Shown one piece after another: positions 1 through 64,000 of a stretch of DNA of 64,000 nucleotides; positions within the stretch are counted from its first letter, which is position 1; every line of letters begins with the position of its first letter. Made by a program: the position numbers and the translations under genes. The DNA comes from Mitsuaria sp. PDC51 (GTDB lineage Bacteria; Pseudomonadota; Gammaproteobacteria; Burkholderiales; Burkholderiaceae_C): positions 868,001-932,000 of the forward strand of contig NZ_FOZE01000001.1 of NCBI RefSeq assembly GCF_900113225.1, given 5' to 3'. The notes beneath the pieces were generated by a model that made no database searches, had not been told where the DNA came from, and worked only from the letters and a program-made list of their open reading frames with translations.

Positions 1-246
1 ACCGTGCCTCGGACGCCCGGCATGGAAGAGGGACGGGAGGGAACGCATGGCGAACTCCATCGCTCGACCGAAGGGTCGTTGATCCACCTTAAGGGCGGGG
101 CGGGGGGCGGTCTGTCGGACAAGGCCGCATCGCGTCGTCGGGCCGGCGCGCCCCGCGCACACGGTGTTGGGAAGCCGGGGGCCTTCGCCTAGGATGCGGC
201 GCGGCGATGATGAGGGCGGGGCAATGAAGCCGCCCACGGGCGCGCC
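1..246. other. Leader region without a supported gene
   Basis: No convincing gene is seen. The short open frames here have no ribosome binding site or recognisable protein sequence. The stretch is G-rich and probably carries the upstream region of the CHASE2-GGDEF-EAL gene, but I see no clear promoter. Confidence 0.5.
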
Positions 247-3200
247 ATGAAGCGAGGGACGATGACACGCGAGATGAGGGCTGGATCGAACGGACCGCGA
301 GGCACGCGGGCCCCGCAACGCGGCGCGCTGCGATGGCCTTCGCGCTGGGCCTGGGCCCAAGCGGTGCTGGCGTTGGCGGTGACGGCGGTCGTCGCGCTGC
401 TGTGGTTCGCGCGCCCGCAGGCCGGACCGATCGCGCGGCTCGACGGCCTCGTGCAGGACGCGCAAATCCAGTGGCGCGGTCGGCTCACGCCCGGCACGAC
501 CTATCCGATCACGCTGGTGCAGTTCGATGACGCCAGCGCCGCGCGCTTCGGCAGCATGGCGCCGGCGCGACCGCTGCTCGCCGAGGCGATCGCGCGGGTG
601 CAGGCCGCTCAGCCTCGCCTCATCGCGATCGACCTGCCGATGCAGGACGCGCGGCCCGACGGCGACGCCGCGCTGGCGGCCGCCATGCGCGGTGGCGCGC
701 CGGTGCTGCTGCCGTTCGCGCTGCCGCCCGCCTCGATCTCCGCGGCCTCCGCCTCGCCCACCGCCCCCTTGCCCCCAGCCGAAGCGCCGGCACTCGAGCC
801 AGCCGCGGCCGTACCGCCCGCGCTGCGCGCCCAGGCCTTCCTCAACGTCGAGGGCGAGCCCCGCAGCGCGCTGCGTCCGGCGCGCGCGGACTCGCCGCCG
901 GAGCCGCTGCTGTCGGCGGCGAAGTCGCTGGGCCATGCGCAGCTGGTGCGCGAGGCCGACGGCGCGGTGCGTCACGAGTTGCCGGCCCTGCCGCTGGACG
1001 GCGCGGCCTATCCGTCGCTGGCGCTGCGCATTGCCGGCGACGCGATGCGTCAGCCCTGGTCCGAGGCCACGCTGCGCTGGAGTCGCGACCTGCGCTGGGG
1101 CACGCTGCGCGTGCCGCTGGACCTGCTGTCGCGCCAGGGCGTGAATCCCTACGGCCCGGCCGGCACCTTTCCGTCGGTGTCGCTGGCCGACCTGCTCGAC
1201 GGCAAGGTGCCCGACGAGGCGCTGCGCCACCGCATCGTGATCCTGGGCGTGTCGGCGCGCGGGGCCGGCGCCGCTTTCCCCACGCCGTTCGACGCCGGCC
1301 TGCCCGACGCGGAGCGGCTCGCGACCGTCGTCGACAACCTCCTGACCGGCCGCACGCTGACGCGACCGTCCTGGGCTCCGCTCGCGGAACTGGCCGCGCT
1401 GCTGGCGCTGCCGCTGCTGTGCGCGGCGCTGCTGGCACGCGGCCGGTTGTGGCTCGGACTGCTTGGCGTCGCGCTGCTGGTGGGCGCAGGCCTGGCCGCG
1501 GCGCAGTGGGCCTTCGAGGACCGCTTCCTCGTGCTTGCGCTCGGCCATCCGCTGCTGGCGGTCGCCGCGGCGAGCGTGGGCGTGCTCGGCCTGCGCGGGC
1601 TCGCCGCCTGGTCGCGACGGCGGGCGGCGTGGCGTCGCCTGAAACTCAGCGAGGAACGCCATGTGCTCGCCGCGCAGGGCGCCAACGACGGCCTCTGGGA
1701 CTGGGACATCGCGACGGACCGGCTGGAGGTGTCGGCGCGATGGCTGGCGCTGATGGGCGACGCGGCGAGCGGTGCGGGCGGCGGCAGTGACGCAGCTGTC
1801 GGTGCCAGTGCCCGTGCAAGCGCCGCTGCTGGCGCTGCTACCGGTGCAGGTACTGATGCTGGTGCCGGTGCCGGTGCTCGGTCGAACGAACGGCCGGACG
1901 GCATCGCGCGCTTCACGCGTCCGTTGGACGACGCGGCCGCCGGCCTCTTCCGCGCTGAGCTCGACGCGCACCTGCAGGGCCGCAGCCTGCAGTTCCACCA
2001 TGTCCTGCGCTTCGAGCAGGGCGGCCAGCGGCGCGCACTGCTCGCGCGCGGCGTCGCGGTGAGGCGCGACGGCAATCCGGTGCGCATGGCCGGCGCCCTC
2101 ACGGACCTCAGCGAGCAGGAGCGTCTGCACGAGCAGGCTGAGCAGGACGCGCTGCGCGACCGCCTGACTGGCTTGCCGAACCGAGCGCTGTTCATGGAGC
2201 TGATCGCCCAGCGCCTGGCGAATCCGACCCCCGGCGTGCCGATCGGTCTGGTGCTGCTGGGCCTGGACGATTTCCGCGCGTTCGTCGAGCGCCAGGGGCC
2301 GGTCGCCGCTGACGCGGTGCTGGTCGAATGCGCCCGGCGCCTGGCCGGCGGCACGGGCCGGGCGGCGCGCGCGGGCCGCGTGGTCGCGCGGCTCGGCGCG
2401 GACCAGTTCGGCGTGCTCTTCGACGCCCGCATCGAGGCCGGCGCGCTGGTCGACCGCGTGCCCGAATGGGCGCTGGCGCGCATCGAGGAGCCGTTCCTGT
2501 TCGAGACGATCGAGGAAGCGAGCGCGGGCTCGAGAACCGGCGCGCACCGCCTGACCGCCAGCGCGGGGTGGGCCTTCACGGGGCAGGGCAACTTCAGCCC
2601 GGACGACCTGTTCGCCGCCGCCGAAAGCGCGCTGGCTCGCGCCAAGGCCGCCGGCACGGGCCACGCGCGCCTGTTCGACCCGACGCAGCCGCGCGTCGAG
2701 GCGTCCCGGCGCGCGCTGCGCGAGGACCTCGAGCGCGGCCTGCAGGCGGGGGAGTTCCAGCTGGACTACCAGCCGATCGTCAGGCTGTCGGACCGCGCGC
2801 TGCTCGGCTTCGAGGCGCTGATCCGCTGGCGGCATCCCAGCCGCGGCCCGGTGCTGCCGGACGACCTCATCCCGGCGGCGGAGGAGAGCGGCCACCTCAT
2901 GGCCATCGGCCGCTGGACGCTGATCGAGGCCGCGCTGCAGCTGCGGCGCTGGCGCGAGATCGGCTTCAAGGGCGAGGTCGCGATCAACCTGTCGGCCGCA
3001 CAGCTGGCGCAGGGCGACGTGCTGCTCGCCGATGCCCGCGAGGCGCTCAAGGCGCTCGGCGAGGTGCCGCTTTCGCAGCTGCGCCTGGAGGTCGCCGAGC
3101 GCGCCGCGATGGCCTGGCCGCAGCGCCACGCCGAGCTGCTGCAGGCGCTGGCGCGCCTGGGCTTCGGGCTTTCGATCGACGACGTGGGGAGCGCGCAGTC

Positions 3201-3528
3201 CTCCCTGGCCCATCTGCACCGCTTCCCGGTCGACACGCTGAAGATCGACCGGAGCTTCGTCACGCGGCTGGGCGAGGGCGGCGAGGCGCTGGAGGTCGTG
3301 CGCACGATCGTGGGCCTGGCCCGCGCGCGCGGCTGGCGGACCTTGGCCGAAGGCGTCGAGACGCAGGCGCAGGCCGCGCTACTGGAAACGCTCGGCTTGG
3401 AGATGGCACAGGGCTGGCTGTTCGCCCAGGCGCTGCCGGCGGAGGACGCCCGGCGCCTGATCCAGACCGTGCCGTGGAAGAAGCCGGCGGCGTCGCCGCC
3501 GCCGACCCGGTCTCAGGCCATGCCCTGA
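247..3528 (+). CDS. CHASE2-PAS-GGDEF-EAL cyclic-di-GMP signalling protein
   Basis: A 1093-residue membrane sensor of the cyclic-di-GMP network. One N-terminal membrane segment (about residues 29-50) is followed by a periplasmic CHASE2 domain, then three hydrophobic segments (about 378-460), a PAS domain, a GGDEF domain and an EAL domain. The cyclase motif is degenerate, GADQF in place of GGDEF, so cyclase activity is unlikely. The EAL domain keeps FEALIRW, INLSAAQL, the DD pair and KIDRSFV, so it is probably a phosphodiesterase. Residues about 508-548 are a Gly/Ala low-complexity insert inside the PAS region, coded by GGTGCC-like repeats. The start could be 247 or the ATG at 262. The gene is convergent with the M3 peptidase, with a 16-base 3' overlap. 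A role near a motility locus is plausible but inferred. Confidence 0.9.
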   Translation: MKRGTMTREMRAGSNGPRGTRAPQRGALRWPSRWAWAQAVLALAVTAVVALLWFARPQAGPIARLDGLVQDAQIQWRGRLTPGTTYPITLVQFDDASAARFGSMAPARPLLAEAIARVQAAQPRLIAIDLPMQDARPDGDAALAAAMRGGAPVLLPFALPPASISAASASPTAPLPPAEAPALEPAAAVPPALRAQAFLNVEGEPRSALRPARADSPPEPLLSAAKSLGHAQLVREADGAVRHELPALPLDGAAYPSLALRIAGDAMRQPWSEATLRWSRDLRWGTLRVPLDLLSRQGVNPYGPAGTFPSVSLADLLDGKVPDEALRHRIVILGVSARGAGAAFPTPFDAGLPDAERLATVVDNLLTGRTLTRPSWAPLAELAALLALPLLCAALLARGRLWLGLLGVALLVGAGLAAAQWAFEDRFLVLALGHPLLAVAAASVGVLGLRGLAAWSRRRAAWRRLKLSEERHVLAAQGANDGLWDWDIATDRLEVSARWLALMGDAASGAGGGSDAAVGASARASAAAGAATGAGTDAGAGAGARSNERPDGIARFTRPLDDAAAGLFRAELDAHLQGRSLQFHHVLRFEQGGQRRALLARGVAVRRDGNPVRMAGALTDLSEQERLHEQAEQDALRDRLTGLPNRALFMELIAQRLANPTPGVPIGLVLLGLDDFRAFVERQGPVAADAVLVECARRLAGGTGRAARAGRVVARLGADQFGVLFDARIEAGALVDRVPEWALARIEEPFLFETIEEASAGSRTGAHRLTASAGWAFTGQGNFSPDDLFAAAESALARAKAAGTGHARLFDPTQPRVEASRRALREDLERGLQAGEFQLDYQPIVRLSDRALLGFEALIRWRHPSRGPVLPDDLIPAAEESGHLMAIGRWTLIEAALQLRRWREIGFKGEVAINLSAAQLAQGDVLLADAREALKALGEVPLSQLRLEVAERAAMAWPQRHAELLQALARLGFGLSIDDVGSAQSSLAHLHRFPVDTLKIDRSFVTRLGEGGEALEVVRTIVGLARARGWRTLAEGVETQAQAALLETLGLEMAQGWLFAQALPAEDARRLIQTVPWKKPAASPPPTRSQAMP

Positions 3529-5585
3529 TGCCGCAGCAGCGCGTCGATCTGCGGCTCACGGCCGCGGAAGGCCTTGAAGTTGTCCATCGCGTCGCGGACG
3601 CTGCCCATCGACAGGATCTCGTCCAGGTAGCGCCGGCCGGTCGCCGGGTTGAACACGCCTTCCTCCTCGAACGCGCTCCAGCAATCGGCGGATAGCACCT
3701 CGGCCCACTTGTAGCTGTAGTAACCCGCCGCGTAGCCGCCCGCGAAGATGTGCGAGAAGCTGTGCTGGAAGCGGTTGAACGCCGGCGGCGGCAGCACCGT
3801 CACCTCGGCCCGCACCTCGTCCAGCACTTCCTGCACCCGGGTCTCGGCGCCGGGCTCGGCGTGCAGCCGCATGTCGAAGAGCGCGAACTCGATCTGGCGC
3901 AGCGTCTGCAGGCCGGCCTGGAAGTTCTTGGCCGCCAGCATCTTGTCGAACAGCGCCCGCGGCAGCGGCTCGCCGGTGTCCACATGGGCCGACAGCTGCT
4001 GGATGACCTCCCACTCCCAGCAGAAGTTCTCCATGAACTGGCTGGGCAGCTCGACCGCGTCCCACTCGACGCCGGAGATGCCCGACACGCCCAGTTCCGC
4101 CACGCGCGTGAGCAGGTGGTGCAGCCCGTGGCCGCATTCGTGGAACAGCGTCGTCACGTCGTCGTGGGTAAGCAGCGCCGGCTTGCCGTCCGCGCCCTGC
4201 GGGAAGTTGCAGACCAGGTGCGCCACCGGGATCTGCTCGGCGCCGCTGCCGGCCAGGTCCGGCCGCGCCCAGCGGCTGCGCACCTCGTCCATCCAGGCGC
4301 CGGGGCGCTTGCCGCTGCGCGCGTACAGGTCCAGGTAGACCTGGCCGATCAACTGGCCGTCGCGGCGCAGCTCGCAGAACTGCACCGACTCATGCCAGAC
4401 CGAGGCCTTGGCCGGCACCAGCTGTACACCGAAGAGCCGGTCGACGATGCGGAACAGCCCGTCCAGCACGCGCGGCAGGGTCAGGTATTGCCGCACTTCC
4501 TGGTCGGAGAAGGCGTAGCGCGCCTCCTTCAGCTTCTCGGAGACATAGGGCAGGTCCCAGGCCTGCGGATCGTCCAGGCGCAGCGCGGCCTTGGCGAAGT
4601 CGCGCAGCTCGTCCAGGTCGCGTTGCGCATAGGGGCGGGCGCGGGTCGCCAGGTCGCGCAGGAAGCTCATCACCTGCGCCGGCGAGCTCGCCATCTTGGG
4701 CACCAGCGAGGCCTCGGCGAAGTTGGCGAAGCCCAGCAGCTTCGCCTCCTCCTGGCGCAGCATCAGCAGTTCCTGCATCAGCGGGCCGTTGTCCCAGTCG
4801 GGCTTGTCGCCGAGCTCGCTCGCGCGCGTCACGTAGGCGCGGTACAGGCGCTCGCGCAGGGCGCGGTCCTCGGCGTACTGCATCACCGGCATGTAGACCG
4901 GAAAGTGCAGCGTCAGCTTGTGCGCGTCGGGATCGGCGTGGCCGTCCTTCTCGGCGGCAGCACGCGCGTTGGCGACGACGTCCGCCGGCACGCCCTTGAG
5001 CTCGGCGGCGGTGGCGAGGTAGCTCCAGCCGTCGGTGGCGTCCATGACGTGCTCGGAGAAGGCCTGGCCCAGTTCGGCGCTGCGCTCCTGGATCTTGGCG
5101 AAACGCGCCTTGGCCTCGCCCTGCAGCTCGGCGCCGGAGAGCACGAAGTCGCGCATCGCGTGCTTGAGCAGCTGGGCGCGTTCGGGCGTGAGGCCCGGCT
5201 GCGCGGCGATCGCCTTGTAGAGCGCGTACAGCGCCTCGTTGGCGCCCAGCGCGGTGTGGAACTCGGTCACTGCGGGCAGCATCGCGTTGTAGGCCTCGCG
5301 CAGCGCCGGCGTATTGGCGACCGCGTTCAGGTGGCCGACGGCGCCCCAGGCGGTGCCCAGGCGCTCGGTGGCGACGTTCAGGGTGCGGGAGAGGCGTTCG
5401 TAGTCGGCCGGCGCGCCGGGCGCCGTGACCTGCTCGAGCGCCTGCTGGGCCTGGGCGAGCAGCTCGGTGATGGCCGGCTGGATGTGGGACGGGTCGATCG
5501 CGGCGAAATCAGGCAGCGGCGCGGTGGACAGCAGCGGGTTGGCGGCGGTCGGCGCGGCGGCCGAAGGGGCGGAGGAGTCGGTCAT
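3513..5585 (-). CDS. prlC: M3 family oligopeptidase (oligopeptidase A-like)
   Basis: A 690-residue cytoplasmic zinc metallopeptidase of the thimet oligopeptidase family, close to the usual 680 residues of oligopeptidase A, which degrades short peptides and cleaved signal peptides. The zinc site HECGH lies at about residue 482 (LFHECGHGLHHLL), with the downstream glutamate region VELPSQFMENF typical of M3 enzymes. The first 20 residues are Ala/Ser/Pro-rich and probably disordered. The gene ends inside the 3' end of the convergent c-di-GMP gene. It is a housekeeping gene unrelated to the flagellar genes upstream. The family call is firm; choosing PrlC over Dcp rests on overall length and sequence. 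Confidence 0.92.
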   Translation of the reverse strand: MTDSSAPSAAAPTAANPLLSTAPLPDFAAIDPSHIQPAITELLAQAQQALEQVTAPGAPADYERLSRTLNVATERLGTAWGAVGHLNAVANTPALREAYNAMLPAVTEFHTALGANEALYALYKAIAAQPGLTPERAQLLKHAMRDFVLSGAELQGEAKARFAKIQERSAELGQAFSEHVMDATDGWSYLATAAELKGVPADVVANARAAAEKDGHADPDAHKLTLHFPVYMPVMQYAEDRALRERLYRAYVTRASELGDKPDWDNGPLMQELLMLRQEEAKLLGFANFAEASLVPKMASSPAQVMSFLRDLATRARPYAQRDLDELRDFAKAALRLDDPQAWDLPYVSEKLKEARYAFSDQEVRQYLTLPRVLDGLFRIVDRLFGVQLVPAKASVWHESVQFCELRRDGQLIGQVYLDLYARSGKRPGAWMDEVRSRWARPDLAGSGAEQIPVAHLVCNFPQGADGKPALLTHDDVTTLFHECGHGLHHLLTRVAELGVSGISGVEWDAVELPSQFMENFCWEWEVIQQLSAHVDTGEPLPRALFDKMLAAKNFQAGLQTLRQIEFALFDMRLHAEPGAETRVQEVLDEVRAEVTVLPPPAFNRFQHSFSHIFAGGYAAGYYSYKWAEVLSADCWSAFEEEGVFNPATGRRYLDEILSMGSVRDAMDNFKAFRGREPQIDALLRHQGMA

Positions 5586-5739
5586 GCAGGCCTCGTGAGT
5601 CTGACGAAATGCCGGGACAGTGTCTCAGCCTTTCGCGCGCGGATGCGCGGGAGCTCTCTATCGTGGGGATAGGCCGCAGGCTATCAAGCCCGCGGCTCTC
5701 CCGATCACGAGGCGCGGATTGTCCCAGCGGCCTCCGCAG

Positions 5740-6051
5740 TCAGAAGGTTTCCCAGTCGCCGTCGTCGGCGGCTGGCACGGGACGCGGCGGGGGCGCCGCG
5801 ACCGACGGAGCGGCGGCGGCTGGCTTCGGCGTCGGCGGCTTGACGGTGCCATGCGCGGCGCCATTCGCCCCGGGCCGGACCGCCTTCATCGGCGCGGGCT
5901 GGGTCGAGGCCGTCTTCGTCACCGCGCCGGGCGCGGTCGATGCCGAGCGGGGCGATGCCGTTGACGCCGCCGACGCCGCCAACGCCGCCAACGAGGCCGG
6001 CCTCGCCGCCGGCGCGCGAGCCGCGGCCTGAGCCGGCGCCGCCCGCTTCAC
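5740..6051 (-). pseudogene. Detached C-terminal linker and CheR-docking tail of the upstream MCP
   Basis: This 103-codon frame begins at a GTG that overlaps the stop of the upstream receptor gene and ends in DGDWETF. That is the same terminal sequence as the neighbouring intact receptor (8593-10530) and matches the WETF-type pentapeptide that tethers CheR and CheB to receptors. The rest is an Ala/Pro-rich linker like that of the neighbour. One extra base in the GGGG run near 6051-6054 would join it in frame to the receptor. It is therefore best read as the receptor's own tail, separated by a frameshift or a sequencing error, not as an independent gene. Confidence 0.75.
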
Positions 6052-7868
6052 CCCTCCATCGCGTCTTGCCCGAGCCGGAACACCGACACGATCTCCGTCA
6101 GCCGATGCGCCTGGTCCTTCAGGCTCTCGGCCGCCGCCGCCGATTCCTCCACCAGCGCCGCGTTCTGCTGCGTCATCCGGTCCAGCTGCACCACCGCGTC
6201 ATTGACCTGCGCGATGCCGGCGCTTTGCTCGGTCGACGCGGCGGTGATCTCGCCGATGATGTCCGTCACCCGCTGCACGCTGTGCACGATGTCGTTCATC
6301 GACTCGCCCGCCGCCTGCACCAGCCGCGACCCGGCCTCGACGCTGGTGACGCTGGCGCCGATCAGCGCCTTGATCTCCTTGGCGGCCTCGGCGCTGCGTT
6401 GCGCCAGCGAGCGCACCTCGCTCGCCACGACCGCGAAACCGCGTCCCTGCTCGCCGGCGCGCGCCGCCTCCACCGCCGCGTTCAGCGCCAGGATGTTGGT
6501 CTGGAAGGCGATGCCGTCGATGACGCCGATGATGTCGTTGATCTTCTTGGAGCTGGCGTTGATCTCGTCCATCGTCGAGACCACCTGGCCCACGACCTCG
6601 CCACCGCGCGCCGCCGCGCTCGACGCGCTCGAGGCCAATTGGTTGGCCGTCTGCGCCGCGTCGGCGGTCTGGCGCACCGTCGCGGTCAGCTCCTCCATCG
6701 ACGAGGCCGCCTGCTGCAGGTTGGACGCGGTCTCCTCGGTGCGCTGCGACAGGTCCTGCGAGCCGATCGCGATCTCGCTGGAGGCGGTGGTGATCGAGTT
6801 GCTGGCCGAGCGCACGTCCAGCAGGATGCGCTGGATCTTCTCGGCGAACAGGTTGAAGGACGACGCGATGCGCCCGACCTCATCGCGGCCGCCGGCCGGC
6901 AGGCGCTGGGTCAGGTCGCCGTCGCCGGCGCTGATGTCGTCGAGCGCGGCGCGCACGCGGTCCACGCCGCGCAGCATCGCGCTGATCGTGCCGGTCATCG
7001 CCAGCGCGGCGATCGCCATCATGACCAGCGCCGTGATCACCGCGGTGCGCAGCAGCGCGCCCAGCGAGGCCAGCGCCTCGTCCTTCTTCGCCGCGACGAA
7101 CAGCTGCCAGTCGGTGTCCGCGATCGGGGTGCCGCTGATCAGGAAGTCTTCCCCGCCGACCCGCGCCTCGGCCCAGCCGGCCTGCGGGTCCAGCGCGGTC
7201 GCCAGCGCCTGCGGCGTCAGCTGCTCGGAGATCGCCGTGGCCGCCTTCAGCGCCAGTTGGGCGTCGGGGTGCGCGACGATCTTCCCGTCCTTGGACATCA
7301 GGAAGGCGAAACCGCCGGGCGTCGGCTTGATCGCCTGGACCGTGGCGACGACGTCGTCCAGGAAGACATCGGTGGCGACCACGGCCTTGGTGCCGCCGCC
7401 GCTCTTGTCCGCCGCTGCGAAGGTCACCACCAGGCGGCCCTTGGACGCGTCCATGTAGGGCGCGGTCAGGATCGTTCCCGACGCGGAAGCGGCGCCGGTG
7501 TACCAGGGGCGGCCGGTGGGGTCGTAGTCGGCGGGCAGGTTCTGCGGCGTGTTGAAGACGATCTTCTTGTCCGCGAAGCCGACGTAGGCGGCCTCGAGCC
7601 GGCCGGACCTGGCCGCCTGCTGCAGCAGCGGCACCGGGTCGGCGGCGCCGACCGCTGGCTGCAGCGAGGCCACGATGTCGCGCTGCGCCCGCACCCATTG
7701 CCGGATCGCGTCGCCGCGCGCCGCGGCCAGTTCATCCAGGGCCTGGGAGACCTGCCGGTGGGTGTGGCCGCGCACCGTCACGTAATTGGCGACGGTGATC
7801 GCCAGCAGCGTCAGGGCGACGATGCCCACGCCCAGCGAGATCAGTCGGGTCTTGATCGAGTCGAACAT
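6048..7868 (-). CDS. Methyl-accepting chemotaxis protein, dCache sensor, tail frameshifted
   Basis: A 606-residue transmembrane chemoreceptor. Membrane segment 1 lies at about residues 8-27. A periplasmic dCache-type ligand domain follows, with the typical PTGRPWY motif, then membrane segment 2 at about 275-297, HAMP, and the MCP signalling domain with the conserved tip [16 protein letters not shown]. The start at 7868 was chosen because MFDSIKTRL begins the first membrane helix and a GGAG lies 7 bases upstream. The frame stops at MEG right after the signalling domain, without the linker and WETF tail carried by its neighbour; both are present in the next frame. Last gene of the che operon, after cheW. 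If the truncation is real, methylation of this receptor would depend on CheR recruited by other receptors. Confidence 0.9.
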
Positions 7869-7996
7869 GAACGGGCTCCGTGTCTCATCGGCGCCGGGCG
7901 TGTGCCGCTCTCTGGCGCGTGCCTCCACGATTCGCTCTCTCGGTCTTTTTTCCTGCTCCGGCACCCCTCAGGGCAGGGCGCGCGCCCGGCAGGAGA

Positions 7997-8020
7997 AACG
8001 CCCGGACGGTGCCGGGCGTT
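7997..8020 (-). terminator. Possible intrinsic terminator after cheW
   Basis: A 9-bp perfect stem (AACGCCCGG with CCGGGCGTT) and a 6-base loop lie just after the cheW stop. The downstream T tract is short, so termination may be partial and allow read-through into the last MCP. Confidence 0.5.
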
Positions 8021-8028
8021 GCGCGCGA

Positions 8029-8571
8029 TCAGGCCGTGGTCATCGCATCCATCAGGCCCATGTCCGCGCTGGACATCAGGCCCTCGATGTCGATCAGGAT
8101 CAGCATGCGCTCGGCGACCGCGCCGATGCCCATGATGAAGCTGGTGTTGACGGCGCTGGAGCTCAGCTCGGGCGCCGGACGGATCACGTCGCGGTTCAGC
8201 TCCAGCACGTCGGACACCGAATCCACCACCGCGCCCACGACGCGGTTCTTGACGTTCAGCACGATCACGACGGTGAAGCTGTTGTATTCGGCCGTGGCGC
8301 AGCCCAGCTTCAGGCGCAGGTCCACGATCGGGACGATCACGCCGCGCAGGTTCACCACGCCCTTGATGAAGTCGGGCGCGTTGGCGATGCGGGTCGGCTG
8401 CTCGTAGGAGCGGATCTCCTGCACCTTCAGGATGTCGATGCCGTACTCCTCCTGACCCAGGCGGAAGGTCAGGTACTCGCCGCTGGCGGGCGCGGCGCTG
8501 GCGCCTTGCGGGACCAGTGCGCCGGAGTTCGCTTGCATCACTTGCGTGCCGGTTTGTTGAACGATTTCCAT
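8029..8571 (-). CDS. cheW: Chemotaxis coupling protein CheW
   Basis: A 180-residue cytoplasmic adaptor that links receptors to the kinase CheA. The SH3-like CheW domain starts at about residue 33 ([15 protein letters not shown]) and includes the family signature [12 protein letters not shown] and the ILIDIE strand near the end. The preceding 30 residues are an unusual, probably disordered extension. A GAGG lies 7 bases before the ATG. It lies 21 bases after the intact MCP, consistent with one operon that also carries cheA. Confidence 0.97.
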
Positions 8572-8592
8572 GTGTTGACCTCGTGCGGCGGA

Positions 8593-10530
8593 TTAGAAGG
8601 TTTCCCAGTCGCCGTCGGCGGCGGTGGTGGCCGGCACAGCCGGCGGCGGAGTGAACGGAGCGGGCGCGGCCTTCGGGGCCACGGGCTTGGGAGCGGCGGG
8701 CTTGAGCGCGGCCCGGGCCGGTTTGGCGGCCGTCTTTGCGGCCGTCTTTGCGACGCCATGGGCCGGCGACGCCAGCGGCTTCGCGGCAGCCACCGGCTTG
8801 GCGGCTGGCGCCGTGGCGGCGCTGAACGACGCGGCCGGCCTGGCGCTGAAGGTCGTCGACGCGGATGTGACGCCCGACGACAACGAAGACGAAGAAGACG
8901 GCGAGGACGAAGAAGACGACGACGACTTCGCGGTGAACGCGGTCGCCGACAGCGCGCCGGCGCTGCCCGACACGCGGAAGCGGTCGACCACGGCGCCCAG
9001 GCGCTCGGCCTGGTCCTTCAGGCTCTCGGCGGCGGCGGCGGACTGCTCCACCAGCGCGGCGTTCTGCTGCGTCATTTGGTCCAGGTTGCTCACCCCCTGG
9101 TTGACCTGGCTGATGCCGTCGCTCTGCTCGCTGGAGGCGGCGGTGATCTCGCCGATGATGTCCGTCACCCGCTGCACGCTGGAGACGATGTCGCTCATCG
9201 TCGAGCCCGCTTCCTGCACCAGGCGCGAGCCGGTTTCCACGCGCTCGACGCTGGCGCCGATCAGGGTCTTGATCTCGCGCGCGGCCTCGGCGCTGCGCTG
9301 GGCCAGCGAGCGGACCTCGCCCGCCACCACCGCGAAACCGCGGCCCTGCTCGCCGGCGCGGGCGGCTTCCACCGCCGCGTTCAGCGCCAGGATGTTGGTC
9401 TGGAAGGCGATGCCGTCGATCGTGCCGATGATGTCGCTGATGCGCTTGGAGCTGGCGTTGATCTCGTCCATCGTCGAGACCACCTGGCTCACCACCTCGC
9501 CGCCCTTGGCCGCCGCGCCCGAGGCGGAGGAGGCCAGCTGGTTGGCGGTGCGCGCCGAATCGGCGGTCTGCTTGACCGTGCCGGTCAGCTGCACCAGCGA
9601 GGAGGCGGCCTCCTGCAGGTTGGACGCGGTCTGCTCGGTGCGGCTGGACAGGTCCTGGTTGCCGGTGGCGATCTCCACCGAGGCGGTGCGGATCGAATCG
9701 GCCGCGGTGCGCAGCTGGCCGACCATCGCCTGCAGCGCTTCCTGCATGTGGTGCAGCGAGCGCATCAGCTTGGAGGCCTCGTCCACGCCCTCGACCGGCT
9801 TCATCTCGCGGGACAGGTCGCCCCCGGCGATGGCTTCGGCGAGCGCCTCGGCCTCGGCCAGCGGCGCGCAGATGGTCTGCATGTTCAGCAGCGTCAGCGG
9901 CACCACGACGATCGCGGCGAACACCAGCACCAGGCCGAAGGTCCAGAGCACGCCGCCCTGCGTCTTCTCGATGCCGGCGCGCATGTCCTCGGCCTGGGCC
10001 TGCATGCGCTTCTCGACTTCGTCGAGCTGCTTCTCGGCCTGCGCGACCTGCTCCTTGGCGGGACCGAGCAGCCGGTCCGCCACGGCGGCGTGGTCATAGG
10101 CGCCGGCCTCCAGCTGCGACACCACGTTGGCCGCCTTCTGCGCGTAGGTCTCCAGCGAGGCCTTGATCTGCATCAGCACGGCCTTGTCGTCTTCCGGGCT
10201 GAGCGCGGCGACGGCCTCGAGGTGCTCGGCCGCGGCCTTGCGCGACTTGTCCCAGGCCGCGTGGGCCTGCTTCACGGCCTCGGGCTTCTCGTAGTTGATG
10301 ATCATGTCCTTCTCGTAGCGACGGATCTCTCCCATCGCGCCGTGAAGGGCGCCCACGCGCTGGCCGCGGGTCGCGGATTTCTCCAGGAACTCCTGGGTCT
10401 GGCCCCGCATCGACTGCATGCCGAACAGGCCCACACTGCCGACCACCATCAGCAGCGCCAGCACGATGCCGATCGCGCCGATCATGCGGGTCCGGATGCT
10501 GAATTGACGCATCAACGCGCTGAAATTCAT
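8593..10530 (-). CDS. Methyl-accepting chemotaxis protein with CheR-docking tail
   Basis: A 645-residue chemoreceptor. Membrane helices lie at about residues 13-35 and 192-215 and flank a roughly 150-residue, mostly helical periplasmic domain that looks like a four-helix-bundle sensor. HAMP and the signalling domain follow, with tip [16 protein letters not shown]. The last 110 residues are a linker with long Ser runs, then Ala/Pro/Lys-rich sequence, ending in DGDWETF, a WETF-type docking peptide for CheR/CheB. An AGAGG precedes the ATG. It sits between cheA and cheW in the operon. The ligand cannot be read from sequence. Confidence 0.95.
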
Positions 10531-10602
10531 GTCTACCTCTTATGCGTTGCGCACCGGCCGCCCGGCCGATGCCCACGTGACTTCAATGGCGCTCAATGAC
10601 GT

Positions 10603-12750
10603 TCAATGGCGCGAGCGGCGCACCAGGCTGCCCACGTCCAGGATCAGCGCGACGCGGCCGTCGCCCATGATGGTGGCGCCGGAGACGTCGGTGACCTTGC
10701 GGTAGTTCGCCTCCAGGTTCTTGACCACGACCTGCTGCTGGCCGAGCAGCTCGTCCACCAGCAGCGCGACGCGGCCGCCCTCGGCCTCGACCACGACCAT
10801 GATCGAGCTGACATGCTCGAAGTCGAAGCGCGGCACGTTGAAGACCTGTTCGAGCTCGACGACGGGCATGTACTCGTCGCGGACCTCGACCACGCGGCCG
10901 GAGCCGCCGACGGTCTTGATCGTGTCGGCCTGCACCTGGAAGGACTCGACCACCGAGGACAGCGGCAGGATGTAGACCTCTTCGCCCACGCCCACGCTCA
11001 TGCCGTCCATGATGGCCAGCGTCAGCGGCAGCCGCACCGAGACCTTCATGCCGTAGCCCTCGGCGGAGTCGATCTCCACCGTGCCGCCCAGCGAGGTGAT
11101 GTTCTTCTTCACCACGTCCATGCCGACGCCGCGGCCGGAAACGTCGGTGACCTGGTCCGCGGTCGAGAAGCCCGGCGCGAAGATCAGGCCCCAGACTTCC
11201 TGGTCGGTCATGGAGTCGGGCGCATCGATGCCTTTCTCGCGGGCCTTCCTGATCAGCTTCTCGCGGTTCAGGCCGCGGCCGTCGTCGCGGACCTCGATGA
11301 CGATGGAGCCGCCCTGGTGGGAGGCGACCAGCGTGATCGTGCCCTGCTCGGGCTTGCCCTTGGCCAGGCGATCGGCCGGCGATTCGATGCCGTGGTCGCA
11401 GCTGTTGCGCACCAGGTGGGTCAGCGGGTCGGTGATCTTCTCGACCAGGCCCTTGTCCAGTTCGGTGGCTTCGCCCTGCGTGACCAGCTCGACCTTCTTG
11501 CCCAGCTTGGCCGCCAGGTCGCGCAGCATGCGCGGGAAGCGGTTGAACACCACCGACATCGGGATCATGCGGATCGACATGACCGATTCCTGGAGGTCGC
11601 GCGTGTTGCGCTCCAGGTCGGCCAGGCCGGAAGCCAGCTGCTGGTACAGGCCCGGATCCAGGTTGCGGCTGTTCTGCGCCAGCATGGCCTGGGTGATGAC
11701 GAGCTCGCCCACCAGGTTGATCAGCTGGTCGACCTTCTCGACCGACACGCGCAGCGTGGACTGGTCCGGGCTGGCGCCGCCGCCGGCGCGCGGGGCGACG
11801 TCGGTGCGGGCCGGGGCCGCCGGCTTGGCGGCCGGGACCGGCACGCTGGCCTTGGCGGCCTCGGCCGCCTTCGCCTCGGCGGCGGTGGCCTCGGGCACGC
11901 CCGGGGCGTCGTCGAAGAAGCCGTAGCCGGGGTCCTCGTCCTTCTTGGTCTCCAGCGGCGCGCCGGGCGCGCCTTCATGGAAGCCGAAGCCCTCGGTCAG
12001 CGGCATCAGCTTGACCTGCTCGCGCGAGACGTGGAAGGTGAACAGGTCCAGCAGGTCGTTGTCGGTGCTGCTGGTCAGGACCTTGAACCGGCGCATGCCG
12101 TCGGCCGGGATGCCGCCGTCCAGCGGCTCGATCGTGCCCAGGTCGGTGATTTCCTTGAACAGCTCGACCAGGTTGTCCGCCTGCGCCGTGTTGCTCAGCG
12201 GGCCGACCAGCAGCTCGAGCTGGCGCACGGTGGACTTCAGCGGCGCGGGGGCCGCGGCCGCGGGCGCCGGGGCGGGCGCGGCGACCGGGGCCGGCGCGGC
12301 CGCGGGGGCGCGGGTGCCGTCCAGCGTGCCGCCTTCCACCAGCGTGCGGATGCTGCTGAGCAGGGCCGAGGTGTCCACCGCGTCGGCGCCCGAGCCCTGG
12401 TGACGGGCCAGCTGCGCCTTGAGCGCGTCGCCCGACTGCAGCAGCACGTCCACCATCGGCGAGGTCGGGGCCAGTTCATGACGACGCAGCTTGTCCAGCA
12501 GCGTCTCCATCTGATGCGTCAGCTCGGCCACGTCGTTGAAGCCGAACGTCGCCGCGCCGCCCTTGATCGAGTGGGCGCAGCGGAAGATGGCATTCATCTG
12601 CTCATCGTCCGGGTTCTCGATGTCCAGGTTGAGCAGCAGCTGCTCCATGTTGTCGAGGTTCTCGCCGGCCTCTTCGAAGAAGACCTGGTAGAACTGGCTC
12701 AGGTCGATGCCTGCGCCGAGATTTGCGCCTTCGGAGGTCATATCTCCCAT
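10603..12750 (-). CDS. cheA: Chemotaxis histidine kinase CheA
   Basis: A 715-residue kinase that phosphorylates CheY and CheB in response to receptors. Visible domains in order are the HPt domain with the phosphorylated His60 in AHSIKGG; an Ala/Pro linker; a P2-like segment; a second Ala/Pro-rich linker; the dimerisation domain (VDQLINLVGELVITQ); the ATPase domain with HLVRNSCDHGIE, RDDGRGLN and GRGVGMDVV; and the CheW-like regulatory domain at the C-terminus. A GGAGAG precedes the ATG at 12750. It follows the response regulator gene by 19 bases, so the two are co-transcribed. Together with CheW and the two receptors it forms the signalling array core. Confidence 0.97.
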   Translation of the reverse strand: MGDMTSEGANLGAGIDLSQFYQVFFEEAGENLDNMEQLLLNLDIENPDDEQMNAIFRCAHSIKGGAATFGFNDVAELTHQMETLLDKLRRHELAPTSPMVDVLLQSGDALKAQLARHQGSGADAVDTSALLSSIRTLVEGGTLDGTRAPAAAPAPVAAPAPAPAAAAPAPLKSTVRQLELLVGPLSNTAQADNLVELFKEITDLGTIEPLDGGIPADGMRRFKVLTSSTDNDLLDLFTFHVSREQVKLMPLTEGFGFHEGAPGAPLETKKDEDPGYGFFDDAPGVPEATAAEAKAAEAAKASVPVPAAKPAAPARTDVAPRAGGGASPDQSTLRVSVEKVDQLINLVGELVITQAMLAQNSRNLDPGLYQQLASGLADLERNTRDLQESVMSIRMIPMSVVFNRFPRMLRDLAAKLGKKVELVTQGEATELDKGLVEKITDPLTHLVRNSCDHGIESPADRLAKGKPEQGTITLVASHQGGSIVIEVRDDGRGLNREKLIRKAREKGIDAPDSMTDQEVWGLIFAPGFSTADQVTDVSGRGVGMDVVKKNITSLGGTVEIDSAEGYGMKVSVRLPLTLAIMDGMSVGVGEEVYILPLSSVVESFQVQADTIKTVGGSGRVVEVRDEYMPVVELEQVFNVPRFDFEHVSSIMVVVEAEGGRVALLVDELLGQQQVVVKNLEANYRKVTDVSGATIMGDGRVALILDVGSLVRRSRH

Positions 12751-12769
12751 GAATCTCTCCAGCTCGCCT

Positions 12770-13132
12770 TCAGCGGATCACCTTGCCGATCACCTCGATC
12801 AGCTTGGCCGGGTCGAAAGGCTTGACCAGCCAGCCCGTGGCGCCGGCGGCGCGGCCGGCCTGCTTCATCTGGTCGCTGGACTCGGTGGTCAGGATCAGGA
12901 TCGGCGTGGTCTTGAACTTGGGGTTGTCGCGCAGCTTCTTGGTGAGGCTGATCCCGTCCATCCGGGGCATGTTCTGGTCGGTCAGCACCAGGTCGAAATC
13001 GCGTTGCGACGACTTCTCCCAGGCGTCCTGCCCGTCCACCGCCTCCACGACGTTGAAACCCGCATTCTTGAGGGTGAACGAGACCATCTGGCGCATGGAG
13101 GCCGAATCGTCTACGGCGAGGATCGAGGGCAT
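12770..13132 (-). CDS. CheY-like single-domain response regulator
   Basis: A 120-residue receiver domain with no output domain. It has the acidic pair in AVDDSAS, phospho-acceptor Asp in LVLTDQNMPRMDG, Thr in ILTTES and Lys in VKPF. The start at 13132 (MPSILAVDD) was chosen because a GGAG lies 8 bases upstream; the frame extends 7 codons further without one. It sits directly before cheA, so CheA is the likely phosphodonor. It differs clearly from the second CheY at 48130, which pairs with cheZ, so one of the two may act as a phosphate sink or have another target. That division of labour is inference. Confidence 0.93.
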   Translation of the reverse strand: MPSILAVDDSASMRQMVSFTLKNAGFNVVEAVDGQDAWEKSSQRDFDLVLTDQNMPRMDGISLTKKLRDNPKFKTTPILILTTESSDQMKQAGRAAGATGWLVKPFDPAKLIEVIGKVIR

Positions 13133-13255
13133 TTTTGGTTCTCCGGATGACAAGCGGTTTTCGGGTGGACCTGAAGATTCTTGAGGGCCTTGACGGCGAT
13201 CTGCCGACAGCGGCCGGTGTTTTCGTGACCTAACGGACGGAACGACGGAACATCG

Positions 13256-13714
13256 TCAGAACAACTCGATCGATCCCGCGTCCATCTCGTCCTGCGTGAC
13301 GGGATTGGGACGCAGCGGGGCGGTCTCGACGACGGCCAGGCCGTCCTCGTCCTCCCCGAAGGTGTCGCGGGCCAACTGGTCCGAGCAATTGCGCAGCCGC
13401 TGGCTCGTGTGCGCGATCAGCTGCGTGGACATGTCCTGGAACTGCAGCGCGGTGATCGCACCGGCCAGATGCAGCATCAACTGCTGCAGCGCGTCCTGGT
13501 CTCGCGCGTCGGGCAGGCGCTCGCGCATCTGGTCGACCAGGCCCGACGCGCCGAAGAAATGCGTCGACAGGGCTTCGCAGGCATCGTCCAGCAGACGCTG
13601 CAGGCGCTCCAGGTCGTTGTTGACCGTCATCAAGTGGTCCTGCAGCTCGGCAGCGGCCAGCAGCGGCATCAGTCCGCTGCCTTCCGGCTCGACCGACGTC
13701 TCATCGATATGCAT
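13256..13714 (-). CDS. Small helical chemotaxis-operon protein with a CheZ-like motif
   Basis: A 152-residue acidic, mostly helical protein that opens the che operon. I do not recognise a named family. The segment ALQFQDMSTQLIAHTSQRL resembles the CheZ catalytic region (QDFHDLTGQ in the CheZ of this window), including an adjacent Gln-Asp and a downstream Gln, so a CheY-P phosphatase or CheY-binding role is possible. The start MHIDETS at 13714 has GGAG 6 bases upstream; MTTHQ at 13750 is the alternative. The promoter element at 13851-13890 lies upstream. CheZ-like function is inferred from one motif only. Confidence 0.75.
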   Translation of the reverse strand: MHIDETSVEPEGSGLMPLLAAAELQDHLMTVNNDLERLQRLLDDACEALSTHFFGASGLVDQMRERLPDARDQDALQQLMLHLAGAITALQFQDMSTQLIAHTSQRLRNCSDQLARDTFGEDEDGLAVVETAPLRPNPVTQDEMDAGSIELF

Positions 13715-13850
13715 CTTGGCTCCACATAGGGCGTCCTGGTGCGTCGTCATGTCTGCCCAACTCAAACATGCGCCCGGACTTGTCGGCTGGCAAGAATCTT
13801 CGGCTTTTGCCACGCATCTGTCGACGGGACTAACCGTGCAAAGTAGTCCC

Positions 13851-13890
13851 ATTAGCTTGGATCGACTGGACGCTGACAAATCTCGATAAG
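13851..13890 (-). promoter_or_regulatory. Class II-type flagellar promoter of the che operon
   Basis: Read on the minus strand, CTTATCGA is followed after 26 bases by GCTAAT and then GG. The same arrangement precedes flhB, flhA, fliL and one flagellin gene. GCTAAT would serve as the -10, giving a transcript start near 13844 and a leader of about 130 bases. Assignment to FlhDC control is inference. Confidence 0.5.
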
Positions 13891-13985
13891 GGTAAACCCA
13901 AGACTCTACGGTTTCCAGATCAATAAAACCCAGGGGTCTCCTGCACAGATGAGGGATGCGCGACAAACTTGGCATACTCGCGCCC

Positions 13986-15146
13986 ATGCCGACTCTCCCC
14001 CTGGCCGAGCGCTGTCTGCGCCTGCTGCATATCGAGGATTCCGACCTGGATCACCAACTGATCCTGGCCCAGCTGCAACGGGCTGGATTGCGTTTCGAAA
14101 TCACGCGGCTGGACACGCTGCCCGATATCGAGGTCGCCCTCGACCGGACCTGGGATGCGGTGATTTCCGACTACAACCTGCCGGGGTTTTCGGGGCTCGT
14201 CGTCCTGGACATGATCAAGCAGCGGCAACTGGTGCTCCCGTTCGTGCTGGTGTCTGGCGAGATCGGCGAGGACACGGCCGTCGCGGCGATGCGCACCGGC
14301 GCGTCGGACTACCTGCTCAAGAACAACCTGGCGCGGCTGGCGCCGGCGCTGCTGCATGCGATCGAGTCCTGCGAGGCCCAGCTCGCCCGCCAGGAGGCCG
14401 ACCGCGAACTGCTCAAGTCCAAGCAGCAGCTGCACGAGCTCGCGGGGCACCTGCAGACCAGCGTCGAGATGGAGCGGGCCGCGATCGCGCGCGAAATCCA
14501 CGACGACGTCGGGGGCTCGCTGACGGCGCTCAAGTTCGACCTGGCGTGGATCGCGCGCCACAGCAAGGACGAGGACGTGCAGCAGCGGGTGCAGTCGGCG
14601 CTGGAGACGGTCACCAGCGCCATCGAATCGAGCCAGCGCATCATGCACAACCTGCGTCCCGCGATCCTGGAACAAGGATTGCTGGCAGCGGTGCAGTGGC
14701 TGGCGGCGCGCTTCGAGCGCCGCACCGGCATCGCAACCTCGGTGCGGCACGTGGGTGACCAGTTCCAGTTGCCGGCCGGCGTGCCGCTGGTGGCTTACCG
14801 CTGCGCGCAGGAGGCCTTGACCAACGTGTCCAAGCATGCCGGCGCGACCCGGGTCGAGGTGGAGTTGAGCATGGAGGGCGGCGTGCTGACGCTGGAGATC
14901 AAGGACAACGGCCACGGCATCGCGCCGGGCGACCTGAGCAAGGCCCGCAGCTTCGGCATCCGCGGCCTGCGCGAGCGCGCCGCGACCGTGGGCGGCTGGG
15001 TCGACCTGAGCAGCGGTCTGCATGGCACGGCGCTGATCCTGTCGGTGCCGCTGCGCGGCGTCATCGGCGACTTCGAGTTCGACGAGGACGGCGAGCCGCT
15101 CTCGGTCGGAGCCGGCCATGACCCCTCCTCGTGGGGCGCCCTATGA
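13986..15146 (+). CDS. Soluble REC-HisKA_3 histidine kinase
   Basis: A 386-residue cytoplasmic protein with an N-terminal receiver domain (HIEDSD, Asp in VISDYNLPG, Lys in LLKNN), a coiled-coil segment, a NarX/DesK-type dimerisation domain with the phospho-His in AIAREIHDDVGGS, and a HATPase domain (EALTNVSKHA, IKDNGHGI, GIRGLRERA). There is no transmembrane or ligand domain, so its input is probably phosphorylation of its own receiver. The start at 13986 places the receiver at the N-terminus; an in-frame ATG at 13956 is possible, and neither has a good ribosome binding site. Its stop overlaps the start of the NarL-type partner by ATGA. It is divergent from the che operon. Confidence 0.92.
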   Translation: MPTLPLAERCLRLLHIEDSDLDHQLILAQLQRAGLRFEITRLDTLPDIEVALDRTWDAVISDYNLPGFSGLVVLDMIKQRQLVLPFVLVSGEIGEDTAVAAMRTGASDYLLKNNLARLAPALLHAIESCEAQLARQEADRELLKSKQQLHELAGHLQTSVEMERAAIAREIHDDVGGSLTALKFDLAWIARHSKDEDVQQRVQSALETVTSAIESSQRIMHNLRPAILEQGLLAAVQWLAARFERRTGIATSVRHVGDQFQLPAGVPLVAYRCAQEALTNVSKHAGATRVEVELSMEGGVLTLEIKDNGHGIAPGDLSKARSFGIRGLRERAATVGGWVDLSSGLHGTALILSVPLRGVIGDFEFDEDGEPLSVGAGHDPSSWGAL

Positions 15147-15790
15147 TCAAAGTCATCCTCTGCGACGACCACGCGCTGATCCGCCGCGGCATCCGCGACA
15201 CGCTCTCCGACGCGCCCGACATCGAGGTCGTCGGCGAGGCCGGCGACTACGGCGAGCTGCGCAGCCTGATGCGCAGCCTGCCGGTCGACAAGCAGTGCGA
15301 TGTGCTGGTGCTGGACATCAACATGCCGGGTCGCAGCGGCCTGGACGTCCTGCACGTGCTCAAGGACGAGGGCACGACGACGCGGGTGCTGATCGTGTCG
15401 ATGTATCCCGAGGACCAGTACGCGATCCGCGCACTGCGCGCCGGTGCCTTCGGCTACGTGAACAAGGGCGGCGACCCGCAGCTGCTGGTGCAGGCGGTGC
15501 GCACCGTGGCGCAGGGCCGCAAGTACGTGACGCCGGAGATCGCGCAGATGCTGGTCGAGAGCCTGACGGCGCCGGCGCCGGAGCAGGCCCACCAGAAGCT
15601 GTCGGACCGCGAGCTGCAGACGCTGGTGATGATTGCCTCCGGCAAGCGCCTGTCCGACATCGCCGAGGAGCTGATGCTCAGCCCCAAGACCGTCAGCGTG
15701 TATCGCGCCCGTGTCCTGGAGAAGCTGGCGCTATCCAACAATTCCGAGTTGACCGTCTACGCCATCCGCAACGGACTGGTCGAAAGCTGA
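15143..15790 (+). CDS. NarL/FixJ-type response regulator
   Basis: A 215-residue two-domain transcription factor. The receiver has ILCDDH, the phospho-acceptor Asp in LVLDINMPG and Lys in YVNKGG; the C-terminal LuxR-type helix-turn-helix has LSDRELQTLVMIASG and LSPKTVSVYRARVLEKL. The ATG at 15143 overlaps the kinase stop (ATGA), which indicates translational coupling, and the kinase upstream is the expected phosphodonor. Regulated genes are unknown; the neighbouring che operon and the ABC exporter are candidates only by position. Confidence 0.95.
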   Translation: MIKVILCDDHALIRRGIRDTLSDAPDIEVVGEAGDYGELRSLMRSLPVDKQCDVLVLDINMPGRSGLDVLHVLKDEGTTTRVLIVSMYPEDQYAIRALRAGAFGYVNKGGDPQLLVQAVRTVAQGRKYVTPEIAQMLVESLTAPAPEQAHQKLSDRELQTLVMIASGKRLSDIAEELMLSPKTVSVYRARVLEKLALSNNSELTVYAIRNGLVES

Positions 15791-16037
15791 GCAGTCCCGC
15801 ATTGCTCGCTGTTCCAAAGGGGGAAGTCAGCGAGCCCAAAAGGTGGGCAGGCAGCGAGTGAGAGTGGGGCCGGAATGGGGCTTGGGGGTCCAGGAGGGAT
15901 CCCCCATGCCCCGTGGAGAGCCCGCGCTTGGCGACCCGAAGTCCAAACCAACGCGCCCCGGTCGAAACCGCCCCCTCCCGTTCGTCGTCTTCAGGGGACA
16001 TTCGCGCCTGCCAGCCGCCATTCATCGCAAGCGAGTC

Positions 16038-16065
16038 TTGACGAGGCGGGGGCGCCTCGGAGAAT
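16038..16065 (+). promoter_or_regulatory. Probable sigma-70 promoter of the ABC exporter operon
   Basis: TTGACG at 16038-16043 and GAGAAT at 16060-16065 are separated by 16 bases. Transcription would start near 16072, giving a short leader containing GGGGG at 16085-16089 as the ribosome binding site. It lies in the 300-base gap after the response regulator, where no other gene is seen. Confidence 0.5.
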
Positions 16066-16106
16066 GCGCCCCGGATTGAACACAGGGGGCCGTCATCGAT
16101 ACCGCA

Positions 16107-17327
16107 TTGTTGAAAGAGCTGCGCATCCAGGGCGATGAGCGCGAGGACCATGGCGGCGGGCCGCCGCGGTGGGTCTGGATCCTGGGGGGGGTGCTTGTGG
16201 TGCTGGCGCTGCTGGGCGCGGGCGGCTGGTGGTGGTGGACGCAGTCCCAGGTGCCGGAGGTGCAGACCGCGAACGCGCAGGCGCGCGGCGGCGCGGGCGG
16301 CAACGCGGTGCTCCAGGCTACCGGCTATGTGACCGCGCGGCGCGCGGCCACGGTCTCGACGCAGATCACCGGCACCTTGACCGAGGTGCTGTTCGAGGAG
16401 GGTGACAAGGTCCGCAAGGGCCAGGTGCTGGCCCGGCTCGAGGACCATGCGCTGCGGGCGGCGCTGGACATGGCGCGGGCCAACGTCAAGAGCGCCCAGG
16501 CCAACATCGAGGCGACGCGGGCGCAGCTGGCGCAGGCGCAGTCCGACCTCCGGCGCCAGGACGAGCTGGCCCTGAGCGGCATGACGACCCGGCAACTGGC
16601 CGAGCAGGCCCGCACGGCGGTGACCGCGACCGCGGCGCAGCTGGAGGCGCGGCGCCGCGAGGCCGACGCCGCCTCGGCGCAGGCGGCGCAGGCGCAGGTC
16701 AACTTCGACTACACGGTGGTCAAGGCGCCGTTCTCCGGCGTCATCACCGCCAAGGCGGCGCAGGTCGGCGAGATCGTCTCGCCGCTGTCCGCCGGCGGCG
16801 GCTTCACCCGCACCGGTGTGGGCACCATCGTCGACATGGACTCGCTGGAGGTGGACGTCGACGTCAACGAGGCCTACATCGGCCAGGTCAAGTCCGACAT
16901 GCCCGCCGAGGCGGTGCTGGACGCCTATCCCGACTGGCGCATCCCCGCGCATGTGATCGCGGTGGTGCCGTCGGCCGACCGCGGCAAGGCGACCGTCAAG
17001 GTGCGGGTGGCGCTGGAGCAGAAGGACCAGCGTGTCGTGCCCGACATGGGCGTGCGGGTGTCCTTCCTCGCCGGCAAGGCGCAGGCGCAGGCCGCGCCGC
17101 CGCCGGGTGTGCTGGTGCCGCGGTCCGCGGTCGTGACGCGCGACGGCGCGGACGTGGTGTTCGTCGTCGTCGGCCAGAAGGCCGCGGCGCGCAAGGTCAA
17201 GCAGGGAACGCCGGTGGGCGATCAGGCGGTGGTGCTCGAGGGCCTGAAGGCCGGGGAGCCCCTGGTGCTGAATCCGCCGGAGCAGTTGCAGGACGGTGGC
17301 GCGATCAAGCTGACCGCCGCCAAGTGA
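16107..17327 (+). CDS. Membrane fusion protein of a MacAB/LolD-type exporter
   Basis: A periplasmic adaptor of the HlyD/MacA family, about 406 residues. A short cytoplasmic stretch is followed by one membrane helix (about residues 22-43), a biotinyl-lipoyl-like half (GTLTEVLFEEGDKVRKGQVLARLE), a long coiled-coil hairpin rich in Ala/Gln, the second lipoyl half (VVKAPFSGVITAKAAQVGEIV) and beta-barrel domains. It should bridge the inner-membrane ABC permeases to an outer-membrane channel. The frame has no ATG or GTG start: the TTG at 16107 is too far from the GGGGG at 16085-16089, which better fits a start at ATC 16095 or GTC 16092. The next gene starts 35 bases downstream. Confidence 0.88.
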   Translation: MLKELRIQGDEREDHGGGPPRWVWILGGVLVVLALLGAGGWWWWTQSQVPEVQTANAQARGGAGGNAVLQATGYVTARRAATVSTQITGTLTEVLFEEGDKVRKGQVLARLEDHALRAALDMARANVKSAQANIEATRAQLAQAQSDLRRQDELALSGMTTRQLAEQARTAVTATAAQLEARRREADAASAQAAQAQVNFDYTVVKAPFSGVITAKAAQVGEIVSPLSAGGGFTRTGVGTIVDMDSLEVDVDVNEAYIGQVKSDMPAEAVLDAYPDWRIPAHVIAVVPSADRGKATVKVRVALEQKDQRVVPDMGVRVSFLAGKAQAQAAPPPGVLVPRSAVVTRDGADVVFVVVGQKAAARKVKQGTPVGDQAVVLEGLKAGEPLVLNPPEQLQDGGAIKLTAAK

Positions 17328-17362
17328 ACGAAGTGCATGAACCGTTGAAGCGAGGAGTCACC

Positions 17363-18058
17363 GTGAGCAACCTGATCGAGATCCGTGATCTGTCCAAGGT
17401 CTACACCCGCGGCAAGCAGAAGGTGGAGGTGCTGCACCACATCGACCTGGACGTCGCCCAGGGCGAGTTCCTGGCCTTGATGGGCCCGTCGGGCTCCGGC
17501 AAGACGACGCTGCTGAACCTGATCGGCGGGCTGGACCAGCCCAGCGGCGGCAGCATCGCCATCGGCGGCGAACGCATCGACCAGCTCAGTGCCGCGAAGC
17601 TGTCCAAGTGGCGCGCGGCCAAGGTCGGCTTCGTGTTCCAGTTCTACAACCTGATGCCGACGCTCTCGGCGCAGCGCAACGTCGAGCTGCCGCTGCTGCT
17701 GACCAAGCTGTCGGCCGCGGAGCGCAAGAAGCGCGCCGCGATCGCGCTGGCGCTGGTGGGCCTGTCGGACCGCGCCAGCCACAAGCCGACCGAGCTCTCG
17801 GGCGGTCAGCAGCAGCGCGTGTCGATCGCCCGGGCGATCGTGTCCGACCCGACGCTGCTGGTCTGCGACGAACCGACCGGTGACCTGGACCGCCAGTCCG
17901 CCGAGGACGTGCTGGCGCTGCTGCAGGCGCTCAACCGCGACCACGGCAAGACCATCGTGATGGTCACCCACGACCCGAAGGCCGCCGAGCGCGCGCGCCA
18001 GACGCTGCACCTGGACAAGGGCACGCTGGTCGAGCAGGTCGCCCACGCGGTGGCCTGA
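17363..18058 (+). CDS. ABC transporter ATP-binding protein, LolD/MacB type
   Basis: A 231-residue ATPase powering the exporter. Walker A is GPSGSGKTTLLN, the signature is LSGGQQQRVSIARAI, and Walker B is LLVCDEPTGDLD, with the H-loop in MVTHDP. The GTG start at 17363 has GGAG upstream; the frame is open further 5' but without a binding site. It lies between the adaptor and two FtsX-like permeases, the usual order for peptide, lipoprotein or macrolide-type efflux systems. The substrate cannot be told. Confidence 0.95.
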   Translation: MSNLIEIRDLSKVYTRGKQKVEVLHHIDLDVAQGEFLALMGPSGSGKTTLLNLIGGLDQPSGGSIAIGGERIDQLSAAKLSKWRAAKVGFVFQFYNLMPTLSAQRNVELPLLLTKLSAAERKKRAAIALALVGLSDRASHKPTELSGGQQQRVSIARAIVSDPTLLVCDEPTGDLDRQSAEDVLALLQALNRDHGKTIVMVTHDPKAAERARQTLHLDKGTLVEQVAHAVA

Positions 18059-18091
18059 GCCCGCGCGGCACGGCAACGACAAGGGGTCGTC

Positions 18092-19261
18092 ATGAAATAC
18101 CTTCATCTCATCTGGGCGGCGCTGTTCCGGCGCAAGCTGCGGACGGTGCTGACGCTGGTGTCCATCATCACCGCGTTCCTGCTGTTCGGGCTGCTGGACG
18201 CGGTCCGCACCTCGTTCGACCAGGCCGGCCAGTCGGCCAATGGCGCGTCGCGGCTGCAGACCGGCTCGCGGCTGTCCTTCATCCAGACGCTGCCGATGGC
18301 GCTGACCCAGCGCATCCAGGCGGTGGACGGCGTCAAGATGGTGACCTACGCGAACTGGTTCGGCGGCGCCTACCAGGACCCGCACAACCAGGTCTTCAGT
18401 TTCGCGGTGGCGCCGAACTACCTGGACGCCTATCCGGAGATGGTCGTCACCGACCAGGCGAAGCAGGCCTTCGCCTCGACCCGCATCGGCGCGCTGGTCG
18501 GCGAGGGCCTGGCCAGGCGCTTCAACTGGAAGGTCGGGGACAAGATCCCGCTGCAGTCGACGATCTTTCCGGACCGCAGCGGCAGCAAGAACTGGCAGTT
18601 CGAGATCGTCGGCCTGATCCACGCGGCGGACAAGAAATCCGGCGGCTGGTACGACCAGATGTTCCTGCTGAACTGGAAGTACTTCGACGACACGACCCCC
18701 TACAACCAGGGCGCCGTCGGCTGGTACGTGACGCGGGTGAACGACGCCAACCAGGCGGACCGCGTGGCCAAGGCGATCGATGCGATCTCGGCCAACTCGG
18801 ACCATGAGACGCGCACGCAGACCGAGCAGGCGGCGATGGCCTCGTGGATGAAGCAGGTCGCCGACATCGGGCTGATCGTCAGCTCCATCATGGGCGCGGT
18901 GTTCTTCACGCTGCTGCTGCTGTCGGGCAACACGATGATGCAGGCGGTGCGCGAGCGCACCAGCGAGATCGCGGTGCTCAAGACGATCGGCTTCTCGGGG
19001 CACAGCGTGCTGGCGATGGTGCTGGCGGAGTCCATCCTGCTGCTGGTCATCGGCGGCGTGATCGGACTGGGCCTGGCCAGCGTGCTGGGTCCGATCATCA
19101 GCGCGGGCAGCGGCGGGTCCCTGAACCTGCCGGCGGCCGGCTTGAACAGCTGGGCCATGGGTGTGGGCTTCATGGTGCTGTTCGGGGTGATCGTCGGCGC
19201 GCTGCCGGCGCTCAACGCGATGCGGCTGAACATCACCGACGCGCTGGCGGGGAGGGCCTGA
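18092..19261 (+). CDS. FtsX/MacB-type ABC permease, first subunit
   Basis: A 389-residue inner-membrane permease. An N-terminal membrane helix (about residues 17-37) is followed by a large MacB-type periplasmic domain of about 220 residues and a C-terminal FtsX domain with three membrane helices. Immediately downstream is a second, different permease, so the transporter is probably a heterodimer. It ends 2 bases before the next start, which implies coupled translation. It belongs to the operon of the adaptor and ATPase. Confidence 0.93.
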   Translation: MKYLHLIWAALFRRKLRTVLTLVSIITAFLLFGLLDAVRTSFDQAGQSANGASRLQTGSRLSFIQTLPMALTQRIQAVDGVKMVTYANWFGGAYQDPHNQVFSFAVAPNYLDAYPEMVVTDQAKQAFASTRIGALVGEGLARRFNWKVGDKIPLQSTIFPDRSGSKNWQFEIVGLIHAADKKSGGWYDQMFLLNWKYFDDTTPYNQGAVGWYVTRVNDANQADRVAKAIDAISANSDHETRTQTEQAAMASWMKQVADIGLIVSSIMGAVFFTLLLLSGNTMMQAVRERTSEIAVLKTIGFSGHSVLAMVLAESILLLVIGGVIGLGLASVLGPIISAGSGGSLNLPAAGLNSWAMGVGFMVLFGVIVGALPALNAMRLNITDALAGRA

Positions 19262-19263
19262 AC

Positions 19264-20580
19264 ATGAAATTCCTGAAGAACCTGGGACTGGTGCTGCTGC
19301 TGGCGCTGGTGCTGGCCGCGTGGGTGATGCTGCCGTGGTTCGGCGCCCTGGCGCTGGCCGTGTTGCTGGCGCTGTGGATGCTGCTGACGCGGCGAGGCGC
19401 GCAGGCCCGGTCGGTGACCAGCGTCGGCGTCAGCACGCTGCCGCAGCGGCTGGGCTCGTCGGCGGTGATCGTCGTGGGCATCGCGGGCGTCGTCGGCGTG
19501 CTGGTGGCGCTGCTGGCGATGGCCGAGGGGTATGCCGAGACCTTGCGCAAGTCCGGCAGCGAGGACACGGCGATCGTGCTGCGCGGCGCGTCGGCGGCCG
19601 AGGTGGCGTCGGTGATGTCGCGCGAGGACATCACGCAGATCGCGCAGGCGCCGGGCGTGGCCAAGAGCGCCAAGGGCGAGCCGCTGGTGTCGGCCGAGAC
19701 GGTGGTCGCGGCCAACCTGCCGGTCAAGGGCACCACCACCGACGAGGAAGGCAGCGTGCAGATGCGTGGCGTGGGTGATGAAGCCTTCGCGGTGCGGCCG
19801 CAGGTCAAGATCATCAGCGGGCGCAAGTTCCAGCCGGGGCTCAAGGAGTTGATCGTCGGCCAGGGCGCGGCGCGGCAGTTCGAGGGCCTGGAGCCCGGCA
19901 AGCAACTGCGGCTGGGCAGCCAGATGTGGACGGTGACCGGCGTGTTCGCGTCGGGCGACTCGATGGAATCGGAGCTGTGGGCCGACGCGCCGGTGGTGGC
20001 CGAGACCTATCGCCGCGGCGCGAGCCGCAATTCGGTGACGGTGAAGCTGACCGATGCGGCGGCGTTCAAGGACTTCAAGGCCGCGCTGGAGGCCAATCCG
20101 CAGCTCAAAGTGGACGCCACGACGACGCTGGCCTTCTTCGCCAAGCAGTCGGAGCAGATGACCAAGATCCTGCGCATCATCGGCATCGTGGTGGGCAGCA
20201 TCATGGCGGTGGGGGCGGCGTTCGGCGCGCTGAACACCATGTTCGCGGCGGTCGCCACACGCGCCCGGGAGATCGCCACGCTGCGCGCGATCGGCTTCCC
20301 CGGCCTGCCGGTGGTGGTGGCGGTGATGCTGGAGACCATGCTGCTGGCGGCGCTGGGCGGATTGATCGGCGGCGGCATCGCCTACCTGCTGTTCAACGGC
20401 CACGCGGCGTCGACGATGGCGGCCGGGTCGGTGGGCAAGCTGAGCTTCGAGCTCCGGGTGTCGGGGCAACTGCTGTGGGAAGGCCTCAAGTGGGCCCTGG
20501 CCATCGGCTTCATCGGCGGTCTGTTCCCGGCGGTGCGGGCGGCCAGCGTGCCGGTGACGACGGCGCTGCGGGAGCTTTGA
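19264..20580 (+). CDS. FtsX/MacB-type ABC permease, second subunit
   Basis: A 438-residue partner permease. It carries an extra hydrophobic N-terminal region of two helices (about residues 6-42) before the usual layout of one helix, periplasmic domain and three C-terminal helices. The ATG at 19264 was chosen because it follows the previous stop by 2 bases and begins a positively charged membrane start (MKFLKN). It is the last gene of the operon, followed at once by a strong terminator. Confidence 0.93.
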   Translation: MKFLKNLGLVLLLALVLAAWVMLPWFGALALAVLLALWMLLTRRGAQARSVTSVGVSTLPQRLGSSAVIVVGIAGVVGVLVALLAMAEGYAETLRKSGSEDTAIVLRGASAAEVASVMSREDITQIAQAPGVAKSAKGEPLVSAETVVAANLPVKGTTTDEEGSVQMRGVGDEAFAVRPQVKIISGRKFQPGLKELIVGQGAARQFEGLEPGKQLRLGSQMWTVTGVFASGDSMESELWADAPVVAETYRRGASRNSVTVKLTDAAAFKDFKAALEANPQLKVDATTTLAFFAKQSEQMTKILRIIGIVVGSIMAVGAAFGALNTMFAAVATRAREIATLRAIGFPGLPVVVAVMLETMLLAALGGLIGGGIAYLLFNGHAASTMAAGSVGKLSFELRVSGQLLWEGLKWALAIGFIGGLFPAVRAASVPVTTALREL

Positions 20581-20589
20581 TGATATGAA

Positions 20590-20625
20590 GAGCCGCGACC
20601 CTCAGGAGATGGTCGCGGCTCGTTT
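20590..20625 (+). terminator. Intrinsic terminator of the ABC exporter operon
   Basis: A perfect 12-bp GC-rich stem (GAGCCGCGACC with GGTCGCGGCTC as its core), a 10-base loop and a GTTTT tail lie 10 bases after the last permease. Confidence 0.85.
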
Positions 20626-20628
20626 TGC

Positions 20629-21024
20629 TCAAGGGCGCGCAGCTGCACACGTCTGCGGAGCGGCGCGCTGTCGCCTCGCCGAGCCCTTCAAACGCAGCAG
20701 CTTGCGATGCAGGTCCCACGCAATGCTCAAGGCATCGGCGGCGCACTTCATGTCGACGCGCTGGTCAAGCACGTAGTCCGCCTTCTTGCGCAGACCGTGA
20801 AGCAGCGACAGCCTGAACGCCAGCTGCTTTCCGTGGGTCATGAGCCGCTCGCGGGTCAGGCGATGAGCCCGGCCGTCGCGAACCGTCACCTTCATCGCAT
20901 CCCGCGCGACCAGGAAGACGCCGTAGTAGGCGCGCGAAATGGCCGAGCGCAGCCAGGCCTCTCGCTCGTCCTCGGCCAGTTCCTCGGCCAGGCAAAGGAA
21001 CTCACTGGGATTGAATGCGGTCAT
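20629..21024 (-). CDS. HEPN-domain protein (UPF0332-like), possible toxin
   Basis: A 131-residue helical protein. The segment RSAISRAYYGVFLVARDA is typical of UPF0332/HEPN proteins, many of which are ribonuclease toxins or partners of nucleotidyltransferases. RERLMTH fits the Rx4-6H motif of catalytic HEPN domains. The start at 21024 has GGAGG 8 bases upstream. The gene overlaps the end of the preceding small gene by 23 bases, so the two are translated together. The region is less GC-rich than the flagellar genes around it, suggesting acquisition. The family is fairly firm; toxin activity is inference. Confidence 0.75.
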   Translation of the reverse strand: MTAFNPSEFLCLAEELAEDEREAWLRSAISRAYYGVFLVARDAMKVTVRDGRAHRLTRERLMTHGKQLAFRLSLLHGLRKKADYVLDQRVDMKCAADALSIAWDLHRKLLRLKGSARRQRAAPQTCAAARP

Positions 21025-21484
21025 CAGCCGGTCCTCCGAGGTTCCTGGCACCCTCGTCAAGGGGCCTGGCGGCATGGCGCCCCGTCCGGGGAAAGAGGGT
21101 GACCGGCCCCGCGACATGAGCCAGGTGCAGGGGAAATTGATCGTAGAAGGCGTCTTCCTCGGGGTGGTTCAACTGCTCGCGCTCGGAAAAGCCGTAGACG
21201 CTGAAGATGAGGATGCCTGCCGATTCGTCGTCGGGGCAGATTTGCGTGGTGATCTCGCGATCAGGGAAGCTGCTCACCAGATGGGCGCAGAAGGCATCGA
21301 GGTCTTCCTCGCTGATCTCGTCGTGACATCGCAGGAAATCCTTCCTCATCTGTTCATGCTGCTCGGAGCCGATCAGCGCTTCACCGTCGTCACCAACGCG
21401 TTGCGGAGGCGCGGTCGTCGAGCGATGGGTGGATGCCAGGGTGGCGTTGACCTGCTCGGTCTCGGCCTGGGTCATGGGTCGCAT
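21002..21484 (-). CDS. Unknown 160-residue protein paired with the HEPN gene
   Basis: I do not recognise this protein. It is acidic and mostly soluble, with a Thr/Gln-rich N-terminus and a conserved-looking core (ISEEDLDAFCAHLVSSFPD, ILIFSVYGF). The C-terminal 40 residues are Pro/Gly/Arg-rich and overlap the HEPN gene. It lacks the GSx10DxD signature of the MNT nucleotidyltransferases usually paired with HEPN. A GGAG lies 8 bases before the ATG at 21484. By position it could be the antitoxin or regulator of the HEPN protein. Function is unknown. Confidence 0.65.
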   Translation of the reverse strand: MRPMTQAETEQVNATLASTHRSTTAPPQRVGDDGEALIGSEQHEQMRKDFLRCHDEISEEDLDAFCAHLVSSFPDREITTQICPDDESAGILIFSVYGFSEREQLNHPEEDAFYDQFPLHLAHVAGPVTLFPRTGRHAARPLDEGARNLGGPADDRIQSQ

Positions 21485-21699
21485 GGATGTTCTCCGTCGT
21501 CAGGTGAATCGGAATTCGCCGCAGCGCTGCGATGCATGTCGCGGCGATCGAGTTCCGTGATTGTTCAAACCTGACCCTCGTTCGGCCATGACCCAAACTG
21601 GTTGGCGAAGGGGGATAAAAAGACCAGGAAGAGAATCCCCGAAAGAGGGCTTCGGTGCGGCGGGGCGTCAGCGTCGAGCCAGGTCTCGATTCGCAGGCG

Positions 21700-22464
21700 T
21701 CAGTTGAACGCCGCCAGCATCCGCTCCAGCGCGACCATGAAGGGCTGATGCATCAGCGGCAGCGTCGCCACCAGCCCCACGAGCCCGATGCTGACCGTCA
21801 GCGGGAAGCCCACCGAGAACACGTTCAGTTGCGGCGCCACCCGCGAGATGATGCCCAGCACCAGGTTCACGAACATCAGCATCGTGATCAGCGGCAGCGC
21901 GATCCACAGGCCCATGCGGAAGATCTCCGCGCCCCACACCTGGGGCTGCGCCACGCGCAGGAAGCGGAAGGGTTCCTCGCCGACCGGGAAGGCCTGGAAG
22001 CTCTCCACCAGCGAGTTGATCAGCATCAGGTGTCCGTTGATCGCGACGAACAGGAAGGCGACCATCGAGCCCAGGAAGCGCGACGAGGACGTGCCCTGCG
22101 AGCCGGTCGACGGATCGAAGAAGCCGGCGAAGTTCAAGCCCATCTGCAGGCCGATCAGTTCGCCGGCGAATTCCAGCGCGGCGAACACCACCCGCACCGC
22201 GAAGCCCATCGCCAGGCCGATCAGCAACTGTTGCGCGACCGCCGTCAGCAGCTGCGGCAGGGAGTCCAGCGGGATCACCGGCATGGCCGGCAGCGACGGC
22301 TGCGCCGCCACCGCGATGAACAGCGCCAGGCCGATGCGCACCCGCGTCGGCACCTGGCGCTGGCTGAACACCGGCATGCCGGCGAACAGCGCCAGCGTGC
22401 GGATGAACGGCCACAGGATCGGATTGATCCAGGCCAGCAGCTGCGCTTCGCTGAAGGAGATCAT
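21700..22464 (-). CDS. fliR: Flagellar export protein FliR
   Basis: A 254-residue inner-membrane protein of the flagellar type III export gate, with about six hydrophobic segments and the conserved core EFAGELIGLQMGLNFA and DPSTG. It assembles with FliP and FliQ into the helical export channel. It is the last gene of the fliLMNOPQR operon, 37 bases after fliQ. No good terminator is visible in the 215 bases that follow. Confidence 0.96.
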   Translation of the reverse strand: MISFSEAQLLAWINPILWPFIRTLALFAGMPVFSQRQVPTRVRIGLALFIAVAAQPSLPAMPVIPLDSLPQLLTAVAQQLLIGLAMGFAVRVVFAALEFAGELIGLQMGLNFAGFFDPSTGSQGTSSSRFLGSMVAFLFVAINGHLMLINSLVESFQAFPVGEEPFRFLRVAQPQVWGAEIFRMGLWIALPLITMLMFVNLVLGIISRVAPQLNVFSVGFPLTVSIGLVGLVATLPLMHQPFMVALERMLAAFN

Positions 22465-22501
22465 CGGAGCGGCCGGAGGGACGGCGGGCAGGGCGGCGGG
22501 C

Positions 22502-22771
22502 TCAGCCCAGCGCCTGCGGAATGCTCTGCAGCGTGCGCTGGATGTATTCGACCAGCGTCGTGATCATCCAGGGCCCGGCGATGGCCAGCACCAGCACGGC
22601 GGCGACGATCTTGGGCACGAAGGACAGCGTCGATTCGTTGATCTGCGTCGCCGCCTGGAACACCGACACCAGCACGCCGACGGCCAGCACCGTCAGCAGG
22701 ATGGGCGCCGCCACCATCAGCAGCACGTACAGGCCCTGCTGGCCGATCGTGAAGACCTGTTGAGCATCCAT
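22502..22771 (-). CDS. fliQ: Flagellar export protein FliQ
   Basis: An 89-residue, two-helix membrane protein of the export gate, of typical size. The first helix is ILLTVLAVGVLVSVFQA, and QINESTLSFVPKI is the family signature between the helices. It sits between fliP and fliR as usual. Confidence 0.96.
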   Translation of the reverse strand: MDAQQVFTIGQQGLYVLLMVAAPILLTVLAVGVLVSVFQAATQINESTLSFVPKIVAAVLVLAIAGPWMITTLVEYIQRTLQSIPQALG

Positions 22772-22796
22772 GGACTTCTCCTTGCGGACCGCGCCG

Positions 22797-23585
22797 CTAC
22801 TGCGCGAACGAGGCCGCCAGCGACCCCAGCAGCAGGTTCCAGCCGTCCGCCAGCACGAACAGCATCAGCTTGAAGGGCAGCGACACCAGCACCGGCGACA
22901 GCATCATCATCCCCAGGCTCATCAGCACGCTGGAGACGATCATGTCGATCACCAGGAAGGGGATGAAGATCAGGAACGCGATCTGGAACGCCGATTTCAG
23001 CTCGCTGGTCACGAAGGCCGGCACCAGCACGCGGAAGGGCACGTTCTCGGGCGCGACGTTGGGCTCGAGCTTGGCGAGCCGGGCGAACAGCGCGACGTCG
23101 GACTGGCGCGTCTGCTTCAGCATGAAGGAGCGCATCGGCACTTGCGCGCGGTCCAGCGCGACGTCGAAGCCGATCTGGCCGCTCTGGTAGGGCTGCCAGG
23201 CCTCGGCGTAGACGCGGTCCAGCGTCGGGCTCATCACGAAGAAGGTCAGGAACAGCGACAGCCCCACGATCACCTGGTTGGGTGGCGCCGCCTGCGTGCC
23301 CAGCGCCTGGCGCAGCAGCGACAGCACGATCACGATCCGGGTGAAGCCGGTCATCATCAGCAGCACTGCCGGCAGGAAGCCCAACGCGGTGAAGAACAGC
23401 AGCGTCTGGATCGGCACCGAGTAGCTGTTGCCGCCGGCGCCCTGGCCGATGATCAGCGGCACGCTGGCCGGCGCGCCGCCGCCCTGCTGGGCCCAGGCGG
23501 CGGCACCCAGGCCGCCGAGCGCGGCGAGCACCGCCAGCGCGCGCAGCGGGCGCCGTGGCGGGGAAGGGAGGTGGGGGACCGTCAT
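22797..23585 (-). CDS. fliP: Flagellar export protein FliP
   Basis: A 262-residue inner-membrane protein, core of the export gate. A cleavable-looking signal sequence ([19 protein letters not shown]) precedes the mature domain. Conserved elements include [25 protein letters not shown] and the [20 protein letters not shown] helix. The start MTVPHLP at 23585 lies 13 bases after the fliO stop. The order fliO-fliP-fliQ-fliR is conserved. Confidence 0.96.
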
Positions 23586-23598
23586 GCGCCGTGCCCGA

Positions 23599-23964
23599 TC
23601 AGGTCGAGGTGGGAGAGCCGGGGCCATCGGCGTGCCTGCCGCCGAGGTTGCGCTTGAGCAGCGAGGAGAACGAGGGCTGCGCGGACTGCAGCGCCGCGCC
23701 GGCATCGGCCTGCGGCGGCATCACGTGCAGGGTGCGGATCTGCTGGCCGGTGATGCCCAGCACCAGCCATTGGCGGTCTTCGTCCTGGCCCACCTCGACG
23801 ATCACGATGCGCTGGCTCGGCGCGATCACGAGCTGCGCGACGGTGCGCAACTGCCCGCCCAGCGCCGCGCCGCCCAGCGGCGTGCGTTTCAGCAGCCACA
23901 GCACGACGGGGATCAAGGCCAAAATGGCCAGGAACCAAAGGAGTGGGACGAGGCTGTTGTTCAT
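23599..23964 (-). CDS. fliO: Flagellar biosynthesis protein FliO
   Basis: A 121-residue protein with one N-terminal membrane helix (about residues 7-25) and a small basic cytoplasmic domain ([25 protein letters not shown]). FliO assists FliP assembly and is poorly conserved, so the call rests on these short motifs and its position between fliN and fliP. Confidence 0.9.
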
Positions 23965-23992
23965 GGCCGGCGACTATAGCCGCCGAAGGGTC

Positions 23993-24436
23993 TCAGGCCT
24001 TGCTGAGGCGGCGCATGCGTTCGGAAGGGGTCACGATGTCGGTCAAGCGGATGCCGAACTTGTCGTTGACCACCACGACCTCGCCTTGCGCGATCAGGTA
24101 GCCGTTGACCAGCACGTCCATCGGCTCGCCGGCCAGCGCGTCCAGCTCGACCACCGAGCCCTGCGCCAGCTGCAGGATGTTCTTGATCGGGATGCGCGTG
24201 CGGCCCAGCTCCACCGTCAACTGGACCGGGATGTCCAGGATCATGTTGATGTCGCTGCCCGGCAGGTTGCCCGGCGTCGGCGCGAAGTTGGTGAAGGCCG
24301 CCGGCGCGACCTGCTCGGCCACCGGCTGCACTTCGGCCGCGACCTCGCTGCCGCCGCCTCCGCCAGCCTCCGCCAGCGCCGCCGCCCATTCGGCGGCCAT
24401 TGCGTCCTGTTCGTCCATCGGGGTGTTGTCAGCCAT
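23993..24436 (-). CDS. fliN: Flagellar motor switch protein FliN
   Basis: A 147-residue C-ring protein. The acidic Ala-rich N-terminal 65 residues are variable; the SpoA domain follows (MILDIPVQLTVELGRTRIPI, VVVNDKFGIRLTDIV). It binds FliM, FliH and phospho-CheY in the rotor. The start MADNTP at 24436 overlaps the fliM stop by 8 bases, so translation is probably coupled. Confidence 0.96.
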   Translation of the reverse strand: MADNTPMDEQDAMAAEWAAALAEAGGGGGSEVAAEVQPVAEQVAPAAFTNFAPTPGNLPGSDINMILDIPVQLTVELGRTRIPIKNILQLAQGSVVELDALAGEPMDVLVNGYLIAQGEVVVVNDKFGIRLTDIVTPSERMRRLSKA

Positions 24437-25430
24437 TGCGGGCTCCCAGCCAGCCGGCATCCGGGCCGGTCAGCATCTTTTCAATCTTGATCGAATACTT
24501 GCCGTTCGAAGTGCCGTAATGGCAGTCGAACACCGGCACGCCGTCCACCTTGGCCTGAATGATCTGCTCCAGGTCCAGCTCGATGAAGTCGCCCGGCTTG
24601 AAGGCCAGCAGCTGTTCCACCGTCGCGGGCGCCTTGGCCAGCTCCGCCACCAGCTCGACCTCGGCCGACTGGATCTGGTGCTTGAGCAGGTTGACCCAGC
24701 GCCGGTCGGGTTCGCTCGAGTCGCCCTGCGTGGTGCTGTACAGCACGTCGCGGATCGGCTCCAGCGTCGAGTAGGGAATGCAGAAATACACCGTGCCGCT
24801 GGTCTCGCCGATCTCCAGCGTGAACGAGGTCGAGACGACGATCTCGCTGGGCGTGGCGATGTTGGCGAACTGCGGCTGCATCTCCGAGCGCTGGTACTCG
24901 AGCTCCAGCGGATAGATGCCTTTCCAGGCCTTGAGGTACTCCTGGATGATCACTTCGACCAGGCGCAGGATGACCCGCTGCTCGGTGGCGGAGAAATCGC
25001 GGCCCTCGATGCGGGTGTGGAACTTGCCGATGCCGCCGAACAGCGAGTCGATCACCGCGAACACCAGCGTCGGGTCGCAGACGATCAGCCCGCTGCCGCG
25101 CAGCGGCTTGACCGACACGATGTTGAAGTTGGTCGGCACCACGATCTCGCGCAGGAAGGCGCTGTACTTCTGCACCTTGATGCCGCCGATGGCGACTTCC
25201 GGGCTCTTGCGGATGAAGTTGAACAGCCCGATGCGGATGTTGCGCGCGAAACGCTCGTTGATGATCTCCATCGTGGGCATGCGCCCACGGACGATCCGTT
25301 CCTGGCTGGCGAGGTTGTACTCGCGGATGCCGCCGGTCTGGACCTCCTCGGCCTCGAGCTTCTGGCTCTCGCCGGTGATGCCCTGGAGCAGGGCATCGAC
25401 TTCGTCTTGCGACAGGATTTGCTGATTCAT
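24429..25430 (-). CDS. fliM: Flagellar motor switch protein FliM
   Basis: A 333-residue C-ring protein. The N-terminal CheY-binding peptide is LSQDEVDALLQGI, followed by the CheC-like middle domain and the C-terminal SpoA domain (VDGVPVFDCHYGTSNGKYSI). It receives phospho-CheY and reverses rotation. It lies 25 bases after fliL and overlaps fliN. Confidence 0.97.
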   Translation of the reverse strand: MNQQILSQDEVDALLQGITGESQKLEAEEVQTGGIREYNLASQERIVRGRMPTMEIINERFARNIRIGLFNFIRKSPEVAIGGIKVQKYSAFLREIVVPTNFNIVSVKPLRGSGLIVCDPTLVFAVIDSLFGGIGKFHTRIEGRDFSATEQRVILRLVEVIIQEYLKAWKGIYPLELEYQRSEMQPQFANIATPSEIVVSTSFTLEIGETSGTVYFCIPYSTLEPIRDVLYSTTQGDSSEPDRRWVNLLKHQIQSAEVELVAELAKAPATVEQLLAFKPGDFIELDLEQIIQAKVDGVPVFDCHYGTSNGKYSIKIEKMLTGPDAGWLGARNG

Positions 25431-25455
25431 CGCCTGATCCCTTCGGGAGGTCCGC

Positions 25456-26034
25456 TCACTGCACGATGAAGGTGGAGAAGAGCACCTGCGTCACCGGGCT
25501 CTCGACCGGGCGCTTCTTTTTCTTCTTTTTCTTCGGCGCGGCGTCTTCGTCCTCTTCCTCGTCGTCGAGCTCGATGCCCATCGGACGCACCGACTCGCGG
25601 CGGATCTCGCGGGCCAGCTTCTCCTTGCCTTCGCCGCTGAGCAGCTCGGCCGAGGTCTTGTGCGACAGCACGATCAGCACGTTGTTACGGATCGCCGGCA
25701 TGTAGGCCTTGAGCTGGTCGGCGAACTTGGGATCGGCCACCTCCAGCGTGATGCCGATCTGCGCGAAGCGGTCGACTTCCTTGTCGGCCAGGTTCACGGT
25801 GAACGGATCCAGCGGAACGAAGGTCGGCGGCGTGCCGGGCTTGGCGTGGGCGGTGGCCGCGGGCTTTTCCTCGGCGGCGCCTTCCTCGTCCTCGGCATGG
25901 GACTTCTTCTTCATCATCAGCAACGCGGCGACGCCCACCAGCACCACCACCAGGACGATGGCGATGATGATGATCAGCTTCTTCTTGCCGCCACCCTTGA
26001 CGGCGGCGTCGTTGCCTGCGGCGGCTGTGGCCAT
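25456..26034 (-). CDS. fliL: Flagellar basal-body protein FliL
   Basis: A 192-residue single-pass inner-membrane protein that surrounds the stator units and supports torque. The N-terminus is followed by a membrane helix (about residues 20-40), a charged linker and the periplasmic FliL domain (FVPLDPFTVNL, DRFAQIGITLEV). Unusually, an acidic/Lys-rich block (DDEEEDEDAAPKKKKKKK) is inserted near the C-terminus. The ATG at 26034 has GGAG 6 bases upstream. It is the first gene of the fliL-R operon, with a class II-type element at 26103-26140. Confidence 0.95.
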   Translation of the reverse strand: MATAAAGNDAAVKGGGKKKLIIIIAIVLVVVLVGVAALLMMKKKSHAEDEEGAAEEKPAATAHAKPGTPPTFVPLDPFTVNLADKEVDRFAQIGITLEVADPKFADQLKAYMPAIRNNVLIVLSHKTSAELLSGEGKEKLAREIRRESVRPMGIELDDEEEDEDAAPKKKKKKKRPVESPVTQVLFSTFIVQ

Positions 26035-26102
26035 GGGCGCTCCGATGATGAAAAAAATGGATCTGGCGGGGAACCGGACCTGACGATCCGGCAATGGCTC
26101 CC

Positions 26103-26140
26103 ATTGTGAAGCGCCGCCCCCGCGCTCAACGCGCGAAAAG
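26103..26140 (-). promoter_or_regulatory. Class II-type flagellar promoter of fliL
   Basis: On the minus strand CTTTTCGC is followed after 24 bases by CACAAT and then GG, matching the element before flhB and flhA. Transcription would start near 26096, 62 bases before the fliL ATG. Confidence 0.5.
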
Positions 26141-26170
26141 GCGGCGGATTCCGGTCAGACTCGCGGACCG

Positions 26171-27637
26171 TCAGGCGTACAGGTCGACCAGCCCGCGCGG
26201 CGCGGTGCGCCGTTCGCCGTGACCGGTGGCCGCGACGGCACCGTCGTCGTCACCGCGGCCGCCGCGGCGACCGTTGCCGTTCGACGCGCCATCCGGGCGG
26301 CCGTCACCGCGATTCTGGCCGCCTTGGGAGGAGGTCTGGGCGAACACCCCGCCACCGCTCAGGGTCAGCCCCTGGGCCTGCAGGGCGGCCGCCAGGTCGG
26401 GCAGGCTGCGTTCCAGGACTTCCCGGGTGGCCGCCTGCTGCGCATGGAAATTCACCTGCGCCTGCTGGCCGTCCAGCTGGATGTTGATCGACACCGGGCC
26501 CATCTCGACCGGGTTCAGCTGGAGCTGGGCCTCATGGATGCCGTCCTGGATCAGCAGGCTGACGCTGGCCGAAAGCTCGGGCGCGAAGTCGGGGCTGTCC
26601 ATCGGCTGGCTCAGCGGCACGCTGGGCGCCGGGGCCGGCGCGGCGCTGTCGGCACCGGTGGTGCCGGCGGCCGGGGCGGCCTGCTGCGCCGCGGCGAGCA
26701 GCGCTTCGAAGCTCGGCGTCGGGCCCTTGGCGGCGCCGTCGGCCATGGCGATCTCGTGCGCGCCGCCGGCGGCAGCCTGCAGGGTGTCGGTCCGGGTCGA
26801 CGCGTCCGCGCCGTCCGCGGCGCCCGACTGGCGGGCCGTGGCCTGGCTCAGCTCGCGCTGGAGCTGCTGGCGCTCGCGCATCGCGTCGCCGGTGGTGAGC
26901 GGCTTGCCGTGGGCGTGGGCGCCGGGCAGGGCATCGCTGCCGGCTTCGTCGCCGGAGGCGCCGCCGCGTGCCGGCTTGGGCTCGGCCGGGGCTTCGCCGC
27001 GCAGCATCGCCAGGATCTGCTCGGCGGAGGTGGCTCCGCTGTCCTTGGCTTCCTTGGTGGCCTTGCGGTCCTGGCCTTCGGCCTCCTGGCCGGCCACGCG
27101 CTCCGAGCCCGGGGCGTCGGAGGCGGCGGTTGCCATGGCGTCCGGCGCATCGCTGGCATCGGCCGCATCGGCCTGATCCGCGGCGGCGGCCGTGTCGGCA
27201 CGGTTCGCCGCGCTCGCACGGGCCGGCGCCTTCGCGTCCTCGGCCTTGTTGGCGCTCTGGCGGGCCGCCGCATTGCGGGCGGCCAGCTTGTTCTCTTCCT
27301 TCGCGGCGGTGTTCTCCGGCGACCGGGCGGACGGGGTGGCCGGCTTGGGCGCGGGCGCCGATTCCTGGCGCTGGGCCTGCTGGCGGGCGTCGAGCTGCTG
27401 GGCTTCCAACTGGCGGGCCTGCTGCTGCGACTGGGCCTGCTGGGTCGCCAGCTGTTGCGATTGCAACTGCGCCATCGTCGAGCGAGCCGACTGCGCCGAC
27501 TGCTGCTGCAGCTGCTGGTTGCTCTGGTTCAGCAGGCGTGAGAAGTCGGCCGAGCCGCCATCCTTGCGGCCGGCGGGGGCGGACGGCATCGCGCCGAGGC
27601 CGCCCGGCAACGCGGGGGTGTTCTGGATCTGCGTCAT
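26171..27637 (-). CDS. fliK: Flagellar hook-length control protein FliK
   Basis: A 488-residue secreted ruler protein. The N-terminal two thirds is low-complexity, Ala/Gln/Asp-rich (repeated QQL/QAQ), as expected for a flexible ruler. The C-terminal Flg_hook domain is recognisable (LSASVSLLIQDGIHEAQLQL, NPVEMGPVSINIQLDGQQAQV). It measures hook length and switches FlhB substrate specificity. It follows fliJ as the last gene of the fliFGHIJK run. About 130 bases separate it from fliL, which has its own promoter element. Confidence 0.93.
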   Translation of the reverse strand: MTQIQNTPALPGGLGAMPSAPAGRKDGGSADFSRLLNQSNQQLQQQSAQSARSTMAQLQSQQLATQQAQSQQQARQLEAQQLDARQQAQRQESAPAPKPATPSARSPENTAAKEENKLAARNAAARQSANKAEDAKAPARASAANRADTAAAADQADAADASDAPDAMATAASDAPGSERVAGQEAEGQDRKATKEAKDSGATSAEQILAMLRGEAPAEPKPARGGASGDEAGSDALPGAHAHGKPLTTGDAMRERQQLQRELSQATARQSGAADGADASTRTDTLQAAAGGAHEIAMADGAAKGPTPSFEALLAAAQQAAPAAGTTGADSAAPAPAPSVPLSQPMDSPDFAPELSASVSLLIQDGIHEAQLQLNPVEMGPVSINIQLDGQQAQVNFHAQQAATREVLERSLPDLAAALQAQGLTLSGGGVFAQTSSQGGQNRGDGRPDGASNGNGRRGGRGDDDGAVAATGHGERRTAPRGLVDLYA

Positions 27638-27671
27638 GACGGGAAAAAAGGTTCCGGCGACCGGATCGCGC

Positions 27672-28142
27672 TCAGGCGACCAGGCGCGACATCGGGTGGC
27701 CGCCGCGCGAAGCCGCGCGGGCGGCCTGCTCGTCGGTGGCGCGTTGTTCCTGGCGCATCTGGGTGCGCAGCGTCTCGGCGCGACGGCGCTCGATCAGCTT
27801 GCGGACCGAGGCGACGCGCAGTTCGCGCTCGCGCAGCAGGTCGCGGGCGGCGCTCAGGCGCTGGTCGGCGTAGTCGGCGATGCCGCTCTGCTGGCCGATC
27901 GCCTGGTCCAGCCGTTGGCCGAAGTTCTGGTAGCAGCCCAGCAGCTGGACCGTGGTCCGCTGCGCGAATTCCTGCGACCAGCGGCTGCGGTAGTCCGTGC
28001 GGTATTGCGCCAGTTGGTCATGCTGGTTGCGGGCGGCGTTGGCACGCGCCTGCGCTTCCTGCAGATGACGCAACGCTTCATCGCGCTCGGCCTCGGCGCG
28101 TTCGAGGAGAACGGTCAGGGCCTGCAAGTTGGAACTACTCAT
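27672..28142 (-). CDS. fliJ: Flagellar export chaperone FliJ
   Basis: A 156-residue coiled-coil protein that forms the stalk of the FliI ATPase ring and escorts export chaperones. Sequence is mostly helical and charged, with long Glu/Arg/Gln runs and no hydrophobic core domain. FliJ is poorly conserved; the call rests on length, coiled-coil character and position between fliI and fliK. Confidence 0.93.
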   Translation of the reverse strand: MSSSNLQALTVLLERAEAERDEALRHLQEAQARANAARNQHDQLAQYRTDYRSRWSQEFAQRTTVQLLGCYQNFGQRLDQAIGQQSGIADYADQRLSAARDLLRERELRVASVRKLIERRRAETLRTQMRQEQRATDEQAARAASRGGHPMSRLVA

Positions 28143-28176
28143 GTCGATGACCTCGCTTCACGGATGTCGGCAGCTA

Positions 28177-29601
28177 TCACGCAAAGTTGAGTGTGGCGGT
28201 CAACTGGTTGAGGCAATCGTTCAAAGAAGCGGGGGAATGCATGTCTTGTTGGAGCAATCGGTCCATGTCGCCATGCAGGCGCACCGCCAGGTCGAGTTCG
28301 GGATCGTGCCCCGGCTGGTAGGCGCCGAGCTGGATCAAGTCGCGCGCCTTGTTGTATTTCGCGAGCAATTGCCGGAATCGGCGCGCCAGTTCGACATGCC
28401 GCTTGTCGGCGACGCTGGTCATGACGCGCGAGATCGAGCGCTCGACGTCGATCGCGGGGTAGTGCCCGCTCTCGGCCAGTTCGCGGCTCAGCACGATGTG
28501 GCCGTCCAGGATGCCTCGGGCGGCGTCGGCGATCGGGTCCTGCTGGTCGTCGCCCTCGGACAGCACGGTGTAGAACGCGGTGATCGATCCCTCGCCCGCC
28601 AGGCCGTTGCCGCTGCGTTCGACCAGTTGCGGCAATTTGGCGAAACAAGACGGCGGATAGCCCTTGGTTGCCGGCGGTTCGCCGATGGCGAGCGCGATTT
28701 CCCGCTGCGCCATCGCATAGCGGGTCAGCGAGTCCATCAGCAGCAGTACATGCTGGCCGCGGTCGCGGAAATGCTCGGCGACGGCGGTCGCGTAGGTCGC
28801 GCCCTGCATGCGCAGCAGCGGCGGCGCATCGGCCGGCGCGGCGACGACCACGCTGCGGCGCAGGCCTTCCTCGCCCAGGATGTCCTCGATGAATTCCTTC
28901 ACTTCGCGGCCGCGCTCGCCGATCAGGCCGACGACGATGACGTCCGCCTGCGTGTAGCGGGCCATCATGCCCAGCAGCACCGACTTGCCGACGCCGGTGC
29001 CGGCGAACAGGCCCAGGCGCTGGCCGCGGCCCACGGTCAGCAGCGAGTTGATCGCGCGCACGCCGGTGTCCAGCGGGCGGCGGACCGGGTCGCGGTCCAT
29101 CGCGTTGATGGGGCGGCGCACCATCGGTTCGTCGCGCACGTCCACCAGCGGGCCGCCGCGGTCCAGCGGATGGCCCTGCGGGTCGACGACGCGACCCAGC
29201 AGGCCGTCGCCCATGGGCAGGTGCAGGCCGCGGTCCTCGTCGCGGCGCCAGGGATGGCGTTCCTCGCCGAGCACCGGCCCGTGCAGCGCGGCGGGTCGCG
29301 GCAGCACCATCGCGCCGCTGGCCAGGCCCTGGATCTCGTCGGTCGGCATCAGGTAGGCGCGGTCGCCGGAGAAACCGACCACCTCGGCCGTGACCGGGCG
29401 CTGGCCGCGGCGCGGCGCGGCGGCGGTGGAGGGCATGTGGATCTCGCACACCGAGCCCACGGGCACCTTCACGCCGGTGGCCTCCAGCACCAGGCCGGCC
29501 ACGCGCACCAGCTTGCCCTGCGGCTCCAGCGCCGGCGCGTTGCCGGCGAAGGCCTGCAGGTCGTCGAAATACTGGGCCCAGCGGTCGGTGCGGTTGCTCA
29601 T
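28177..29601 (-). CDS. fliI: Flagellum-specific ATPase FliI
   Basis: A 474-residue ATPase of the type III export apparatus, related to F1 beta. Walker A is [26 protein letters not shown] follows, Walker B is [19 protein letters not shown] and TKGYPPS is the family signature. It forms a hexamer at the base of the export gate with FliH and FliJ. It overlaps the end of fliH by 4 bases (ATGA). Confidence 0.97.
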
Positions 29602-30455
29602 GGCTCGCGGTCCCCGCTGTTCTGGTAGCCGTGCGGCAGGCCGCCGTACTGGCTGGGGGTCGGATCGTTGCGGAAGTCCAGGCGCGCTTCCTGGGCCACC
29701 TCGGCGGCGCTGCGGCGGTCCTCCCAGACGGAGGCCTGGCCCAGCGCGCCGACGGCGGACTGCCAGCGCGCCGGCAGCGAGGCGTCGACGCTGCAGATGT
29801 CGGCGTCGACCTTGACGCCGCCCCGGGCGATGGACGGGTCGGGAATGACCTGCGCCTCGCGGGCGCGCAGCTCCTGGCCGGCGCCGTCCAGCACCAGCGG
29901 CAGGTCGTCCGGATGCACGCGCACGCGGACGTGGCGGGCGTTGATCAGCAGCGCCTCGACGGCGTCGTGCGCCACCCTGGAGACCAGCTCCGGCGCGGTC
30001 GACAGCTCGTTGCGCACGACCTGGCGGGCGAGCTCGACGGCGGTGCGGGCCAGCGCCTCGGCCATGCCCTGCTCGATCGCGCTCAGGTCCTGGTCGAAGC
30101 TGGCGACCAGCTGCCCGACCTGCGCGCTGATCTGCTTGGCGAAGCTCTGCTTGAACGCGTCCAGCGCCGCCATGCCGTCGCGGTAGCCGTCCTGGTAGCC
30201 GGCCTGGCGGGCCTGCTGCATCAGTTCGTCGATGCTCGGACCGGGGGGCGGCGGCGGGGGCGGGGGCTCGACCGGCGCGGGCGCGCTGACGGAGGGCTTG
30301 CGCGGCGGCGCGGCCCCGTCCAGCGTGCCTGGGTTCCAGGCGGCGAAGCCGGACAGCTCCTCGCGCGGAATGATGCGGCTGTAGGTGTTGCCACGCGGCG
30401 CGTCGCCCTCGGGGCGGGGCGGCGGCGGGACCTGGCGGGGCGGGCGGGTGACCAT
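29598..30455 (-). CDS. fliH: Flagellar assembly protein FliH
   Basis: A 285-residue cytoplasmic regulator and anchor of FliI. The N-terminus is Pro-rich (a PPPPPPPG stretch at about residue 68) with [10 protein letters not shown] near the start; the middle has a Gly-repeat helix region ([11 protein letters not shown]), and the C-terminal half is the FliH/YscL domain ([13 protein letters not shown]). It is translationally coupled to fliI by an ATGA overlap and follows fliG by 47 bases. Confidence 0.95.
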
Positions 30456-30502
30456 CGGTTCGGGTGTCGGTCGCTATCGAGGGCGTCGAGGGGGCGTCGG
30501 GT

Positions 30503-31498
30503 TTACAGGAACTGGTCGTCGCCGCCGCCGGCCAGCACGATCTGGCCTTCGTCGACGAGGCGGCGCACCACCTTGAGGATTTCCTTCTGCTCGGCCTCGA
30601 CCTCGGACAGGCGCACCGGGCCGCGCGATTCCAGGTCCTCGCGCAGCGTCTCGGCGGCGCGGGTGGACATGTTGCGGAAGATCTTCTCGCGCAGCTCCGG
30701 GCCGGCGCCCTTGAGCGCGACGATGAGCGACTCGGACTGCACTTCCTTGAGCACCGCCTGGATGCCGCGGTCGTCGATCTTCTCCACGTCCTCGAACGTG
30801 AACATGTTGTCCATGATCTTCTGGGCGAGGTCGGAGTCGGCTTCGCGGATGTAGTCCAGCACCGACGCCTCGACGCTGGTGCCCATCATGTTGATGATCT
30901 CGGCCGCGGTCTTGACGCCGCCCAGGTTGGACTTCTTCATGCGTTCGCCGCCGGCCAGGATCTGGCCCATGACCTCGTTGAGGTCCTTGAGCGCCATCGG
31001 CTGGATGCCGTCCAGCGTGGCGATGCGGATCAGCACCTCGTTGCGCTGGCGTTCGGTGAAGACGCGCAGCACCGAGCTGCTCTGGTCGAAGTCCAGGTGC
31101 GACAGGATGGCCGCGACGATCTGCGGGTGTTCATTGCGCAGCAGTTCGGCGACCGAGCCCGGGTCCATCCACTTCAGCGACTCGATCGAGGACACGTCCG
31201 AGCCCTGCAGGATGCGGTCCAGCAGCAGGTTGGCCTTGTCGTCGCCCAGCGCCTTGCGCAGCACGGAGCGCACGTACTCGTCGGTGTCGCTGACCAGGGT
31301 GCTCTGCGACTCGGCGACGAGGTCGAACTTGTCCAGCACCTTCTCGACACGGTCGCGCGGCACGACCTTCATCTTGGCGATGGTCTCGCCCAGCTTCTGC
31401 ACTTCCTTCGGCGACAGGTGCTTGAAGACCTCGGAGGCCTCTTCCTCGCCGAGGGACATGAGCAGGATGGCCGCGTCTTCGACGCCTTTGTCGTCCAT
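30503..31498 (-). CDS. fliG: Flagellar motor switch protein FliG
   Basis: A 331-residue rotor protein that contacts FliF, FliM and the stator MotA. The N-terminal domain starts [17 protein letters not shown]; the middle domain has the EHPQ motif ([17 protein letters not shown]); the C-terminal torque domain has [15 protein letters not shown] with the charged helix residues that face MotA. It follows fliF by 48 bases in the same operon. Confidence 0.97.
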
Positions 31499-31546
31499 GG
31501 TGATGTCTCGCTATCGATCCTGAGGCGGGGTTCCCGGCAGCGCCGC

Positions 31547-33268
31547 TCAGCGGCGGCCGCCGGCCGGGGAGGTTTCCAGCTCTTCGCCGTTGACCCAGGC
31601 GCGCATGATGTTGGCCACCGCGACCGGGTTCTCCTTGGCCAGCAGGCGGGCCCGCTCCAGCTTGTCGTTGGAGATCGGCGCCTCCAGGGCCGGCAGGCCG
31701 CCGGGACCGCCCAGCGCCAGCTGCTCGTTCTCGACCACGCTCAGGCCGTTGTTCCCGGCAGTGTCGTCCTTCTGTTCGGCCGGCGGCGGGAAAGCCGCCT
31801 TGAGAGCAGGGCGAACCAGCCCGAACACGGCGATCAGCGCGATCAGCACCAGGGCGGCCGGCACGGTGGCATCGCGGGCGATGTCACGCAGCCAGGGCTG
31901 CTGCCACAGCGGCACGTCGGCGGGCTCGACCTTGTCCGACACGAACGGGGTGCTGATCACCTTGACCGAATCGCCGCGCTCCTGCGAGAAGCCCAGCGCC
32001 TCCTTGACCAGCGAATCCAGCTTCTGGATCTCGGTCTCGGACAGCGGCTGGCTGGAGGTCTTGCCATTCTTGTCGGTGACCGTCTTCTGGTTGACGACGA
32101 CGGCCGCGTTCAGCCGGCGGACCTGGCCGATCGCGTTGCGGGTGACGCGCACGGTGCGGTCCAGCTCGAACTGCGTGTCGTTGTTGCGGCGCATGTTCTG
32201 CGTGCCGCCGGATTGACCGGCCGGCTGCAGCGGCTGGGCCTGGCCGTTGATCGGCGCGGCGGCCTGCGGGGGCACCTGGTTGGTGGTGGCGCCCGGCACG
32301 CCGGTGGGCACGCCGGCGGTGCCGCCGGACTGCTCTTCCGAGGTCAGGCGGCGCACCGCGCTCTGGGTGTTGGGGCCCTGGTTGGGGCGGTATTCCTCGG
32401 CGGTGGACTCGACCTGGTTGAAGTCGACGTCGGCGGTGACCGTCGAGCGCAGGTTGTCGCGGCCGACCACCGGCTCCAGCAGCTCGGCGATCCGCTTGTT
32501 CAGGTTGGCTTCGACCTGCTGCTTGTACTGCAGCTGCTGGCTGTCCAGGCCGGTGGCGTTGCCGTCGGGGTTCTGGGAGAGCAGGGCGCCGGTGCTGTCG
32601 AGCACGCTGACGGCCTTGGGGTTCAGTTCCGGCACCGACGAGGACACCAGGTGGACGATGCCGGCGATCTGGGCGCGGTCCAGCGTGCGGCCGCCGCGCA
32701 GCGTCAGCATCACCGAGGCGCTGGGCTTCTGCTGCTCGCGGAAGAAGCCGTTCTGCTGCGGCATGGCCAGGTGGACGCGCGCGTCGGCGACGTCGGCCAT
32801 CGCGGTGATGGTGCGGGTGAGTTCGCCCTCGAGGGCGCGCTGGAAGTTCAGGCGTTCGTTGAACGCGGTCTGGCCGATGGACTGCTTGTCCATCAGTTCG
32901 AAGCCGACGATGCCGCCCTTGGGCAGGCCGGCCGAGGCCAGCTTCATGCGCAGGTCGTAGACCTGGTTGGCGGGGACCATGATGGTGCCGCCCGGCTCGT
33001 TGCGGTAGGGCACATTCATCTGCGCGAGCTGCGCGATGACGGCGCCGCCGTCCTTGTCGGAGAGGCCCGAGAACAGCGGGCGGAAATCCGGCTTGGCCGT
33101 CATCATCGACATCGCCACGATCACCGCGAGCAGCGCGGCGACGCCGCCGCCCAGCATCAGCTTGCTCTTGGTGGGCATCGCGGCCAGGCGCTGGGGCAGG
33201 CCCGCCGGTTTGGCGGTCTGCTGCACCTCGGGGAGTCCGGCGGCGGGGCTGCTCAGGGCGTTGTCCAT
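31547..33268 (-). CDS. fliF: Flagellar MS-ring protein FliF
   Basis: A 573-residue inner-membrane ring protein. A membrane helix at about residues 33-53 is followed by the YscJ-like ring-building domains (FSGLSDKDGGAVIAQL, RMKLASAGLP, ELTRTI), a periplasmic Gly/Pro/Gln-rich insert, a second membrane helix (ALVLIALIAVFGLVRPALKA) and a C-terminal tail that binds FliG. The start MDNALSS at 33268 was chosen because upstream codons are unlike the family. It is first of the fliFGHIJK run and divergent from fliE; no convincing promoter was read in the gap. Confidence 0.96.
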   Translation of the reverse strand: MDNALSSPAAGLPEVQQTAKPAGLPQRLAAMPTKSKLMLGGGVAALLAVIVAMSMMTAKPDFRPLFSGLSDKDGGAVIAQLAQMNVPYRNEPGGTIMVPANQVYDLRMKLASAGLPKGGIVGFELMDKQSIGQTAFNERLNFQRALEGELTRTITAMADVADARVHLAMPQQNGFFREQQKPSASVMLTLRGGRTLDRAQIAGIVHLVSSSVPELNPKAVSVLDSTGALLSQNPDGNATGLDSQQLQYKQQVEANLNKRIAELLEPVVGRDNLRSTVTADVDFNQVESTAEEYRPNQGPNTQSAVRRLTSEEQSGGTAGVPTGVPGATTNQVPPQAAAPINGQAQPLQPAGQSGGTQNMRRNNDTQFELDRTVRVTRNAIGQVRRLNAAVVVNQKTVTDKNGKTSSQPLSETEIQKLDSLVKEALGFSQERGDSVKVISTPFVSDKVEPADVPLWQQPWLRDIARDATVPAALVLIALIAVFGLVRPALKAAFPPPAEQKDDTAGNNGLSVVENEQLALGGPGGLPALEAPISNDKLERARLLAKENPVAVANIMRAWVNGEELETSPAGGRR

Positions 33269-33426
33269 GGGGGTGTACGGCTGGGGTCGAACGATCGGCG
33301 GGGTGCGCCCAGGCGGACGCCTCGGCACAGGTCAGGATTATTTCGATCGGGGCCCTCAAGAATGTTGGGAACAGGCCGAAGAAGCCCCCCCAGTTCGGAG
33401 CTATGGCCGGCGGCGGCATCCGTACG

Positions 33427-33756
33427 ATGCATGCCGTGGACCTGAAACTCAAACCCTTCGACTTCGCCAGCGCGGTGGCCCGTGCCGGATTGACCCCCCA
33501 GGGTCAGCCGGTGGCCAAGGCCGCGCCCGGCGGCACCAGCTTCGCGGACGCGATGAGCTCGGCGCTGAAGTCGGTCAGCACGCAGCAGAACGAGGCGTCG
33601 CGGCTGCAGCGGGAGGTCCAGCTGGACAACCCGACGGTGAGCCTGGAGGAGACCATGGTCGCCATGCAGAAGGCCCAGATCGGCTTCCAGGCGACGCTGC
33701 AGGTTCGCAACCGGCTGGTGTCGGCCTACTCGGAAATCATGAACATGCAGGTCTGA
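33427..33756 (+). CDS. fliE: Flagellar hook-basal body protein FliE
   Basis: A roughly 109-residue rod protein that joins the MS ring to the rod and is exported. The conserved C-terminal half is clear (DNPTVSLEETMVAMQKAQIG and VRNRLVSAYSEIMNMQV). The start may be 33427 (MHAVDL) or the ATG at 33403; neither has a strong ribosome binding site. It stands alone, divergent from fliF, and is followed by a bidirectional terminator. Confidence 0.95.
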   Translation: MHAVDLKLKPFDFASAVARAGLTPQGQPVAKAAPGGTSFADAMSSALKSVSTQQNEASRLQREVQLDNPTVSLEETMVAMQKAQIGFQATLQVRNRLVSAYSEIMNMQV

Positions 33757-33795
33757 GGACGCCGCGACGGCGCGCATCGGCGCCGATCGGACGTG

Positions 33796-33820
33796 AAAAA
33801 GCCGCCCTTGGGCGGCTTTT
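33796..33820. terminator. Bidirectional terminator between fliE and the YcgR-like gene
   Basis: GCCGCC-CTTG-GGCGGC flanked by AAAAA on one side and TTTT on the other, so it works in both directions between convergent genes. Confidence 0.85.
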
Positions 33821-33897
33821 GTCATTGGCGGACCGGACCGGCTGTCCGGACTCGCCGGTGCACCGACGCGGGTCGGCAGTGGGTCGGATCGACCGCT

Positions 33898-34644
33898 TCA
33901 GCTGCTGCGGCGCATCAGCCGTTCCCGTTTCTGCGCTTGGTCAATGAAGACCTGCAGCGCGCGGGCGGCGGTCGGGGCCAGCGAGACGAAGGCGCAGCCG
34001 GCCTGGTGCGGAGCGCCTTGTTCGCCCTGCGTCAGATGCTGCACCCGCAGCAACGTCGCGAAGCTGACCTCGCGCTCGAGCTCCAAGGTACCGGTGATCT
34101 CCTGGCCCGCCTGCGGCACTGGCACCACGTGGGTCGGCCAGTGCAGCGCGACGCCGCCGGCGCTCACGTTGACCACGCGGATCCGGGGCAGGTCGGCGTC
34201 GGCCAGCTTCAGCGCCGGATACAGCTGCCCGGCCGAGGCCACCCGGTAGGCCTGGCGCCGCTGGAAGCGGTACAGCCGCAGCGGGACCGGCGCGCGCAGC
34301 ACCTCGGCGCCATCGCCGCGGATCGCCACCAGCCCGGAGAGGTCGAACTGCAGCTTGATCCGGTCCAGGTAGGCGGTGGCCACCAGCTCGTCGCTCGCCA
34401 GCACCGGCGCCAGCGTGTCGCCGGCCTGCGGCGCTTCCATGGTCAGCATGCCGCGCGGCGTATCGAGGGCGCGCAGCACCGTGTGGATCGCCTCGCCCGC
34501 CGGAGTGGACAGCTGCAGGCGCGCCTGCGACTGCAGCAGCTCGCGCAGCCAGTTCATGATCTCGCCGGGCGCGTCCAGCCGGTAATCGGCGTCCGCGGCA
34601 TCGGCGGGAGGGGCGGGGACTTTCAGGTCGCTCAAGGCCAGCAT
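33898..34644 (-). CDS. ycgR: YcgR-like flagellar brake with PilZ domain
   Basis: A 248-residue cytoplasmic c-di-GMP effector. The N-terminal YcgR domain is followed by a PilZ domain with the ligand motif RRQAYR (RxxxR) and NVSAGGVAL (D/NxSxxG). On binding c-di-GMP such proteins act on the motor to slow or bias rotation. It lies downstream of fliT in the same direction after a 195-base gap with several CCGGTC repeats, so it may have its own promoter. With the EAL protein at the left end it gives the locus a c-di-GMP link. Confidence 0.9.
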   Translation of the reverse strand: MLALSDLKVPAPPADAADADYRLDAPGEIMNWLRELLQSQARLQLSTPAGEAIHTVLRALDTPRGMLTMEAPQAGDTLAPVLASDELVATAYLDRIKLQFDLSGLVAIRGDGAEVLRAPVPLRLYRFQRRQAYRVASAGQLYPALKLADADLPRIRVVNVSAGGVALHWPTHVVPVPQAGQEITGTLELEREVSFATLLRVQHLTQGEQGAPHQAGCAFVSLAPTAARALQVFIDQAQKRERLMRRSS

Positions 34645-34838
34645 CCGGCTGCAATCGTTCGGAAAAATTCTCCCGCATCCCCCAAGGCAAACGCCGCGCC
34701 GCCCCCATCCGTTCGAGGGGCCGGTCGCGGCGCTGGCGGACGATCCGGGGCCGGTCGCGTGACCGAAGTCTCGAATCGCCGGGGCGGTCGATCGCGGGGA
34801 GGCCGTCGGACCGGTCGTCGCAGCGATCGTCGGGCCGG

Positions 34839-35207
34839 TCAGTGCACCGTCTTGGATTTGCCCTTCATCAGCTGGTCCAGGTCCTCCAGCCAGGGTTCGG
34901 CCAGGTGGCGGATCTCGGCGTCGTTGACCAGGATGCGCTGCATGATGCGGGTCTTGAGCTGCGCCTCGTCCGGGCCCAGCTGCTGGCTGCCGGCGGCGTG
35001 CTTGAGCTGCGAGATCAGCAGCACGCAGGCGCCTTCGAGCTTGACCACCTCGTCCCAGTTGCCCGAGCGGGCGGCGCTCAGCATGTCGGCGCTGGCTTGC
35101 TCGATGGCTTCGTAGTAGCTCAACAGTTGGGTGCTCATGAGGCGGTCCGGAGTGGTCGGGGCGGCGTGGGCGGCGGGGGCTTGGGGCTTGGCGGTGTACT
35201 TGGACAT
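34839..35207 (-). CDS. fliT: Flagellar chaperone FliT
   Basis: A 122-residue helical cytoplasmic protein of the FliT family, which keeps FliD soluble and in enteric bacteria also inhibits FlhDC. The conserved body starts at MSTQLLSYYEAIEQASADM, and the C-terminus is basic. The start at 35207 has a GAGAAG upstream; the ATG at 35138 would remove a 23-residue Ala/Pro-rich extension and gives the usual family length. It follows fliS by 42 bases. The call rests on position and helical character because FliT diverges fast. Confidence 0.85.
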   Translation of the reverse strand: MSKYTAKPQAPAAHAAPTTPDRLMSTQLLSYYEAIEQASADMLSAARSGNWDEVVKLEGACVLLISQLKHAAGSQQLGPDEAQLKTRIMQRILVNDAEIRHLAEPWLEDLDQLMKGKSKTVH

Positions 35208-35249
35208 GGAACTTCTCAAGTCGTCAGGCTGGAGGGGAGCGGGGCCGGT

Positions 35250-35684
35250 TCAGGCCGCGACGCGTTGTTCGGCAGCGGCCGGGGCGATGCTGGCCCAGGC
35301 TTCGCGGATCGGTTGCAGCAGCTTCACGCATTCCTCGACGGCGACGTCGTCGCTGCGCAGGTTGGCGTGGGTCAGCCGCATGCAGATGTAGGCATACAGG
35401 TCGCGCAGGTCCATGGCCAGCTCGCCCGACTCCAGGTTCAGGGCCGCCTTCAGGCCCTCGTCCAGGATGCGGACCGCGCGGCTCAGGCTGCGGTTCTTGG
35501 CGTCGACATTGCCGGTGCGGATCGCGCCGATGGCTTGCGTCATCGAATCGAAGGCGCCGTCCAGCAGCAGGGTCACCAGGCGGTGCGGCGAGGCCGTCAT
35601 CACGTCCGTTTCCACGCCGACGCGGTTGTACATGCTGCTGGCGCGTTGACCGTGGGAAGCGAAGGGGGAGGAGTTGCCGTACAT
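35250..35684 (-). CDS. fliS: Flagellin export chaperone FliS
   Basis: A 144-residue helical chaperone that binds the C-terminus of flagellin. Family features include the N-terminal YxxxxVETDVMTASPHRLV and the LLDGAFDSMTQA helix, with LYAYICMRLTHANLR later. A FliA-type promoter lies 38 bases upstream of the ATG (35722-35748). It forms an operon with fliT. Confidence 0.96.
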   Translation of the reverse strand: MYGNSSPFASHGQRASSMYNRVGVETDVMTASPHRLVTLLLDGAFDSMTQAIGAIRTGNVDAKNRSLSRAVRILDEGLKAALNLESGELAMDLRDLYAYICMRLTHANLRSDDVAVEECVKLLQPIREAWASIAPAAAEQRVAA

Positions 35685-35721
35685 GATGTGCTGCTGGGGT
35701 GTGCTGGTGTGCTTGAATCAG

Positions 35722-35748
35722 TTTTCGGCCCCCGCTGGCCCAACTTGA
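35722..35748 (-). promoter_or_regulatory. FliA (sigma-28) promoter of fliS
   Basis: On the minus strand TCAAGTTG-N11-GCCGAAAA matches the enteric consensus TAAAGTTT-N11-GCCGATAA at 6 of 8 and 7 of 8 positions with the exact spacing. Confidence 0.75.
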
Positions 35749-35790
35749 GCCTCCCCCGTGTCGAATTTGTCTCGAAATTCTGCGCGACTG

Positions 35791-35821
35791 GAGAAAAGCA
35801 AAAGCCTCCGTGAGGAGGCTT
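35791..35821 (-). terminator. Intrinsic terminator of fliD
   Basis: AAGCCTCC-TCAC-GGAGGCTT on the minus strand followed by TTGCTTTTC, about 100 bases after the fliD stop and before the fliS promoter. Confidence 0.85.
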
Positions 35822-35920
35822 GTCGGCGGTCTTTTCGAAGCGCCGGAGAAGGGCGGTGGCGACGGTCCAGTTCCGAGGGCGATCCGCACCCCCTGCACCG
35901 GTCCCGCCGCGCCCGCGGCC

Positions 35921-37348
35921 TCAGCTGCTGCCCAGCATGCTGGTGATCTTGTTGACGTAGCTCTGCATGTCGTTGAGCTTGGCCATCTGCGTGTCCAGCG
36001 CCGTGTACTGGGCGCGCACCCGCTTCTCGTAGGCGGCGGCGCGGTCGTTGAGCTCGTCCACGCGCTTGTTGTTGGCGGTCACGCGCGACTGCAGCCCGGT
36101 GGTGCGCGTCGTGATCGAGCCGTCGAAGCCGGTGACCTGGTCGGCGAAGGCGCGCCAGCGGGTGGCGATGCCGTTGTTGTTCGGGTTGGCGGTGTCCACG
36201 CCCATGAACAGGTTCTTCAAGTCGCTCATGCTGCCCAGCGCGCTGGTCAGCTTGGTGTCGTTGACCTTGATGGTGCCGTCGGCGCCGATGTCCAGGCCCA
36301 GGTCCGACAAGCGGCCGAACTTGCCGCCCAGCGTGCTGCCCGCGGCGGTGATGTTGCGCAGCTGGCTCTGCAGGCCCACCGCGGTGCTGTCGCCCTGCAG
36401 CGCGCCGGCGGTCTTGTTGGCGTCGTCGTACTTGGTGTCGTTGCGCATCAGCGTCATCAGGCTGTTGTACGACGTGACGAAGTCGTTGATCGCCTTCTTG
36501 ACGCTGTCCTTGTCCTGGCCGACGGTGACGGTGGACTGCCCGGTCTTGAGCAGGTTGATCGTGAGGCCGTCGACGGCGCCCTCGATGTTGTTGGAGGCGG
36601 AGCTGATCGCCAGGCCGTTGATCGTCAGGTTGGCGTTCTTGGCCGCGGTGTTCTGCGTCATCGACGAGATCGAGGCGGTCGGGTCGTAGGCCAGCGCGGA
36701 CAGGCCATTGGCGTCGGCGCCGTTGCCGTCGTCATCGGCGGTGGTGATGCGGAAGCCGTTGGCCTCGCCGGTGTCGCGCGAGCGGATCACCAGGCGCGAG
36801 CCGGTCGCGTCGGTGACCACCGAGGCCAGCACGCCGGCGCCCGAGGCATTGACCTTGTCGCGGATGTTGGCCAGCGTGTCGGTCGACGAGATGGAGATGC
36901 TGACCGGCGTCGCGCCGTCCTTGCTGGTGAAGGTGGAGTTGTTGGTGCCGCTCCACTGGCCCAGCTCGATGGTCATCGAGCCCGAGCCCACCGTCGCGTT
37001 GTTGGCGAAGCCCTTGCTCGAGAGCGACTGCGCCGAGGCGAGGTTGGCCACGTCCAGCGCGTAGGAACCGGCGCCCGAGCCGGCGCCGGCGATGACGGTG
37101 GCCATCGTCGTGTCGGAGGAGGTGGCGGTCAGCGCGGACCAGGTGGTCGGGTTGGCCAGCTTGGCGGCCGCGTCGCGCATCGCGCTGAAGGCGCTCTTGA
37201 TCTTGCCGTACTCGGAGATCTGCGACTTGATGGTGTCGGTGCGCGACTGGAGGTCGGTGATCGGCTGCTTTTCCAGCGACACCAGCTTCGTGACGATGCT
37301 CTCGACGTCCAGACCGCTGCCCAGACCCGCGGAGGTGATGCTTGCCAT
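35921..37348 (-). CDS. fliD: Flagellar filament cap protein FliD
   Basis: A 475-residue exported cap protein that folds flagellin at the filament tip. The N-terminal FliD domain begins ITSAGLGSGLDVESIVTKLV; the C-terminal domain ends with the heptad-rich export and cap helix (QYTALDTQMAKLNDMQSYV). A GGGAG precedes the ATG. A sigma-28-type promoter lies at 37442-37468, with an 11-bp hairpin at the start of the leader. Confidence 0.97.
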   Translation of the reverse strand: MASITSAGLGSGLDVESIVTKLVSLEKQPITDLQSRTDTIKSQISEYGKIKSAFSAMRDAAAKLANPTTWSALTATSSDTTMATVIAGAGSGAGSYALDVANLASAQSLSSKGFANNATVGSGSMTIELGQWSGTNNSTFTSKDGATPVSISISSTDTLANIRDKVNASGAGVLASVVTDATGSRLVIRSRDTGEANGFRITTADDDGNGADANGLSALAYDPTASISSMTQNTAAKNANLTINGLAISSASNNIEGAVDGLTINLLKTGQSTVTVGQDKDSVKKAINDFVTSYNSLMTLMRNDTKYDDANKTAGALQGDSTAVGLQSQLRNITAAGSTLGGKFGRLSDLGLDIGADGTIKVNDTKLTSALGSMSDLKNLFMGVDTANPNNNGIATRWRAFADQVTGFDGSITTRTTGLQSRVTANNKRVDELNDRAAAYEKRVRAQYTALDTQMAKLNDMQSYVNKITSMLGSS

Positions 37349-37402
37349 CGTGCGAACTCCCTGTGACCGTGTGCCGGCTCCCTGGCCGGAAGCCCCATGC
37401 GC

Positions 37403-37437
37403 GACAGGGCCTCGCGTGATTGGCGTGAGGCCCTGTC
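37403..37437 (-). repeat. Hairpin between fliC1 and fliD
   Basis: An 11-bp perfect inverted repeat (GACAGGGCCTC with GAGGCCCTGTC) and 13-base loop. It begins at the predicted transcription start of fliD and could stabilise that message or end fliC1 transcription; no T tract follows on the minus strand. Confidence 0.7.
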
Positions 37438-37441
37438 CTGC

Positions 37442-37468
37442 ATATCGGCGTCAGGCGATCCGACTTTA
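37442..37468 (-). promoter_or_regulatory. FliA (sigma-28) promoter of fliD
   Basis: On the minus strand TAAAGTCG-N11-GCCGATAT, 6 of 8 and 7 of 8 to the enteric consensus with the exact spacing. Confidence 0.8.
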
Positions 37469-37503
37469 GGACGGAGGCCCGGCGCTTTGATTGCGTTTTT
37501 CTA

Positions 37504-38373
37504 TCAACCCTTGAGCAGCGACAGCACTTGCTGCGGCAGCTGGTTGGCCTGCGCGACCATCGCGTTACCGGCCTGCTGCAGGATCTGCGCCCGGCTCAGG
37601 TTGGAGGTCTCGACCGCGAAGTCGGCATCCATGATCCGGCTGCGGGCGGCGGTCTGGTTCTCGTAGGCCACCTGCAGGTTGGAGATCACCGCGTCGAAGC
37701 GGTTCTGCGTCGCGCCCAGCGTCGCGCGCTGGCTGTTGACGGTGTCCAGCGCCGTGTCGATGTTGGCCACCACCGTGGCGATCGCCGCCGCGTCCGCGGT
37801 GCGGTCGATCACCGCGCGGCCGGCGCCGCTGGTGTCCGAGCCGGAGACCTGGGTGATCGTGGTGTCGGCCGACATGTTGGGCGTCGTGACGGTGATCTCG
37901 TCGTTGGACGTGGTGTTCGGCCCGACCTGGAAGGTCTGCGGCAGCGACGCGTCCTGGCCCAGGATGTACTTGCCGTTGAAGGTGGTACCGGCGGTGACCC
38001 GCTGGATTTCCTTGGCCAGTTCGCCGAATTCCTTGTCCAGCGAATCCTTGTCGCTGTCCGCGTTGGTCGCGTTGCGGGCCTGGATCGCCAGTTCGCGCAT
38101 CCGCTGCAGCGAATCGGCCACCTTGCCCAGCGCGCCTTCAGCGGTCTGCGCCAGCGAGATGCCGTCGTTGGCATTGCGCATCGCGACCGACATGCCGCGG
38201 GCTTGCGCGTTCATCCGTTCGGCGATGGCCAGGCCGGCCGCGTCGTCCTTGGCGGAGTTCACCCGCAGGCCTGAGGACAGGCGCTGCATCGAGGTCGCCA
38301 GCGACGACTGCGACGAGTTCAGATTGCGTTGCGCGTTCAGCGAAGCAATGTTGGTGTTGATGGTCTGTGGCAT
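37504..38373 (-). CDS. fliC: Flagellin, divergent copy (FliC1)
   Basis: A 289-residue flagellin with only the D0/D1 core and a short central segment. The N-terminal half has [32 protein letters not shown] and TAEGALGKV, and the C-terminal half ends VAQANQLPQQVLSLLKG. It differs from the other two copies in the central part. An AGGAG lies 7 bases before the ATG. Unlike the other two, I found no FliA-type site upstream; instead there is the class II-type element at 38531-38569. It may be an early or minor flagellin. The variable outer domains are missing, so the filament should be thin. Confidence 0.96.
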   Translation of the reverse strand: MPQTINTNIASLNAQRNLNSSQSSLATSMQRLSSGLRVNSAKDDAAGLAIAERMNAQARGMSVAMRNANDGISLAQTAEGALGKVADSLQRMRELAIQARNATNADSDKDSLDKEFGELAKEIQRVTAGTTFNGKYILGQDASLPQTFQVGPNTTSNDEITVTTPNMSADTTITQVSGSDTSGAGRAVIDRTADAAAIATVVANIDTALDTVNSQRATLGATQNRFDAVISNLQVAYENQTAARSRIMDADFAVETSNLSRAQILQQAGNAMVAQANQLPQQVLSLLKG

Positions 38374-38530
38374 TGATGCACTCCTGCGGAGATCCTGTCC
38401 TGGCTGCGATCCCGGTTAGGTGGGTCGGTTCCCGACCTCGCCTGCCGATCCTCGCTGCGCCATCGCAGTCATTGTTCGGATCTGCCGGTTGGACCGGTGG
38501 TCGAGCGGTACTTCATGCTCGATGGATGCC

Positions 38531-38569
38531 ATTGTGCGAAAGCTGCCACCCCGTCGATGGGCCGATTAA
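38531..38569 (-). promoter_or_regulatory. Class II-type promoter element upstream of fliC1
   Basis: On the minus strand TTAATCGG is followed after 25 bases by CACAAT and then GG, the same layout as before flhB and flhA with two mismatches in the upstream box. Transcription would start near 38524. Confidence 0.4.
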
Positions 38570-38600
38570 CGGGCGGAAAACCGTCCATTACGAAGCCAAT

Positions 38601-38642
38601 GAAAGAAGGCCCCGCACCAGTCCCGGGGGACGGTGCGGAGCC
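38601..38642 (-). terminator. Intrinsic terminator of fliC2
   Basis: A GC-rich stem (GGCTCCGCACC with GGTGCGGGGCC on the minus strand, one mismatch) followed by TTCTTTC, about 80 bases after the fliC2 stop. A second small hairpin, GGGCGCC-GGAC-GGCGCCC, lies at 38691-38708 directly after the stop. Confidence 0.75.
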
Positions 38643-38719
38643 TTTGGAAGGCCGGCCGCGAGGACCGGCGCTTGAGGAGTCAACCGGAGAGGGCGCCGGA
38701 CGGCGCCCGCGTGTGGGGA

Positions 38720-39562
38720 TCAGCTGCGCAGCAGCGACAGCACCTGCTGCGGGAGCTGGTTGGCCTGCGCCACCATCGTGTTGCCGGCCTGCTGCAGGAT
38801 CTGCGAGCGGCTCAAGTTGGCGGTTTCCGCGGCGAAGTCGGCATCCATGATGCGGCTGCGGGCGGCGGTCTGGTTCTCCACCGAGACCTGCAGGTTGGAG
38901 ATGATCGCGTCGAAGCGGTTCTGCGAGGCGCCCAGGATCGCGCGCTGGCCGGAGACCGTGGTGATGGCCGCGTCGATGTTGTCGATCACCGTCTTGAGCG
39001 AGTCCGGCGTCGAGGCGTTGTCGATCACGCCGCCGGTGACGGCGGTGATCGTCGCGTCGTTGGTCATGTTGTTCGTGACCACGTCCACCGAGTCGTTCGC
39101 GCTGGTGTTGGCGCCGATCTGGAAGGTCTGCGTGCCGGCATCGGCGCCCAGGATGGCCTTGCCGTTGAAGGTCGTGCCACCGATGACGCGGCCGATTTCC
39201 TGGCCCAGCTGGGCGTATTCCTTGCCGATCGAGTCCAGGTCGGAGGTCGTGTTGGTCGCGTTGCGGGCCTGAACCGCCAGTTCACGCATGCGCTGCAGCG
39301 AATCGCCAACCTTGGACAGCGCGCCTTCGGCGGTCTGCGCCAGCGAGATGCCGTCGTTGGCATTGCGCACCGCGACGTTCATGCCGCGCACTTGGGCGTT
39401 CATGCGTTCGGCGATCGCCAGGCCGGCGGCGTCGTCCTTGGCGGAGTTGACGCGCAGGCCGGAGGACAGGCGCTGCATCGAGACCGACAGCGAGGACTGC
39501 GAGGACGACAGGTTGCGCTGGGCGTTCAGCGATTGCAGGTTGGTGTTGATGATCTGAGCCAT
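38720..39562 (-). CDS. fliC: Flagellin, second copy (FliC2)
   Basis: A 280-residue core-only flagellin, very similar to FliC3 over the N-terminal 110 and C-terminal 80 residues and different mainly in the centre (about 165-205). It ends VAQANQLPQQVLSLLRS. AAGGA lies before the ATG. A FliA-type promoter at 39679-39706 gives a leader of about 110 bases, and a terminator follows the gene, so it is monocistronic. Confidence 0.97.
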   Translation of the reverse strand: MAQIINTNLQSLNAQRNLSSSQSSLSVSMQRLSSGLRVNSAKDDAAGLAIAERMNAQVRGMNVAVRNANDGISLAQTAEGALSKVGDSLQRMRELAVQARNATNTTSDLDSIGKEYAQLGQEIGRVIGGTTFNGKAILGADAGTQTFQIGANTSANDSVDVVTNNMTNDATITAVTGGVIDNASTPDSLKTVIDNIDAAITTVSGQRAILGASQNRFDAIISNLQVSVENQTAARSRIMDADFAAETANLSRSQILQQAGNTMVAQANQLPQQVLSLLRS

Positions 39563-39678
39563 GATCCATTCCTTTTGAATTCAGAGACCTTCACGGTCTC
39601 GGTCGGACGGTTGAAAAACTGTCCGACTGAGCCGGACCACGTGGCCCTTGCTGTTGATTTGCGGACCCGTTGATGCAG

Positions 39679-39706
39679 TTATCGGGCCGGCAGGGAATGG
39701 ACTTGA
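39679..39706 (-). promoter_or_regulatory. FliA-type promoter of fliC2
   Basis: On the minus strand TCAAGTCC-N12-CCCGATAA; the -10 matches the enteric consensus at 7 of 8. The spacer is one base longer than for fliS and fliD. Confidence 0.65.
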
Positions 39707-39805
39707 GGCCTTCTTGAAAAGAAAGCGTGTAACCGCCTGTCCCAGGCGTGAAGTCGTGCCATGGCGGGCGAGCGCTTCTCTTTCGCCACCCGCTCGGGAT
39801 GGGGA

Positions 39806-39830
39806 AAGAGAAGGGGGACCGAAGTCCCCC
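39806..39830 (-). terminator. Intrinsic terminator of fliC3
   Basis: GGGGGAC-TTCG-GTCCCCC on the minus strand with a UUCG tetraloop, followed by TTCTCTTTC, 25-50 bases after the stop. Confidence 0.8.
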
Positions 39831-39854
39831 TCGCGGGCGTCTGGCTGACGAGGA

Positions 39855-40694
39855 TCAGCGCAGCAGGGCCAGCACTTGCTGGGGCGCCTGGTTGGCCTGG
39901 GCGATCATCGCGTTGCCGGCCTGCTGCAGGATCTGCGCGCGGCTCAGGTTGGCGGTTTCCGAGGCGAAGTCGGCGTCCATGATCCGGCTGCGGGCCGCGG
40001 TCTGGTTCTCGACCGAGATCTGCAGGTTCGACACGATCGCGTCGAAGCGGTTCTGCGAGGCACCCAGCTTCGAACGCTCGCTCGACACCGTCTTGATCGC
40101 CGCGTCGATGTTGTCGATCACGGTGGCCAGGTCGGTCGTCGTCGACGCGTTGGTGATCGCGCCGCCGGTCACGCCGGTGATGGTCGTGTCCGTGGTCATG
40201 TTGGTCGTCGTGACGTCGACCGAGTCGTTGGCCGTGGTGTTGGCGCCGATCTGGAAGGTCTGCGTGCCCGAATCGCCGGCCAGGATGGCGCGGCCGTTGA
40301 AGGTCGTGCCGCCCAGCACGCGCTGGATTTCAGAGCCCAGCTGCGCGTATTCCTGACCGATCGAGTCCAGGTCGGAAGTGGTGTTGGTCGCGTTGCGGGC
40401 CTGCACCGCCAGTTCACGCATGCGCTGCAGCGAATCGCCCACCTTGGACAGCGCGCCTTCGGCCGTCTGCGACAGCGAGATGCCGTCGTTGGCGTTGCGC
40501 TGGGCCACGTTCATGCCGCGGACTTGCGCGTTCATGCGGTCGGCGATCGCCAGGCCGGCGGCGTCGTCCTTGGCGGAGTTGACACGCAGGCCCGAGGACA
40601 GGCGCTGCATGGAGACGGCCAGCGAGCTGGCGCTCGTGCTGGTGTTGCGCTGGGCGTTGAGCGACAGCAGGTTGGTGTTGATGACTTGGGCCAT
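39855..40694 (-). CDS. fliC: Flagellin, third copy (FliC3)
   Basis: A 279-residue core-only flagellin, nearly identical to FliC2 at both ends ([20 protein letters not shown] at the start, QQVLALLR at the end). TTAGGAG precedes the ATG. The only good promoter upstream is the perfect sigma-28 -10 at 41011-41018, which would make an unusually long leader of about 310 bases. It is probably a major filament subunit together with FliC2. Confidence 0.97.
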
Positions 40695-41351
40695 GATTGC
40701 TCCTAACAGCTATACGTAAATACCGGCAAAAGCGCCGAACCACACATGAGCGCCTGAGTCCTCCGATCCTCCAGCCCGCCGTGAGGCGAACCGGCCGAGG
40801 ATCTCGGATGCTCCTGCTGAACCTGCCGGGCCATTTCCCGGTTCGGTCCCAGTCCGACGCTAGTCAACCGTTGCCGTCCCACTCCCTCATCGGGTTGCCA
40901 AGAACGTCAGGCCTTCTAACCGGACCACGTGCCGCCTGCCTGCTGCGACTCGCCTTTGGACTCCTGGTCCTTGCTGGCTTGTCGCTGCGTTCAGCAGCCC
41001 CGTTGTTTTGGTTATCGGCGCCTGCGCCTTAGAACTTGAGGGCAATTTGTCAAGACTTTCGATCCGGAGATAAGCAGGTCTTGCAACGCGTTGTTTGTCG
41101 TTTGACTTCGACCCGGACCTGTGTCCGGGTGTCGGTCTGGCGACGGACATGAAGGGGTTAACGGCCGCTGCACGGCGGGATTGAGGGGGAATGGCGGCGC
41201 TTTTCGTGCGCTCGATCACGGGGGTGGCGCCCTAAAGTGCCTTCCGGCGCGGCCGACAAGGCGCGGCGCCGCATCCGCCCCCTTCGCCGGGACCGGTCTG
41301 GACAACGAGGCCGGACCCGATCGACGAGTTCCAACGACCATGGAGAGATCT
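40695..41351. other. Intergenic region between fliC3 and the TPR gene
   Basis: No gene is supported in these 650 bases. They hold the sigma-28 promoter at 41011-41038 and, on the minus strand, the long leader of fliC3. Short frames here lack binding sites. I see no promoter of the expected form for the divergent TPR gene. Confidence 0.5.
41011..41038 (-). promoter_or_regulatory. FliA (sigma-28) promoter upstream of fliC3
   Basis: On the minus strand TCAAGTTC-N12-GCCGATAA. The -10 is a perfect match to the enteric consensus and the -35 matches 6 of 8. It lies 317 bases before the fliC3 ATG. Confidence 0.75.
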
Positions 41352-41843
41352 ATGCCCCTGCAATCGCAAACCGAGGCACGGTCCGCCGTGTCGATGATCG
41401 ACGCGTCGATCGAGGAACAAGTTCACGGACGCATCCGTCCGGGCTCCAGCGAGGCCCGGCTGCTGCTGGCCCAGGCGCGCAATGCCGCTTATGCGCAGGC
41501 CGCGCAGGGTCGCATCGGCGACGGCGTCGCGCTGCTGTGCAACGCGCTGGAAATGGCGCCGATGAGCGTGGAGCTGCTCTCCGACGTCGGCGCGCTGCTG
41601 CTGGCCGCCGGCCAGTTGCGCGAAGCGGCGCTGTATGCGCATCGCGCCGTCGAGCTCTCGCCGCAGCATGCGCCGTCGCTCTACACGCTGGGCTTCGCGC
41701 TGTCCGGCCTGGGCGAGGTCAAGGCCGCCATCGAGGTGTTGTCCATCCTCAATGAAGGTCAGGCGCTGGACATGCTGCGCCGCGATTCCCCGGAACTGAT
41801 GGCGATCGTCGACTCCGAACTGCTGCGCCTGCAGGCCGCCTGA
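41352..41843 (+). CDS. Small TPR-repeat protein
   Basis: A 163-residue cytoplasmic protein with two to three tetratricopeptide-like helical repeats (residues about 40-135, such as QAAQGRIGDGVALLCNALEM and LGFALSGLGEVKAAIEVL). The start at 41352 has GGAG 6 bases upstream. It is a single gene between the flagellins and flhDC, ended by a strong terminator, so it is not part of the flhDC operon. A role as an adaptor in motility control is possible but only from position. Confidence 0.8.
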   Translation: MPLQSQTEARSAVSMIDASIEEQVHGRIRPGSSEARLLLAQARNAAYAQAAQGRIGDGVALLCNALEMAPMSVELLSDVGALLLAAGQLREAALYAHRAVELSPQHAPSLYTLGFALSGLGEVKAAIEVLSILNEGQALDMLRRDSPELMAIVDSELLRLQAA

Positions 41844-41907
41844 GGCACCCGCGCTTTCCGCCAGCACTTTCCGTCCGCGGGGCAGCCTGACAGGCTGTCT
41901 CCGCCAG

Positions 41908-41955
41908 AAACCGCCGCCGAGCCCGTGTCCACGGGGCCTCGCGCGGCGGTTTTGC
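41908..41955 (+). terminator. Intrinsic terminator of the TPR gene
   Basis: AAACCGCCGC pairs with GCGGCGGTTT around a structured 25-base loop, followed by a short T run. It insulates the flhDC promoter. Confidence 0.8.
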
Positions 41956-41973
41956 TTTGGGGGCCTGTCAGCG

Positions 41974-41992
41974 TGTAGGAATCTGTCTGACA
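41974..41992 (+). promoter_or_regulatory. Dyad upstream of the first flhD
   Basis: TGTAGGA-N5-TCTGACA, an imperfect inverted repeat, 114 bases before the ATG. The same dyad precedes the second flhD, and in both copies ACCTGATGT follows exactly 57 bases from the dyad start. It is a likely operator for a regulator of flhDC; CTGACA within it could also serve as a -35. Confidence 0.6.
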
Positions 41993-42105
41993 CGGCGGTC
42001 GGCGGGCTTCGTAGCTCATCTATGCCAGCAACCTGATGTCGCGAAAAAGGGGGTTTCTTCAGAATTCATTCCATCGCAGCAACGCAACCGCTCAGGAGCC
42101 CCCAC

Positions 42106-42429
42106 ATGAACAGCGACCAGATCCTTGCCGAGATCCGCGAAGCCAACCTGTCCTACCTGATGCTGGCCCAGAGCCTCATCCGCGCCGACCGCGAGCAGGC
42201 CCTGTACCGCCTGGGCATCTCCGAAGAGACCGCCACGCTGCTGAACACCCTCAGCCCGGCGCAGATGATGAAGATGGCCTCCGGCAACACGCTGCTGTGC
42301 CGCTTCCGCATGGACGACGACCTGGTGTGGGGCCTGCTGACCTCGCACGGCAAGCCGGCCGCCAACGACAGCGTCTCCCGCCTGCATGCCTCCATCCTGA
42401 TGGCCGGCCGCCACCAGGAAGCCGCCTGA
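42106..42429 (+). CDS. flhD: Flagellar master regulator FlhD, copy 1
   Basis: A 107-residue helical protein; with FlhC it forms the FlhD4C2 activator of early flagellar genes. Family features include EIREANLSYLMLAQSLIRAD and LGISEETATLLNTLSPAQM. It differs from the second copy at seven positions (for example Pro51 to Ala and Met54 to Leu). An AGGAG precedes the ATG. It lies 60 bases before its own flhC. The master genes of this window are therefore duplicated. Confidence 0.97.
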   Translation: MNSDQILAEIREANLSYLMLAQSLIRADREQALYRLGISEETATLLNTLSPAQMMKMASGNTLLCRFRMDDDLVWGLLTSHGKPAANDSVSRLHASILMAGRHQEAA

Positions 42430-42489
42430 TCCCAGGATCCAGGCAACGCGATTGCCGCCCGAGATTATCCGAGACCACCGGAGCCCCCC

Positions 42490-43026
42490 ATGCGCACCAA
42501 GTCCATCCTGACCGAAGCCAAGCAGATCGAACGCGCGGTGACGCTGATCAAGCTGGGCGCGCGCCTGCAGGTGCTGGAATCGGAAACCGACCTGAGCTAC
42601 GAGCGTTTGCTGCGCCTGTACAAGGAAGTCTCGGGCAAGTCACCCAGCAAGGGCCAGCTGCCGTTCTCCACCGACTGGTTCATGACCTGGCAGCCCAACA
42701 TCCATGCCAGCCTGTTCCTCAACATCCACGAGTACTTGAACAAGGTCGCGGAGATGGACGAAATCGACGTCGTCATCAAGGCCTACCAGCTGTACCAGGA
42801 GCAGACCGCGGCGCAGAACCTGGAGCAGCTGTTGTCCGTCACCCGCGCCTGGCGCCTGGTGAAGTTCGTCGACAACGGCATGCTGACGATGACCAAGTGC
42901 AGCAAGTGCGGCGGTCATTTCGTTACCCACCCCCACGAGGTCGCCAAGCATTACGTCTGCGGCCTGTGCAACCCGCCGGCGCGCGCCGGCAAGGGCAAGG
43001 CGGCTGGCGGCATCCAGATGCACTGA
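42490..43026 (+). CDS. flhC: Flagellar master regulator FlhC, copy 1
   Basis: A 178-residue DNA-binding subunit of FlhD4C2 with the C-terminal zinc site CSKCGG and CGLCN (four Cys). It differs from the second FlhC at one residue only (Lys21 here, His there). The last 375 bases are about 97% identical between copies with only silent changes, while the first 160 differ by about 11%. A glycosyltransferase gene follows by 10 bases, probably co-transcribed. Confidence 0.97.
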   Translation: MRTKSILTEAKQIERAVTLIKLGARLQVLESETDLSYERLLRLYKEVSGKSPSKGQLPFSTDWFMTWQPNIHASLFLNIHEYLNKVAEMDEIDVVIKAYQLYQEQTAAQNLEQLLSVTRAWRLVKFVDNGMLTMTKCSKCGGHFVTHPHEVAKHYVCGLCNPPARAGKGKAAGGIQMH

Positions 43027-43036
43027 GCGGCGCGGC

Positions 43037-44053
43037 ATGGCCTCGCGCTGGCGCACCTGCCTGGTCGTCATTGCCCGCGACGAGGCGGCGACCATCGGCC
43101 GCCTCCTCGACAGCGTCCGTCCGTTCGTGGACGACGCGCTGGTGCTGGACACCGGCTCCACCGATGACACCGTCCGTCTGGCGCAGGCCGCTGGCGCGCG
43201 TGTCGCGCACTTCACCTGGATCGACGATTTCTCCGCTGCCCGCAACGCGGCGCTCGACGCCGCGGGCGCGGACTGGCACCTGGTGCTGGACGCCGATGAA
43301 TGGCTGATCGGGGAGGGCAGTGGTGCGGCGCTCGAGGCGCTGCGCGCCACGCCGCCGGATTTCGTCGGCACGATCGCGTTGCAGGATCACTTCGACGGTG
43401 GCACTGCCCGTTCGCGCTTGAGCCGCGTTCTTCCGGGCGCGATCCGCTACACCGGCCGAATCCACGAGCAACCCGCGCATTCGCTGCCGATACGGCCGCT
43501 CGACCTTCACGTCGCCCACGACGGCTACCTCCCGGAACGGCTTCACGTGAAGCAGGGCCGCAACGAACAATTGCTCCGGGCCGCAATCGAGGACGAGCCG
43601 AGCAACCCCTATCTGTGGTACCAGCTCGGCAAGGACTTGTCCGTGTACGAGCGCTTCGCCGATGCCGAAGTCGCCTTCGCCACTGCAGCCGCTCGCCTTG
43701 CGGACATGTCCCTGACACCGACGTGGTGGTCCGACCTGGCGACCCGTCGCTTGTTCGGCTTGAAATCGCTGAAGCGTCATGCTGACGGCATGGTTTTCGC
43801 CGAAGCGCAACTGCAAGTCTGTGCAGAGTCGCCCGACTTCTTCTTCGCGCTGGGTGACCTGTTGCTGGACTGGGCGGCAGACCAACCGGAGCAGGCGGAG
43901 GTGTTGGTGCCGATGATCCACGACGCCTGGACGCGTTGCCTGGAGATCGGTGAGCGTCCGGATCAACCGGGTGCCGTCGCGGGCCGGGGCAGTGACCTTG
44001 CGGCCTACAACCTCGAGCTGCTGCGTTCCACCTTCCCCCGAAATCCTCGGTAG
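43037..44053 (+). CDS. Family 2 glycosyltransferase with C-terminal helical repeats
   Basis: A 338-residue enzyme with a GT-A fold: CLVVIARDEAATIGRLLDSV binds the nucleotide sugar and VLDADEW supplies the metal-binding DxD. The C-terminal half is helical and TPR-like (YLWYQLGKDLSVYERFADAE). It sits 10 bases after the first flhC and before the second flhD, so it is under flagellar master control by position. Flagellin glycosylation is a reasonable guess: it is common in such loci, and the core-only flagellins here lie nearby. The sugar and target are unknown. Confidence 0.88.
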   Translation: MASRWRTCLVVIARDEAATIGRLLDSVRPFVDDALVLDTGSTDDTVRLAQAAGARVAHFTWIDDFSAARNAALDAAGADWHLVLDADEWLIGEGSGAALEALRATPPDFVGTIALQDHFDGGTARSRLSRVLPGAIRYTGRIHEQPAHSLPIRPLDLHVAHDGYLPERLHVKQGRNEQLLRAAIEDEPSNPYLWYQLGKDLSVYERFADAEVAFATAAARLADMSLTPTWWSDLATRRLFGLKSLKRHADGMVFAEAQLQVCAESPDFFFALGDLLLDWAADQPEQAEVLVPMIHDAWTRCLEIGERPDQPGAVAGRGSDLAAYNLELLRSTFPRNPR

Positions 44054-44152
44054 CAAATCCTCCGCAGGACGGCAGTGGTTGGGGGCGGCAGGGCGCGGGG
44101 TCTTGGCGCTTGCCGCCAAGGCCCTGCGCCCTGGCGACCAACGCCCGGGTCT

Positions 44153-44240
44153 CCGCAGCACAGCGCCCCCGCCAACCCTCCCCACCGCAGCACAGCGCCC
44201 CCGCCAGTCCACCCCCACCGCAGCAGGGCATAAACCCCCG
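44153..44240. repeat. Short tandem repeat, about 2.7 copies of 32-33 bases
   Basis: Copies begin with CCGCAGCA at 44153, 44185 and 44218; the first two continue CAGCGCCCCCGCCA and then a C-rich end. Spacing is continuous, without spacers, so it is not a CRISPR. Confidence 0.8.
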
Positions 44241-44275
44241 AAAACCACCCCCGCCATAGCGCTGATCTGGCTTCT

Positions 44276-44294
44276 TGTAGGAATTGATCTGACA
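44276..44294 (+). promoter_or_regulatory. Dyad upstream of the second flhD
   Basis: TGTAGGA-N5-TCTGACA, identical in both arms to the site at 41974-41992, 129 bases before the ATG. ACCTGATGT again follows 57 bases from the dyad start. The bases between are mostly different, so the shared parts appear selected. Confidence 0.6.
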
Positions 44295-44422
44295 AACGCG
44301 TCGGCGCGCTCCCTAACCTTTACATGGAAGCGACCTGATGTTGGTTGCGTGTCGGGATCTCTACAGTTCGTCTCACGCTGAAACGAAACGACCTCAGCCC
44401 CCAACACCCCAGGAGCCGAACG

Positions 44423-44746
44423 ATGAACGCCGACCAAATCCTCGCCGAGATCCGCGAAGCCAACCTGTCGTACCTGATGCTGGCGCAGAGTTTGATCCGT
44501 GCGGACCGTGAGCAGGCGCTGTATCGTCTGGGCATCTCGGAGGAGACCGCGACGCTGCTGAACACGCTGAGCGCTGCGCAGATGCTGAAGATTGCCGCGG
44601 GCAACACCTTGCTGTGCCGCTTCCGCATGGATGATGAGCTGGTGTGGGGCCTGCTGACCTCGCACGGCAAGCCGGCCGCCAATGACAGCGTGTCCCGCCT
44701 GCATGCCTCCATCCTGCTGGCTGGCCGCCACCAGGAAGCTGCCTGA
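44423..44746 (+). CDS. flhD: Flagellar master regulator FlhD, copy 2
   Basis: A 107-residue FlhD with seven substitutions from copy 1, clustered around residues 51-57 (AAQMLKIAAG against PAQMMKMASG). The start at 44423 has an AGGAG upstream and aligns with copy 1. It is followed 48 bases later by the second flhC. Codon use is more relaxed at the 5' end than in copy 1. Confidence 0.97.
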   Translation: MNADQILAEIREANLSYLMLAQSLIRADREQALYRLGISEETATLLNTLSAAQMLKIAAGNTLLCRFRMDDELVWGLLTSHGKPAANDSVSRLHASILLAGRHQEAA

Positions 44747-44794
44747 GTTCGATATCGACGCCTGACCGCAGAACTGAAGCCCGGAGACACCGCC

Positions 44795-45331
44795 ATGCGC
44801 ACCAAGTCCATCTTGACCGAAGCCAAGCAGATCGAGCGCGCCGTGACGCTGATCCACCTGGGCGCTCGCCTGCAGGTGCTGGAGTCTGAGACGGACCTGA
44901 GCTACGAGCGTCTGCTGCGTTTGTACAAGGAAGTTTCGGGCAAGAGCCCCAGCAAGGGCCAGCTGCCGTTCTCCACCGACTGGTTCATGACCTGGCAGCC
45001 CAACATCCATGCCAGCCTGTTCCTCAACATCCACGAGTACTTGAACAAGGTCGCGGAGATGGACGAGATCGACGTCGTCATCAAGGCCTACCAGCTGTAC
45101 CAGGAACAGACCGCGGCACAGAACCTGGAGCAGCTGTTGTCCGTCACCCGCGCCTGGCGCCTGGTGAAGTTCGTCGACAACGGCATGCTGACGATGACCA
45201 AGTGCAGCAAGTGCGGCGGTCATTTCGTCACCCACCCGCATGAGGTCGCCAAGCACTACGTCTGCGGCCTGTGCAACCCGCCGGCGCGTGCCGGCAAGGG
45301 CAAGGCGGCCGGCGGCATCCAGATGCATTGA
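44795..45331 (+). CDS. flhC: Flagellar master regulator FlhC, copy 2
   Basis: A 178-residue FlhC identical to copy 1 except His for Lys at residue 21. The zinc-site cysteines are intact. Both copies therefore look functional. The near identity of the last two thirds of the gene suggests recent gene conversion between the copies. A methyltransferase gene starts 10 bases downstream, in the same slot that the glycosyltransferase takes behind copy 1. Confidence 0.97.
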   Translation: MRTKSILTEAKQIERAVTLIHLGARLQVLESETDLSYERLLRLYKEVSGKSPSKGQLPFSTDWFMTWQPNIHASLFLNIHEYLNKVAEMDEIDVVIKAYQLYQEQTAAQNLEQLLSVTRAWRLVKFVDNGMLTMTKCSKCGGHFVTHPHEVAKHYVCGLCNPPARAGKGKAAGGIQMH

Positions 45332-45341
45332 GGCCGCCACC

Positions 45342-46100
45342 ATGGGCGCCCGACTTCCCCACGCCGCTTCCACCGACGCCCCGGGCGGCCTGCGCTGGCC
45401 GGCCCTGGCGCTGCTGAGCTGGGCGGCCTGCTTCGCCGTCTGGCGCCTGTTCGGCCCGGACTGGCCGGCGGCGATCGTCGCCTCGGGCCTGGGCCTGATC
45501 CTCGCCGGACTCCACCGCCAGGCCTGGCGCCGGCTGATCGTGGCGTCCGGTTTTCCGCTGGCGCTGCTGTTCACGGGTACCGACCTGCCGGCCTGGATCT
45601 GGCTGATCCCGCTGGCCGTGCTGGTGCTGGCCTATCCGCGCCGCGGCTGGAGCGACGCGCCGCTTTATCCGACCCCCCACGATGCGCTGCGCGCGCTGCC
45701 CGAGCGTGTGAAGCTGCACGACGGCGCCCGCGTCCTGGATGCTGGCTGCGGGCTCGGCGACGGATTGGTGGCTCTTCGCCGCGCTTATCCGGGCCTGCGC
45801 TTCGCGGGCATTGAATACAGTGGCGTCCTGTGGCTGCTGGCCCGCCTGCGCTGCCCCTGGGCCGAGATCGCCCGGGGCGACCTGTGGGCCCAGTCGTGGC
45901 GCGAGATGGACCTGGTCTACCTGTTCCAGCGACCCGAATCGATGCCGCGCGCGCTTGACAAGGCGCGCACCGAGATGCGGCCGGGTGCCTGGCTGGCGAG
46001 CCTGGATTTTCCGCTGCCGGGCCAGCCGGTCTTCGCACAGCTGGACACCGGCACCCGCCACCGGCTGTATGTCTACCGGGTGCGCGAACTCCAGGCCTGA
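45342..46100 (+). CDS. Membrane-anchored class I SAM-dependent methyltransferase
   Basis: A 252-residue protein. The first 95 residues hold three to four hydrophobic segments (LALLSWAACFAVWRLF, AAIVASGLGLILAGL, LIPLAVLVLAYP). A Rossmann methyltransferase domain follows with the SAM motif VLDAGCGLGDG and the acidic IEYSG strand. It starts 10 bases after flhC copy 2, so it is probably co-expressed. Membrane-anchored methyltransferases of this type occur across Burkholderiales with unknown substrates; a role in motility or envelope modification is only inferred. Confidence 0.85.
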   Translation: MGARLPHAASTDAPGGLRWPALALLSWAACFAVWRLFGPDWPAAIVASGLGLILAGLHRQAWRRLIVASGFPLALLFTGTDLPAWIWLIPLAVLVLAYPRRGWSDAPLYPTPHDALRALPERVKLHDGARVLDAGCGLGDGLVALRRAYPGLRFAGIEYSGVLWLLARLRCPWAEIARGDLWAQSWREMDLVYLFQRPESMPRALDKARTEMRPGAWLASLDFPLPGQPVFAQLDTGTRHRLYVYRVRELQA

Positions 46101-46189
46101 GCGCCTTGGACGCCGCCCACATCGAACGCAATCAGTCAGCGACGCCCGATCGGCGTCCGCACGGCACACCGGTCGTCACAGGCCGGGGC

Positions 46190-46216
46190 TCAAGCGGGCG
46201 GGGAGCCGGTCGATAA
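46190..46216 (+). promoter_or_regulatory. FliA (sigma-28) promoter of motA
   Basis: TCAAGCGG-N11-GTCGATAA; the -10 matches the enteric consensus at 7 of 8 and the spacing is exact. It lies 61 bases before the motA ATG. A small palindrome (GACGCC-N5-GGCGTC, 46141-46157) lies upstream. Confidence 0.7.
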
Positions 46217-46277
46217 GGGATGAGATGGCCCGGACCGCGAGGGGACGCGGCGGTTACTTCAGGACGGAACGAATTCC

Positions 46278-47135
46278 ATGTTTGTCATCATCGGTTGGCT
46301 GCTGGCCCTGGCTTGCATCTTCGGCGTGTTCATCGCGCACGGGGGCAACATCGGCGTGGTGCTGCATGCGTTGCCCTTCGAGATGACGACCATCTTCGGC
46401 GCGGCGATCGGCGGCATGCTGGCCACCAATCCGCCCAAGGTCATGAAGGCCACGCTCAAGGGCCTGGGCGATTGTTTCAAGGGCAGCAAGTACACCAAGG
46501 CCCGCTACATGGAGCTGCTGGCGCTGCTCTACGACATCCTCCAGAAGGCCCGCAAGGAAGGCCTGATGTCGATTGAAAAGGATGTCGAGGATCCGCACAG
46601 CTCGCCGCTGTTCCAGAAATATCCCACCGTGGGCAACGACCACCATGTGGCCGAGTTCATCACCGACTATCTTCGGATGATGGTGTCCGGCAACCTGAAC
46701 GCGCACGAGATCGAGTCCCTGATGGACGCCGAGATCGACACGCACCACCACGAGGCCTTCCTCGCCGTGATCGCGCTGCAGCGCCTGGCGGGCGGATTGC
46801 CGGCCTTCGGCATCGTCGCGGCGGTGCTGGGCGTGGTGAACACGATGGGCTCGGTCGGCCAGCCGCCGGCGGTGCTGGGCGGGATGATCGGTTCGGCGCT
46901 GGTGGGCACCTTCCTGGGCATTCTGCTGGCCTATGCCTTCGCCGAGCCGCTGGCCGGCGCGCTCGAGGCCAAGGTCGACGAGGCCGGCAAGGAACTGCAG
47001 TGCATCAAGACCACGTTGCTGGCCTCGATGCAGGGTTATGCGCCGCAGGTGGCGATCGAATTCGGCCGCAAGGTGCTTTACTCGACCGAGCGCCCGACCT
47101 TCGCCGAGCTCGAAGGCCACGTGAAGAAGAAGTGA
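46278..47135 (+). CDS. motA: Flagellar stator protein MotA
   Basis: A 285-residue inner-membrane proton-channel subunit with four membrane helices (N-terminal FVIIGWLLALACIFGVFIA; the last pair at about residues 170-225) and a large cytoplasmic loop that contacts FliG (LLALLYDILQKARKEGLMSIE, with the usual conserved Arg/Glu region). It is of typical length. First gene of motA-motB-cheY-cheZ under a FliA-type promoter. Confidence 0.97.
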   Translation: MFVIIGWLLALACIFGVFIAHGGNIGVVLHALPFEMTTIFGAAIGGMLATNPPKVMKATLKGLGDCFKGSKYTKARYMELLALLYDILQKARKEGLMSIEKDVEDPHSSPLFQKYPTVGNDHHVAEFITDYLRMMVSGNLNAHEIESLMDAEIDTHHHEAFLAVIALQRLAGGLPAFGIVAAVLGVVNTMGSVGQPPAVLGGMIGSALVGTFLGILLAYAFAEPLAGALEAKVDEAGKELQCIKTTLLASMQGYAPQVAIEFGRKVLYSTERPTFAELEGHVKKK

Positions 47136-47150
47136 TCGGAGTCATTTGCC

Positions 47151-48098
47151 ATGGCCGGTGACGCCAAGAAACTGCAGCCCATCATCATCAAGCGCGTCAA
47201 GAAGGGCGGCCATGCCGCCCACGGCGGCGCGTGGAAGATCGCCTACGCGGACTTCGTGACGGCGATGATGGCCTTCTTCCTGCTGATGTGGCTGCTGGGC
47301 TCCACGACCGAGGGCGACAAGAAGGGTATCGCGGATTATTTCGCCTCGCCGCTGAAGGTCGCGATGTTCGGCGGTTCGGGTTCGGGCGACGCTTCGCACA
47401 TCATCAAGGGCGGCGGTCAGGACCTGACGCGCCAGACCGGCCAGGTCAAGGCCGGCGACGTCGAATCCCCTCGGAAAACCATCAACCTGAAGGCCCTCAA
47501 GGAAGAGCAGCGCCGCGCCGAGCGGGTGCGCCTGCAGCAATTGAAGGACAAGGTCGAGAAAATCATTGCCGACAACCCGCGAATTGCGGCATTAGGTGGG
47601 CAAATCCGACTCGACATGACCCGCGAGGGCTTGCGTATCCAAATCGTGGACGAGAATAATCGCCCGATGTTTGACAGCGGCAGCGCGGTGGTGAAGCCGT
47701 ATATGCGCGAATTGCTGCAGGAACTCGGCAACGTGTTGTCCGAGGTGCCCAACCGGCTCACGCTGGAGGGTCATACGGATGCACAGCCGTTTTCTGCGGG
47801 CGAGCGTGGATACAGCAACTGGGAATTGTCGGCGGACCGGGCCAATGCCTCACGGCGCGAGCTGGTGGCGGGCGGTTTGCCGGATGCCCGGGTCCTTCGC
47901 GTGCAGGGGTTGGCGTCGAGCAAACTGCTGGACACGAAAGACCCCAATGCCCAGGTCAATCGCCGCATCAGCATCATCGTGATGAATCGCGATGCCGAGG
48001 ATGCGGTGCTGAAGAACCTGCCCGACGAGGACGAGGACACTGCGAATCCTGCGGCGAGCGCGCCGCAGGCCTCAAGTTCCGCGCCCTCCGGCCGATAA
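47151..48098 (+). CDS. motB: Flagellar stator protein MotB
   Basis: A 315-residue stator subunit. The N-terminal helix carries the proton-binding Asp in [19 protein letters not shown]; a plug and linker follow, then a C-terminal OmpA-like peptidoglycan-binding domain ([28 protein letters not shown]). It starts 15 bases after motA. Confidence 0.97.
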
Positions 48099-48129
48099 CA
48101 CAGCCCTCCAGTCCCCTCAGAGGAACGCC

Positions 48130-48522
48130 ATGAGCACTGACATGAAATTCTTGATCGTCGACGACTTCTCGACCATGCGCCGGATCGTGCGCGGTCTGCT
48201 GAAGGAGATCGGCTACAACAACGCCGAAGAGGCGGAAGATGGCGTCGAGGCCCTGAGCATGCTGAAACAGGCGAAATACGATTTCGTCGTCAGCGACATC
48301 AACATGCCCAACATGAATGGCTTCGAGCTGCTCAAGGCCATCAAGGAGGATGCCTCGCTGAAGCACCTGCCGGTGCTGATGGTGACGGCCGAAGCCCGCA
48401 AGGAAGACATCGTCCTGGCCGCCCAGAGCGGCGCGGCGGGCTACATCGTGAAGCCGTTCACGAAGGCCACGCTGGAGGAAAAGGTCCAGAAGATCATGCA
48501 GAAGCTGGCCGCTGCGGCCTGA
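48130..48522 (+). CDS. cheY: Chemotaxis response regulator CheY
   Basis: A 130-residue receiver that carries the signal from CheA to FliM. Key residues are the acidic pair in LIVDDFS, phospho-acceptor Asp in [13 protein letters not shown], Thr in VTAEA and Lys in [12 protein letters not shown]. This is the canonical CheY of the enteric type, next to cheZ in the motA operon, and is distinct from the receiver next to cheA. Confidence 0.97.
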
Positions 48523-48538
48523 CGCTGGGGAGTCCACC

Positions 48539-49174
48539 ATGCAGATGGAAGAACTGGCCAAACTGTCGCAGGGCAACGAACCGCTGATGGTCTCGCCCGA
48601 GGTGTTCCAGCAGATCGGCACGATCACCCGCGTGCTGCACGACACGATGCAGCAGCTGGGCGTGATGCCCAAGCTGCAGGTCGCCACCGACGGCCTGCCC
48701 GATGCGCGCAGCCGCCTGACCTACATCGCCAACAAGACCGCTGACGCCGCCAACAAGGTGCTGAACTCGGTCGACCAGGCCAAGGCGGAACACGCCAAGA
48801 TCACCGAGGCCGCCAATGCGATGGCCCAGGCGATCACCGCGGACCCGGTCCGCGCGGTGGCTTCGGGCGCGGTGCTCAACTTCGTCAAGGAAGTCGAGTC
48901 CTCGACCTCCAAGATCGACACCCACCTGACCGACATCATGCTGTCGCAGGACTTCCATGACCTGACCGGTCAGGTCGTCGCCAAGGTCGTGACCCTGGCC
49001 AACGACCTGGAAGATTCGCTGGTGAAGCTGCTGGTCTCGGTGGTGCCGCCGGAGCAGCGTGAGAAGGTCGATCCGAGCATCCTGCAGGGCCCGGTCGTCA
49101 GCCACGAAGGCCGTACCGACGTGGTGGCCAACCAGTCCGAAGTGGACGACCTGCTGGCCTCGCTGGGCTTCTGA
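48539..49174 (+). CDS. cheZ: CheY-P phosphatase CheZ
   Basis: A 211-residue helical phosphatase that switches off phospho-CheY. The catalytic region is DIMLSQDFHDLTGQVV, with the catalytic Gln in DLTGQ, and the C-terminal CheY-binding peptide is QSEVDDLLASLGF. It starts 16 bases after cheY. A strong terminator follows. Confidence 0.97.
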   Translation: MQMEELAKLSQGNEPLMVSPEVFQQIGTITRVLHDTMQQLGVMPKLQVATDGLPDARSRLTYIANKTADAANKVLNSVDQAKAEHAKITEAANAMAQAITADPVRAVASGAVLNFVKEVESSTSKIDTHLTDIMLSQDFHDLTGQVVAKVVTLANDLEDSLVKLLVSVVPPEQREKVDPSILQGPVVSHEGRTDVVANQSEVDDLLASLGF

Positions 49175-49208
49175 TCGCCTCGGCCGGCCGCGAGCCGGCA
49201 CCCCGACG

Positions 49209-49240
49209 AAACCCGCGCCCAGGCGCGGGTTTCTGCTTTC
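49209..49240 (+). terminator. Intrinsic terminator after cheZ
   Basis: AAACCCGCGC-CCAG-GCGCGGGTTT followed by CTGCTTTC, 35 bases after the cheZ stop. Confidence 0.8.
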
Positions 49241-49297
49241 TGGGCGACTGGAACGACGGGCTGAGGGCTGGCTGAGAAGACCGGCTGATTTCCGCCT

Positions 49298-49340
49298 CTT
49301 ATCGGACCAAGCCCGAACGGCTCGCGGCCGAACAATGGCG
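49298..49340 (+). promoter_or_regulatory. Class II-type flagellar promoter of flhB
   Basis: CTTATCGG-N25-AACAAT followed by GG. The downstream part GCCGAACAATGGCG is identical in the flhA leader at the same distance from CTTATCGG. AACAAT fits a -10; transcription would start near 49343, 36 bases before the ATG. Confidence 0.55.
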
Positions 49341-49378
49341 AGGCTGCGGCATGGGGCTGCGGCGTCCTCATTGCGCAC

Positions 49379-50575
49379 ATGGCCGATTCAGACGCACAAG
49401 ACCGCAACTTACCCGCCTCGCAGAAAAAGATCGAACGATCGCGCAAGGAGGGCCAGTTGCCGCGTTCCCGGGACCTGCCGCATTTCGCGGTCATGGCCAC
49501 CGGGGCCGCGTTGTTCGCCACCTCGACGCCGTACGCGGTCGACACGCTGCAGCACATGCTCGAAGGGGCGCTGCGTTTCGATGCCGAACAGCTGCGCGCC
49601 GCCGGCATGATGACCGAGCGGCTGTCCGCGCTGACCTGGCAGGGCATGGTGCTCGGCCTGCCGGCGATGCTCATCCTGGCGATGGCCGCGATCGCGGCGC
49701 ACATCGCCTCGGGCGGCTGGAACTTCACGATGAAGCCGCTGAGCCCCAAGTTCACCCACCTGAACCCGGTCACCGGCTTCGGCCGGCTGTTCCAGTGGCA
49801 GAACCTGACCACGGCGCTGAAGGCCGTTCTGCTGTCGCTGGTGCTGGGCATCGTCGGCGCGATCGCGCTGAAGGACCGCATCGCAGGCTTCGTCGGGATC
49901 ATGTCGGTGCCGCTGCCTTCCGCGCTCGCCTTCGCGGGCAAGCAACTAATGGGCGGCCTGATGATGCTTGGCCTGTGCCTGGCGCTGTTCGCCGTCATCG
50001 ACGTGCCGCTGCAGCGCCACCTCTACCTGAAGCGGCTGAAGATGTCCCGCGAGGAGGCCAAGAACGAGCTCAAGGAAGCCGAAGGCAACCTCGAGATGAA
50101 GCACAAGATGCGCCACAAGGCCCGCGAGCTGGTGAAGCGTCGCATGCTGGCGGCGGTGCCCAAGGCGGACCTGGTCGTGATGAACCCGACCCACTATGCG
50201 GTCGCGATCGCCTACGACGAAACCCAGTTCGGCGCGCCGCGGGTGGTGGCCAAGGGCCTGGACCTGCTGGCCTTCAAGATCCGCGACATCGCCAAGGAAA
50301 GCAAGGTGCCGGTGCTGCAGGCGCCGGCCCTGGCCCGTGCCCTGTACGCCCACGCCGAGCTGGATCGGGAGATCCCCGGCGCGCTGTTCGGCGCGGTGGC
50401 GCAGGTGCTGGCCTACGTGTACCAGCTCAAGGCCGCGCTCAAGGGGCAGGGCATGGCGCCGAACGCGGCGCCGAACCCGGCCGTGCCGGACGAGCTCGAC
50501 CCGCACAAGAAGCCGGGTTGGACGCCGCCGGAGGACGAGGCGGAGGACGCTTTCCCTGAAGGGCGTCCGGGCTGA
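49379..50575 (+). CDS. flhB: Flagellar export protein FlhB
   Basis: A 398-residue export-gate protein with four membrane helices and a cytoplasmic domain that cleaves itself at NPTH (VVMNPTHYAVAIAYDE, about residue 268), which sets substrate specificity with FliK. The N-terminus has the usual RKEGQLPRSRDL. It stands alone with its own promoter element; a repeat-rich gap separates it from flhA. Confidence 0.97.
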   Translation: MADSDAQDRNLPASQKKIERSRKEGQLPRSRDLPHFAVMATGAALFATSTPYAVDTLQHMLEGALRFDAEQLRAAGMMTERLSALTWQGMVLGLPAMLILAMAAIAAHIASGGWNFTMKPLSPKFTHLNPVTGFGRLFQWQNLTTALKAVLLSLVLGIVGAIALKDRIAGFVGIMSVPLPSALAFAGKQLMGGLMMLGLCLALFAVIDVPLQRHLYLKRLKMSREEAKNELKEAEGNLEMKHKMRHKARELVKRRMLAAVPKADLVVMNPTHYAVAIAYDETQFGAPRVVAKGLDLLAFKIRDIAKESKVPVLQAPALARALYAHAELDREIPGALFGAVAQVLAYVYQLKAALKGQGMAPNAAPNPAVPDELDPHKKPGWTPPEDEAEDAFPEGRPG

Positions 50576-50587
50576 TCGCCCAGCGGA

Positions 50588-50633
50588 AGACCGAGCCGTC
50601 GAAAGACCGAGCCGCGGGAGACCGAGCCAGCGG
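50588..50633. repeat. Triple direct repeat AGACCGAGCC
   Basis: AGACCGAGCC occurs at 50588, 50604 and 50619, spaced 16 and 15 bases, between flhB and the large inverted repeat. Confidence 0.85.
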
Positions 50634-50717
50634 CGGGCAGGACGGTGCCCCCTTTCCGCTCAGACGCCTGCGCCCGCTCGGCATTCGCTTCAAGGGGGCA
50701 CCGTCCCGCCCGCCGCT
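50629..50717. repeat. Large inverted repeat between flhB and flhA
   Basis: Arms of 26 bases (50629-50654 and 50692-50717) pair with one mismatch around a 37-base loop. The inner arm is GGACGGTGCCCCCTT. There is no T tract after it. It could be a REP-like element, a processing site or a barrier separating flhB from flhA. Confidence 0.8.
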
Positions 50718-50754
50718 CTCCACCAATGGCGCGGTTCGGGGGGGAAAAGGCCCG

Positions 50755-50800
50755 CTTATCGGGCTAAAGGACGGTGGGGCTCCGCCGAACAATGGCGGGG
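50755..50800 (+). promoter_or_regulatory. Class II-type flagellar promoter of flhA
   Basis: CTTATCGG-N25-AACAAT followed by GG, matching the flhB element in both boxes and spacing. Transcription would start near 50800, about 50 bases before the flhA ATG. GCCCG-CTTAT-CGGGC also forms a small dyad over the upstream box. Confidence 0.55.
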
Positions 50801-50851
50801 CTCGATGGTCTCGTCGAGTTCCCCGTTGAACCCAGGCAGAAGGCAAACCCG

Positions 50852-52951
50852 ATGAACGAGCTCATGGCCCGTTTGCAGAACCTCCTCGGACCCCGCGCCG
50901 CCATCGTGCAGGCGCTCGGGGCACCGATCGCCATCATCATCATCCTGTCGATGATGGTGCTGCCGCTGCCCGCCTTCGCCCTGGACCTGTTCTTCACCTT
51001 CAACATCGCCATGTCCATCATGGTGATGCTGGTGGCCTCGCAGATGGTCAAGCCGCTGGACTTCGCGGCCTTCCCGACCGTGCTGCTGATCACCACGCTG
51101 CTGCGCCTGTCGCTGAACGTGGCCTCCACCCGCGTGGTGCTGCTGGAAGGCCACACCGGCGCCGGCGCCGCCGGCAAGGTGATCGAATCCTTCGGCCACT
51201 TCCTGATCGGCGGCAACTTCGCCGTCGGCCTGATCGTGTTCGCGATCCTGGTGGTCATCAACTTCATCGTGGTGACCAAGGGCGCCGAGCGCATCGCCGA
51301 GGTCGGCGCCCGCTTCACCCTCGACGCGATGCCCGGCAAGCAGATGGCCATCGACGCCGACCTGTCCGCCGGCCTGATCGACGAGAAGGAAGCCAAGCGC
51401 CGCCGCGCCGAACTGGGCGACGAAGCCGACTTCTTCGGCTCCATGGACGGTGCCTCGAAGTTCGTCCGCGGCGACGCGATCGCCGGCATCCTGATCCTGT
51501 TCATCAACATCATCGGCGGCTTCGTGATCGGCGTGGCCCAGCACGGGCTGTCCGCCGGCCAGGCCGCCGACAGCTACATCCTGCTGGCCGTCGGCGACGC
51601 GCTGGTGGCCCAGATCCCGGCGCTGCTGATCTCGGTGTCCTCGGCGCTGGTGGTGTCGCGCGTGGGCAAGGACAAGGACGTGGGCCAGATGATCGGCTCG
51701 CAGGTGTTCGGCTCGACCAAGGCGGTCGCCATCACCGCCGGCGTGATCGGCCTGCTGGGCCTGATCCCGGGCATGCCGCACCTGGTCTTCCTGATGATCG
51801 CCGGCGCGATGGGTTATCTGGCGTACTGGCTGCGAACCAAGGAGCAGACCAAGCAGGCCGCCGAGCTGAAGAAGCCGGCCGCCCCGGTGCCGGGCGCGCC
51901 GAACCCCGATGCCGAGGCCTCCTGGGACGACGTGCAGGCCGTGGACACCCTGGGCCTGGAAGTGGGTTACCGCCTGATCACGCTGGTGGACAAGTCGCGC
52001 GAAGGCGACCTGCTGAGCCGCATCAAGGGCGTGCGCCGCAAGTTCGCGCAGGACATCGGCTTCCTGCCGCCCTCGGTGCACATCCGGGACAACCTGGAGC
52101 TGCGCCCCAGCCAGTACCGAGTGACGCTGCGCGGCGCGGTGATCGGCGAGGCGGAGGCCTACCCGGGCATGTGGCTGGCGATCAACCCCGGTCACGCGAC
52201 GCAGAAGCTGATCGGGACGCCGACGACGGATCCCGCCTTCGGACTCCCGGCGGTCTGGATCGAGGAGCGGCAACGGGATATGGCGCAAATGGCGGGATTT
52301 ACCGTCGTTGATTGCGCGACCGTGGTGGCCACGCATCTCTCACACTTGCTGCAAGTTCACGCGGCCCGATTGTTGGGCCGGGTGGAAACCCAGCAGCTGG
52401 TGGATCACCTCACCAAGCAAGCGCCTCAGCTCATCGAAGACGTGATTCCAAAGATGGTCAATGTCGCCGCCCTGCAACGAGTCCTCCAGTTCCTGCTGGA
52501 AGAGGGCGTGCACATCCGCGACATGCGCTCCATCGTGGAAAGCCTGGCGGAGAACGCCACGCAGACCACCGATCCGGCCGAGCTGGCCCGTCGCATCCGC
52601 ATCCACATCGCCCCGGCGATCGTGCAGCAGATCTACGGTCCGGCCAAGGAACTGGATGTCATCGCCCTCGATCCGGAGCTGGAGCGCCTGGTCACGCAGG
52701 CCCTGCACTCGCCTCACGGCGCGGCGCTGGATCCCGGTGTGGCTGACACGCTTGCGCGGAGTGCCGCCCAGACCGCCCAGTCCCAGGAGGACCGTGGTTT
52801 GCCCGCCTGCCTGCTGGTGCCTGACCTGATCCGCGCGCCCCTGGCCCGACTGCTCAAGCGCGCTGCGCCGCGGCTGAAGGTCCTGGGACACAGCGAGATT
52901 CCTGAAACGCACACGATCCGCATCGGCTCCATCATCGGAGGCACGGCATGA
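50852..52951 (+). CDS. flhA: Flagellar export protein FlhA
   Basis: A 699-residue export-gate protein with eight membrane helices (about residues 20-320), the FHIPEP region (DFAAFPTVLLITTLLRLSLN, VVTKGAERIAEVGARFTLD, PGKQMAIDADL) and a C-terminal cytoplasmic ring domain. The ATG at 50852 was chosen because it has AGAAGG upstream and begins the conserved start; the frame is open 26 codons further. The stop overlaps flhF (ATGA). Confidence 0.96.
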   Translation: MNELMARLQNLLGPRAAIVQALGAPIAIIIILSMMVLPLPAFALDLFFTFNIAMSIMVMLVASQMVKPLDFAAFPTVLLITTLLRLSLNVASTRVVLLEGHTGAGAAGKVIESFGHFLIGGNFAVGLIVFAILVVINFIVVTKGAERIAEVGARFTLDAMPGKQMAIDADLSAGLIDEKEAKRRRAELGDEADFFGSMDGASKFVRGDAIAGILILFINIIGGFVIGVAQHGLSAGQAADSYILLAVGDALVAQIPALLISVSSALVVSRVGKDKDVGQMIGSQVFGSTKAVAITAGVIGLLGLIPGMPHLVFLMIAGAMGYLAYWLRTKEQTKQAAELKKPAAPVPGAPNPDAEASWDDVQAVDTLGLEVGYRLITLVDKSREGDLLSRIKGVRRKFAQDIGFLPPSVHIRDNLELRPSQYRVTLRGAVIGEAEAYPGMWLAINPGHATQKLIGTPTTDPAFGLPAVWIEERQRDMAQMAGFTVVDCATVVATHLSHLLQVHAARLLGRVETQQLVDHLTKQAPQLIEDVIPKMVNVAALQRVLQFLLEEGVHIRDMRSIVESLAENATQTTDPAELARRIRIHIAPAIVQQIYGPAKELDVIALDPELERLVTQALHSPHGAALDPGVADTLARSAAQTAQSQEDRGLPACLLVPDLIRAPLARLLKRAAPRLKVLGHSEIPETHTIRIGSIIGGTA

Positions 52952-54615
52952 ACGTCAAACGCTTTACCGCCCGCAATTCCCGCGAAGCCATGGCCCTGGT
53001 CCGCCAGGCCTTCGGCGACGACGCGGTCGTGCTCTCCAACAAGCCCTGCCCGGAAGGCGTGGAAGTGCTGGCGATGGCGCCGGAAGGCATGTCGCAGATC
53101 GAGCGCGTGGCCGCCCAGGCGCCCCGCGCCGCCGCCGCGCCGCGCCAGGCCGCCCAGCCGCAGCGCCAGGAAGCGCAACCGCGCCAGGCCCTCAAGCAGC
53201 GCCTGGCCGCGTCGCCGGCCCCGCAGCGCGCGGAGCCCGGCTTCGGCGCCTCGGTCGGCGAGGACGTCAACGCGATGGCCATGAGCACGCTGTCCTTCCA
53301 GGACTACGTGCGCGAGCGCATGCTCAAGCGCCGCTCGGCCGAGCTCAACGGCCTGCCCGATCCGATGATCGACGAGCCGGCGCCCCCCGCCTACGCGCAG
53401 GCGCAGATGAATGAATCGGTCGCCTCGATGGCCGCGCAGCGCGACCAGCGCGCCCGTGCCGCGATGCAGACCCTGGGCGCACGCCGTGTCGACGAGCGCG
53501 CGTATGAACAGCCCGCTCCGGCGCCCGCGCCGCGCATCGTGCCGCCGGTGCTGCGCGACGAGATCCGCGTGCAGCAGCCGGTCGCCGACCTGGGCGGCGT
53601 CGGTGGCGGCTTCGGCGGCCATCCGCTGAACGACATGCCCGCGTCGTCGCGTCGCGAGCAGGAAATGATGTCCGAGCTGCGCGCCATGAAGGGCATGATC
53701 GAGGAGCGCTTCGGCGCCCTGGCCTTCATGGAGAAGCTGCAGCGCCAGCCCGCGCAGGCCCGCCTGACGCAGAAGCTGCTGGACGCCGGTTTCTCGCCCG
53801 CGCTGGTGCGCAAGCTGGTCGAGGGCCTGCCGGCCCCGATGACCGAGGAATCGGAATCGCAGGCCTGGGCCTCGAACGTGCTGGCCCGCAACGTCCACAC
53901 CGCCGAGCAGATGCCGGCGCTGGAAGACCAGGGCGGCGTGTTCGCGATGATCGGCTCGACCGGCGTCGGCAAGACGACCACGACGGCCAAGATCGCCGCG
54001 GCCTTCGCCACCAAGTACGGCGCGAGCCAGCTGGGCCTGATCACCCTGGACGCCTACCGGATCGGCGCTCACGAGCAGCTGCGCGCCTATGGCCGCATCC
54101 TCGGCGTGCCGGTGCACACGGCGCATGACCGCGCTTCGCTGGAAGATTTGCTGGAGCTGCTGGCCGGCAAGAAGATGGTGCTGATCGACACGGCCGGCAC
54201 GGCCCAGCGCGACAGCCGCACCGCCGAGCTGCTGGACATGCTGGCGCACAAGAGCATCAAGCGCATCCTGGTCGTCAACGCGGCGCAGCAGGGCGAGACG
54301 ATCGAGGACGTGGTCGGCGCCTGGCGCGGCGCGGAAGCGCAGGGCGTGATCCTGTCCAAGCTGGACGAGGCGGTGAAGCTGGCCCCGGCGCTGGACACGG
54401 TGATCCGCCACAAGCTGCGGGTGCTGGGCGTCACCAACGGCCAGCGCGTGCCGGAAGACTGGCATCGCCTGTCGTCGCAGGCCCTGGTGCAGCGCGCGCT
54501 GCGCAGCCACGGCCAGTCGGCCTGGCGCATGGACGCCTCCGACGTCAACCTGATCTTCACCGCCGGCTCCGTCGGCGCGTCGGCCGGCGCAGCCTCCCCC
54601 ATGGGCCTGAACTGA
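52948..54615 (+). CDS. flhF: Flagellar SRP-like GTPase FlhF
   Basis: A 555-residue GTPase that sets the site and number of polar flagella. An N-terminal basic domain (MNVKRFTARNSREAMALVRQ) and Pro/Gln/Ala-rich linker are followed by the NG domain: Walker A GSTGVGKTTTTAKIA, LDAYRIGAHEQLRAYG, DTAGT and ILSKLDE. It is coupled to flhA by an ATGA overlap. Its presence suggests polar placement. A partner FlhG lies downstream but is degenerate. Confidence 0.96.
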   Translation: MNVKRFTARNSREAMALVRQAFGDDAVVLSNKPCPEGVEVLAMAPEGMSQIERVAAQAPRAAAAPRQAAQPQRQEAQPRQALKQRLAASPAPQRAEPGFGASVGEDVNAMAMSTLSFQDYVRERMLKRRSAELNGLPDPMIDEPAPPAYAQAQMNESVASMAAQRDQRARAAMQTLGARRVDERAYEQPAPAPAPRIVPPVLRDEIRVQQPVADLGGVGGGFGGHPLNDMPASSRREQEMMSELRAMKGMIEERFGALAFMEKLQRQPAQARLTQKLLDAGFSPALVRKLVEGLPAPMTEESESQAWASNVLARNVHTAEQMPALEDQGGVFAMIGSTGVGKTTTTAKIAAAFATKYGASQLGLITLDAYRIGAHEQLRAYGRILGVPVHTAHDRASLEDLLELLAGKKMVLIDTAGTAQRDSRTAELLDMLAHKSIKRILVVNAAQQGETIEDVVGAWRGAEAQGVILSKLDEAVKLAPALDTVIRHKLRVLGVTNGQRVPEDWHRLSSQALVQRALRSHGQSAWRMDASDVNLIFTAGSVGASAGAASPMGLN

Positions 54616-54636
54616 CCGAACGACACCCCTCTTGAC

Positions 54637-54680
54637 TCCCTCGCCCGCTTGCGGGAGAGGGTCGGGGGTGAGGGTGGTGG
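54637..54680. repeat. REP-like palindromic element
   Basis: The pattern CCCGCTTGCGGGAGAGGG followed by GGGGGTGAGGG is a type of intergenic repeat seen in many GC-rich proteobacteria. It folds as CCCGC-TT-GCGGG. Confidence 0.6.
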
Positions 54681-54703
54681 CCGTCCCCGAACGCCTCGAA
54701 CCT

Positions 54704-54724
54704 GGGAAGAGCCATGCTCTTCCC
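54704..54724 (+). terminator. Perfect inverted repeat, possible flhF terminator
   Basis: GGGAAGAGC-CAT-GCTCTTCCC is a perfect 9-bp stem, followed by TTCTGTCGTT. It could end flhA-flhF transcription or bind a regulator. Confidence 0.5.
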
Positions 54725-54997
54725 TTCTGTCGTTGGGGCTTTGTTAACCCGACGCTGCAGCATGGTGGTCAACTTGTCCTGTGCGCGACCCAGGCCGGCA
54801 ACGGCCTGAAGTCGCCGGGCCAGAGGCAAGCGAGGGCGAAAGCGGCAGAGAAAAGCGGGGTGTTTCCCCCTTTCAATTCCGCGTCGAAGGGTGGCCCCCG
54901 GGGCGAAACTTCCGGTAACGGCTCCAGCAATGGCGCTTCTCTGTCAGAGGGAAACGACCGCTGGAACCCAACACGTAAGACGACACAGAGCAGCCCA

Positions 54998-55819
54998 ATG
55001 CGCGATTTCAGCAATGCTCCCAAGGACCAGGCCGACGGCCTGCGACGCCTCTTCGCCACCGCGCGGGTGCGGGTGGTGCCGGTGGTGAGCAATCCGCATG
55101 TCATGGGCAGCGGCGCGCTGCTCGAAGGCATGTGCGCCGCCTTCGCCGAGCTGGGCCTGCACACGCTGGTGGTGGACGCCGGCGAGCAGGCCTCGGCGCC
55201 GTCCGACCTCGCGGCGGTGGACCTGGCGGCGTGCGTGGAGCCGCTGTCGGCCAAGGTGTCCTTCCTGGCCGCGCGCGGACTGCCGCTGCGCTACATCAAC
55301 GCCAACGGCTCGGCCGCCCAGTTCCTGGAAGCGGTGACCGACGCGGCCCCGTTCGCGGACGTGATCCTGCTGCACGCCAGCGCGGCCGAACTGAGCCGCG
55401 TGCTGGTGTCGCGCGAGGTGCGTCCGGTGCTGCTGGCCGACACCGACGTGCAGAGCGTGACCTACGCCTACGCCGGCATGAAGTGGTTGACGCAGCGGGC
55501 GGGCCTGATGGTCTACAGCCTGCTGCTGGCCTGCAATCCGCAGCTGCGCCTGGCCGAGCGGATCGCGCAGCAGCTTTCGAGCTGCGGCGATGGTTTCCTC
55601 GGCGCGGTGCTGCGCGAGTGGGCCTGCCTGGATCCCCGCCAGCCGGTGACGGCGCCGCTGACGCACGAGATGCGTCACATGGCGCGCGAGCTGCTGCTGG
55701 CGTCGGTGCCTGGCGCGGCGCTGGACAGCGCCGCCGATGCGATGCCGCTGCGTCCGCGGCCGATGTGGCAGCCCAAGGCCGGCCGCGCCCCGCAAGGCGT
55801 GACCCTGGCTGCGCATTGA
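54998..55819 (+). CDS. Degenerate FlhG/FleN-like protein lacking the P-loop
   Basis: A 273-residue protein with the fold and context of FlhG, the MinD-like ATPase that limits flagellar number. The N-terminal DQADGLRRLF matches the FlhG peptide that activates FlhF, and SVTYAYAGMKWL matches the later MinD-family helix. The Walker A site is lost: VVSNPHVMGSGALLEGM stands where SGKGGVGKT is expected, with no lysine. It is probably an FlhF activator that no longer binds ATP normally. It sits between flhF and fliA, the conserved slot. ATG at 54998. Confidence 0.85.
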   Translation: MRDFSNAPKDQADGLRRLFATARVRVVPVVSNPHVMGSGALLEGMCAAFAELGLHTLVVDAGEQASAPSDLAAVDLAACVEPLSAKVSFLAARGLPLRYINANGSAAQFLEAVTDAAPFADVILLHASAAELSRVLVSREVRPVLLADTDVQSVTYAYAGMKWLTQRAGLMVYSLLLACNPQLRLAERIAQQLSSCGDGFLGAVLREWACLDPRQPVTAPLTHEMRHMARELLLASVPGAALDSAADAMPLRPRPMWQPKAGRAPQGVTLAAH

Positions 55820-55840
55820 CCCCGGATGGGAGACGAGACG

Positions 55841-56554
55841 ATGTACACCGCCAAGGGTCAACTCGACAACAACTCGCTGATCCGCCAGTACAGCCCGCTG
55901 GTGCGCCGCCTGGCGCATCAGATGATCGCCAAGCTGCCGGCCAATGTGGAACTGGACGACCTGATCCAGGTCGGCCTGATCGGCCTGACGGACGCGCTGT
56001 CGCGTTTCGACACGGCGCAGGGCGTGCAGTTCGAGACCTTCGCGACGCAGCGCATCCGCGGCGCGATGCTCGACGAGCTGCGCGGCAGCGACTGGATGAG
56101 CCGCGGCAACCGGCGGCAGCAGCGCTCGATCGAGAGCGCGGTGCACAAGCTCGAGCAGAAGCTGGGCCGCCCGCCGCAGGAATCGGAGATCGCCGCGGAG
56201 ATGGGCATCTCGCTGGGCGAGTACCAGGAGATGCTGGGCAAGGTGCGCGGCACGCAGCTGGTTTATCTGGAGGACATCTCCGGGGATGACGACAGCGACG
56301 ACTACCTCGACCGCCACGTCAGCGACGAGTCGGCCGATCCGATGTCGATGCTGCGCGACCACCGCATGCGCGAGGCGCTGGTGGAGGCCATCAAGAACCT
56401 GCCGGAGCGCGAGGGTTACGTCATGTCCATGTACTACGAACATGACATGAACCTGAAAGAGATCGCCGCCGTGCTGAAGGTGACCGAATCGCGGGTGTGC
56501 CAGCTGCACAGTCAAGCGATTGCCCGATTGCGCGTGAAGCTGCGCGACTGGTAA
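55841..56554 (+). CDS. fliA: Flagellar sigma factor FliA (sigma-28)
   Basis: A 237-residue sigma factor with region 2 (YSPLVRRLAHQMIAKLPANVELDDLIQVGLIGL, shown here by position about 16-48), region 3 (GRPPQESEIAAEMGI) and region 4 helix-turn-helix (LKEIAAVLKVTESRVCQLHSQ). It transcribes the late genes. The start at 55841 has GGAG 8 bases upstream; an in-frame ATG at 55826 lacks one. It follows the FlhG-like gene by 21 bases. No flgM is in the window. Confidence 0.97.
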   Translation: MYTAKGQLDNNSLIRQYSPLVRRLAHQMIAKLPANVELDDLIQVGLIGLTDALSRFDTAQGVQFETFATQRIRGAMLDELRGSDWMSRGNRRQQRSIESAVHKLEQKLGRPPQESEIAAEMGISLGEYQEMLGKVRGTQLVYLEDISGDDDSDDYLDRHVSDESADPMSMLRDHRMREALVEAIKNLPEREGYVMSMYYEHDMNLKEIAAVLKVTESRVCQLHSQAIARLRVKLRDW

Positions 56555-56578
56555 AACGGGCCGCACAGCGGCCGCAGT
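56552..56578 (+). promoter_or_regulatory. Weak FliA-type promoter of the soluble receptor
   Basis: TAAA and GCCG are separated by exactly 15 bases, overlapping the fliA stop codon. Outside those cores the match is poor. It would give a 27-base leader. A GGCCGC-ACA-GCGGCC hairpin lies between. Confidence 0.3.
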
Positions 56579-56611
56579 CCTTGTGGTCCAAACACCATGG
56601 GGGAGCGTCCG

Positions 56612-57988
56612 ATGTGGGACTCATTGCGCAGGCGAGCCGGGAAGGCGTCGCCTGACGCGTCGGAGGGCGGCGCCGGGATCGGTCCGCGCGAGCCGACGAT
56701 GCAAGGCAAGACCACCACCGTCGTCCGGGAGCTGTCGGGCGGCGTGTCCAAGCTGGGCCGCGACGCGGCCGAAGTCCGCGGGCTGCTGGAGGATACGCAG
56801 AAGGTCGTGACCTCGCAGGCGCAGGCGATGCAGGCGCTGGGCGCGGAGCTCGAGCAGGTCCGGCACGCGCAGGACGGCATCAACCAATCGACGAACCAGA
56901 CCCGCGAGGCGGTGGAGCGCGCACGCACGGCGCTGTCCGGCGTGGGCGACGAGGTCGGCGAGATCGTCTCGACGCTGCGGCTGGTGAGCGACGCCGCGTC
57001 GGAGATCACGAAGATCGCGTTGCAGACGCGACTGGTCGCCTTCAACGCGTCGGTCGAGGCCAAGCGCGCCGGCGAGGCCGGACGCGGTTTCGGCGTCGTG
57101 GCGGACGCGGTGAAGGACCTGGCGGCGCAGGTCGAGGCGTCCTCGAAGGCGATCATGGGCACGGTAGGGACGCTGGACTCGCGGATCGAGAGCTTCAGCC
57201 GCGAGCTGCGGGCGGACGGCGCGGGAGGTGCCGCGCAGAGCAAGATCCACCAGGCCTTCGCGGATGTGGAGGTCGACGTGGACCTGATCGCCAAGTCCGC
57301 GCAGGAGAGCCAGGCGACGACGCAGCTGCTGGCGGCGCGCTCCGGCGAGCTGGGTGTCGAGATCCAGCAGGCGATGCGCAAGCTCGACTCGGCCTTCGCC
57401 TGCAGCGACCGCTTCCTGCGGCTGTCGGAGCAGATGATCGAGCAGATCGCGTCGAGCGGCGTGGAGGTCGAGGACTCGCCGTACATCCAGGCGGTGCAGG
57501 AGGCGGCCGCGGAGATCTCAGCGCTGCTCGAGCGCGCGGTGGCGGAACGCAAGATCGACGCCGCGGCGCTTTTCGACGAGCACTACCAGCCGATCGCCGG
57601 CACCGATCCCCAGCAGTTCACCACGCGCTTCACGCAGATCGCGGACCAGCTGTTCCCGCAGGTGCAGGAACGGGTGCTGACTTTCTCGGACAAGGTGGTG
57701 TTCTGCATCGCGGTCGACCGCAACGGGTATGTCGCGACCCACAACAAGCGGTATTGCCAGCCGCAGCGGGCCGGGGATACGGCCTGGAACACGGCCAACA
57801 GCCGATATCGGCGGATATTCAATGACCGCACCGGGTTGGCGTCGGCTCGGAATCAACGGCCATTCCTCCTTCAAACCTACCGCCGCGATATGGGCGGTGG
57901 GAATTTCGTGCTGCTCAAGGAGGCGTCGGCGCCAGTCACCGTTGCCGGGAGGCATTGGGGTGGGGTGAGGTTGGCGTTCGGGTTCTGA
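56612..57988 (+). CDS. Soluble chemoreceptor with a C-terminal sensor domain
   Basis: A 458-residue receptor without membrane segments. The signalling domain is in the N-terminal half (TKIALQTRLVAFNASVEAKR and GEAGRGFGVVADAVKDLA), followed by about 100 helical residues and a C-terminal Cache-like domain (about 340-458; FCIAVDRNGYVATHNKRYC, NDRTGLASARNQRPF). This order is opposite to normal receptors and suggests a cytoplasmic signal. There is no WETF tail. The start at 56612 has GGGAG upstream. The 3' part of the gene is less GC-rich. Confidence 0.88.
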   Translation: MWDSLRRRAGKASPDASEGGAGIGPREPTMQGKTTTVVRELSGGVSKLGRDAAEVRGLLEDTQKVVTSQAQAMQALGAELEQVRHAQDGINQSTNQTREAVERARTALSGVGDEVGEIVSTLRLVSDAASEITKIALQTRLVAFNASVEAKRAGEAGRGFGVVADAVKDLAAQVEASSKAIMGTVGTLDSRIESFSRELRADGAGGAAQSKIHQAFADVEVDVDLIAKSAQESQATTQLLAARSGELGVEIQQAMRKLDSAFACSDRFLRLSEQMIEQIASSGVEVEDSPYIQAVQEAAAEISALLERAVAERKIDAAALFDEHYQPIAGTDPQQFTTRFTQIADQLFPQVQERVLTFSDKVVFCIAVDRNGYVATHNKRYCQPQRAGDTAWNTANSRYRRIFNDRTGLASARNQRPFLLQTYRRDMGGGNFVLLKEASAPVTVAGRHWGGVRLAFGF

Positions 57989-58313
57989 GTCCGACGCGGA
58001 GAAGGCGGTTGCGGCGCTGATTCAGGCGTGAAACTCGGCTGCGGGAACTGGTTGTCCCCTGACTTGCAAGTGGGGCGGCGGTGACCGGTGGCGGTGATTG
58101 CGCGCCTGGCGTCGCGCGGACCAGAATGGATCCAGGTGCTCAAAACACCGTTGAATCAGTGGCCGCCGTCTGCGGTCATCTCGGAATGCCCGTTTACGGG
58201 CGAGATGGACCTTTCCGCGAGGAAGGTCGCACGTTGGTTTGACCGTGTTTTGACATCTCGCCCACCCGCTCATGGACGTCCCTCAACGTTGCTTATTGAA
58301 GGCCCTTCATCCG
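57989..58313. other. Intergenic region before the acetyltransferase
   Basis: About 325 bases with no gene. A GACCTT stem loop with one bulge lies at 58207-58227; no clear promoter was identified. Confidence 0.4.
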
Positions 58314-59000
58314 ATGTTTTCACCGACCTCGCAAACCGCCGGCTTACTCGACTCCGGCGTCCTCGAGCGCTCCGTTGCTGCTCAGGCCTGGACCTACGGC
58401 TGGGCGATTTCCCGGGATACGCCAGCGCCGATCCAGCGGGCCGGATATTGGGAAGTCCGCGTCGGAAAGCCGGAGCAAACCACGCGATACGTCCTGCCGC
58501 ATCTGGATCGCGAGGTCCTAAAGCAACTCGTTGCCGATGAGCCCGCGGCCGGCACCTGGCTGAAGGTCTGCGCGCCGCTGGAGAGCGTGTCGCCGTTGCT
58601 CTCCAAGGACTGGAAGATCCACGCGCCGGAGTTCCTGATGAGCGTCGCGCTCGCACGCAGCGCCGAGTCGCTCGCAGCGGGTTACCGCGTCCATATCGAA
58701 CGGGTCGGCGCGCTGCTGCGGGCGACCGTCCTCACCGAGGACGGCGACCTTGCGGCGAGCGGTCAAGCCGCTCTCGACGGCGCCTTCGCCACCTTCGATC
58801 AGATCGTGACCGATGAAGCGCATCGGAGAAGGGGACTCGGACGGAGCGTGATGGCGGCGTTGACGAATGGCGCGCTCGATCACGGGGCACGGCACGGCGT
58901 GCTGGTGGCGACCGAGGCGGGCGCCGCGCTGTATGCCGTCTTGGGCTGGGCCACGGTGTCGCCGGTCACGGCGGCTTCGATGCCGGTGGAGTTGGGCTGA
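58314..59000 (+). CDS. GNAT family N-acetyltransferase
   Basis: A 228-residue protein. The C-terminal half is a GNAT domain with the acetyl-CoA motif RRRGLGRSVMAAL, preceded by FDQIVTDEAH and followed by GVLVATEAGAALYAVLGW. The N-terminal 100 residues are not recognised. The start MFSPTSQ at 58314 is preferred; the ATG at 58272 is in frame but has no binding site. Substrate is unknown and there is no link to motility. Confidence 0.85.
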   Translation: MFSPTSQTAGLLDSGVLERSVAAQAWTYGWAISRDTPAPIQRAGYWEVRVGKPEQTTRYVLPHLDREVLKQLVADEPAAGTWLKVCAPLESVSPLLSKDWKIHAPEFLMSVALARSAESLAAGYRVHIERVGALLRATVLTEDGDLAASGQAALDGAFATFDQIVTDEAHRRRGLGRSVMAALTNGALDHGARHGVLVATEAGAALYAVLGWATVSPVTAASMPVELG

Positions 59001-59019
59001 GCGTTTCGTACTGACTCGA

Positions 59020-60192
59020 TCACGCGACAACGGCGCGCGGAATGAACCCTTGGTCCGTCAGCGCCTTGATCACGCCGCGCAGCAGCGTGCTGTTGCTGAA
59101 TCCGATGGTGTACTGACGCGCCTCCCGATGGGTGGGCTGGAGCATCCCGTTCGCGAGCAACTTGCGAATCTGATAGGTGCGCTGAGCCGGTGAACTCTTC
59201 GGCATGGCGTCGGCGAGGTCTGCCGACCTCACGACCTTCCGGAGAACGGCAACCCTCAGAACGCTTTCCTCTTGCTCGGTGATCCATTGCCGTTCGCGCG
59301 CGTGGGCGATCGCAGGAAGCAGGATCTCGGCCGTGAGGTTCCGGTAATCGGCCAAACGGTCGACCTTGTTCAACTCGTCTCTCACACCAGTCAACACATA
59401 GGTGCACCACGTCTCGAGCGCGGCATCCGTCCCCTGGTCTGCCAACGAAAGCATCGCGTAGTACTTCTCCCGGTCAGCGCAGAACACCGCCGCTGGATTC
59501 AATAGACGTCCGTCCTCAGCGGTCATTCGGAATCCGTACTTGATGAGGAGCGCATAGGTGAAGAGGCGCACAACGCGGCCGTTGCCGTTTCCGAACGGAT
59601 GGATCCAGGCAAAGCGATGGTGCGCGAGGGCCACCTTCATCAGGTCGTACTTGCGCTGGTCGTCCCGATTGACGAAGTCGACCAACTCTCCCATGTAGGC
59701 CCCGATCCGGACGGCATCCGGGGGCGCGTGCTCGGACATCGCGATGCCGACCGACCCGCTCCGGTAGGCCCCAGGCGTCTTGTCGCCTTCGCGCTCCAGT
59801 CCATCGACCGTCATCGCGTGAAGACCGCGGATGAAGTGTTGGCTCAGCGCGGAACCGGGCTCGAGCCCCGCGTCGATCTCGTCCATCGCATGCTCGATGT
59901 TGGCGATTTCCCGCAACGAGTCGATCTCTTGATCGGCACGTTGCAACGACGCAGGCCCCCCGAACTTGGTCTCCACGTAGTCCGCCAGCGTGGTGTGGTT
60001 GCCTTCGATGCGGGCGGAGGCGAGGCTCTCCAGCAGATGGAACACCTGCTTGAGTTGCATGAACACCATCGGCGGCGTCGTTCCGTTGAGCTGCAGTCGT
60101 CGCAGGTGTTCCAGGTCGGTGAGGACGTCCAGCAGCGGCGACGAGAAGCTGGGATTGAGGAGCCTCAGCGGATGGTCCAGAAAGGTCGCCAT
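59020..60192 (-). CDS. Fic family protein
   Basis: A 390-residue protein with the Fic active site HPFGNGNGR in [15 protein letters not shown], so it probably transfers AMP to a protein. The inhibitory motif SARIEGN (S/TxxxEG/N) lies near residue 58, as in class II Fic proteins that carry their own inhibitory helix. The C-terminus looks like a winged helix-turn-helix (residues about 300-385). The start at 60192 has no ribosome binding site. It is convergent with the acetyltransferase by 20 bases and AT-richer than the flagellar block, suggesting transfer. Confidence 0.93.
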
Positions 60193-60230
60193 GTGTGGAG
60201 GAAGTGAAATGGGTGAATTCGATATGTTGA

Positions 60231-60259
60231 ATTTGATGGGAATTCTTTAGTCGTGACAA
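60231..60259 (-). promoter_or_regulatory. Probable sigma-70 promoter of the Fic gene
   Basis: On the minus strand TTGTCA-N17-TCAAAT, in an AT-rich stretch, with transcription starting near 60224 and a leader of about 30 bases. Confidence 0.5.
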
Positions 60260-60469
60260 TAACTTGGCGATGTAGCCATCCCGCAGTAAGTTGAATCACG
60301 TCGGAGCGGATGTTGAATCGATGGACCTGTGCCAGTCGGATTCCGCTCTGTTTGACGAGCACCCAGAGCGTGTCCGAAGCACCTTTTGCCCTGCGCTGGT
60401 GATACAAGGTCGCGTTCATCGCTCCGCCGGCAGGCTGCCCCAGGCATCAATCCTGCTGCCCCGTCGCCG

Positions 60470-61771
60470 ATGCCCTTGATCGACTCCTCCGCACCCCCCG
60501 ACCCCCGCGCCGCCGACCTCCGCCGCATGAAGCTGGTCGCGCTGGGCTGCCTGCTGGCCTCGCTGGCCGGGTTGGCCGTCAGCCTCGTGATGGGGGCCCG
60601 GGGCCCCTGGGCTTGGCTCAAGGCCTTCTGCGAAGCCGCCGCGATCGGCGGGCTGGCCGACTGGTTCGCCGTCGTCGCGCTGTTCCGTCATCCACTGGGG
60701 CTGCCGATCCCGCACACCGCGCTCATCCCGCAGGGCAAGCACCGCATCGCCGACAGCCTGGCCGAGTTCGTCCGGGACAACTTCCTGCATCCCGAGGTGC
60801 TGCTCCAGAAGCTCGAGATCCTCAACCCCGCCGAGCGCCTCGGCCAGTGGCTGCGCGAGCCGGACAACCTCGCGCAGGTCACCGGCTCCGTCCGCGCCAT
60901 GGCCATCGAGGGCATCTCGCTGCTTCACGAGCAGGCGGTGCGCCGCGCCATCGGCGAGTTCCTCGTCGCACGCGCGCTGTCCTGGAACGCCACCGCCACC
61001 GCCGCCTCGGTGCTGGACGTGCTGACCAAGTCGGGCCGTCACCAGGACGTGCTCGACGGCGCCTTGTCCAAGCTGCGCGACTACCTGGCCACGCCCGAGG
61101 TGCGGATGCTGGTCGCCGCGCGGCTGGTGAAGTTCGCCCGCGCGCAGTGGCCGAAGGCGACCTCCCTCGTCGACACGATCGCCAACGTCGACAAGATGGC
61201 CGACAGCCTGTCCGACAAGCTCGCGCTGCAACTGGTCGAGGAAGTGCAGACGGCGCTGTCGCAGCCCGATCACTCGGTGCGGCGGCAGTTCGATGACTGG
61301 ATCCACGAATTCATCGAGCGCCTGCGCCAGGACCCGGAGTTCGCGCGCGAGGTGAACGCGATGAAGGACCGCGTCGTCCAGAGCGACGACGTCCGCGCCT
61401 ACCTCGACGGCGTCTGGACCGAAGTCCGCGCCACCATCGAGCGCGACCTGCAGCGCGAGGACTCGGTGCTCATGCGGCACCTGGACCATTCGCTCGCCGG
61501 ACTCGGCGACCGGCTGAGCCGGGACCCGTCGCTGGTGGAGGCGATCAACGCGCATGTGCTGTCGGCCGCGGGCCGCATGGTCGGCGGCATGCGCGAGGGC
61601 GTCACGCGCCACATCGCGTCGACGGTGAAGTCCTGGGACGACCGCAGCCTGGTCCGCCAGATCGAGCTGAGCGTCGGCCGCGACCTGCAGTTCATCCGCC
61701 TCAACGGCACGCTGGTGGGCGGCGTGATCGGGCTGCTGCTCTACGCGGTGACGGTGGTGATGCAGCGGTGA
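60470..61771 (+). CDS. DUF445 membrane protein
   Basis: A 433-residue DUF445 (YjiN-type) inner-membrane protein. Two N-terminal hydrophobic segments (LVALGCLLASLAGLAVSLVM and AAIGGLADWFAVVALF) and one C-terminal helix (LVGGVIGLLLYAVTVVM) flank a long helical cytoplasmic region. The motif GGLADWFAVVALFRHPLGLPIPHTALIP is the family signature (positions about 53-80). Function is unknown. The ATG at 60470 fits the family; codons upstream do not. Confidence 0.92.
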   Translation: MPLIDSSAPPDPRAADLRRMKLVALGCLLASLAGLAVSLVMGARGPWAWLKAFCEAAAIGGLADWFAVVALFRHPLGLPIPHTALIPQGKHRIADSLAEFVRDNFLHPEVLLQKLEILNPAERLGQWLREPDNLAQVTGSVRAMAIEGISLLHEQAVRRAIGEFLVARALSWNATATAASVLDVLTKSGRHQDVLDGALSKLRDYLATPEVRMLVAARLVKFARAQWPKATSLVDTIANVDKMADSLSDKLALQLVEEVQTALSQPDHSVRRQFDDWIHEFIERLRQDPEFAREVNAMKDRVVQSDDVRAYLDGVWTEVRATIERDLQREDSVLMRHLDHSLAGLGDRLSRDPSLVEAINAHVLSAAGRMVGGMREGVTRHIASTVKSWDDRSLVRQIELSVGRDLQFIRLNGTLVGGVIGLLLYAVTVVMQR

Positions 61772-61779
61772 GGCGCCAA

Positions 61780-61821
61780 GCGTTGCCGATCATGCAACGG
61801 GCGTTGCGCAATCGGCAACGC
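61780..61821. repeat. Nested inverted repeats between convergent genes
   Basis: GCGTTGCCGAT and ATCGGCAACGC form a perfect 11-bp stem enclosing a second stem (GCAACG with CGTTGC). It lies between convergent genes and may end transcription both ways; no T tract. Confidence 0.6.
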
Positions 61822-61831
61822 CCGAGGGTGC

Positions 61832-63259
61832 TCACAACGCCTTCAAGAACACCACCAGGTCCTTCTTCTCCTGCTCGGTGAGCTGGGTCTCCAGCACCAG
61901 GTTGAAGAACTCCACCGAGTCCTCCAGCGTCAGCAGCCGGCCATCGTGCAGGTAGGGCGGCGAGTCCTTGATGCCGCGCAGCGGGAAGGTCTTGATCGGG
62001 CCATCCATGTTGGCCATGCGCCCATTGATCATCCTCGGCTTGAAGAAGCGCTCGGTCCGCAGGTTGTGCATCAGGTTGTCCGTGTAGTACGGCGGCGCGT
62101 GGCAGCTCGCGCAAGTCGCCTTGCCGAAGAACAGCTGCTGTCCGCGCAGTTCCTGCTGTGACGCCTTCCTCGGATCAAGCTTGCCGTCGATGCCCAGCTT
62201 CGGCGCCGGCGGGAAGTCCAGCAGGGCCTGGAACTCCGCCATGAAGTGCACCTGGCTGCCGCGCTCCAGCACGTTCACGCCCTTCTTCGTCGCGATCACC
62301 GGATCGCCGTCGAAGTAGGCGGCGCGTTGCTCGAACTCGGTGAAGTCCTCCACCGTCTTCAAGGCCCGCTGCGAGCCGAACAGCCGCTGGATGTTGACCC
62401 CGCGCAGCGTCGGCGTGTCGATCCGGTGCCGGAAGGGCTGCGGCCGGATGTCGCCGACCAGGTGCGTCGACGCGTTCGTGTGGCCGTTGGCATGACAGTC
62501 CAGGCACGCCACGCCGCGGCTGGGCTTCAGCGTGCGCCGGTCGTCGGTCTGGTTGAACTGCTGCTGCGGGAACGGCGTCACCAGCAGCCGCACGCCTTCC
62601 AGCTGCTTCGGATTCAGCACGCCGTTGAACAGCCGGAAGTAGTTGTTGATCGTCACCAGCTCCCCCTTGGACACGTCGCCCAGGTCGGGCCGCGTCGTCA
62701 GGAAGATCGGCGCTGGGAACTCCGGCAGGAAGTGGTCGGGCAGGTCGTAGTCCAGGTCGAAGCGCGTCAGGTCGCGGTCGATCTCCTGGCGCCGGATCTC
62801 GTCGATGTGGAACTTCGGGAAGACCATCCCGCCCTCGGGATGGTTCGGATGCGGCAGCGGCAGGAAACCCTTGGGGAAGAGGTCCTTGGCCTTGATGTCG
62901 TCCGGGCTCATCGCCGCCAGCTGCTCCCAGGTGACGCCGCGCGGCAGGCGGACCCGCACGCCGTCCTGGAGCGCCTTGCCCTTGGTCATCGTCGCGCCCG
63001 GGGAGGGCCGGTTGGCCAGGTCGTAGCGCTCGTTGAGCAGGTCCGCATGTTTCCGCGCCAGGCCGGGTTTCGCGGCGCTCATGCGCTTGACGACGCTGTC
63101 GAAATCCTCGGTGATGACGACCGGCATGTAGCTGGTCGGCGGGGCGGCGGTTTCGCCCATCGCGGTGTTCGTGGCCAGGGGCACGGAGGCCACCGCGGCG
63201 GCGGTGCCGAGCAGGGCCGGCCAATGCCAGCCCCCGCGGCGGGGTGCGCGTGAAGTCAT
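61832..63259 (-). CDS. Periplasmic di-haem cytochrome c, peroxidase-like
   Basis: A 475-residue exported protein. A signal peptide with twin Arg (RAPRRGGWHWPALLGTAAAV) is followed by two c-type haem sites: CLDCH (about residue 252) and CASCH (about 379). Its C-terminal half resembles bacterial di-haem cytochrome c peroxidases (RGIKDSPPYLHDGRLLTLED). The start at 63259 has GGGAG upstream. Substrate (peroxide or another reductant partner) is not certain. Confidence 0.9.
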   Translation of the reverse strand: MTSRAPRRGGWHWPALLGTAAAVASVPLATNTAMGETAAPPTSYMPVVITEDFDSVVKRMSAAKPGLARKHADLLNERYDLANRPSPGATMTKGKALQDGVRVRLPRGVTWEQLAAMSPDDIKAKDLFPKGFLPLPHPNHPEGGMVFPKFHIDEIRRQEIDRDLTRFDLDYDLPDHFLPEFPAPIFLTTRPDLGDVSKGELVTINNYFRLFNGVLNPKQLEGVRLLVTPFPQQQFNQTDDRRTLKPSRGVACLDCHANGHTNASTHLVGDIRPQPFRHRIDTPTLRGVNIQRLFGSQRALKTVEDFTEFEQRAAYFDGDPVIATKKGVNVLERGSQVHFMAEFQALLDFPPAPKLGIDGKLDPRKASQQELRGQQLFFGKATCASCHAPPYYTDNLMHNLRTERFFKPRMINGRMANMDGPIKTFPLRGIKDSPPYLHDGRLLTLEDSVEFFNLVLETQLTEQEKKDLVVFLKAL

Positions 63260-63637
63260 GTCTTCTCCCTTTCCGGTGGACGGGGCGCCCGCGCCGGTCC
63301 CGCACGCGGCGGCAAGCGGGGTTCCCGGCCGCGACAGGAACCGCGCGATGGTGCGCCACCGCACACAGGGGCAAGGACTGACCCCAAGGAATGTGATCGC
63401 GGCCTCTTCGGGCCTTCGCGACACAGCCAGACAAGACCGTAGTCCATCGCATCGCCCGATCCAAATAGAACCTCGTGATGCATTCGATAGCCACCGCCTC
63501 GCTGCTGATTGATGTGTGAGCACCCTCTGTTGGAGCAGGAGGCTCCGCGGGAATTGGCCTTTCTCGACCATCGAACTGGATCCGCGGGTTCGGGAGACTG
63601 ACCGCCTCCTCATTCCGATGGTCAGCCAATTCACGTC
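63260..63637. other. Intergenic region between divergent genes
   Basis: About 380 bases with no supported gene. It should hold the promoters of the cytochrome and of the incomplete gene at the window end, but no convincing pair of boxes was read. Confidence 0.4.
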
Positions 63638-64000
63638 ATGTCTCATCACTTTGTTCCCACGCCTGCCGTCCGACCGCTGGAACGGGCGGCTCCCACCCCC
63701 GACCCGGTGACCCGCGCCGCGCCAGGCCGCCGTCGGGACGACGAAGAGGCCGAAGCCACCGCGGAGTCTTCCGCACCGCCGACAGAGACTGCCGAGACTG
63801 GTGCAGCGCCCGCCGACGCGACCCCGGCCCCGAGCGCAGAGCTTGCAGCGCCAGTCGATGCGCCTGCCACCGCCGACACCGGCACTCCCGCCGACGAGAA
63901 CGACCCGCTGCGAAGCAGCCGCTCCAGTGCGATGCTCGCGGCGGGCCTGGGCCTGCTGGGCGTTGCCGGCGCGGCAGCGGCGGGTGGGTCGGGCGGCGGG
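63638..64000 (+). CDS. N-terminal part of a possible large surface protein, cut by the window end
   Basis: The frame stays open to the end, 121 codons from the ATG at 63638. It starts MSHHFVPTPAVRP, is very rich in Ala, Pro, Thr, Glu and Asp, and then shows AMLAAGLGLLGVAGAAAAGG leading into GGSGGG. This Ala-hydrophobic then Gly-rich arrangement occurs near the N-terminus of long repetitive adhesins secreted by type I systems. There is no good ribosome binding site, so the start is uncertain. The identification is weak because the body of the gene lies outside the window. Confidence 0.45.
   Translation, partial: MSHHFVPTPAVRPLERAAPTPDPVTRAAPGRRRDDEEAEATAESSAPPTETAETGAAPADATPAPSAELAAPVDAPATADTGTPADENDPLRSSRSSAMLAAGLGLLGVAGAAAAGGSGGG

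Follow-up and report, generated by a model that had tools for sequence, protein, structure and literature searches.

The leaders of flhB and flhA in this flagellar cluster carry the same two words, CTTATCGG and then AACAATGG, which raises the question of what kind of promoter they belong to and which other genes it serves. The window analysed here is the whole stretch of 64,000 nucleotides, and positions refer to it unless stated otherwise. FlhDC class II promoters are textbook flagellar regulation, and a first-pass annotation had proposed that AACAAT is a -10, that CTTATCGG near -45 is an activator box and that the two may form the FlhDC-dependent class II promoter of this lineage. The core of that proposal was supported by the sequence evidence, while two of its statements failed. 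With a probability of about nine in ten, the element would be the FlhDC-dependent sigma-70 class II flagellar promoter of the lineage. Promoter architecture, conservation, the genes it precedes, a partial co-occurrence with flhC and agreement with E. coli class II promoters support the reading, and we infer FlhDC binding, sigma-70 use, the start sites and dependence on flhDC.

Both leaders were found to carry CTTATCGG-N25-AACAATGG exactly, at the identical spacing that had been claimed (49298-49338 and 50755-50795, both forward strand). The exact pattern did not occur in 100 dinucleotide shuffles of the window and was present exactly twice in the whole 5.85-Mb genome, as the flhB and flhA copies; the reversed CTTATCGG/AACAATGG pattern had no match in that genome. 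The bases between the words were said to differ, and they do for the most part, but they are alike near the -35 position (ACCAAG / GCTAAAG) and share CCG before the -10. The features of the two leaders were as follows.

49277..49310, forward strand: FlhDC-type box of the flhB promoter (A1 to T34; CTTATC at 49298-49303); 38.8 bits by position weight matrix in the window, own site in training
49331..49336, forward strand: predicted -10 AACAAT of the flhB promoter; across 48 sites A-C-A-A-T is kept almost without exception
49379..50575, forward strand: flhB; Pfam PF01312, E 1.2e-108
50734..50767, forward strand: FlhDC-type box of the flhA promoter (CTTATC at 50755-50760); 41.8 bits by the matrix, own site in training
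50788..50793, forward strand: predicted -10 AACAAT of the flhA promoter; register as at flhB
50801..50818, forward strand: putative hairpin CTCGA-N8-TCGAG in the flhA leader; seen on inspection of the sequence
50852..52951, forward strand: flhA (start 50852 assumed); NCBIfam FlhA, E 3.2e-257

Several further properties of this region were recorded. The A1 and A4 positions of the flhA box are not A, and the opposite strand over this box (50738, reverse strand) scored 18.3 bits, perhaps from partial symmetry of the FlhDC site. Between flhB and flhA lies a palindrome, GGTGCCCCCTT...AAGGGGGCACC (50644-50702), which is single-copy in the genome when searched by its 3' arm with at most 2 mismatches and is present in some relatives. 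All six Rfam matches near flhB and flhA were under the gathering score. A coding role for the ATG inside AACAATGG was rejected because its frame with respect to flhB varies (44 nt in the window but 36 and 34 nt in two of the relatives), and the two exact 8-mers proved too strict as a family-wide pattern, with matches in 6 of 299 genomes.

Across 30 flhB loci, the window's included, and flgB loci, CTTATCGG and AACAATGG were revealed as parts of one larger element, consisting in order of GAA(A/C)A-like bases, about 18 bp, CTTATC, 3 bases, the hexamer CTNANG, 17-18 bp and [ACG]ACAAT. This corresponds to a 34-bp box and then a -35-like hexamer, at a distance of 17-18 bp from the [ACG]ACAAT -10. 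Thus CTTATCGG does lie in the putative activator box, but it is the promoter-proximal part and not the whole of it. The predicted placement of AACAAT as the -10 and of CTTATCGG near -45 was supported by this register and by conservation across the family.

The element was described by a matrix of 48 sites (effective number 23.4), with columns counted from the C of CTTATC; the flhB sites of L027 and L035, the flhA site of L016 (visible there), the flgB loci of second gene sets and those of more distant genera were left out of training. Columns -21 (A 0.73), -18 (A 0.68), +1 (T 0.97), +3 (A/T 0.97) and +4 (T 0.97) held 1.25-2.35 bits, and column +11 (A/T 0.82) held 0.89 bits, below its neighbouring columns. 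The E. coli FlhDC consensus is ANNAN18TNWTN6WT, as quoted in PMC12888815. When CTTATC was placed at T23-T26, the conserved columns coincided with A1, A4, T23, W25, T26 and W33 of this consensus, so that the matrix as a whole fits it. The sole departure was T34 (T 0.33, A 0.64), which is A in the window's genus and T in relatives with CTTTAG. The ANNA pair reached a weighted fraction of 0.57 at the predicted offset and at most 0.20 at 19 other offsets tested. Columns outside the consensus, such as +2, +9, +10, +13 and +14, were likewise conserved. The earlier statement that the element does not look like the enteric FlhDC box was therefore wrong, as A1, A4, T23, W25 and T26 are conserved, W33 is A/T at 0.82 and only T34 departs. 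Additionally, a sigma-70-type -10 stands at a fixed distance from the box, with 17-18 nt from the -35-like hexamer to the -10, as in E. coli.

The flhB and flhA sites might instead be sigma-28 (FliA) class III promoters, or dual FlhDC/FliA promoters. The sigma-28 -10 consensus is GCCGATAA, with the core GCCGATA. The stretch CTAAAG-N14-GCCGAACAA resembles the sigma-28 form CTCAAG-N14-GCCGATAA, at flhA in the window's genus a -35-like TAAAG and GCCGA stand at sigma-28 spacing, and sigma-28-like sites occur in the cluster, for example at 48072 just before cheY; E. coli fliL, too, can be FliA-driven (PMC4183435). What distinguishes the sites from sigma-28 class III promoters, with which flhA shares a TAAAG-like -35 at similar spacing, is the -10. 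At flhB and flhA it is not GCCGATAA: a sigma-28 matrix gave GCCGAACA 1.7 bits compared with 15.7 for GCCGATAA, the matrix being built of 20 rows (18 distinct sites), which were taken in the window and its relatives by means of the core GCCGATA and are hence biased toward it. Moreover, GCCGA is not kept in other genera, where AATAAT, CATAAT, GATAAT, GACAAT or CACAAT stands in its place. A sigma-28 origin is accordingly rated improbable, and the FlhDC class II reading is preferred.

The whole genome and the window were scanned for further sites, and the following were obtained besides those of flhB and flhA.

26128..26161, reverse strand: FlhDC-type box before fliL (site 26140; -10 CACAAT at 26103-26108); 19.1 bits in the window, outside that training set
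33362..33395, reverse strand: FlhDC-type box before fliF (site 33374; -10 AATAAT at 33337-33342); 10.4 bits, outside that training set
38557..38590, reverse strand: FlhDC-type box before the third flagellin (site 38569; -10 CACAAT at 38531-38536); 28.0 bits, outside that training set
37504..38373, reverse strand: flagellin gene with the class II-type promoter; Pfam Flagellin_N/C
G000:C6:1293057-1293356: uncharacterised gene of about 100 amino acids (L079), with an FlhDC-type box upstream

A narrower model, R1, for which 150 of 4,781 first-look candidates were scored in the genome, found flgB, flhB, flhA and the ~100-aa gene; it was over-fitted to flhB/flhA/flgB, missed fliL, fliF and the flagellin, and was replaced by R2. 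The latter was trained on 40 sites, including the genome's own flhB, flhA, fliL, fliF, flagellin and flgB but not the ~100-aa gene. In the 5.85-Mb genome R2 found at least seven sites with E < 1e-3, namely flgB (outside the window), fliL, fliF, the third flagellin, flhB, flhA and the ~100-aa gene, a lower bound as 150 of 2,319 first-look candidates were scored. The fliL site ranked second in the genome by R2, which was trained on it. Six of the seven sites were at flagellar genes and one was at the uncharacterised gene, so that the box precedes early flagellar operons and is rare elsewhere. Directly after the seventh, the matches dropped from E < 1e-3 to E 0.07, at the level of noise. Five of 13 sub-threshold R2 matches were inspected; one lay inside the window's open reading frame at 45340-46100, and three of the other four look coding by eye.

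Sites at flg and fli genes and few elsewhere had been anticipated and were obtained; none of the seven stands before a che gene. Within the window, the fliL (19.1 bits) and flagellin (28.0 bits) sites that had been pointed out exceeded the best of 10 Markov controls (10.0 bits). The site claimed before the che operon, taken here as the highest-scoring box pair ahead of the che genes (13890, reverse strand), reached -13.7 bits, and none of the 25 best matrix matches in the window preceded che genes. The fliF site had been missed, as had the flgB site outside the window; the fliF site is weak within the window alone, where a site inside flhA (52308) scored 10.6 bits.

Ten relatives were scanned over 32 kb each (20 stretches, 320 kb) at a threshold of 14 bits. 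A total of 43 matches was obtained, compared with a mean of 0.3 and a maximum of 2 for 30 column-permuted matrices. These comprised 10 flhB training loci, 27 sites before expected genes (10 flagellin, 9 fliF and 8 fliL) and 6 elsewhere. The fliF site was present in all 10 relatives (12.7-16.9 bits) and the fliL site in 8 of 9, the stretch of one further relative having ended short of fliL. The six others are not explained as class II promoters of expected genes. G013 has two of them, one lying opposite the flhB box; of the remaining four, the first overlaps a fliL site, the second precedes fliE, the third is 267 nt ahead of fliP in a single relative and the fourth is 28 nt ahead of fliS. An own flhA copy of the element was carried by 9 of 16 loci of the genus; the contig of L009 ends first, and elsewhere flhA closely follows flhB. 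Second flagellar gene sets also occur in the genus (L045, L048, L050, L055, L056 and L058); their flgB lacks the element by simple box match, only 5-7 of the 11 letters of the box pair being matched in the 250 nt upstream at these six loci.

One of the three flagellins of the window has a class II-type promoter. In all 10 relatives a box stands before a flagellin, which best matches the third flagellin in nine and the second in G013. The leader of the third flagellin is about 155 nt long, and in the 10 relatives 99-174 nt separate the -10 from the start of the match. Far upstream of the first flagellin lies a sigma-28-like site (41039, reverse strand), and the second is preceded by TCAAG-N-CCCGATAA. 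Since the class II-type promoter is at the third flagellin and sigma-28-like sequences are at the first and second, the third flagellin may be made early.

The ~100-aa gene is a new candidate target of the FlhDC-type promoter. Homologues were found in 20 of 60 relatives, including all 16 genomes of the genus, and 30 named loci (L204-L233) are labelled Roseateles, Mitsuaria, Paucibacter, Pelomonas, or metagenome-assembled or unclassified Burkholderiales. A box was detected upstream at 30 of 30 of these loci (9.9-37.5 bits, each p <= 0.01 in 200 shuffles), even though none of the training sets contained the gene; its 30 loci are related by descent. Members of the family are about 100-140 aa long, and the 27 that were aligned share an invariant LQ-TRM-YDR-YA core. 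The protein matched no Pfam or NCBIfam family, its AlphaFold2 model (mean pLDDT 71.9) had no Foldseek match at E <= 0.001, and its best PDB sequence match had an E of only 0.84.

The proposed activator is encoded twice in the window.

42106..43026, forward strand: flhD and flhC, first copy (proposed activator); Pfam PF05247, E 5.3e-41, and PF05280, E 5e-86
44423..45331, forward strand: flhD and flhC, second copy; Pfam PF05247, E 9.1e-40, and PF05280, E 6.5e-86

The two copies (42106-45331) flank a family-2 glycosyltransferase gene. Of the 16 genus genomes, 12 hold two full-length flhC copies, as do two other genera (G007, G013), and some of these pairs score identically; in the remaining four genus genomes flhC was partial at contig ends or not found.

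In the family, 80 of 93 flhB places were included in the examination, with start codons that were chosen automatically, here and in the leader comparisons below, and are in some cases probably wrong. Scores of at least 20 bits were reached at 72 of the 80 loci and at 58 of the 64 outside the training set, the other six of the 64 falling below 20 bits. Such conservation refutes the notion that the two leaders agree by chance or through a repeated mobile sequence. That there are only two exact copies in the genome would agree with this notion, but the element is kept before flhB at those 72 loci (14 of them in the training set), the spacer bases differ between the flhB and flhA sites, and six of the seven best genome sites (150 of 2,319 candidates scored) precede flagellar genes; it is left with next to no probability.

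In other families of the order, 18 genomes with flhB were considered, and their -10 position reads GATAAT, AATAAT or CATAAT. A site unmatched in 100 shuffles was present before flhB in 6 of 9 genomes with full flhC, and a significant flhB site was present in 1 of 9 (G334) without flhC or with a divergent flhC. The flhC-bearing genomes without significance were G313 (3/100 shuffles), G319 (14/100) and G325 (31/100), of which G319 and G325 are in register. The assembly of G334 yielded a strong site but neither flhD nor flhC, which would suit an activator other than FlhDC that binds the box, with the presence of FlhDC incidental. However, the contig of G334 stops within motA, and in the gene order of the window flhDC lies past that gene, so this exception may be an assembly gap; G127, a genus member in which flhDC was not found, may likewise be explained by a contig end at the same place. 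As the box also matches the FlhDC consensus in register and its architecture is common to E. coli class II promoters, a different activator is considered very improbable, even more so than sigma-28.

According to the preferred FlhDC class II reading, the two flhDC copies, which lie 4-7 kb upstream of flhB, would supply the FlhD4C2. This complex would bind the box from about -66 to -33, with CTTATCGG/TAAAG as its promoter-proximal part, and would recruit sigma-70 RNA polymerase to the [ACG]ACAAT -10, which itself lacks a good -35. The reading would fix the class II promoter of Roseateles/Comamonadaceae-type flagellar systems to the base, and the register of the E. coli FlhDC box would be kept in betaproteobacteria. 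It also provides a short and testable candidate FlhDC regulon of at least seven promoters, to which an uncharacterised conserved gene and a flagellin are added.

A further feature was found between the predicted -10 and the flhB start.

49344..49362, forward strand: hairpin in the flhB leader, 7-bp stem of 49344-49350 with 49356-49362; genus alignment, 14 of 16 loci

The genus alignment, which omits L011 and L023, had 93.9% of cells paired in the stem, a value reached by 1 of 500 shuffles; the covariation score was also reached by 1 of 500, and the three pairs changed on both sides were reached by 78 of 500. The covarying inverted repeat was also seen more widely (window 49337-49378; leaders L008-L037 and L140-L203). 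After dropping leaders shorter than 15 nt, 69 of 72 family leaders were kept, of which 33 had a stem with p <= 0.05 (28 with p <= 0.01) that starts no more than 4 nt from the -10. In 25 of those 33 the stem starts at the first base after the -10, and about half of the family leaders had no significant stem. A Shine-Dalgarno-like motif, with four motifs tried, was found in 1 of the 69 leaders and in none of the other 68. When the first 7 bases were swapped between loci, the start region became cheaper to open, the mean added cost falling from 3.72 to 1.40 kcal (62 of 72 leaders, those shorter than 18 nt, not re-found or too near the end of the stretch being dropped). Swap permutations had a standard deviation of 0.21 and a highest value of 2.05 kcal in 200, compared with 3.72 for the native leaders, although this is not an exact test because the leaders are related by descent.

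One tentative and rather doubtful explanation is that the class II flhB promoter carries a translational gate in much of the family, as in phage T4 lysozyme and Bacillus sigG; a literature search on the Bacillus sigG gate gave no match. In such leaders the ~7 bases that follow the -10, most of which precede the expected start site, are complementary to those just before an flhB start codon without a Shine-Dalgarno sequence. The hairpin would form, and block translation, only in RNA that reads through from che/mot genes upstream, and FlhDC-started RNA, without the 5' arm, would be translated. If true, the master regulator would control FlhB synthesis at two levels. In the window's genus the stem lies ~7 nt further downstream, and therefore a 5'-end hairpin of the FlhDC transcript is suggested instead; the gate is also weakened there because a terminator-like repeat, read by eye, lies between cheZ and flhB (~49208-49241). 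In E. coli, che to flhB read-through was seen only at extreme FliA levels (PMC4183435). The repeat may act as a read-through gate, as a 5'-end hairpin or as both, and its conservation at the flhB start raises the possibility of read-through control of the export switch protein.

In comparison with known systems, the E. coli class II promoters (fliL, fliA, fliF, flhB, flgA and flgB) have the same register of a CTTATC-like word, N3, a hexamer, N17-18 and a -10, share the key consensus positions and have flgB, flhB, fliF and fliL among the targets. In E. coli K-12 the register reads CTTTTC-CCC-GCTTTG-N17-GATAAT at fliL, CTAATC-GTC-CGATTA-N17-GATAAT at fliA and TTTATT-GGC-GGATAG-N17-AATAAT at fliF. 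The betaproteobacterial matrix had its best match in each of three E. coli stretches at flhB, flgA and fliL, with fliA the next match in the fliL stretch after an overlapping fliL match, and fliF and flgB ranking eighth and tenth within their stretches. These matches are rank evidence and not proof, because only fliL (21.3 bits) was above all 10 Markov controls of its stretch. FlhDC binding in E. coli has been mapped at 11 sites (PMC4183435). Differently from E. coli, the -10 here has the form [ACG]ACAAT and is not GATAAT-like, the window's genus carries A at T34, flhA has its own copy of the element in 9 of 16 genus loci, and no separate site before fliA was among the matches, fliA lying within the flhA-flhF-flhG cluster.

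Acidovorax delafieldii belongs to the Comamonadaceae, within the betaproteobacteria. For its strain LR140, a computational FlhDC box was described in 2026, and the claim that no description of this form was known does not hold in view of that report (PMC12888815). The E. coli-derived consensus was used there as well, and the computed box precedes flgB, flhB, fliF and fliL; its list adds flgA, fliA, fliE, an OmpR-family regulator and a hypothetical protein, whereas here a flagellin and the conserved ~100-aa gene are among the seven sites (PMC12888815). Our literature search found no paper joining FlhDC with Roseateles, with Comamonadaceae flagella or with a betaproteobacterial flhB promoter. 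What is new here is the candidate ~100-aa target, the predicted class II-type flagellin promoter and the covarying inverted repeat between the putative -10 and the flhB start. The kind of promoter is already known, and the present locus is another example of it, with a clearer register and target list.
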